A stretch of DNA of 35,063 nt, from contig PFOB01000016.1 of the NCBI GenBank assembly GCA_002792315.1, positions 1-35,063 on the forward strand, written 5' to 3'. The notes beneath the pieces are model-generated. The model was given only the letters and a program-made list of their open reading frames with translations. It made no database searches and had not been told where the DNA came from. The stretch comes from Candidatus Roizmanbacteria bacterium CG_4_10_14_0_2_um_filter_39_13. Its GTDB lineage: Bacteria > Patescibacteriota > Microgenomatia > UBA1406 > GWC2-37-13. The position numbers and the translations under genes were made by a program. Positions 1-35,063 of the stretch are shown piece by piece (position 1 is the stretch's first letter; each line of letters begins with the position of its first letter).

Positions 1-546
1 ATAAACTGGCTTACAAATGGAATACTATTGAGAGTTATTGAAATATTGGGAAGAAATGGAAGAATGACTACTGCAATAATTGCGTATGAAATAAGCGCTT
101 TCAGTTCGCGGACATGAAGCTCCTCAACCATATTTTTTACTTGATCTTTATATGCAAGGATAATCATGAGTACAACTGCAATGGATAGCACGAGGGGAAT
201 TGGCAGTATGTTTATTGCAATAAGAAATCCGATGATAAAACTGATGATTGCTGCAAGTTCTGTTGTTATTCCGGTATCACGGCTGATATAGCTTGAAATA
301 GCGTAGTTTATGATAGTTAGAAGTAAAAAAGTGCCGCTTATGATTGACGAAAGTACCAATTGTTCGCCATTCAGGAGTCCTGCAATTGATCCTAAGAGGG
401 TAGTAAACGCAAAGGTCCGAACGCCAATTAGTGCGCCGGATCTATTTTTATGGTGGTCTTTTTTCTGATGAATCTCACGCTCCAAGCCAATTGCAGCGCC
501 AACTGCAAGTGCGATCAGAAGTTTGAGCGCGGCATTAAGTTCCATA
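1..546 (-). CDS. MgtC/SapB-like (DUF4010-like) multi-pass membrane protein, partial (3' end outside window)
   Basis: Reverse-strand open frame from ATG (544-546) to the window edge, translating as MELNAALKLLIALAVGAAIGLEREIHQKKDHHKNRSGALIGVRTFAFTTLLGSIAGLL..., typical of the MgtC N-terminus (GLEREx...GIRTF). It is not in the supplied ORF track because it has no stop. Confidence 0.8.
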
Positions 547-678
547 CATTAAATGTACCATAAAACACGTGGTTCATGAATCATCCTGAGAATACCTCAA
601 TTGATACTCAATGACCGTGTTTGACCTGCTGCAATGTGTACTCCAATCGGGTATAATAAGAATGCGAATTCAGACATT

Positions 679-2160
679 ATGTTAAAAAAAGCAGAAAATA
701 TACTCTCAAAAATTCCTTCAGCAGACTACGCTGATGTACGGATCGTGGATCAATCTTCAGAAGATGTCGCGACAAAAGATGGAGTTGTTGAAGCTTTAGA
801 ATCTTCACAATCACTTGGGTACAATGTTCGCATTCTCAAAGATGGTGTTTGGGGTTTTGCGGCATCGTTTGATTTGAGTGAAAAGGGGATTGATGAAACG
901 ATCAAAAAAGCGCTCGCCATTGTCAAGGCCTCAACTGCACATAAAACCTCCAATGTTCAACTCGACGAGCTTGAACCAATTATTGATAGTTACAAAACGC
1001 CCATAAAAGAAGACCCATTTCAAGTCCCGATGGAGGAGAAAATAAAGATTCTTCTTGCGGCTGATAATGCACAAAAAGTAAGTGATAAAATTGCGGTCAC
1101 GCAAGCCTCTTATCAGGCAAACCGCGAGCGAAAATATTTTGTCTCAAGCATCGGTTCAAAAATTGATCAAGATATCGTGTGGACGGGAGCGGGAACCGAT
1201 ACGACCGCAGTTGATGGACCAGAGCTTCAAAATCGCTCTTATCCAAATTCGTTCCGTGGACAAAATCAGACCCGTGGATTTGAGTTGGTTCGTGAGCTTG
1301 AGCTTGAGAAACATGCCCCAAAATATGCGCAAGAAGCAGTTGAGCTTCTCACGGCAGATACATGTCCCACCGGAGAATTTGACATCATCCTTGACGGAAA
1401 TCAACTTGCGCTTCAAATCCATGAAAGCTGTGGTCATGCGGTCGAGCTTGATCGCGTACTAGGTTATGAGGCCTCATATGCGGGCACGAGCTTTTTGACG
1501 ACAGAAAAATTGTTTAACTTTCAATATGGATCAGATATTGTAAATCTCACCGCAGATGCTACTATCCCGGGTGGTTTGGGAACCTTTGGATATGATGATG
1601 AAGGAGTGCCCGCACAACGGACCTATTTAGTGAAGGAAGGGAAGTTTCAAGATTATATTACCTCTCGAGACACCGTTTCAAAACTTCACGACCTAAATCC
1701 AAATTATAATAAAAAAAGCAATGGTACAGTACGTGCATCATCGTGGAGTAGATTACCAATGATTCGAATGACCAATATCAATTTAGAGCCCGGTGGAGAA
1801 GCGGGGACGGGGAAAGCATGGTCGCTTGATGAGATGATTGCTGATACGAAATATGGTATTTTCATGTCAACCAATCGCTCGTGGAGTATTGACGACCGAA
1901 GGTACAACTTTCAGTTCGGTACCGAAATCGCTTGGGAGATCAAAGATGGGAAGCTTGGCCGAATGCTCAAAAATCCGACATATCAGGGAATTACCCCTCA
2001 GTTTTGGAACAGTTGTGATGCCATATGTGGACGACCGGAGTGGACGGTCTGGGGGACGCCAAACTGTGGCAAAGGGCAACCAAGTCAAGTGATGTACACG
2101 GGGCACGGTGCGAGTCCTGCGCGATTTAAGAAGGTAAAAGTTGGTGTTGTAAAGTGGTAA
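679..2160 (+). CDS. tldD: TldD-family metalloprotease subunit
   Basis: ORF 634..2160; the likely start is the internal ATG at 679 (MLKKAENILSKIP). Contains the HExxxH motif HESCGH and GGLGTFGYDDEGVPAQRT, typical of TldD. Confidence 0.93.
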   Translation: MLKKAENILSKIPSADYADVRIVDQSSEDVATKDGVVEALESSQSLGYNVRILKDGVWGFAASFDLSEKGIDETIKKALAIVKASTAHKTSNVQLDELEPIIDSYKTPIKEDPFQVPMEEKIKILLAADNAQKVSDKIAVTQASYQANRERKYFVSSIGSKIDQDIVWTGAGTDTTAVDGPELQNRSYPNSFRGQNQTRGFELVRELELEKHAPKYAQEAVELLTADTCPTGEFDIILDGNQLALQIHESCGHAVELDRVLGYEASYAGTSFLTTEKLFNFQYGSDIVNLTADATIPGGLGTFGYDDEGVPAQRTYLVKEGKFQDYITSRDTVSKLHDLNPNYNKKSNGTVRASSWSRLPMIRMTNINLEPGGEAGTGKAWSLDEMIADTKYGIFMSTNRSWSIDDRRYNFQFGTEIAWEIKDGKLGRMLKNPTYQGITPQFWNSCDAICGRPEWTVWGTPNCGKGQPSQVMYTGHGASPARFKKVKVGVVKW

Positions 2161-2174
2161 GAAATAACAAAACT

Positions 2175-3509
2175 ATGTTAGGAGAAGAAAAATTAAAACA
2201 AATAGCACAAAAAGCACTCTCATTTTCAAATGCTTACCAAGCTGAAGTATTACTTTCAGTTTCGGGAAATGCATTGACTCGTTTTGCAAACAATCAAATT
2301 CATCAGAATGTCGCATGGAAAAATCTGGGAATTTCAGCCCGGGTGATTATTGATAAAAAAATTGGTGTTGCAAGTACGAATGCTTTTGATAATGAGTCCC
2401 TCAAAGACGTAATTGCCCGTGCTACCGAGCTTGCCAATCTGCAAGAACCAGATCCCGGATTTGTTTCTCTGCCAAAGCCACAAAAAATAATAAAAGTGTC
2501 AGATGATATTCACCATGCAACTGAAGAAGAGATGGCGGCTGGCGCTCATATCGTGATCAAAAAAGCTCAGAAAGAAAATCTGATCGCTTCTGGCGCATAT
2601 GCAAATGATGTCTCAGAGCTTGCGGTCGCAAACTCACTCGGTGTCTGGGCACATCATGCCGGTTCATCCTGCAATCTTTCAACAATCGTGCTTGGTAAAG
2701 ATTCGAGTGGATTTGCCGCAGATGTCGCACGAACCCCTTCGGAAGTCAATGCAGAATTAGTCGCTGAAACGGCAGTACAAAAAACTCTTGAAAGTAAAAA
2801 TCCACAAGATATTGAGCCGGGAGAATACGAAGTCATTTTAGAGCCACAAGCGGTATCTGAAATGATGGCATTTTTTCAATGGTATGGGCCAAATGCACGT
2901 ATTTATCATGAAGGAGCGAGTCCGCTTTCAGGCAAAATGGGCACCCAAGTTTTTGGTAAAAATATCACGATCATCGATGACCCATTTCATGAAAGTGTCT
3001 TTCCTATGCCCTTTGATTTTGAAGGGCAACCAAAAAAAGCGATTACATTTATAAAAAATGGCGTCCTTGAAAATATTGCTTACGATTCTTATCATGCATT
3101 GAAGTATCATCAAAAAAATACTGGGCATGCACTTCCCGCACCAAATACCATGGGACCCATTCCGCTCCACATGTATATTGCAGCAGGGGATAAGACACGA
3201 GATGCGATGATCAATAATGTAAAGCGCGGTCTTCTTGTCACGAGACTTTGGTATGTACGAGTATTAAATCCAAAAATGCTCAATGTCACCGGCATGACAC
3301 GGGACGCGACATTTCTCATAGAAAATGGAAAAATTATTCGACCCGTTAAAAACCTTAGATTCAATCAAAGTATTCCAGAGGCCCTAAACAATGTGGTTGG
3401 CATTGAAAACAAACTGACGCCCTTGGCCAGTTTTGAAGGAGAGATGATTAGTCTTGCGCCAACATTGCATATTAGTAAATGGGAATTTAGTAGTGCAACT
3501 CTGTTTTGA
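2175..3509 (+). CDS. tldE: TldE/PmbA-family protein (partner of TldD)
   Basis: ORF 2154..3509 directly downstream of tldD; likely start at 2175. TldE/PmbA-like sequence (SGNALTRFANNQIHQNV...) without the HExxxH motif. Confidence 0.88.
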   Translation: MLGEEKLKQIAQKALSFSNAYQAEVLLSVSGNALTRFANNQIHQNVAWKNLGISARVIIDKKIGVASTNAFDNESLKDVIARATELANLQEPDPGFVSLPKPQKIIKVSDDIHHATEEEMAAGAHIVIKKAQKENLIASGAYANDVSELAVANSLGVWAHHAGSSCNLSTIVLGKDSSGFAADVARTPSEVNAELVAETAVQKTLESKNPQDIEPGEYEVILEPQAVSEMMAFFQWYGPNARIYHEGASPLSGKMGTQVFGKNITIIDDPFHESVFPMPFDFEGQPKKAITFIKNGVLENIAYDSYHALKYHQKNTGHALPAPNTMGPIPLHMYIAAGDKTRDAMINNVKRGLLVTRLWYVRVLNPKMLNVTGMTRDATFLIENGKIIRPVKNLRFNQSIPEALNNVVGIENKLTPLASFEGEMISLAPTLHISKWEFSSATLF

Positions 3510-3547
3510 TGTTCTTTGTTATTAATTTTCACATCAGTTGAAATAGT

Positions 3548-4624
3548 ATGAAACAGATTGACCAGATATTAAAAAAAACAGGAATAATTAAGGTATCTCC
3601 AGACGATACTCTTTCAAGCGCTTTAGGAAAGCTTGCAAGTTCTCATGATGCTGCATTCGTTTTTGACGCATCAGATAAATTTTTAGGAGTGATCAATCCC
3701 TATTACACATTGATCAAATCTTCGGCTTTTGATGCAAGCACCAAAGTGGCACATGCGCTTTTTCATCCCCCCCACATTGATACAAAAGATTCATTGGTCC
3801 GTATTGTTCAGTTATTGAATGAATCTAAAATTCATTATCTTCCGGTATTTGATGATGAAAAAAAATTTCTTGGAATCACTTCAGCACGACGAATTCTTGC
3901 ATTTATGCAAAACCTGGATGTCGCAAAGCTTAAGATTGGTCAAATGCCTCATACACAGAAAGGGAAAGTTATCACGGTAAAACTTGATGATCCGATATCT
4001 AAGGCACAACAATTATTTAAGGAATATAAAACATCAAAAATAGTTGTCGTAGATAAAAATGATCGTCTTAAAGGAATATTGAGTCATTATGATCTTATTC
4101 CTTTTATCATGGCTCCGGGAAATAAATCTCGACGAGGAGGAAGAGGAGAGCAAACTCAGTTTAAGAACACTCCAGTGAAAAATTATGTGAAAACGACCGT
4201 TCTTACGCTTAACGAACAAAACACTGTTGCTGAGGTAATTGAACAAGTTTTGTCAAAACTCATTGGAAGTATCATTTTGGTCGATCATGAATCACGTCCT
4301 ATGGGAATTGTGACAACACGCGATATTCTTGATCTATTACGAATTGACAAGAAGAAGAAAAATGTTTTGATTACTACGAAAAATCTTTCAAAACATCATG
4401 TGGTAACATTTAATGACTTTGAAAAATATATCACCGAGTATATTCAGAGAACTGAGCCAATAGCATCGGCAAGTATCATTTATGAGGGAGAAAAAAACGA
4501 CCGACTCTTTAAATTAACTGTTCATTTGACGCCATATAAAGGAAAACCAATCGTCATTTCCCGAGAGGGAAAGGACTTTTCGAAACTCCTACAGGACGTG
4601 AAAGAAGTAGTGAGAAGAGGATAA
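3548..4624 (+). CDS. CBS-domain protein (multiple CBS repeats) with an extra C-terminal alpha/beta domain
   Basis: 358 aa; repeated CBS signatures (VSPDDTLSSALGKL, VKLDDPISKAQQLFKEYKTSKIVVVD, GIVTTRDILDLL) and a C-terminal segment not explained by CBS. Confidence 0.8.
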   Translation: MKQIDQILKKTGIIKVSPDDTLSSALGKLASSHDAAFVFDASDKFLGVINPYYTLIKSSAFDASTKVAHALFHPPHIDTKDSLVRIVQLLNESKIHYLPVFDDEKKFLGITSARRILAFMQNLDVAKLKIGQMPHTQKGKVITVKLDDPISKAQQLFKEYKTSKIVVVDKNDRLKGILSHYDLIPFIMAPGNKSRRGGRGEQTQFKNTPVKNYVKTTVLTLNEQNTVAEVIEQVLSKLIGSIILVDHESRPMGIVTTRDILDLLRIDKKKKNVLITTKNLSKHHVVTFNDFEKYITEYIQRTEPIASASIIYEGEKNDRLFKLTVHLTPYKGKPIVISREGKDFSKLLQDVKEVVRRG

Positions 4625-4635
4625 GCAACCTTCCC

Positions 4636-4671
4636 TTGACAAATACTAAACTACTAGTATACTAGTATGTA
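4636..4671 (+). promoter_or_regulatory. sigma70-type promoter for trpR: TTGACA (4636-4641), 16 bp spacer, TATACT (4658-4663)
   Basis: Direct match to -35/-10 hexamers. The predicted start site (~4670) coincides with the trpR ATG at 4671. Confidence 0.8.
4652..4667. promoter_or_regulatory. Candidate TrpR operator, 16-bp perfect palindrome TACTAGTATACTAGTA
   Basis: Perfect dyad. Matches the symmetric E. coli trp operator core TACTAGTTAACTAGTA at 14 of 16 positions (only the central dinucleotide differs), overlaps the -10, and lies just upstream of a TrpR-like gene and the trp operon. Confidence 0.85.
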
Positions 4672-4919
4672 TGTCAAACTTTAATGATCTGACTCGAATC
4701 TTAACTGATATCGATTCAGAAAGCGAAATGACCAATTTTCTCAACGGGCTTTTGACGCCAAAAGAGCGTGAGGAGTTTGTACGACGACTTGATATTATCA
4801 AAATGCTTAAAAAAGGAATGCCACAACATACGATTGCGGAGAAACTTGGGGTTGGGGTTGCAACCGTGACACGGGGATCAAAGGAGATACAGATGGGAAG
4901 ATTTAAAAATATTGCTTGA
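4671..4919 (+). CDS. trpR: TrpR-like repressor
   Basis: 82 aa; LLTPKEREEFVRRLDIIKMLKKGMPQHTIAEKLGVGVATVTRGSKEI resembles TrpR (LLTPDERE..., G.ATITRGSN) in the HTH region. Confidence 0.88.
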   Translation: MSNFNDLTRILTDIDSESEMTNFLNGLLTPKEREEFVRRLDIIKMLKKGMPQHTIAEKLGVGVATVTRGSKEIQMGRFKNIA

Positions 4920-4954
4920 ATCTCTTAATTTGTATTCATTATTCTGATAAAAAC

Positions 4955-5023
4955 ATGAAAAATAAATTTACAAAATCAATCTGGCAGTCTTGGCACACCC
5001 TCAAACAGGAGGATTTATTATGA
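4955..5023 (+). CDS. trpL: Putative trp leader peptide MKNKFTKSIWQSWHTLKQEDLL* (22 aa, two Trp codons)
   Basis: Small ORF read directly from sequence (not in ORF track), located between trpR and the intrinsic terminator preceding trpE; TGG codons at 4982-4984 and 4991-4993. Confidence 0.78.
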   Translation: MKNKFTKSIWQSWHTLKQEDLL

Positions 5024-5051
5024 TGGATACATAAGAATTATCTTTCGTAAC

Positions 5052-5079
5052 AAACTCTCCGAAATGGAGAGTTTTTTTT
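5052..5079 (+). terminator. Intrinsic terminator / trp attenuator (AAACTCTCC-GAAAT-GGAGAGTTT, run of 8 T)
   Basis: 9-bp stem with 5-nt loop; the T tract (5072-5079) supplies the last A-T pairs and continues as the U tail, 11 nt upstream of the likely trpE start (5091). Confidence 0.88.
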
Positions 5080-5090
5080 ATGAAACAAAT

Positions 5091-6452
5091 ATGAAAATAC
5101 CAAAGATATTGTTATCAAACAAACCACATTCCGCCAAAATTGCTGAAGATTTGGATTTTTTTGAATTGTTCAAAAAAATCCAAAATGATCAAGAAACCTG
5201 TTTTATCCTCGAATCATTGGGGGAGGAAAGTAACCGATCGAGATATTCGATTATTGGATTTGACCCTCAGATAATTGTCAGCTCAAAAGGGTCGGGCCTC
5301 ACTTTGTCCCAACAGGGAAAAACAGATGTCGAATACCAGAGCGATAATCCATATTTTGATCTTCAAAAACTCTTTCCAGATCGGGTGATGGCGCGAGATT
5401 ATGCCGGCGGCTTGATTGGATATCTGGGATTTGATTTATTTGAGAATATCGAACCATCAGTAAAAGTAAAGTCTCATCCTAATTTTGAACGATTGAAATT
5501 TGGCGTTTATACCGATGGCCTGGTATATGACAAAATGACTGGAGAGGTGTTTTACTTTTACTACAACAATAGTAGGTTTAATTTAGTCAAATCATACCTT
5601 GCAAAACAAATTGAAAAGACAAATGAGGTTTCTGTGACCTTCAAACAATATTCAATGACAAAACAACAATATGGAGATGTTTTCAGTAAGGTCAAAGAAG
5701 ATATTCGAGCAGGTTTCATTTTTCAGTGTGTGGTCGGATTTCAAGGAGAATACTTGATTGAGGGAAATGATATTGGTATATATGAAAAACTTCGGCGAGT
5801 GAACCCCTCACCACATATGTATTATTTAAAATTTGGCAAACAAAAAATTATCGGTGCAAGTCCTGAACTACTCTTTCGACTGAGAAACAACGATGTTGAG
5901 ACGTTTCCTTTGGCAGGAACAATACGTCGTGGAAAGGACATGAATGAAGATGTCAAACTAGCGCGAGCACTTCTCAATGATCCAAAAGAGCAGGCAGAAC
6001 ATAAAATGCTCGTAGATCTTCATCGAAATGACCTCGGGAGGATTGCAAAGGTTGGATCGATAAAGATTCAAAAATTGATGGATATAAAAAAATACAGTCA
6101 TGTGCAGCATATTTCGAGTGAGATATCTGGAACACTTGACGCACGTCAAGATATGTTTAGCGCCCTGGTGAGCTGTTATCCGGCGGGTACTCTTACCGGG
6201 GCGCCAAAGATAGAGGCGGTAAGGTTACTTGAAAAATATGAGACGAAGCCGCGTGGCGTTTATGGTGGCGCAGTCGGCTATTTTGGATTTAATGGCGATT
6301 GTGTGTTTGCCATACCCATTCGTTCGCTTTTTATTTCAGGAAACAAAGGATACACGCAAGCGGGAAGTGGTATCGTTCTGGACTCAGAAATTGACATTGA
6401 GTATGAAGAAATTATGAACAAGTTGAAAGCGATGGAGGTGACACTATCATGA
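5091..6452 (+). CDS. trpE: Anthranilate synthase component I
   Basis: Contains FILESLGEESNRSRYSIIGFDP, LAGTIRRGKDMNEDVKLA, PAGTLTGAPKIEAVRLLE. The track start at 5064 falls in the terminator loop, so 5091 (MKIPKILLSNK) is preferred. Confidence 0.96.
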   Translation: MKIPKILLSNKPHSAKIAEDLDFFELFKKIQNDQETCFILESLGEESNRSRYSIIGFDPQIIVSSKGSGLTLSQQGKTDVEYQSDNPYFDLQKLFPDRVMARDYAGGLIGYLGFDLFENIEPSVKVKSHPNFERLKFGVYTDGLVYDKMTGEVFYFYYNNSRFNLVKSYLAKQIEKTNEVSVTFKQYSMTKQQYGDVFSKVKEDIRAGFIFQCVVGFQGEYLIEGNDIGIYEKLRRVNPSPHMYYLKFGKQKIIGASPELLFRLRNNDVETFPLAGTIRRGKDMNEDVKLARALLNDPKEQAEHKMLVDLHRNDLGRIAKVGSIKIQKLMDIKKYSHVQHISSEISGTLDARQDMFSALVSCYPAGTLTGAPKIEAVRLLEKYETKPRGVYGGAVGYFGFNGDCVFAIPIRSLFISGNKGYTQAGSGIVLDSEIDIEYEEIMNKLKAMEVTLS

Positions 6453-7042
6453 AAATACTTATCATAGACAATTACGATTCATTCACCTTTAACTTGTATC
6501 AATTTGCGGGCGAAATATTATTGGAAGAAAAACTTGTGCCGAATATTACCGTAAAACGGAATGATGAGATCAATCTGTCACAAATACAAAAAGAAAGTTA
6601 TGATCACGTTATCATATCACCTGGGCCTGGAGATCCATCAGATGCAGCATATTTTGGCGTATGTGCCGACGTTATTTTGAAAATTGGTAAAACAATTCCG
6701 GTGTTGGGCGTGTGCTTAGGAATGCAAGGAATAGGACATTATTTTGGAGGCAAAATTGTCAAAGCCACGACTCCCATGCATGGAAAAACCAGTTGTATTT
6801 TCCATGATGAAAAAGGAGTGTTTAAAGGGCTGTCACAAAGACTGGAAGTGATGCGATACCACTCGCTTGTGGTTGATCGAAAAACAATACCCTCATGTCT
6901 TGAGATCACGGCAACATCACAAGTCACTGATGAGATCATGGGTCTTCGTCATAAATCATATCCGATAGAGGGAGTTCAATTTCATCCAGAATCTATTTTT
7001 ACCGAAAGCGGAAAACAGTTATTACGCAACTTTTTATTATGA
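6449..7042 (+). CDS. trpG: Anthranilate synthase component II (glutamine amidotransferase)
   Basis: 197 aa; IDNYDSFTFNL, SPGPGDPSDA, VLGVCLGMQ, GVQFHPESI; ATGA overlap with trpE. Confidence 0.96.
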   Translation: MKILIIDNYDSFTFNLYQFAGEILLEEKLVPNITVKRNDEINLSQIQKESYDHVIISPGPGDPSDAAYFGVCADVILKIGKTIPVLGVCLGMQGIGHYFGGKIVKATTPMHGKTSCIFHDEKGVFKGLSQRLEVMRYHSLVVDRKTIPSCLEITATSQVTDEIMGLRHKSYPIEGVQFHPESIFTESGKQLLRNFLL

Positions 7043-8025
7043 AAAACTTAACACGAATAGAGTCACAAAAACTTATCGAGCAAATGATGTCCGGCGAGAT
7101 ATCTCAGAAGGAAATGGCCAAAATTCTCAAAGACTTAGCTCAAAAAGGGGAAACCCTCGACGAGATTATCGGCGCTATTTATGCTATGAGGTCTCACATG
7201 AAGTCTATTCAAGCGCCAAATAGCTCGGTGGATACATGTGGCACCGGTGGGGATGGAAAAAACACATTCAACATATCGACTGCCGCGGCACTTGTTGTCG
7301 CTGGTGCCGGTGTACCGGTTGTAAAGCACGGTAATCGGAAAGCATCCAGCAAATGTGGGAGCGCCGATGTTCTTGAGGAGCTTGGCGTCAATATTAATCT
7401 CAAACCCTATCAAGCGGAGGAAATTCTTGAATCAATCGGAATCGTATTTCTTTTTGCTCCTATATACCATCCAGCAATGGCACAGGTTGTACCCATTCGC
7501 AAACAGTTAGGTATTCGAACCATATTTAATTTCCTTGGTCCATTTTGTAATCCGGCAAGAGTACGTCGACAGGTTATCGGCGTTCCAAATCTTGAAGTAT
7601 TAGAAACGCTTTCTCATGTTGCAACAGAGCTTGAATACAAATATTTGGCCCTTGTGACGAGCAGGGACGGAATTGATGAGATCAGTCCTACAGCGCCGTC
7701 TTTCATTCGAATAATTAAAAATTCACACGTATCATCACTACAGATAGATCCAAAGAAATATGGCATTCATCACGTTTCACTAGATGATATTATTGGCGGT
7801 GACGCGCGGAAAAATGCATCCATGATTCATTCGGTATTATCTGGAAAGAAGGGAACTCTACGCGATACTGTTCTGTTGAACGCAGCGATGACACTCCTTG
7901 TTTCTGGAAAAGCATTAGACATGAATCATGGTATCGAACTTGCGTCGAAATCTATCGATTCAGGAGCAGCAAAAAATATTTTAAAAGCACTTATTCATTC
8001 ATCAAATAATCATGAGCATTCTTGA
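7039..8025 (+). CDS. trpD: Anthranilate phosphoribosyltransferase
   Basis: 328 aa; DTCGTGGDGKNTFNISTAAALVVAGAGVPVVKHGNRKASSKCGSADVLEELG. Confidence 0.97.
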   Translation: MKNLTRIESQKLIEQMMSGEISQKEMAKILKDLAQKGETLDEIIGAIYAMRSHMKSIQAPNSSVDTCGTGGDGKNTFNISTAAALVVAGAGVPVVKHGNRKASSKCGSADVLEELGVNINLKPYQAEEILESIGIVFLFAPIYHPAMAQVVPIRKQLGIRTIFNFLGPFCNPARVRRQVIGVPNLEVLETLSHVATELEYKYLALVTSRDGIDEISPTAPSFIRIIKNSHVSSLQIDPKKYGIHHVSLDDIIGGDARKNASMIHSVLSGKKGTLRDTVLLNAAMTLLVSGKALDMNHGIELASKSIDSGAAKNILKALIHSSNNHEHS

Positions 8026-8776
8026 AGAAATAATCAAATATAAACAGAAGGAATTAGATGGGCTCTCAACGTTATCAGCATTACTAACCTCGGAGGTTAG
8101 TAATGCTTCAGTATCATTTACTGACGCGATAACACGTTCTAGAGTAGGTATCATTGCTGAAATAAAAAAGAAATCACTGAGTGCCGGAGACTTGGCTGGC
8201 GATCAAGATCTAGTTACCAAAGCTCAAAGCTACGGAGATGCGGGAGCCGATGCTCTATCGGTAGTGACTGAAGATAAATATTTTGGTGGAAGTGTGCAAT
8301 TATTCCAGGAAATTCGGAATGTAACTACTCTTCCCATGCTTATGAAAGATTTTATCATCCATCCCTCTCAAGTTTTGCAAGCAGAGCAATCTGGCGCTGA
8401 TGCAATTCTTGTCATCGCTGCACTCCGCAAGTATTTTCATCCGGATTTGTTGTCAACTTTGGCAGCATCATCTATAACTCCGGTTATAGAAGTTGCAACT
8501 ATCGATGAATTATCTTTCCCCTGTGTACAACGGGCAGAAGTCATCGGGGTGAATGCGCGTGACCTCAATACATTTCAAGTAAATATTGATAGAGCATGTT
8601 CGATAATTAAGAAAATATCAAAAAATACAACTGCGATTGCATTTTCTGGTGTGAATTCTCGAAGCGATATTAAGCGATATAAAGGGGCAGGGGCAGTGGC
8701 GGTTCTGGTAGGGGAGAAACTCATGAGGGCAAAAGATGTTACATCTGTTATTCACGAATTAAAATATGAAAATTAA
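8012..8776 (+). CDS. trpC: Indole-3-glycerol phosphate synthase
   Basis: 254 aa; IIAEIKKKSLSAGDL, LPMLMKDFIIHPSQVLQA, IGVNARDLNTF. Confidence 0.96.
   Translation: MSILEEIIKYKQKELDGLSTLSALLTSEVSNASVSFTDAITRSRVGIIAEIKKKSLSAGDLAGDQDLVTKAQSYGDAGADALSVVTEDKYFGGSVQLFQEIRNVTTLPMLMKDFIIHPSQVLQAEQSGADAILVIAALRKYFHPDLLSTLAASSITPVIEVATIDELSFPCVQRAEVIGVNARDLNTFQVNIDRACSIIKKISKNTTAIAFSGVNSRSDIKRYKGAGAVAVLVGEKLMRAKDVTSVIHELKYEN
8077..8107 (+). repeat. 31-nt inverted repeat (15-bp arms, 1-nt centre) inside trpC: AGCATTACTAACCTC-G-GAGGTTAGTAATGCT
   Basis: Arms are exact reverse complements. Confidence 0.95.
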
Positions 8777-9389
8777 AATCTGTGGAATACAATCAATTCA
8801 AGATGCTCAAACCGTCTTAAAATCGGGAGCAGATTTTATTGGCATTAACTTTGTACGAAACTCAAAGCGGCTAGTGACCGTTGATATTGGTCGTGAGATT
8901 ATCCAATATATTCATTCGACAGGATCAGATAGTAAAACGGTGGGAGTTTTCCAGAAGCAAACAAGCGACTATGTCAATATGGTGGCAGACAATGTAGGTT
9001 TAGATTTTGTGCAACTGCATGGTGACGAAACACCAGAATATTGCTCGCGTATAGAACGACCGATTATTAAGGCTTTCAAACTTGAGTCGAGTTTTGATGT
9101 TGAGAAAGCATTCCGAAGCATGAGTAAATATCACGTTGCACATTTTCTTGTTGATCGGCGTGTGCAAGGTGAGGGGGAACCATTGCAGATTGATAAATTG
9201 AGGGAATTAGCAAAATTTACTACCTTTTTCCTTGCAGGAGGATTAACGCCAATAAATACTACATCCATTGCACTTGCAGTAAGTCCTTATGGATTAGACG
9301 TTGCCGGGGGAGTAGAAACTGATCGAAAAATTAATGTGGAGAAAGTGCGCTCAATTATTATGAGTTGTAGCAATTATGAAACTTCTTAA
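8766..9389 (+). CDS. trpF: Phosphoribosylanthranilate isomerase
   Basis: 207 aa; [56 protein letters not shown]. Confidence 0.95.
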
Positions 9390-10623
9390 TTTCAAAACAA
9401 AATACGACGCAGATGCCAGCGGACATTTTGGCCCGTTTGGCGGTCGATATGCTCCGGAGATGCTTATTCCCGCTTTGGAAGAGTTAGAGCGAGAGTACTT
9501 GGCGATAAAAAAAGATCCTGACTTTGAAAAAGAATTTCTTTATTATCTTAAAACATACGTAGGACGACCATCGCCCCTATATTTTGCTGAAAATCTTACC
9601 AAAAAACTAGGTGGAGCAAAAATATATATGAAAAATGAAGGGTTAAATCATACCGGCGCACACAAGATAAATCATTGTTTGGGGCAGGCGCTTTTGGCCA
9701 AACGTATGGGCAAAAAGCGCCTGATTGCCGAGACGGGCGCAGGTCAACATGGTGTGGCGGCAGCAACAGTGGCGGCCCGATTTGGGTTCGATTGTACCGT
9801 GTATATGGGTGAAGAAGATATAAAAAGGCAGAGACCGAATGTGTTTTGGATGCAACGACTTGGTGCCACGGTTGTACCGGTTATGGAAGGTTCGCGAACG
9901 CTTAAAGATGCGGTGAATGCTGCACTCAAAGACTGGATCACAAATGTTGAAGACTCTCATTATTTATTGGGGTCTACGCTGGGACCACATCCGTTTCCAT
10001 CTCTAAACCGTGACTTTCAACAAATTATTGGATATGAAGTAAAACAACAAATACAAGAATTTGAAGGTAGATTGCCCGATATGCTTGTGGCATGTGTGAG
10101 CGGTGGAAGCAATGCGCTCGGACTCTTTTACCGATTTTTGGAGGATTCATCTGTTCGACTCATCGGTGTGGAGGCAGGTGGTGAGGGAGTGAATAAAAAG
10201 GGCAGACATGCCTCTCGGTTTGCAGGTGGCACGCTGGGTATAGTTCAGGGCTATAAAACAATCTTTTTGCAGGATGCTGATGGAAATATAGCCGAAACTC
10301 ACAGTATTTCAGCTGGATTGGATTACCCTGGTATAGGGCCTCAATTTGCCCTCTTGAAAGATATGGGGCGGGTAGAATTTTCATCTGCAACTGACAAGGA
10401 GACTTTGCATGCGTTCAATCTTACGGTAAAACTCGAAGGCATTTTGCCGGCACTTGAATCAGCACACGCCATAGCAGAAGTCATTAAACAGGCACCGAAA
10501 CTTTCCAAAGACAAAATCATTGTAGTAAATATTTCTGGGCGCGCAGATAAAGATATTTTTATTGTGGCAGAGGCACTCGGTGACAAGGACTGGGATCAGT
10601 TTATAAAGGAGCAAGCAAAATGA
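9376..10623 (+). CDS. trpB: Tryptophan synthase beta chain
   Basis: 415 aa; [64 protein letters not shown]. Confidence 0.98.
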
Positions 10624-11372
10624 AAAAAATAAAACTAATGACACACGTAGTGGTGGGGTATCCTGATATCGCATCAACAAATGAACTAGTGAAAGCAATG
10701 GAACAGGCTGGTGCAGATTATGTGGAGTTACAAATCCCATTTTCTGATCCTATTGCCGATGGGCCTACAATAATGAAAGCCTGTGATACTGCTCTCAAAA
10801 AAGGTGTGACAGTGCGAGATTGTCTGAGAGTCATGAAAACTTTATCTGATCAAGTATCAACCCCACTATTTTTCATGGGATATTACAACACGGTATTCCA
10901 CTTCGGAGTTGAGAAGTTTTGCAAAGCGGCAAAATCTGCTGGCGCCTATGGACTCATTATTCCCGATATGCCACCCGATGAAGAGCAACATGAACACTTC
11001 ATCAAAGCATGTCGCACACATCATTTAGCTCAAATCCGTGTGGTTACACCAGCAAGCTCCTCTCATCGTTTGAAACTCAATGCGGAGGTTTCTGATGACT
11101 TTGTGTATTGTGTGAGCCATTTTGGAGTTACGGGGTCATCAGTCAGCAAAAAGGTTGGATTTGAATCGTACCTCAAACGAGTAAAAAAATATTTCAAAAT
11201 TCCGATCGCTGTTGGATTTGGCATATCGGGGAGAGAAGATGTTCGACAAGTTGAACCTTATGCGGACATCGTTGTTGTCGGGAGTGCAATAATCAGAATT
11301 ATTGAAAAGTCACAATCATTTAAGAGAGCGTTGGAGGAAATAATAATGCTCATTCGTAGTCTACGAGCATGA
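10620..11372 (+). CDS. trpA: Tryptophan synthase alpha chain
   Basis: 250 aa; [50 protein letters not shown] overlap with trpB. Confidence 0.95.
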
Positions 11373-11419
11373 AAATAATTATGGCAGATCAAAGAAAAAT
11401 GAGCTAGAATGGTACGACG

Positions 11420-12085
11420 ATGAAAGACATAAAAATTGAAAAAGGGTGGAAGTCAGAATTAAAAGATGAATTCGAAAAGCCATATTGGAAGCCGTTGACA
11501 GAGTATGTTCGAACAGAATATTTAAATGGGAACGTTTTCCCACCGCCTAAAAAAATATTTCGCGCGTTTGATCTCTGTCCCTTTAGCAAGGTAAAAGTTG
11601 TCATAGTCGGACAGGATCCATATCACAATGAGAATCAAGCAAATGGTTTATCGTTTGCAGTAAGTACGGGTCAGACAATTCCTCCTTCTCTCAAAAATAT
11701 ATTCAAGGAGATTCAATCTGACACGGGGATTGTTCCGATTGCCTCGGGAGATCTTTCGCGCTGGGCATCACAAGGAGTACTTATGCTCAATAGCGTCCTG
11801 ACCGTCGCTGCACATCAGCCAGCTTCTCACAGAGGTCAAGGTTGGGAAGCGTTTACCGACGGAGTAATTCAAAAACTCAATGAAGGCCGAAAAAACATTG
11901 TATATATGCTTTGGGGAAATTATGCTAAGCAGAAGGGAGCAGTGGTTGATAAAAAAAACAATTTAGTTCTCTCTTCGGCGCATCCTTCGCCGTTCTCTGC
12001 CCAAGCATTCTTTGGAAACAAACATTTTAGTTCGTGCAATACGTATCTTATTTCTCATGGCATTGATCCTATTGACTGGAAATAA
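11420..12085 (+). CDS. ung: Uracil-DNA glycosylase
   Basis: 221 aa; VIVGQDPYHNENQANGLSFAV, MLWGNYAKQKG, LSSAHPSPFSA. Confidence 0.96.
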   Translation: MKDIKIEKGWKSELKDEFEKPYWKPLTEYVRTEYLNGNVFPPPKKIFRAFDLCPFSKVKVVIVGQDPYHNENQANGLSFAVSTGQTIPPSLKNIFKEIQSDTGIVPIASGDLSRWASQGVLMLNSVLTVAAHQPASHRGQGWEAFTDGVIQKLNEGRKNIVYMLWGNYAKQKGAVVDKKNNLVLSSAHPSPFSAQAFFGNKHFSSCNTYLISHGIDPIDWK

Positions 12086-12111
12086 CACATACAATCGAGC
12101 ATAATAACTAC

Positions 12112-13152
12112 ATGAAAATAGCATTTGTAACTGGTGGGTCGGGATTTTTAGGAATAAATCTTATTCGATTTCTTCTCAAAAAAAAATACAAAATTGTTTC
12201 TTACGATTTAGTACCATTCGATTATCCTGATTGTAAGGAAAAGATTACTTCAGTAGTGGGAGATATTCGAGATTTTACACTTCTTCAAAAATCAATGAAA
12301 GGGGCATCTATTGTCATTCACTGTGCGGCAGCATTGCCGTTGTATTCAAAAGAAGATATTTACTCGACTGATATTGATGGGTCAAAAAACGTCATAAATG
12401 CGGCACTAGAAAATAAGGTTGAGCGTTTTATTCATATATCTTCAACTGCAGTGTATGGCGTTCCCGATCATCATCCCATTTATGAACAGGACACATTAAT
12501 CGGTGTTGGGGCATATGGAGAATCTAAAATTGCTGCAGAAAAAGCATGTTCTCAAGCTCGAAAAAAAGGTCTTACCGTAAGCATATTACGACCAAAATCA
12601 TTTGTTGGACCAGAACGCCTCGGCGTGTTTGCACTACTGTATGATTGGGCCCGGACCGGCCACCATTTCCCCATGATAGGTAGTGGAAATAATAGATATC
12701 AACTTCTTGATGTTGATGATCTCAATGATGCTATTTATGCGTGTATGATTCTTGAAAAGAGCAGTGTGAATGATGTATTCAATATTGGCGCAAAAGAGTT
12801 TACGACGATGAAAGAGGATTATCAGTCAGTACTCGATGAGGCAGGGTTTGGAAAGCGTATTATTGGTACGCCAGCACCTCTTGTCATTTTTATATTGAAA
12901 ATTCTTGAGGCGCTTCACATTTCTCCTTTGTATGCATGGGTCTATGAAACGGCTTCAAAAGATTCATTTGTCTCAATAGAAAAAGCGGAAAAGAATCTGG
13001 GATTTTCTCCAAAGTTTTCAAACAAAGAGGCGCTCATCAAAAATTATCATTGGTATCTTGAACACGTAACGGACTTCGAAGGAAAAAGTGGAGTCACTCA
13101 TAGAGTTCCCTGGAAGCAGGGAGTGCTGGGAGTGATTAAAAATATTATGTGA
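12112..13152 (+). CDS. NAD-dependent epimerase/dehydratase (extended SDR)
   Basis: 346 aa; TGGSGFLGINLIRFL, STAVYGVPD, YGESKIAAEK. Confidence 0.9.
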   Translation: MKIAFVTGGSGFLGINLIRFLLKKKYKIVSYDLVPFDYPDCKEKITSVVGDIRDFTLLQKSMKGASIVIHCAAALPLYSKEDIYSTDIDGSKNVINAALENKVERFIHISSTAVYGVPDHHPIYEQDTLIGVGAYGESKIAAEKACSQARKKGLTVSILRPKSFVGPERLGVFALLYDWARTGHHFPMIGSGNNRYQLLDVDDLNDAIYACMILEKSSVNDVFNIGAKEFTTMKEDYQSVLDEAGFGKRIIGTPAPLVIFILKILEALHISPLYAWVYETASKDSFVSIEKAEKNLGFSPKFSNKEALIKNYHWYLEHVTDFEGKSGVTHRVPWKQGVLGVIKNIM

Positions 13153-13181
13153 GCTCGTTCATTTGTATACTGAATTATTGT

Positions 13182-14876
13182 ATGAAGAAATCTCTCATTG
13201 TAACGACAATAACTCTTTCTATTAGTTTATTTTTTGGCGCTCTCGCGATAATTATTGCGCTTCTCGATACAGAATTCCATTTTCAATGGCTTTCATTATC
13301 ACTCCATTTTTTTTCAGTAGCATCGATTCTTGTCTATGCCTTTATTCATAAAACGATTCGATTGAGCATTAAATCATATACTGAAATGTTATTGCTACTC
13401 TTTGTTGGATTGGTTGCAGTAGTTTCTCGTTTTTTGTACTTATCAACATATCCATTTGTCGCAGTTATGGATGAAGTAAGAGATGCGGGTTTAGATGGAG
13501 TAAAGATAGTATCATCCTCAATAGAGAATATTTTTTATTATGGATCATACGAGGCGCATGGTTTGATCATTCCGACAATCAGCAGCTTTTTTTATCAGTA
13601 TTTTCCACAGTCTGTCATGATGTATAGACTTCCCACCGCGATTATTGGGTCGGGAGAAATCTTATTGATTTATTTGTTGATGAGAAGATGGGGTAATCGG
13701 TATAGCGCAATCATTAGCTCCATTACACTTGCGACATTGCCATTACACCTTTTTTTTAGTAGAACACAGCTAGTCGTGATTTTATCTTCATTTTTGACAA
13801 CATTGCTGCTTTTTGCATTTTATCGACATCAAAAAGATAGACGAATCATTTCTTATGCGTCGATTGGAATGTTTCTTGGGTTTAGCCTCAATTTTCATGC
13901 CTCAATACGTATCGTAACCGTGATTATTACACTGTTTGTATTCATATTCTTACTATTTGAGAAAAAAGGAGTTATTGATAAAATTTTGAAAGGATCATTG
14001 CTTACTGTTTTTATTATCGTGGGCTTTGGACCGCGGCTTTTATTTACCTCGCCTAAAATATTTTTCCACACACGAAGACTGCCGATTACCGAAAAATATC
14101 AAAATAGTTCATTTTGGACAAGTCAAAGTGCGCTGAAAGGAATTAATTTATATAAAGAATCTCTTCTTGTTTTTGTGAGTGCTCCAACTAATTTTTGGTA
14201 TTCTGATCAAAAACCTATCTTTGATTATGTTACCAGCAGCTTGTTTATCATTGGCCTCGGTTCATTAATACTGAGGAGAAAAGACCCTTTGTCTTATGTG
14301 GTAATTGCGCTCATATTTATCGTTCCATTGACAAATAGCGCATTTACCGATGTTATAAACAGTGATCATAGAATTAGTCCATTGTATCCAATAGGGTCTC
14401 TTGTTGTGGGAATCGGAGGGTATGCAATTCTTCAATATATTAAAAGTGTAAAAATGCGGTGGTTGCTGACGGTGATCTTCGTGCTGTATTTGTTATATCA
14501 AGTCCAGTTTTTTTTCTCAAATCAAAAAGCTGAACTTACCTCTGATAAGAGTGAGTATTTACACATGCAAATGATTTATCTTCTCCAGAAAAGAAACTAT
14601 CAGGGTAGAAAAATATGCGTTGTTTCGAGTGAAGAATTATCGAGAAACTTTCAAGAACTTCATCATAGAGAGCAACGTGAATACTTTTTACCCGATACTG
14701 AAGTTTTCTTATCATCAGATACCCGGAGAGAGGATAATGTTTTGATCATTTATCAAGGAGAATGTATTGAATATCATTTAGATCCGATAAATATTTTTAA
14801 ACTGAAGTGCAATGAGAGCAACAAATTTATGTGTCCGCATGATAATGAAGTTGATTTTTACTTTTACTATGAATAA
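13182..14876 (+). CDS. Multi-TM glycosyltransferase-like (GT39/ArnT-type) membrane protein
   Basis: ORF 13149..14876, likely start 13182 (MKKSLIVTTITLS). Many hydrophobic helices; DEVRDAGLDG luminal acidic motif after TM2 typical of GT-C enzymes. Confidence 0.65.
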   Translation: MKKSLIVTTITLSISLFFGALAIIIALLDTEFHFQWLSLSLHFFSVASILVYAFIHKTIRLSIKSYTEMLLLLFVGLVAVVSRFLYLSTYPFVAVMDEVRDAGLDGVKIVSSSIENIFYYGSYEAHGLIIPTISSFFYQYFPQSVMMYRLPTAIIGSGEILLIYLLMRRWGNRYSAIISSITLATLPLHLFFSRTQLVVILSSFLTTLLLFAFYRHQKDRRIISYASIGMFLGFSLNFHASIRIVTVIITLFVFIFLLFEKKGVIDKILKGSLLTVFIIVGFGPRLLFTSPKIFFHTRRLPITEKYQNSSFWTSQSALKGINLYKESLLVFVSAPTNFWYSDQKPIFDYVTSSLFIIGLGSLILRRKDPLSYVVIALIFIVPLTNSAFTDVINSDHRISPLYPIGSLVVGIGGYAILQYIKSVKMRWLLTVIFVLYLLYQVQFFFSNQKAELTSDKSEYLHMQMIYLLQKRNYQGRKICVVSSEELSRNFQELHHREQREYFLPDTEVFLSSDTRREDNVLIIYQGECIEYHLDPINIFKLKCNESNKFMCPHDNEVDFYFYYE

Positions 14877-14890
14877 GTTCGTGGTCAGAC

Positions 14891-16654
14891 TTATATCTTC
14901 TTGAAAATCATTACCTTCGGATGATCATAAACGGTGAAAGATTCGTCTGCGGTATCATCGATAAGCTGGATCTTAAGATTAAAAATCTGAATGCGCGGAT
15001 ATGAAGTAAACTCTGCAACTTTGACAAATCCAAGACGGCCTTCAAAGAGGTCTTGATAATATTTTGCAGTTGCAGGATAACACCGCTCATTCTTGTTACA
15101 GTCGGTGAGCTTTTGAAGCGGGGTGTAGAGTCGATTTGAAGCAATCACAATATAATCTACGTGTTGAAGTTTGCGATAATGTTGTGCAATTTTGTTTTGA
15201 TCATCGGGAATATCATACAGAGTAAGCTCTTCGTATTTATAATTTCCTGGATCAAAAATAGGAACACGATCATCCCAATGTTCTACGCCAAGAGTCGAAC
15301 CATACGGAATAAATTGATTTATCCATTTCGAAGCACGAATGCGGGTATTAGGCACGGAATAAATCATGATAAAGGGAAGGGTCCATAAAATGGTGAGAAC
15401 GGAAAAACAAATAACAAAAAGTTTTGTAAAAGGTTGGAGATTGATTTTGTGGCGATAAAATACGATTTTTATCGTTTGAATTTTGTAAATACCATATCCG
15501 GCCATGACCGCAAAGAAGGGATACATAAGGAGCATGTAGCGCATGAATTTGACCGCCGATTTTCCAATAATTAAGAAATAAAGAACGTAGAAAAGAATGA
15601 AGAGAAAGTATTTTGTATGCAGTATGTCGTATATAGTATGTGCAACTTTTTGCTTACGTATTTGAAGGCTATATACTACATACCGCATACCATATACTCC
15701 GCCAACAATCGCAAAAATACTAATGATTGGTCCCAAACCCCATAAAATAATATTTTTCATGTAGTACCAATAGGGGAGCGTGCCGACATATTGAAGCGTA
15801 TAAGGAAAAATATATGCATTTGAATTCATTTTTAATTGTTGCTGAATATCGCTCATAAATTGTTCATGTTCGATAAATGCATATGGCATGAAGAGCGCAG
15901 AGAAAGCTATTGAAATCAGGCCAAAAAGAACAATGCGAAACATATCTTTTTTCAATACAGTAAGTATTTGTTGTCTGTTATTTATCACTTTTTTTTGGAA
16001 GAAATGAAGAATTCTTTGCAATATATTTTCATGCTTTGGATGAGGATAGAGGAGCACAAGCAGTATGAGCGGAAGAAATATTACTGCAGAAATTTTTGAG
16101 GTAATTGCGGCTGCAAATGTACCGCCAATAAGTACGATTCTTCGATATGAGGGATTGTTTTGAAATATCAATAGTTGATATATCAAGAGAGTGGAAAAGA
16201 GATTGAGGAAGATATCAACAATAAAAAAGTGACTATTTTGGATCGGAAAAAATGCTACGGCATAAAAAAATGTTGACCACAATGCAGCAGCTTTCTTTTG
16301 AAAAAGGTTTGCTGATATTTTATAAACAAGAATAAGAACAATCAGATCAGCAATCAACGAAAGCCATCGTCCAACAAGCAGCAAACCGTCATAATTGGTC
16401 AGAGTTGTTCCAATAAGCCGATCAATAAGTTGACTGATTGCGACTAGGAGATATACTGGCAAGCTTCCATAATTAAAAAAATCTGGATTCATTTGCGACC
16501 AAAATCTGATGCGATCTGCAACCATGATAAGCATGCGTTCATCGGGATGAAAATGAAAACCAAAATCCCAAGAGATCCCATACACTCGAACGAAGAAAGC
16601 AAGAAAGAATATAAAGATAAAAATGAACGTGCTCTTACAGATACGAGTTATCAT
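14891..16654 (-). CDS. GT-C (PMT/ArnT-type) glycosyltransferase-like membrane protein
   Basis: 587 aa; DFGFHFHPDERMLIMVADRI (acidic motif after TM1), GRWLSLIADLIVLILVYKI, many TM segments. Confidence 0.8.
   Translation of the reverse strand: MITRICKSTFIFIFIFFLAFFVRVYGISWDFGFHFHPDERMLIMVADRIRFWSQMNPDFFNYGSLPVYLLVAISQLIDRLIGTTLTNYDGLLLVGRWLSLIADLIVLILVYKISANLFQKKAAALWSTFFYAVAFFPIQNSHFFIVDIFLNLFSTLLIYQLLIFQNNPSYRRIVLIGGTFAAAITSKISAVIFLPLILLVLLYPHPKHENILQRILHFFQKKVINNRQQILTVLKKDMFRIVLFGLISIAFSALFMPYAFIEHEQFMSDIQQQLKMNSNAYIFPYTLQYVGTLPYWYYMKNIILWGLGPIISIFAIVGGVYGMRYVVYSLQIRKQKVAHTIYDILHTKYFLFILFYVLYFLIIGKSAVKFMRYMLLMYPFFAVMAGYGIYKIQTIKIVFYRHKINLQPFTKLFVICFSVLTILWTLPFIMIYSVPNTRIRASKWINQFIPYGSTLGVEHWDDRVPIFDPGNYKYEELTLYDIPDDQNKIAQHYRKLQHVDYIVIASNRLYTPLQKLTDCNKNERCYPATAKYYQDLFEGRLGFVKVAEFTSYPRIQIFNLKIQLIDDTADESFTVYDHPKVMIFKKI
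15615..15690. repeat. Inverted pair of GTATNNN heptamer arrays inside the GT-C gene
   Basis: GTATGCAGTATGTCGTATAT (15615-15634) versus reverse complement of 15671-15690 (GTATGCGGTATGTAGTATAT): 18/20 identical, 36-nt spacer. Confidence 0.9.
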
Positions 16655-16661
16655 AGATATA

Positions 16662-17267
16662 TTAAGGGTGAATTTGATCAGATAGTATTAATCTAATATA
16701 GTTCATGGCGCTTTTGAGAGATAAAAATTTGAGTTCATATGATATAGATTTATCAATGGCGTTTGTGATCCACAGACCCTTTGTTTTTGTATGCGTGCTA
16801 ATATGTCGGACAATGTCCCAATTGTCTTCAACAAAGAGATCGAGTCCAAGTTCATTGATTTTTTTTTCTTTGAAAATATGTGGCTGAAGGTTGTTTTTAT
16901 TATGAAATGTATCAATGAATACAACTTCGGCATTCATTTTATTAAGCCACCTCGCAAAGTCTCCCTTTAGGCAATCATATCTACTGGTGACAATATATGC
17001 GTTAATTTTTCCTTCTTTTGCAAGTTCTTTGATATCTTCAAATCCAGGGGCAATAAAGAGACTCGACCAATGCACAATATTCCACAATATTTTTTCTATC
17101 GTTGACTTTGGATAATAAAATTCTGTTTTTGTTGGAGATTTATGGCGCAGAATAGTTTTTGCCACAATGGTTATTGGTCGAAATATTCGTGCTGGGTTAT
17201 ACAAAAGCACTCCATCAAGATCGAAGCCAACTTTTAGGGAAGTTTTTTTCATTGATATTTGCTTCAT
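16662..17267 (-). CDS. HAD-like hydrolase family protein
   Basis: 201 aa; VGFDLDGVLLYNP (DxDG motif), YIVTSRYD, FVEDNWD. Confidence 0.7.
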   Translation of the reverse strand: MKQISMKKTSLKVGFDLDGVLLYNPARIFRPITIVAKTILRHKSPTKTEFYYPKSTIEKILWNIVHWSSLFIAPGFEDIKELAKEGKINAYIVTSRYDCLKGDFARWLNKMNAEVVFIDTFHNKNNLQPHIFKEKKINELGLDLFVEDNWDIVRHISTHTKTKGLWITNAIDKSISYELKFLSLKSAMNYIRLILSDQIHP

Positions 17268-17350
17268 TGATTATGAGTAAAATTCAATTATACTTGGAGA
17301 ATAGCTGCATAGCTACTTATGTGTTTGACTTATAAATATGATCATTTATT

Positions 17351-18139
17351 ATGTTGCCAGTATTGCTTGATTTGGGCTTTCTGAAGATATATACATTAGG
17401 GATATTTTTGGTATTAGCTTTTTTTTGGGGAAGTTTTTTTTTATGGAAAAATATCTCCTTAACTTCTTATAAAGAAGATGAGATATTTGACGGACTCTTT
17501 TTCTCACTCTTTTGTGGATTATTTATTGGTCGAATAGTCTATATCGCTCTTCATTTTTCTGAATTTGGCTTTGATATTTTAAAATTCATACTGGTAAATG
17601 GATATCCAGGAATACATTATATTGGATTTGTCATGGGCTTCTTGTTATTTGGCTATATTTTTGCTGTTTCGAAGAAAATCTCATATTTGAAATGCGTCGA
17701 TTATATTATTCCACCACTTCTTCTTGCATTAGCAATTAGCAAGCTTGGAAGTTTTTTTTCGGGATCAGAGATTGGATCACAAACTCAATTTTTCATATCA
17801 CTTGCATATGCTAATCTTGATGGAGCGCGGCACTTGACCTCATTTTACGAAAGCGTATTATTTTTCTTTGGGAGCTTCATTACGTATAAATATATTTTTC
17901 TAATTCGAAAAGATAAGTTGTATGAAGGATTTAATATCGTGTTTTTCCTTTGGTATTTTTCATTGATACAGTTTTCGCTTGATCCATTGAAGACATTTCG
18001 AACAATGGTGCACTTTACGAGTGCTGAGATGATCGTGAGCGGAGTATTGCTCTTGACAGGAAGTATATACTTCCTCTATTATTTTAGGAAATCGATCGGT
18101 GGCACGATTCAGGCACTTTTCAAAAAGAAAAAAGATTAA
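17351..18139 (+). CDS. Divergent prolipoprotein diacylglyceryl transferase (Lgt)-like membrane protein
   Basis: 262 aa; Lgt-like organisation (GFLKIYTLGIFLVLAFFWG, YPGIHYIGFVMGF, LGSFFSGSEIG, ARHLTSFYESV) but canonical HGG and NFINGE motifs are degenerate. Confidence 0.65.
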   Translation: MLPVLLDLGFLKIYTLGIFLVLAFFWGSFFLWKNISLTSYKEDEIFDGLFFSLFCGLFIGRIVYIALHFSEFGFDILKFILVNGYPGIHYIGFVMGFLLFGYIFAVSKKISYLKCVDYIIPPLLLALAISKLGSFFSGSEIGSQTQFFISLAYANLDGARHLTSFYESVLFFFGSFITYKYIFLIRKDKLYEGFNIVFFLWYFSLIQFSLDPLKTFRTMVHFTSAEMIVSGVLLLTGSIYFLYYFRKSIGGTIQALFKKKKD

Positions 18140-18154
18140 TAATTTAACAAATTT

Positions 18155-18502
18155 ATGATAAAAAAAGAAGAGATTAGAAATTTACTTGAAAAAGAAAAAC
18201 AAAAAGTTACTCAGCAACTTCGAACATTGAAAGAATCAGATCCATTTGAAGATCCTACTCATGTAACCGACAATGCTTCGGTTGATACGGATGTTCGAGA
18301 GCAAGAAGCTCATCAAAGAATTGAAGCGGAGATGGACGCATTACGAAAAAAATTTAAAGATATTGACATTGCTTTAAAACGAGTGGAAAAAGGGTCATAT
18401 GATACCTGTAATCGCTGCAATAAGACTATTCCTGCAAAGCGTTTGGAGCTCATACCAGAGACTATTCATTGCGTATCATGTGAAGAAGATTTGGTGCGGT
18501 AA
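18155..18502 (+). CDS. DksA/TraR-type zinc-finger protein
   Basis: 115 aa; N-terminal coiled coil, CNRCNKTIPAKRLELIPETIHCVSC. Confidence 0.9.
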   Translation: MIKKEEIRNLLEKEKQKVTQQLRTLKESDPFEDPTHVTDNASVDTDVREQEAHQRIEAEMDALRKKFKDIDIALKRVEKGSYDTCNRCNKTIPAKRLELIPETIHCVSCEEDLVR

Positions 18503-18560
18503 GATCAAAGCATCCTGATCTGAATTGCTGATTATCTGCAAAATATGATAGAGTAGAGGA

Positions 18561-19448
18561 ATGAAGAAAGTTCAAAAATATAAGGCGTTATACGGTGTTC
18601 TTATCGGATTTCTTCTTTTTTATTTCTTTTTTAAAGTTTTCTCCTCGTTTTCAAATTCATTATTTTTCTCTCGTCCTGACCGAATGAATGTCGTTGTCTA
18701 CGGTCCTTCAACAACGTATTACTCGCTTGATTCTCAAGACAAGCAAAATTACAGTATCCAATTTGATCCTGAAGTAAAGGTTGATGTTCCCGGTGGATAC
18801 GGTCAGTATCGAGTGGGATCTTTGGGCAAACTGGTAAAGTTGGAAAAAAATCCTGATATTTTCAAAAAAGCTTTTTCAAAGACGACTACAACATTTGTGC
18901 ATTATTATTTTTATCAAAATAAGGATGACATTTACTATGATGAGATTGTCGAAGAAAAAATTAAACCAACACTCAAAAATTTACTCCTTTCTTCGAGTAA
19001 TGCCTCATTTCTTGATCGGATCTACCTAACAATTTCTTTCAATAATATTAACGAAAATTATAATAAAATTAGATATCAAAAAGAGACAAATGATGCACTC
19101 AATGACGTCTTATTTCAAGACAAGTCATTTATCCAAGATAGCATAGGACTTCTTTATAACAATGAGTATCGTCAAGAGAAACAGAGCGTGCAAGTACTTT
19201 ATCGTCAGAATTATAATACCGCAAGCAGTATATCTTCACTTCTCGAAGGAAATGGGATACGGGTGAGTGACATAAGTAGAAATACCGCAATAAATGACTG
19301 TCGCGTGATGATAGGGGAGAATGAGCCATCACAAACCGCTCAGGATTTATCAAAATACTTTTCTTGTCCTATTGTAAAGGGAAAAACCGATGTGTATGAT
19401 ATACTCTTTGTATTAGGAGAAAAAGAGGAGGAGTGGGAGGTAAATTAG
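18561..19448 (+). CDS. Membrane-anchored protein with a possible LytR_C-like C-terminal domain
   Basis: 295 aa; N-terminal TM; C-terminus VQVLYRQNYNTASSISSLLEGNGIRVSDI...DVYDILFVLGE resembles LytR/CpsA/Psr C-terminal domains. Confidence 0.45.
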   Translation: MKKVQKYKALYGVLIGFLLFYFFFKVFSSFSNSLFFSRPDRMNVVVYGPSTTYYSLDSQDKQNYSIQFDPEVKVDVPGGYGQYRVGSLGKLVKLEKNPDIFKKAFSKTTTTFVHYYFYQNKDDIYYDEIVEEKIKPTLKNLLLSSSNASFLDRIYLTISFNNINENYNKIRYQKETNDALNDVLFQDKSFIQDSIGLLYNNEYRQEKQSVQVLYRQNYNTASSISSLLEGNGIRVSDISRNTAINDCRVMIGENEPSQTAQDLSKYFSCPIVKGKTDVYDILFVLGEKEEEWEVN

Positions 19449-19467
19449 AAAATTAACTCAAATAGAT

Positions 19468-19656
19468 ATGCTTATTATTATAGTCGTCATTCTCGCAATA
19501 GCCTCTTTTATCTTGGCGCTTGTTTCGATGAAAGACTTTCATATTCCACCAGAGATTGCCAAAATTCTTACGATGAAAAAAATACGAGGAACGATTGTCT
19601 TTTTTAAAGATAAAGTAGAACATTACTCTTCATCATCGTCCTCATCTTCAATCTGA
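19468..19656 (+). CDS. Small single-TM hypothetical protein with poly-Ser tail
   Basis: 62 aa; N-terminal TM (MLIIIVVILAIASFILALVSM); 3' end overlaps the 3' end of the minus-strand ORF at 19623. Confidence 0.45.
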   Translation: MLIIIVVILAIASFILALVSMKDFHIPPEIAKILTMKKIRGTIVFFKDKVEHYSSSSSSSSI

Positions 19657-20429
19657 ACGATTCCGCTGAGGTCTTTTTCTTGTTCATATTTTTCCCATGC
19701 TTCATCATTGAGGCCATCATCACTATCTTCATCATCCACATCTTCGTCAGTTGAGTTAATTTCACCCGGATTATCGAGATGTTGAATGTCAGAAAGCATT
19801 ACGTGAGGATTTGATGGAAATGATGGATACTGTCCAACCTTCTTCCCTTTTGTAAGCTCTCTGATAAACACCACAACCTCTGTAAGGTTGATTTCTTTGA
19901 TATGTGTCGAGTAGGTGCTATTATCACCGATAAAGTAACAGAGACGTTTTGAGATGTCATCTGGGAGGTTTCCAATAAATTCATCATGCGTAGTGCGCAC
20001 TTCAAGCTTTCTTCGTTTTTCTTTAAGCAGTACCATTTCGCCAATGCTTGTTCCCGCAAGATCCTCTTTTTTCCCCAGATTTACGAGGTGAACGGTTCGA
20101 GTTCTCCCTGGTATTTCAATAAATAAATCGGGATCATACTGTGTATTATTTTCATGTCGTTTCTTTTTTTTAGAAGTGAGGACGTCAATTTTTTCAATAT
20201 GCTCTTCTGCGATATTATTTTTTGGCTGAAGTTTCAGTACAATTTGAAACTCTTTTTTTGAAAGTCGAAGCTTATTGCTTTGAAGATACGCAAATCCAAG
20301 TCTCATATGCGCTGTAAGATCCTCGGGAGATTCAGAAATTATTTCTTTATTCAATCTTATAGCAGTAGCCCATTCGCCATTTACTGCAGCGTCAATAGAT
20401 CGTTGTTCGAGTTGATCTGAAAATACCAT
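19623..20429 (-). CDS. TPR-like protein with strongly acidic C-terminus
   Basis: 268 aa; TPR-like N-terminus (NGEWATAIRLNKEIISESPEDLTAHMRLGFAYLQSNKLRLSKKEFQIVLKLQP) and acidic tail (DEDVDDEDSDDG... EDEDDDEE). Confidence 0.75.
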   Translation of the reverse strand: MVFSDQLEQRSIDAAVNGEWATAIRLNKEIISESPEDLTAHMRLGFAYLQSNKLRLSKKEFQIVLKLQPKNNIAEEHIEKIDVLTSKKKKRHENNTQYDPDLFIEIPGRTRTVHLVNLGKKEDLAGTSIGEMVLLKEKRRKLEVRTTHDEFIGNLPDDISKRLCYFIGDNSTYSTHIKEINLTEVVVFIRELTKGKKVGQYPSFPSNPHVMLSDIQHLDNPGEINSTDEDVDDEDSDDGLNDEAWEKYEQEKDLSGIVQIEDEDDDEE

Positions 20430-20520
20430 TTAGTTGAGTATAAAAAATTAATCTCTAATGTCAAGTGCAATATGATCATTTTATATTAATTGGCTCAGGG
20501 TGATAGTATAATGGAGATTG

Positions 20521-21369
20521 ATGACAAAAATATTCAAAACACTCCATCAAATATTTTATCCACATGCAATTGTTGCACGCTGGGTACGTTTCGTGAACTA
20601 TATTCCAAAACGGATCAGAATCATTATTGTGACATTCATCATGACAACGGTACTTGCTCTTGCTACTTTTTTTTCCTTCAATAGTACCTGGATGTATTTT
20701 ATATTGATTCTTGCAGTAATAGCTTATGTGACATCTTATCTTGCAATATTTGAAGGTATCGATGGCACCGAGATGATTATGCTCTTTATTATGCCGGTAT
20801 TATTTGTACTTTCATTGTACGTATTTTACTCATTATTACCGGTTCGATGGCTCACACGAATTCCATTTTTGGCACTGTTTAGTCTGGGGTATTATGCGAT
20901 GCTCCTTTGTTCAAACATTTTTAATATTGGGGTAGAGAAGAGTATACAGCTCTATCGAGCAGCATTTTCCGTAAATTACATTTCACAAACACTCGTCATT
21001 TTTATTATTGCAATTGTGATTTTGTCATTTCGACTTAATTACTTCTTAACAAGTATGTTTATGGGAGGAGTCATGTTTATCACCTCAATGCAGATTCTTT
21101 GGACCGTTGATCTCAATGAGCATATTGAGAGGAAAATCTTAATATATAGTGGCGTTGTCTCGCTTCTTCTCTTTGAGCTCATGGTTTTGCTCTCCTTTGT
21201 CCCATTAGCAATAAATGTTTACGCATTGATTGTCACAACAGCCTATTATTCAATTATTGGCATGGTAACAAATTATATAGGGGACCGTTTGTATAAGACA
21301 GTGATTCGTGAGTACATCTTTGTGTTGATCTTCGTCATAATCATCGCTCTTTTGACCTTGCAATGGTAA
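20521..21369 (+). CDS. Multi-pass membrane protein, function unknown
   Basis: ORF 20518..21369 (first codon TTG; ATG at 20521); about eight hydrophobic segments, no recognisable catalytic motif. Confidence 0.7.
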   Translation: MTKIFKTLHQIFYPHAIVARWVRFVNYIPKRIRIIIVTFIMTTVLALATFFSFNSTWMYFILILAVIAYVTSYLAIFEGIDGTEMIMLFIMPVLFVLSLYVFYSLLPVRWLTRIPFLALFSLGYYAMLLCSNIFNIGVEKSIQLYRAAFSVNYISQTLVIFIIAIVILSFRLNYFLTSMFMGGVMFITSMQILWTVDLNEHIERKILIYSGVVSLLLFELMVLLSFVPLAINVYALIVTTAYYSIIGMVTNYIGDRLYKTVIREYIFVLIFVIIIALLTLQW

Positions 21370-21445
21370 TAATTGAGCACAAATATTCTTTATAAGAATC
21401 TTACCCGCACAAGCCAAAGGAGAGGAGAGGGGAGTGAAAAGCATA

Positions 21446-21525
21446 CGTACGTGAATAATAGTTATATCCTATAATAATTGTTAATTAATTATATAAATAC
21501 TATAAGATATATAATTTCACGTACG
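21446..21525. repeat. Long imperfect hairpin: CGTACGTGAA ... TTCACGTACG with AT-rich inner pairing
   Basis: Exact 10-bp terminal arms; inner TATATCCTATA / TATAAGATATA pair with one mismatch. Confidence 0.85.
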
Positions 21526-21659
21526 GGAATTTTTTAACACGTAAAATGATATAGTTGTATCTATTTGTGGATAACTATCTCTTTATACGGCACTTCAACC
21601 GCAAAATGATAGATATAGCGCTATATATGGCTCTATTCTGAAAGAATTACATGGGTATG

Positions 21660-21693
21660 TTTTTATCATTTTTATGCTGAAAAATGATAAAAA
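21660..21693. repeat. Perfect 14-bp stem hairpin TTTTTATCATTTTT-ATGCTG-AAAAATGATAAAAA
   Basis: Arms are exact reverse complements, 6-nt loop. Confidence 0.95.
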
Positions 21694-21948
21694 AGAGTGT
21701 TATAAAGCTCTAAAATTAATCCTAATGTGTATGATCACTAGCGAGATAAGCATATACTGGCATTTTAGTTAATTTCGATCGTGGCCAATCATGGTCTTTT
21801 ATTAAGAGAATAGTGACAAATAAATATTTCATTTCAAAAATAAAAAACAAAGAAATAAATAAATAATGAATGAAATACTTCCGTTATTGAGTGGTATGCA
21901 AAATCGTCAAATTTTGGTTAAAAGCACGTGAGAGCGAAAGGATATGAG

Positions 21949-21976
21949 ACGTCGTAAAATGAATCTTTTACGACGT
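21949..21976. repeat. Perfect 11-bp stem hairpin ACGTCGTAAAA-TGAATC-TTTTACGACGT
   Basis: Arms are exact reverse complements, 6-nt loop. Confidence 0.95.
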
Positions 21977-22271
21977 TAGCCTTAATTTCGAGAAGAGGAG
22001 AGCGTTTTTGGTATATTTCATTTTTTTGTTTTTTATTGTTTTTATTTCCCCTTCTCTATTGGCTATTGTGCTCAAAAATTTGATTTTATTTTTCATTATT
22101 TCTCGCCTTTTTTGATTTGGAGCAAATTGCCATATAAAGATCATTACAAGGCTCTAAATCGAAAATATTGAGTTCATTCTCTCCTCTCTTTGGGATGCCT
22201 CAGTCAAAGTAGGTAGTTAGATAAGGAATCGTATTTGGTTGGGGACTGCTATGACAGTATAAATCAATATA

Positions 22272-23372
22272 TCACACACCGCGGCGCCAATTGAGATATC
22301 TATCGCTCAAATAACTGAATAGATACATTGGAGAGATGATGAAATCTTGCGTATAGAGATAGTCAACTTGAAATCCACCAAAGCCATGTTTAAACAAACT
22401 TAAGCCTTTCCAGGATTTTGGCGTGCGCCCCGGATCATGAATTCCGTGAAAACTGTAGTATTTACATCCCCGACGTTTGGCCTCGAGAATTGCATGCCAT
22501 TGGAGGAGGTAAGCGGCTGGGTATTTGGTATGAATCGATGCTCCCTGATGATAGAAGCCTGAGGACTTAGAAAAGATGACTAAGGATGCAGCTAAATTCT
22601 GAGAGGCACCTTCCTGGGCGAATTCTGGGGGTAACACCTCTTGTGGACTGTTGAGAAAGCCTGAATTGAATATAATAGCATTGCCTGCAGCTTCAAATGC
22701 GTCAAATTCATGCCGAATATATATATCTGAGTATGGAGTGAATTGTTCTCGATCTGCAGTTACGTGGTACAGGTCCAGAAATTTTTTCAATCCTTCCGAT
22801 GACTCATTTGAGATTACCGAAATATGTTCCCGCTCCGCACGACGAATTGCATACCGTGTATTTTTCCGCATATTTGCGAGAATTTCATTTTCTGATTGCG
22901 TAAGATCAATAACCCACATGGTTTCCGCATGAACATAAATAGGAGCGATTCGATATCCAAGTGCGCGAAAAAGGCTCACATGATCGTCATCGCGAGCCAT
23001 GGGAGGCGCAATGCGTATAAACCAAAATCCTTCTGAACGCGCCATATTTGTCAAATACCGGTGAAATTCAGCAAGCTGTGTACCAATAGATTTAAACTGT
23101 TGTGAAAAGATTTTCTGGGTAAGTCTATCTTGAAGAATATCAAAAAGCGGCCCATGAGGGATAAATAAATATTTTCCACGTTTTGAACGCACCTTGACAA
23201 TAAGAGCGATTGCTACGAGGTTGTTATTATGGTATAAACCAACTCGTTCAATATCGTTATTACAGAGTTTTTGAAACTCGCCCCATTCCCATGAGTGATG
23301 AAATGAAGGAGATCCGACCCGATTATAGAATGCATTCCATTCAGATTTGTTTGTTACAACACGTATATTCAT
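22272..23372 (-). CDS. FemAB/FemX-family peptidyltransferase (GNAT fold)
   Basis: 366 aa; SFHHSWEWGEFQ, GKYLFIPHGPLFD, MRKNTRYAIRRAERE, YLLQWHAILEAKRRGCKYYSFHGI. Confidence 0.92.
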   Translation of the reverse strand: MNIRVVTNKSEWNAFYNRVGSPSFHHSWEWGEFQKLCNNDIERVGLYHNNNLVAIALIVKVRSKRGKYLFIPHGPLFDILQDRLTQKIFSQQFKSIGTQLAEFHRYLTNMARSEGFWFIRIAPPMARDDDHVSLFRALGYRIAPIYVHAETMWVIDLTQSENEILANMRKNTRYAIRRAEREHISVISNESSEGLKKFLDLYHVTADREQFTPYSDIYIRHEFDAFEAAGNAIIFNSGFLNSPQEVLPPEFAQEGASQNLAASLVIFSKSSGFYHQGASIHTKYPAAYLLQWHAILEAKRRGCKYYSFHGIHDPGRTPKSWKGLSLFKHGFGGFQVDYLYTQDFIISPMYLFSYLSDRYLNWRRGV

Positions 23373-24568
23373 GATTGGGTAAGTATTTTGACCATTCGTT
23401 TGGCATCGGGAATCGAAATAAGCGTCGGCAGGTTAATAATCCGTTTACACAGTGATTCTGCATTAGGGCAGCTTCCCGCAGTGTATCCAACCAATTCCAA
23501 ATCAAGTTCATTTGGAGCTACCGCTTGTGAATACCATCGTCCCAATTGAATATTTTGCTTTAAAGCCAGGGACCTTATTTTATTTGGATCATCACAAAGC
23601 ACGGGATATCGTAATAATCCGAGAGTGTGCGCTGTATTTATATTGAATTTTGTGTCAAAGAATTGAGATGCTTTTTTTCTTTTACTTGAGACGTCGTTAA
23701 ATCTATTCAGTTGTTCAAGCATAAATATTGCTGCACAATTTGGGAATGTTCGTAAAAAACTATAGTTAAAATGACCTTTTTTCTCTTCTTTGGTGACCTC
23801 AGGTATGATAAGATCAAATTGTTTGAACATAAAATGAATTATCTTCCCAATTTTGATTGAATACGTTGATTTGATGATTACCGAATTAATTTTATAAAAT
23901 ATAATTTGGAGGAGCATCCAGAATGAGGGGTTTGGGAGGGTCCTCTCCCCTATTTGAATTGATTTGCCTGCGCGAACTCCACGAACAGCGATGGCGCCAC
24001 CAAAAACAGATGAAAATAGTTTCGATCGACCAAATGACATGAGAACTGCCCCGGTATACCGTTTTGTCCGGAAAAGCCATTGGTTAAATCCATGGGCAAC
24101 ATCTTCGATGAGGTGAAGTTTATGAAACTTTGCAAATTCAATCAATTTTCTTCTGTCTTTGGGCGTAATGCCAAATGAATGCTGAATGATAAGCACTCGT
24201 GCCCGAGGAGAATATTTCTTTTTCAAATCCTGAATATTCATAGAAAAATCTTCCGAATTGACATCGACATATACCGGCGTTAATTCAAGCTCAAGTATTG
24301 GAAGAATCACTGCCTCACAGGTGAAAGCTTGAACCAGAACTTCATCAGTTGGATGCAGATGGAGACTGCTCAAGTACTGGTACAGTGCTGCACGACCGGT
24401 GAGGAATAATGAAATGTGTGTGTCAGGAGTGAAAAATCGCGATTTGAGACGTCGTTTAAGATTATGAATCTCTTTTCCTTTTCGCCATCTCCATGGTTGA
24501 AAAAGTAATTTCATTGCAAGACTTGCATCGCGCGATGTTTCATTTGGTGCAAATTCAGAAAAAATCAT
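23369..24568 (-). CDS. DegT/DnrJ/EryC1/StrS-family PLP aminotransferase
   Basis: 399 aa; LTGRAALYQYLSSLHLHPTDEVLVQAFTCEAVILPIL, LIEDVAHGFNQ, SFGRSKLFSSVFGGAI. Confidence 0.88.
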   Translation of the reverse strand: MIFSEFAPNETSRDASLAMKLLFQPWRWRKGKEIHNLKRRLKSRFFTPDTHISLFLTGRAALYQYLSSLHLHPTDEVLVQAFTCEAVILPILELELTPVYVDVNSEDFSMNIQDLKKKYSPRARVLIIQHSFGITPKDRRKLIEFAKFHKLHLIEDVAHGFNQWLFRTKRYTGAVLMSFGRSKLFSSVFGGAIAVRGVRAGKSIQIGERTLPNPSFWMLLQIIFYKINSVIIKSTYSIKIGKIIHFMFKQFDLIIPEVTKEEKKGHFNYSFLRTFPNCAAIFMLEQLNRFNDVSSKRKKASQFFDTKFNINTAHTLGLLRYPVLCDDPNKIRSLALKQNIQLGRWYSQAVAPNELDLELVGYTAGSCPNAESLCKRIINLPTLISIPDAKRMVKILTQS

Positions 24569-24579
24569 AGTGGTCTCCC

Positions 24580-26031
24580 CTACTTATTAGTGCTATTAAT
24601 ATGTACTGTATCAAGAAATGAATCGAGTATTGGCTGTGCAAATGTACCCTCTATCAATAGAAGAGTATTTTTGTCAAGTTTTTTAAAAATTGCATTTTGC
24701 ATGGTATCAACGTCGTTAAATGTATTAATTGCTACTGGACTTTTTATGGTATTAAATAATTTGTCGGTGGTAAAAAGTGATATTCCGGTATTGCTCAAAT
24801 GCTTAAGTATTGACTTATACGAACTCCTCTTCTCTCCCCCAAGTTCTATAATGCCTTGTGTCATGATGATTTTGTTCGAATGGGTAAAAAGTTTCATAAC
24901 ATCGATTGCTGCAAGAAATCCATTGAAGTTTGTATTGACCCCATCATGAAGGATGATTGAGTTATTTAGCCCAAAATGTTTCGAAAGTTTTCCTTGGAGG
25001 GGTTGAATAGATGAAATTTGTTTTTCAATCATTTTTTTCTCCATGCCAATATCAAATGCAAGTGCTACTACGGGAAGTAGGTTTTCGAGCGAATGAGCAC
25101 CAAGAAGTTTTGTGTTAATATGAAAAATCGTATCTCTGTATCGAATCAATCCAGTAGTCCCTGCTGTTGATGTTTGCACATTGGAAAGCTGCACGTCAAC
25201 ATGGGGAGAGGAACCGTATGTGACTGATGAAACATTCGAAATATCGATGTTATTTCTGCGCACCGAATCACTATTGAGATACGCTTTTCCTTGACTAGAA
25301 AGATTAAATATTGGTGACGTTTCTTCTTCTACCAATGCTTCGTGACTTCCATACAGATCAAGATGCTGATTCCCCAAACCACAGAGAATAATGTTTCGAA
25401 ATGGGATGTATGATGCTGCATGGCTTAGCTCTCCCGTTCGATATGCTCCCAATTCGGTGATAAAAAACTGAGTCGAAGAGGTGAGAGATCGATTAATGGA
25501 AAGTGCGATTCCAACGTCAGTATTCATATTTTTTGGTGTTTTTGCAACAGAATAGTGCGCAGATAAAATATGAGCAAGATATTCTTTTGTACTTGTTTTT
25601 CCATATGAACCGGTGATACCAATAAAAACAGTTTTTGATTTCTTAACATTATTTATCGCATTCATTCGAATCCATGATCGAATAATTGATGAGGGAATAC
25701 TGGTGATCATTACTCCAATCATTATGATAAAAAATGAAGTTAAGGGCGCAAGAAAAAAGGTTATACCGAGAAAAGAAAATAAGTATTTTTGCTCAAAAGA
25801 ATACAAGAATAATAATGACGCTAAAGTTATATGAACAAGTAAGATGAGTATATTTCTCAATGAGAAAGCAGGAAGTCGGATTTTAGAAGTATATATAAAA
25901 CGCAAAATTCCCATTTCTTTGACCATTGAGGTCAACCGGTCCAAACGATACTCTTTAATTTGAAACATATAGTTATAGTTCAGGCCGAGAATCAGCGTCA
26001 AGAAATAATGAGTTAAAACAAGAATCAACAT
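24580..26031 (-). CDS. Membrane-anchored Mur ligase (MurF-like)
   Basis: 483 aa; several N-terminal TM helices, P-loop GITGSYGKTSTKEYL, MNTDVGIALSI, LHDGVNTNFNGFLAAIDVM. Confidence 0.88.
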   Translation of the reverse strand: MLILVLTHYFLTLILGLNYNYMFQIKEYRLDRLTSMVKEMGILRFIYTSKIRLPAFSLRNILILLVHITLASLLFLYSFEQKYLFSFLGITFFLAPLTSFFIIMIGVMITSIPSSIIRSWIRMNAINNVKKSKTVFIGITGSYGKTSTKEYLAHILSAHYSVAKTPKNMNTDVGIALSINRSLTSSTQFFITELGAYRTGELSHAASYIPFRNIILCGLGNQHLDLYGSHEALVEEETSPIFNLSSQGKAYLNSDSVRRNNIDISNVSSVTYGSSPHVDVQLSNVQTSTAGTTGLIRYRDTIFHINTKLLGAHSLENLLPVVALAFDIGMEKKMIEKQISSIQPLQGKLSKHFGLNNSIILHDGVNTNFNGFLAAIDVMKLFTHSNKIIMTQGIIELGGEKRSSYKSILKHLSNTGISLFTTDKLFNTIKSPVAINTFNDVDTMQNAIFKKLDKNTLLLIEGTFAQPILDSFLDTVHINSTNK

Positions 26032-26091
26032 AGATTTTTAGCTAAATATATTTGTTAAACCGAGCGGGTATATTATACATATTGGATCGTT

Positions 26092-26841
26092 TTAACACAG
26101 CAAAAAATCATTGATCTTTTGCCATACGCGCTCAGGGTATCGAATGGGGAGATTGTGGCCAACTTCAGGAAAGACGTGTAGTATACTTTTTGAAATATTC
26201 TTTTCAAGTTCATATGCCCAGATTACAGGTGTATATGTATCAAGCTCGCCCCAAAGAATGAGCGTTGGATGGTGAATTTTATTTGTATCGCTCGTTAAAT
26301 CTTGAGTTACAATTTTTCGAAAGTTTTTTTCTAAATGAGGATATTTGATGAGGTCTGATTGTTTTTTGATGATCGTATAATACAGTTTCTTAATATACGG
26401 ATACATCATACGAATGAGAATGTTCTTTTCCTTTGGAATCCACTTGAGCATTTGAGCGACTTTTGATACTTTGTTCTGGCGTTTAAATGAACTATTACAA
26501 AGAGTCAGTGTACAAATATTATTGGGAAAATGAGCCGCAAGATATATGCCAATTTCACCACCAAATGAATGACCCACATAGTGAGTTTTTGATGAAATCA
26601 CTTTCTCAATAAATATTTTAATGAGTTCTGCATATCCCTCGACTCCCCAATGTTCGGGTGGATTATCACTTTTTCCAAATCCTGGAAGGTCAATAAGATA
26701 TGAAGTGTATTTTTTTGATGCAAGACACGCAAGTTTGTGAAGGCTGTATATTGTCCCTCCCCAGCCGTGAACAAACAAAATCGGTTTTCCAGAACCAATT
26801 TTTTTATAATGGATTTTACGATTATGTATCTGTATGTACAT
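26092..26841 (-). CDS. Alpha/beta hydrolase
   Basis: 249 aa; ILFVHGWGGTIYS, YVGHSFGGEIGI (GxSxG), LILWGELDTYTP, HNLPIRYPERV. Confidence 0.92.
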   Translation of the reverse strand: MYIQIHNRKIHYKKIGSGKPILFVHGWGGTIYSLHKLACLASKKYTSYLIDLPGFGKSDNPPEHWGVEGYAELIKIFIEKVISSKTHYVGHSFGGEIGIYLAAHFPNNICTLTLCNSSFKRQNKVSKVAQMLKWIPKEKNILIRMMYPYIKKLYYTIIKKQSDLIKYPHLEKNFRKIVTQDLTSDTNKIHHPTLILWGELDTYTPVIWAYELEKNISKSILHVFPEVGHNLPIRYPERVWQKINDFLLC

Positions 26842-26844
26842 GCG

Positions 26845-27513
26845 TTATTTTCCTGATGACTCGATACCTTTCAGAAGTAATTCTTTGAAGTTTTCAGCTG
26901 AGTTTGGGTTTTGAAGTTTATACCCATCAAGATAAAATGACGGTGTTCCAGGAACATCTACATCGAGTCCCGATCGATAGTCACGTTGCACACGATCTTT
27001 AACCTCAGATGATTTTGAATCGATCTCAAACTGTTCAATATTAAGCTCCAACTCTGTCGCATATTCTTTGAACATTTCTTCTGGTTTAGTACTTTCTGAC
27101 CATTCAGATTGATTTGCAAAAAGTAGGTCGTGCATCTCAAAAAACTTATCTTGATTCCCTGCGGCTTCTGCTGCATATGCTGCGGCACGTGCATTGGGAT
27201 GTGCGTTGTCAAGAGGGAAATGACGATATACAAATGCAACATTTTCTTTCACTTTTGATACGAACTCTTCATCGCCATCAAGACTTTCAATAAGCCCAAA
27301 ATAAGAACCACAAGCAGGGCATTGAAAGTCACTATATTCAATAAGAATATGTGCACTTTCGCTTGCCCATCTGACATGGTCATCTGATTTTATTTCGGCA
27401 AGCTGTGGAAAAGACGTCTGTTGGGGCTTACTGGTAAGATAGTATGCGCCAAGAAGAAGCACAAATGTGAGAACGATACCACCAACTACGAGAAGTATTT
27501 TTTTATATTCCAT
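26845..27513 (-). CDS. DsbA-like thioredoxin-fold protein, membrane-anchored
   Basis: ORF ending 27540, likely start 27513 (MEYKKILLVVGGIVLTF); YSDFQCPACGSYF (CPAC), cis-Pro VPGTPSFYLDGYK. Confidence 0.93.
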   Translation of the reverse strand: MEYKKILLVVGGIVLTFVLLLGAYYLTSKPQQTSFPQLAEIKSDDHVRWASESAHILIEYSDFQCPACGSYFGLIESLDGDEEFVSKVKENVAFVYRHFPLDNAHPNARAAAYAAEAAGNQDKFFEMHDLLFANQSEWSESTKPEEMFKEYATELELNIEQFEIDSKSSEVKDRVQRDYRSGLDVDVPGTPSFYLDGYKLQNPNSAENFKELLLKGIESSGK

Positions 27514-27558
27514 GGAACTTATTATACTGGTAAATACCAATTTTATGGTACAAAATAA

Positions 27559-28938
27559 TTACTCCTCAATAGTATCGGGAATTTTTTCAGTGATTGAAAA
27601 ATGTGATCCAACTTTATGTTTTTGAAGGTATCTCACGAGTATTTTATACGCATCATAATCAAAAATTAATGGATCGTTGTCTGATGTTATGAGGCACCAC
27701 TTATTTATATGAAAGATATCAGTCAGATGTTCAACCGAATCGTGTTCGCGAATGGTTACTGCTCCATCAAACGGCCATGGTTTTATTTTGTCTTTTCCGA
27801 ATGCTTCAATAAAACGAATATTGTATCGAAGTGCGCTTTCTTTATTGATGCAAGCCCCTCTGCATTTTGTTAATTTGTATTCAAAACAAGGTCCTGATGA
27901 TTTCTCTATTCCCATAATTTTTTCACATAAGTTATGATTTGAGATTCGCTCTTTCAAAAGTTCGCGCGCAATTTTTTTGGATGTACACACTCCCACAAGA
28001 TTTTCAAGATCATCCGCAAAGATCTGGCTTCGATTTTCGATTCGGATAGTATTAAAGCCCTGATAAGTCTGAGCCTGCAATAGAAGGGTGAGCATATTTT
28101 TTCGTCTGAGCGCTCGATTGTATAGGGGTTTCTCTTTTTTTATGAGGACTGATTCCTTGAGCAATGCACCGAGCTCTCCCGCAGTTGAAATGGTCTCAAT
28201 ATTTTTCAGTTGTCTGCTGATATTCATATCTTTTTCATATCGGTGATCTGCCGAGAAATGAGAAAGTACTCGTTTGCGCATATTTTTACTTTTTCCAATA
28301 TAGAGTGGCATTCCCTCTTCTCCATAAAATTTATATACTCCCGGACCTTCCGGCAGCCTATCAATTAAACGAGCATTTATTCGCGTTGGGACTGATGGGC
28401 GTTTGATTTGTTTTTCAAGCATTTGGTCTAATTGATCACGAGGAAATAGTTTTGAGACTTTTCTAAAAAACTGCCAGGTCGCATGCGCGTCATCATATGC
28501 GCGATGGCGATTTTCACATTTGATATTAAAGCGTTCAATAATTGCGTCAAGATTGTGATGACGATGTTGGGGAAAAAGCGTTCGAGACAGTTTGACCGTA
28601 CAGAGTTGCTTCATGGCAAGATTCATATCATAGCGTTTGAATTCATTTTTCAAAAAACCGTGATCAAATCGGACATTGTGTGCGACAAAAATGGAACCAT
28701 GTAAAAGTTCATATACTTCATCTTTCACAATCTCAAATGTGGGAGCATCTTCAAGATCTTCAGGCGTAATTCCGGTAATTTGTGTGATAAAAGATGAAAC
28801 ATGTGTCTCAGGATTGATGAGTTGATTGTATTTTTTTACCATTTTATCATTCTCTACTCTTAGGATTCCGATCTCAATCACTCTATCATGGCGAGCGCTC
28901 GTGCCAGTAGTTTCAATATCTACGAAGGAATATGTCAT
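27559..28938 (-). CDS. DnaQ-like DEDD exonuclease fused to GIY-YIG (UvrC N-terminal-like) nuclease
   Basis: 459 aa; FVDIETTGTSARHDRVIEIGI, HNVRFDHGFL, HRAYDDAHATW; GPGVYKFYGEEGMPLYIGKSKNMRKRV. Confidence 0.93.
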   Translation of the reverse strand: MTYSFVDIETTGTSARHDRVIEIGILRVENDKMVKKYNQLINPETHVSSFITQITGITPEDLEDAPTFEIVKDEVYELLHGSIFVAHNVRFDHGFLKNEFKRYDMNLAMKQLCTVKLSRTLFPQHRHHNLDAIIERFNIKCENRHRAYDDAHATWQFFRKVSKLFPRDQLDQMLEKQIKRPSVPTRINARLIDRLPEGPGVYKFYGEEGMPLYIGKSKNMRKRVLSHFSADHRYEKDMNISRQLKNIETISTAGELGALLKESVLIKKEKPLYNRALRRKNMLTLLLQAQTYQGFNTIRIENRSQIFADDLENLVGVCTSKKIARELLKERISNHNLCEKIMGIEKSSGPCFEYKLTKCRGACINKESALRYNIRFIEAFGKDKIKPWPFDGAVTIREHDSVEHLTDIFHINKWCLITSDNDPLIFDYDAYKILVRYLQKHKVGSHFSITEKIPDTIEE

Positions 28939-29018
28939 GAAAGGATTGTTTATTTATACAATATATATGAAATAGAGCGGTTATCTGCAGTTTCGATCAT
29001 AGAGATATTGTATCAATT

Positions 29019-29900
29019 TTATTTTTGACAGCAGGGAGGTATTTTTTCACTTGACGATTTCTTCGTCGAATCTTTTTGTGCTTTTATCAATCGGTATAAT
29101 CCATATATGGCAAGGAGAATAAACACAATATCAAGTCCTGGAATACTCCGGACGAATTCGGTCACGGTGAGTGCGACTTGATTAATTTGCTTTGTTACCG
29201 CGACTTCTCCCATTTCCATCGAAAGATTTCCGGTGAGAGTAAGTCCAATCATGAGGAATCCCGTCGTTACAAAAACAACACAGGCAATGATATTTGAGAC
29301 AAAAATCGGGTAGATATTTCCCGCAATTGATGCGGTCATTACTCTTTTCTTAAATATTGGATTTTCAAGTATATTTTTCTTCTGGATAAAAAATGAAGCA
29401 ATATATAATGGTGTGACCATGCCAAGAACATAGGCCATGCCTACGCCGAGAGCAAAAAGAATCGACGGAGAGACAGCACTCAATGTCATGACGCCAAGAA
29501 GTACCGGCGCGCAACATGCTGACGTTATTCCAGAGAAAATACCCAAAGTGAACGTTGATGCGACATCGTTCTTGTTTTGTTTTTGATGAAATCGAAAATT
29601 CATCGGGAGCTTTACCCCAAGAAATGAGAAGAAGCCGATGATGATCATGATAAATCCTCCAATGACATATGTGTAATCATGAAGATTGAAAAAGAGATCG
29701 GAAAGTAACTTTGATCCCAGTACGACCGGAAGCATTACTACAAAGATTCCTGCAGAATATACAAGCGTCATCCCAATGACATGAGATTTCTCTTTGAATA
29801 CATTTCCTAGGTAGGCGGGAAAAAGATAGGTAATGCAACAGGGAGCAAATAACGCTACCATACCTGCAATGAACGCAGCAAACAGAGAGATTTGATACAT
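29019..29900 (-). CDS. CcdA/DsbD-like transmembrane thiol-redox protein
   Basis: 293 aa; ALFAPCCITYLFPAYLGNVFKE, SGITSACCAPVLLGVMTL, six or more TMs, C-terminal PPCCQK. Confidence 0.85.
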   Translation of the reverse strand: MYQISLFAAFIAGMVALFAPCCITYLFPAYLGNVFKEKSHVIGMTLVYSAGIFVVMLPVVLGSKLLSDLFFNLHDYTYVIGGFIMIIIGFFSFLGVKLPMNFRFHQKQNKNDVASTFTLGIFSGITSACCAPVLLGVMTLSAVSPSILFALGVGMAYVLGMVTPLYIASFFIQKKNILENPIFKKRVMTASIAGNIYPIFVSNIIACVVFVTTGFLMIGLTLTGNLSMEMGEVAVTKQINQVALTVTEFVRSIPGLDIVFILLAIYGLYRLIKAQKDSTKKSSSEKIPPCCQK

Positions 29901-29902
29901 AG

Positions 29903-30628
29903 TTATTCCTTCACAACAGTGGCGGTAATTTCCGCAATAACTTTTGCAAAATTTGGATTATCGGTTTCAATAAAAATTGTTCGGGTCAGATCTCCAAGAT
30001 CCGTATCATCTTTGTGAACTGCAGGATCAAAAGAAACATTCACTGAAGTTGATTCATACGGTTCAAGTGATTCTTTTTCAACAGTGGCACTGGTACAGCC
30101 ACATGAAGTACTGACTTTTGTTATATTCAGAGGGTTTGGAGTGTTGTTTGTCAATGTAAATGTTGTTTTTGCTACGTCTCCAAATACGACTGTTCCCAGG
30201 TCTTGAGTTGCAGGTTGTATCAAAACATTGACTTTCTGTTCTCGGTATGCTTGCGCTCCACCCTCAAGATCATAGATAGTTGTATATCCCATTGAAGACA
30301 AGGTTTGGCTTGCTTCTCTACTCATCGAACCAGAACGACAATAAACAAGGATCGGAGTGTTTTTATCTTTTGGGAGTTGATCTTTGTATTTTTTCAATTT
30401 GTCATACGGAATGAACACATCGGAGTCTGCAATATGAGTCTGTTCGGGAATGTGAACATCAAGAATAAATGTTTTCGGATCTGCTGCCAATGTATCGAAC
30501 TGGTCGGGGTCGACCATCTGAATATTTGACTCAGTTACAGATTGTTCATTTTGATTTTGTTGGGAAAAATAATATACTCCTCCACCAACGAGGAATATAA
30601 GTATTATTGCGATAATTACTTTATTCAT
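29903..30628 (-). CDS. Rhodanese domain fused to DUF1573-type Ig-like domain, membrane/periplasm anchored
   Basis: 241 aa; VYCRSGSMSREASQTLSSMGYTTIYDLEGGAQAY; DLGTVVFGDVAKTTFTLTNNTPNPLNITKVSTSCGCTSATVE. Confidence 0.88.
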   Translation of the reverse strand: MNKVIIAIILIFLVGGGVYYFSQQNQNEQSVTESNIQMVDPDQFDTLAADPKTFILDVHIPEQTHIADSDVFIPYDKLKKYKDQLPKDKNTPILVYCRSGSMSREASQTLSSMGYTTIYDLEGGAQAYREQKVNVLIQPATQDLGTVVFGDVAKTTFTLTNNTPNPLNITKVSTSCGCTSATVEKESLEPYESTSVNVSFDPAVHKDDTDLGDLTRTIFIETDNPNFAKVIAEITATVVKE

Positions 30629-30653
30629 ATACGTTTAAAGATTAATTTTGAAA

Positions 30654-31619
30654 TTAAGCTCCGCAACTTCCCCCCCCACTTTGGAGCCCCGGGATATTGC
30701 CGATTTCTTGCTTTATTCGTGCATATCCTTGACCCGAGCTATATGCTTGGCCCAAAACTGTTTTTGGATCAATATCTTCCCATGCGGTATCTTGCTTTGT
30801 TTCAAAATAGTATGCAAGATCAGCGTAGGTTTGGGGAAACCAGTAAGAATTAAATGCAAGAGATGCCTCGTATATCTCGGAGTCGGGAGACCCTTGCGCG
30901 ACCATGAGCTCGATAAGTCCTAAAATTGCCATGCCATGGTTACAATCAGGAAATGCCGCTGAGTTTCCGCAACATGGTCGGTAGATATTGCCTGCAATTT
31001 CTGCAACTCTCTGTTGCTGCTCAAGTGAAAGATCGACAATGTTTGTTGAACTATACAGCGAAATGGCATCTGTTGTGCCGAGCGTCCATCCACCTGTTGA
31101 TGCAAAACTTCCGATTTCATCCTTATATTCTGTTCCAATGATTCCTTTTTCGAGGACATCTGATTTTTGTACGAGTCCCATAGCCCACAGCGTATTTACC
31201 CAGAAATAAGAATTTTCTGAATTTACCGTAATGTTTTCATTTTTTGTATCAGTAATAAAGGTCATGAGTTCTGAGTACTTCTCATCACCGTAATTGTCTT
31301 TATATTTTTGCAAATCGATGGCACCTGACTCAACAAGTTTTTTACCTGTGTCACCCCAGTTGAGTTTCAAAGTATATCCTTCCTCAGGAATGACCTTTGC
31401 GGCAAGACTTTCAACGGTAATGCCACTCTTTTCGAAAGCTTCAATTACTTCTGCATTTGCTCGAAGAGTCAAGTAATATGTGACTGATGCAGTTGCAATT
31501 ATGATTGCGACAAACCCTAACACCCCGATTGTCACTGAAATAAAAAACCTTTTATTTTTTTTTGAACTTATGTGTGGAATCTTTTTGTTAATTGCTTGAA
31601 CTATTCTATTTAATTTCAT
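30654..31619 (-). CDS. Membrane-anchored Cys-rich protein of unknown function
   Basis: 321 aa; N-terminal TM; motifs YRPCCGNSAAFPDCNHGMAILGL and C-terminal GGGSCGA. Confidence 0.8.
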   Translation of the reverse strand: MKLNRIVQAINKKIPHISSKKNKRFFISVTIGVLGFVAIIIATASVTYYLTLRANAEVIEAFEKSGITVESLAAKVIPEEGYTLKLNWGDTGKKLVESGAIDLQKYKDNYGDEKYSELMTFITDTKNENITVNSENSYFWVNTLWAMGLVQKSDVLEKGIIGTEYKDEIGSFASTGGWTLGTTDAISLYSSTNIVDLSLEQQQRVAEIAGNIYRPCCGNSAAFPDCNHGMAILGLIELMVAQGSPDSEIYEASLAFNSYWFPQTYADLAYYFETKQDTAWEDIDPKTVLGQAYSSGQGYARIKQEIGNIPGLQSGGGSCGA

Positions 31620-31634
31620 ATTGAATAATAAATA

Positions 31635-32138
31635 TTAATTATTAACTTCCGAGACTACTTCTGCCTCTGCAGTAAATACCAACTGTGGATTTGATTTATC
31701 GTTCGTTTCAACCATAATCTGTCTGGTGATCGTACCGACTCCACTTGGGCCATGGAATGCAGGATCAAATACGGCAATCACTTCTGCCGTTTCTCCTGGC
31801 GGAAGAGTTGCGGTATATTGAGAATTTGACTGCATGCCAAATTCAGGTGAGGTATTATCCCCTACCTTAACTTGTGCCGTTGTACACATGCAGGACGTTT
31901 CGATATTGAATAATTTCATGGGCTCGGTGCCTTCGTTTGTTATTGTATATGTTGCATTTACTTTTCCATCATTTATGCCGATTGTTCCCCAATCATGATC
32001 TGTTACACCTGTAGCCACTTTTACGTTCTCCGACATCTCTATTTTTGAAGTGGTGTCACTTACGTTTAGCAAAGCATAACTTCCCCCTATGAGAATAACT
32101 ATGCCGATAATAAAGCCTACGATCAATTTGATATTCAT
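31635..32138 (-). CDS. DUF1573-type protein, membrane-anchored
   Basis: 167 aa; HDWGTIGINDGKVNATYTITNEGTEPMKLFNIETSCMCTTAQV; N-terminal TM. Confidence 0.85.
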   Translation of the reverse strand: MNIKLIVGFIIGIVILIGGSYALLNVSDTTSKIEMSENVKVATGVTDHDWGTIGINDGKVNATYTITNEGTEPMKLFNIETSCMCTTAQVKVGDNTSPEFGMQSNSQYTATLPPGETAEVIAVFDPAFHGPSGVGTITRQIMVETNDKSNPQLVFTAEAEVVSEVNN

Positions 32139-32144
32139 ATGTAT

Positions 32145-32630
32145 TTAAGAATTAGTAAATTTTTCAGGATTTTTTTTGAACTGTTCAAAACATCCTGATG
32201 CGCAAAAATAGTGCTCTACTCCATTTTCTTTCAATGCATATCCTGCTGTTTTTGGACTGATTCTCATCCCGCAAACGGGATCATGAACAAGTGGCAGAAG
32301 GTCAGTCATTTTTTGGGAAAAACCATTTGCAAGTTCGTCATTTGCATGACGTTCTATAAGTATTTCACGAAGAAGATCGCTTGCTTTGATGAAATTTGTA
32401 TGTGAGAGTTTGTAGTAAATTTCTTTTCCATCTTTGCGAGTAGTTACAACATCAAGCTTCCGTAATATCATCAGGTGCTGACTGAGATTTGCCTGTTCAA
32501 GATCGAGCATCGTCTGAATTTCAGATACGGTGAGTTCTTGATCTCGCAATAAATGAATGATCTCAAGCCGTTTTTCATTGGCAAGTGCTTTGAGGAGGCT
32601 AGTATGAAGTTTAAAAATTGTGTGGTACAT
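32145..32630 (-). CDS. ArsR-family HTH regulator fused to a C-terminal YHS domain
   Basis: ORF ending 32768; preferred start 32630 (MYHTIFKLHTSLLKALANEKRLEIIHLLRDQELTVSEIQTMLDLEQANLSQHLMILRKLDVV) then HDPVCGMRISPKTAGYALKENGVEHYFCASGCFEQFKKNPEKF. Confidence 0.9.
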   Translation of the reverse strand: MYHTIFKLHTSLLKALANEKRLEIIHLLRDQELTVSEIQTMLDLEQANLSQHLMILRKLDVVTTRKDGKEIYYKLSHTNFIKASDLLREILIERHANDELANGFSQKMTDLLPLVHDPVCGMRISPKTAGYALKENGVEHYFCASGCFEQFKKNPEKFTNS

Positions 32631-32672
32631 ATTCGATAAATTGAATATATAACTTGGCGATGTTTTTGTCAA
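32631..32672 (-). promoter_or_regulatory. Promoter/operator of the ArsR-YHS gene: TTGACA (32672-32667), 17 bp, TATATT (32649-32644); operator copy 1 at 32631-32650
   Basis: Hexamers at canonical spacing on the minus strand; ATTCGATAAATTGAATATAT overlaps the -10 and predicted start site. Confidence 0.75.
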
Positions 32673-32810
32673 GAGTAAAAAAAAGTTCTTTTTCAAAATT
32701 GAATACAATGAAATATGACAAATGTATCCTTTCTTATGGAGCGTAAATGTATTTACTAAGTACCTCATTATTCACTCGACAACTTGGATCGAAAATCTGA
32801 TAAACTACTA

Positions 32811-32847
32811 TTGACAATTGTCAATACATTCGATATTTTGAATATAT
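32811..32847 (+). promoter_or_regulatory. Promoter/operator of the HMA-fusion gene: TTGACA (32811-32816), 17 bp, TATTTT (32834-32839); operator copy 2 at 32828-32847
   Basis: ATTCGATATTTTGAATATAT is 18/20 identical to copy 1. The -35 lies in a perfect 14-bp palindrome TTGACAATTGTCAA (32811-32824). Predicted start site coincides with the ATG at 32846. Confidence 0.75.
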
Positions 32848-34222
32848 GAAAAAGACAAATTCTTGCACATTATATGTTTCCGGCATGCATTGCCCCGCTT
32901 GTGAAGTACTTCTTGATAAAAAAATCTCAAAGCTTGAAGGGGTGAAAAAAGTAAAAGCTTCACTTTCAGATTCAAAAATTGAAATTACCTATGCAAAAGG
33001 ACATGTTCCACATATTGAAAATCTCAATAAAAACTTTTCAGATATGGGATATACGTTTTCAGATAAACCTGTTGGACAGGCTAAAGTTGGTCAGCTTGAG
33101 ATCGCTCAAGTATTGGTAATAGGCATCATATTTATTATTGCGTACATTATCATTGAAGACACAAAAGTTTTTGCGCAATTCAGTCTCTCAAATGAATCTA
33201 CGCTTCCCGCATTTCTTGTCATTGGATTAATCGCAAGCGTCTCAAGTTGTGCCGCTCTCGTGGGAGGAGTTCTTCTTTCCATGTCTAAACAATGGAATCA
33301 GTTGTATGGCGGTAAAGATGAAAATAAACGTGCACTTCCCTTTGCACTTTTTAATATTGGCCGGTTAGTATCATTCACCGTGCTCGGCGGATTATTGGGG
33401 GTAATTGGCTCAATTTTTCAAATATCCCTTCGGATGAGTTCGGTTCTTATCATTGGAGTATCAATAATGATGGTCATTTTAGCGCTTCAAATGCTTGGTG
33501 TGTCGTGGGCGAAAAAAATCAAATTTGGATTTCCGAAGTTTCTCTCGCGCTATGCATCAAATGAACAGAATTTTAAAGGAAAATACATGCCGTTTACCAT
33601 TGGCGCAATGACCTTTTTCCTCCCGTGCGGGTTTACTTTGATGGCACAAACCGTCGCGCTCACCACCGGCAATTTTTTCTTGAGCGCTCTTATGATGCTT
33701 TCTTTTGCGATAGGAACCCTGCCAATGCTTAGTTTTTTAAGTTTTTCAAGTGTCAAGTTTCAGAAAAATGCCGCATTTAGTGGTACGTTTAATTTACTTG
33801 CCGGAGTCTTTATTCTTTTGTTTGGCATCTTTAATGTAAATGCGCAACTCAACGTACTTGGGATTGTCAGTGCAAGTGATATTTTGCGAAACTCTACAAA
33901 CGAAGGTGATCTGCAGCAAGTTGCTGGCGTACAGGTTGTTGGAACGGGCGCTGACATGAAACAGCTTGCGTTTATAGATGCCGTTGGTTTTGAGTATTTT
34001 CCAAAAAACATTACGTTGAAAGCTGGCGTTCCCACGAAACTTACGGTAAATAATGAAAATGTATTTGGTTGCGCACAAGCAATGTGGCTTGGCGGATTGT
34101 ATGATGAAGTGTTGTATCTCACTGGAGCTGAATCTATCGCTGAGTTTACCCCACAAAAAGGAAAGTACAAGATTAGTTGTACTATGGGCATGGTGGATCC
34201 GATTATTGTGACCGTTGAATAA
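32846..34222 (+). CDS. HMA metal-binding domain, DsbD/UreH-like TM domain and cupredoxin-like C-terminal domain (fusion)
   Basis: 458 aa; VSGMHCPACEVLLDKKI; about six TMs (ASVSSCAALVGGVLLSMSKQ, ALPFALFNIGRLVSFTVLGGLLG, FFLPCGFTLMAQTVALTTG); C-terminus ITLKAGVPTKLTVNNENVFGCAQAM...YKISCTMGMVDPIIVTV. Confidence 0.88.
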   Translation: MKKTNSCTLYVSGMHCPACEVLLDKKISKLEGVKKVKASLSDSKIEITYAKGHVPHIENLNKNFSDMGYTFSDKPVGQAKVGQLEIAQVLVIGIIFIIAYIIIEDTKVFAQFSLSNESTLPAFLVIGLIASVSSCAALVGGVLLSMSKQWNQLYGGKDENKRALPFALFNIGRLVSFTVLGGLLGVIGSIFQISLRMSSVLIIGVSIMMVILALQMLGVSWAKKIKFGFPKFLSRYASNEQNFKGKYMPFTIGAMTFFLPCGFTLMAQTVALTTGNFFLSALMMLSFAIGTLPMLSFLSFSSVKFQKNAAFSGTFNLLAGVFILLFGIFNVNAQLNVLGIVSASDILRNSTNEGDLQQVAGVQVVGTGADMKQLAFIDAVGFEYFPKNITLKAGVPTKLTVNNENVFGCAQAMWLGGLYDEVLYLTGAESIAEFTPQKGKYKISCTMGMVDPIIVTVE

Positions 34223-34228
34223 TTTATT

Positions 34229-35063
34229 ATGAAACAAACCTTTCCGATTATTGGGATGCATTGTGCTTCTTGCAAAGCACTCATTGAAGATGTAGTTTCT
34301 GATCTTGAAGGCGTCACGTCGGTTGGTGTGAACTATGCAACAGAAAAAATGACCGTTGAGTTTGACGAGAAAAAAGTTGACATTGCTACTTTGAGAAAGA
34401 CGGTAGCCAGTGCAGGATCGTATGAGCTTGTCGATACAACTGCTGGAAAGACCGTTCTTGCGTCACCTCCTGAGGCGCATAAGATTGAATCTGAAAAGTA
34501 TCAAGGTCATGAGATGAACATGGGACATGATTACGGGATGACGCTTGACGAAGATATGCGCGCCACGCGCTACAAAACACTGAAAAGTACCGTATTTTGG
34601 TTAGGTATTGGCTCAATTCCTTTTGTATTTATCATGTTTTGGATGAGCATCGGATTATCTCTTGGGTGGATGATGCCAGAAAAAATATTTGGATCAATTT
34701 TTCTTTTTCATCTTATCCAGTTTCTTGTTGCAACGCCGATTCTTTTTATTGGGGGAAGTGTCATCTTTCAAAGTGCCATAAGCGCTTTTAAAGTCAAGGC
34801 ATCCAACATGGATACACTGATCGCCCTTGGGACTGGCATGGCTTGGATTTATTCAACCATTGTCACCTTTTTCCCCAATACATTTGCTGGTGTTTCTGGT
34901 GGCACCGAGGTGTATTTTGAAGCTGCGGTCTTTATTATATTCTTTATTATGTTGGGGCGTCTGCTTGAGATGCGTGCCAAAGGTCAGGCAAGTGCAGCGA
35001 TCAAGGCACTATTACATTTACAAGCAAAAGAAGCGACCGTTATTCGAAATAAAAAAGAAATTG
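34229..35063 (+). CDS. copA: Copper-type P1B-ATPase, N-terminal part (truncated by window end)
   Basis: Open frame from ATG 34229: MKQTFPIIGMHCASCKALIEDVVSDLEGVTSVGVNYATEKMTVEF (HMA), His/Met-rich linker KYQGHEMNMGHDYGM, then TM segments and KASNMDTLIALGTGMAWIYS. Confidence 0.9.
   Translation, partial: MKQTFPIIGMHCASCKALIEDVVSDLEGVTSVGVNYATEKMTVEFDEKKVDIATLRKTVASAGSYELVDTTAGKTVLASPPEAHKIESEKYQGHEMNMGHDYGMTLDEDMRATRYKTLKSTVFWLGIGSIPFVFIMFWMSIGLSLGWMMPEKIFGSIFLFHLIQFLVATPILFIGGSVIFQSAISAFKVKASNMDTLIALGTGMAWIYSTIVTFFPNTFAGVSGGTEVYFEAAVFIIFFIMLGRLLEMRAKGQASAAIKALLHLQAKEATVIRNKKEI

Follow-up and report, generated by a model that had tools for sequence, protein, structure and literature searches.

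A probable ribosome-mediated attenuator between trpR and trpE in a Roizmanbacteria trp operon, and its relatives across the CPR

The usual picture of CPR bacteria is one of stripped-down cells in which amino-acid synthesis undergoes little fine regulation. The 35,063-nt contig analyzed here at full length (PFOB01000016.1, hereafter the window), from Candidatus Roizmanbacteria bacterium CG_4_10_14_0_2_um_filter_39_13, carries a trp operon in which a short ORF with two Trp codons and an intrinsic terminator separate trpR from trpE, and it raises the question of how transcription into the biosynthetic genes is controlled. An initial annotation, made from the letters of the window alone, had proposed an E. 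coli-style attenuator in a CPR-like host. The host assignment is borne out by a same-genus relative, Candidatus Roizmanbacteria CG_4_9_14_0_2_um_filter_39_13, and the attenuator reading is supported by the parts conserved in relatives and the covariation of both alternative stems. We consider it very probable that the element is the trp operon's ribosome-mediated transcription attenuator, acting together with TrpR repression at the promoter. The parts, their conservation, the covariation and the geometry all support this reading.

All features of the operon lie on the + strand. It begins at a sigma-70-type promoter (4636-4663; TTGACA-16-TATACT, matching 11 of 12 consensus positions), whose -10 box is overlapped by a predicted TrpR operator, the perfect palindrome TACTAGTATACTAGTA (4652-4667), with the half-site spacing of the E. 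coli trp operator. With zero to two mismatches, CTAGTATACTAG is found 5' of 70 of 81 trpR genes drawn from the CPR and a few other records, compared to 0.7 expected from shuffles. The palindrome at the promoter places the operon in the TrpR regulon at the sequence level, and its repression through the perfect CTAGTATACTAG operator overlapping the -10 box is very likely, with TrpR binding predicted.

The first gene is trpR (4671-4919; Pfam PF01371, 5.4e-19), whose match to TIGR01321 (8e-17) falls slightly under that model's cut-off, and the first regulated gene is trpE (5091-6452; PF00425, 1e-82, and PF04715); with both genes confirmed by Pfam, the unannotated leader does lie between them as proposed. 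The trpGDCFBA block (6449-11372), in which every start overlaps the preceding stop, comprises trpG (6449-7042; ORF and Pfam), trpB (9376-10623; ORF and NCBIfam), and the ORFs of trpD (7039-8025), trpC (8012-8776), trpF (8766-9389) and trpA (10620-11372), identified from sequence and gene order. Because the promoter carries the palindrome and the genes are confirmed, we read the operon in the order operator, trpR, leader, terminator, trpEGDCFBA. The same genome encodes a distant second member of the TrpR family (40% identity; G000:C2:4070-4261, L131), perhaps YerC-like, with counterparts in G002, G004, G005 and G006. A 35-nt near-perfect inverted repeat, TTTGGATTTTTTTGAATTGTTCAAAAAAATCCAAA, lies inside the start of trpE (5150-5184) and came to light via chance matches to miRNA models.

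The leader ORF (4955-5023; 22 codons, MKNKFTKSIWQSWHTLKQEDLL and a stop) starts with an ATG 35 nt past the trpR stop codon, where we found no Shine-Dalgarno sequence. Its two Trp codons (4982-4984 and 4991-4993) bound the stretch UGG CAG UCU UGG (W-Q-S-W; 4982-4993), the proposed stall site, and strand 2 of the competing pairing begins about 26 nt past the first of them and 13 nt ahead of the stop codon. A strong intrinsic terminator formed by strands 3 and 4 follows (5052-5079; AAACTCTCC-GAAAT-GGAGAGTTT and a U run) and stops 11 nt short of the trpE start codon (ATG, 5091). ORF and terminator both sit where the initial annotation had placed them, and the pairing it had described between GGAGGAUUU (5008-5016) and AAACUCUCC (5052-5060), at eight of nine positions, is confirmed. 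This pairing reaches beyond its core: strand 2 extends over 5008-5029 and strand 3 over 5039-5060, with 5052-5060 doubling as the terminator 5' arm, and 5008-5060 forms a single 53-nt hairpin. The fold of 4994-5060 has an energy of -14 kcal/mol (z -2.7 versus shuffles). The extended hairpin is needed for this signal, as the simple core with a short strand 3 does no better than shuffles (p 0.27). When the window alone is dinucleotide-shuffled, 3% of the shuffles yield a leader ORF of this kind, with two or more Trp codons and ahead of the terminator.

The 1:2 hairpin that had also been suggested, CCUC/GAGG (4999-5012), does appear in the MFE fold as a weak, 4-bp stem, but it is not conserved, being absent or different in the same-genus leaders L043 and L049; in L096 the hairpin is strong. 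Because this hairpin has only 4 bp, the ribosome-free fold up to strand 3 favors the antiterminator, and in this model an untranslated leader, unlike that of E. coli, may read through. We also considered a TTG start codon that in the window would overlap the stop of trpR, and dropped it because L043 has no counterpart.

Two same-genus relatives retain the small ORF, its Trp codons and the terminator. L043 (contig PFSC01000159.1 of the CG_4_9_14_0_2_um_filter_39_13 genome, G004:C72) encodes the leader MNIQQMEIAIWQSWQTLKEDLL, ending in a stop and with the core IWQSW, followed by a CCCTCC/GGAGGG terminator. From strand 2 to strand 3 it spans 53 nt, as in the window, gap-free and with 17 substitutions, yet 19 of 19 antiterminator pairs are kept (null P < 5e-5), two having been altered on both sides and four on one. 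L049, from Roizmanbacteria UBA1450 (genome G006), encodes MNIKIIYTYWQKWYFERRRTDCSG and a stop, with the core YWQKW. This locus retains tldE, a CBS gene, trpR, leader and terminator (L049:2501-4249); the trp operon is absent 3' of the attenuator, where an epimerase gene adjoins instead, and from the sequence the element looks like an attenuator left behind after operon deletion. Across the three leaders, 95% of cells in the antiterminator are paired and five pairs have changed on both sides, compared to 40-55% and zero to two pairs in slid-partner controls; in the terminator, 100% of cells are paired and three pairs have changed on both sides. The covariation that the initial annotation had suggested looking for in the 2:3 and 3:4 stems is thus found in both, in a set of few sequences for which the shuffle-control counts (7/500 for the antiterminator, 37/500 for the terminator) are not to be read as probabilities.

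Beyond the genus, a TrpR profile scan gave 80 named loci, or 81 with the window. Within the stretch examined at each locus, an intrinsic terminator lies downstream of trpR in 40 of the 81, and 28 of these 40 have a leader ORF (ATG start, 10-40 codons, at least two Trp codons, end within 75 nt of the terminator), where dinucleotide shuffles predict 0.88. Lineages with the element include Roizmanbacteria, Levybacteria, Saccharibacteria, Dojkabacteria and Paceibacterota. The probable attenuator of the window, flagged at the outset as notable for a CPR-like genome, is no isolated case: it belongs to a family spread over the CPR. One locus labeled Oligoflexia, L118, is nearly identical in its trpR-leader region to Saccharibacteria L085 and L086, and its label is likely a binning error.

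The geometry first proposed for the window also holds across this family. In all 28 leader loci, strand 2 starts 15-30 nt past the first Trp codon, in a search that imposed a minimum of 12 nt; the same code places it 19 nt past that codon in E. coli trpL. Compared to shuffled leader segments, the 2:3 duplex is stronger over 23 non-redundant loci with near-duplicates removed (Fisher P 3e-17), with 14 of the 23 reaching p <= 0.05 singly. In a swap test, each locus's own 2:3 duplex averaged -14.5 kcal/mol, compared to -9.9 kcal/mol with another locus's strand 3 (z -7.9), and none of 20,000 permutations was as low as observed. This result is alignment-free covariation, and we preferred it over column counts because strand 2 was poorly aligned for two members of the 8-sequence trpB-type leader alignment. 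In 16 of the 28 loci, the ATG of the leader and the stop codon of trpR overlap (eight by ATGA, four by -8 and four by TAATG), which points to reinitiation.

A rival account would have the terminator just end the trpR transcript, with the short ORF there by chance and trpE served by its own promoter. Terminators after repressor genes are ordinary, and the congeners L005 and L014, in which trpR leads directly into trpE, manage without a leader. We nonetheless judge this account very unlikely: Trp-rich leader ORFs are about 30 times commoner before these terminators than in shuffles, the second stem covaries though it would be of no use to a plain terminator, and in a scan of 4000-6000 the trpR-trpE gap showed no promoter-like site on the + strand.

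Lower still in probability is some other form of leader-peptide control: free tryptophan might stall the nascent peptide, as in TnaC, or the element might free the trpE start site. The latter could draw on the window and L043, where the terminator 3' arm might provide the Shine-Dalgarno sequence of a 4-codon ORF, but start-codon spacing is different in L046, L117 and L096. Against an arrest peptide, the residues around the Trp codons are highly variable, and the regulated genes are biosynthetic, so that tryptophan would be expected to lower their expression rather than raise it. A leader that binds tRNA as a T-box does, or a protein in the manner of TRAP, is extremely unlikely in the window, despite the T-box-like leaders 5' of trpE in many other Patescibacteria, as the T-box sequence GGUGGNACC is absent between its trpR and trpE, RF00230 gives no match at E <= 5, and there is no GAG/UAG repeat array.

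The region just upstream of trpE has further features of its own. The terminator 3' arm GGAGAG (strand 4; region 5066-5091) is a possible ribosome-binding site about 8 nt before an ATG at 5080, which opens the 4-codon ORF and overlaps the trpE start as ATGA, likewise in L043; a second, translational layer of control at 5066-5091 is possible. A further mini-ORF, MMDT (5020-5034), with GGAGG (5008-5012) as its Shine-Dalgarno sequence, was rejected, because its start codon is missing in L049 and pairing already accounts for GGAGG.

Under the attenuator reading, the Trp-rich leader ORF, the terminator before the first structural gene, the covarying 2:3 stem and the geometry are those of the trpL type, and we infer from them how the switch would work. 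RNA polymerase would initiate at the 4636-4663 promoter and transcribe trpR, then the leader. With charged tRNA-Trp abundant, a ribosome translating the leader would reach its stop codon (5021-5023) and mask strand 2 (5008-5016), leaving strand 3 to pair with strand 4; transcription would terminate at about 5079, and trpR alone would be made. With tRNA-Trp uncharged, the ribosome would stall at one of the two UGG codons, at 4982 (about 26 nt 5' of strand 2) or at 4991 (about 17 nt). The 2:3 hairpin (5008-5060) could then form in place of the terminator, switching transcription on into trpEGDCFBA.

Most leader loci have Trp-related genes downstream. These are trpE in the window, L043, L046, L117 and L096; trpS and then trpE in L116; trpB, often with trpS, in L050, L054, L079, L088, L097, L103, L107, L113 and others; and an IGPS-type trpC in L091. 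In L052, L085 and L106, the gene that follows belongs to no family linking it to tryptophan. At L069 (2737-5055), the attenuator, with the leader MYRQRIILRADKVWWNPQYISG and a terminator, is followed by tRNA-Trp(CCA), an unknown ORF and an archaeal-type TrpRS. A CPR operon of trpR, tRNA-Trp(A73), ORF1 and archaeal-type TrpRS appears in the portion of PMC5370408 consulted, and L069 shares its head of trpR, then tRNA-Trp, ORF and archaeal-type TrpRS; that portion describes the repressor gene and does not mention a leader peptide or attenuator, such as L069 carries. We see about an even chance that these loci form a CPR-wide, repressor-first class, in which trpR and the Trp leader would be a single module, set before different Trp genes that include trpS and the tRNA-Trp/archaeal-type TrpRS operon, and in which leader ribosomes supplied by trpR translation would take the place of the 1:2 protector hairpin of E. 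coli.

The mechanism itself is already known. The novelty lies in the lineage, in the placing of the repressor first and in leaders whose start often falls on the stop codon of trpR; this repressor-coupled layout may deserve the status of a variant. Two-layer control by TrpR and an attenuator in several CPR groups implies tight coupling of transcription and translation in uncultured cells. We found no report of attenuation in the CPR in the open-licence literature, which omits most subscription journals. The attenuators are also concrete RNA elements missing from Rfam: at its gathering threshold, the Trp_leader model RF00513 matched neither the window nor 20 relative loci, and no relevant family appeared at gathering or relaxed thresholds.

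E. coli trpL (RF00513) likewise combines a short Trp-codon ORF with competing 2:3 and 3:4 stems, an intrinsic terminator just 5' of trpE, a strand 2 that begins about 20-26 nt past the first Trp codon, and TrpR as a second layer. It differs in that trpR here opens the operon itself, with the leader lying within the operon rather than at the transcript start and, in the 16 loci noted above, beginning on the trpR stop; the window also has W-x-x-W where E. coli has WW, and a weak 1:2 hairpin. For the repressor-first layout there is one precedent, proposed and contested: the trpR-IGR-trpBA operon of Chlamydia, where trpR also comes first and the gap between trpR and trpB has been suggested to hold a leader ORF with an attenuator (PMC3937554, PMC7755916). 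The chlamydial trpL, at 59 aa, is unvalidated and deemed atypical (PMC7755916), whereas the leader described here is short, and it is conserved, with stems that covary. In trp operons, T-box leaders also govern a terminator according to tRNA-Trp charging, but they bind the tRNA directly, with no ribosome or leader peptide. T-box-like leaders (GGTGGCACC and variants) lie 5' of trpE, with no linkage to trpR, in many Patescibacteria (L017, L019, L021, L022, L024-L033, L035, L036 and L040-L042); four such loci searched with RF00230 at relaxed thresholds all scored below its gathering score of 93 (68 bits for L041, 43 bits for L027), and Rfam may miss the T-box form of these bacteria. With attenuators beside the T-boxes of sister lineages, tRNA-Trp charging is apparently read in two ways within one phylum.
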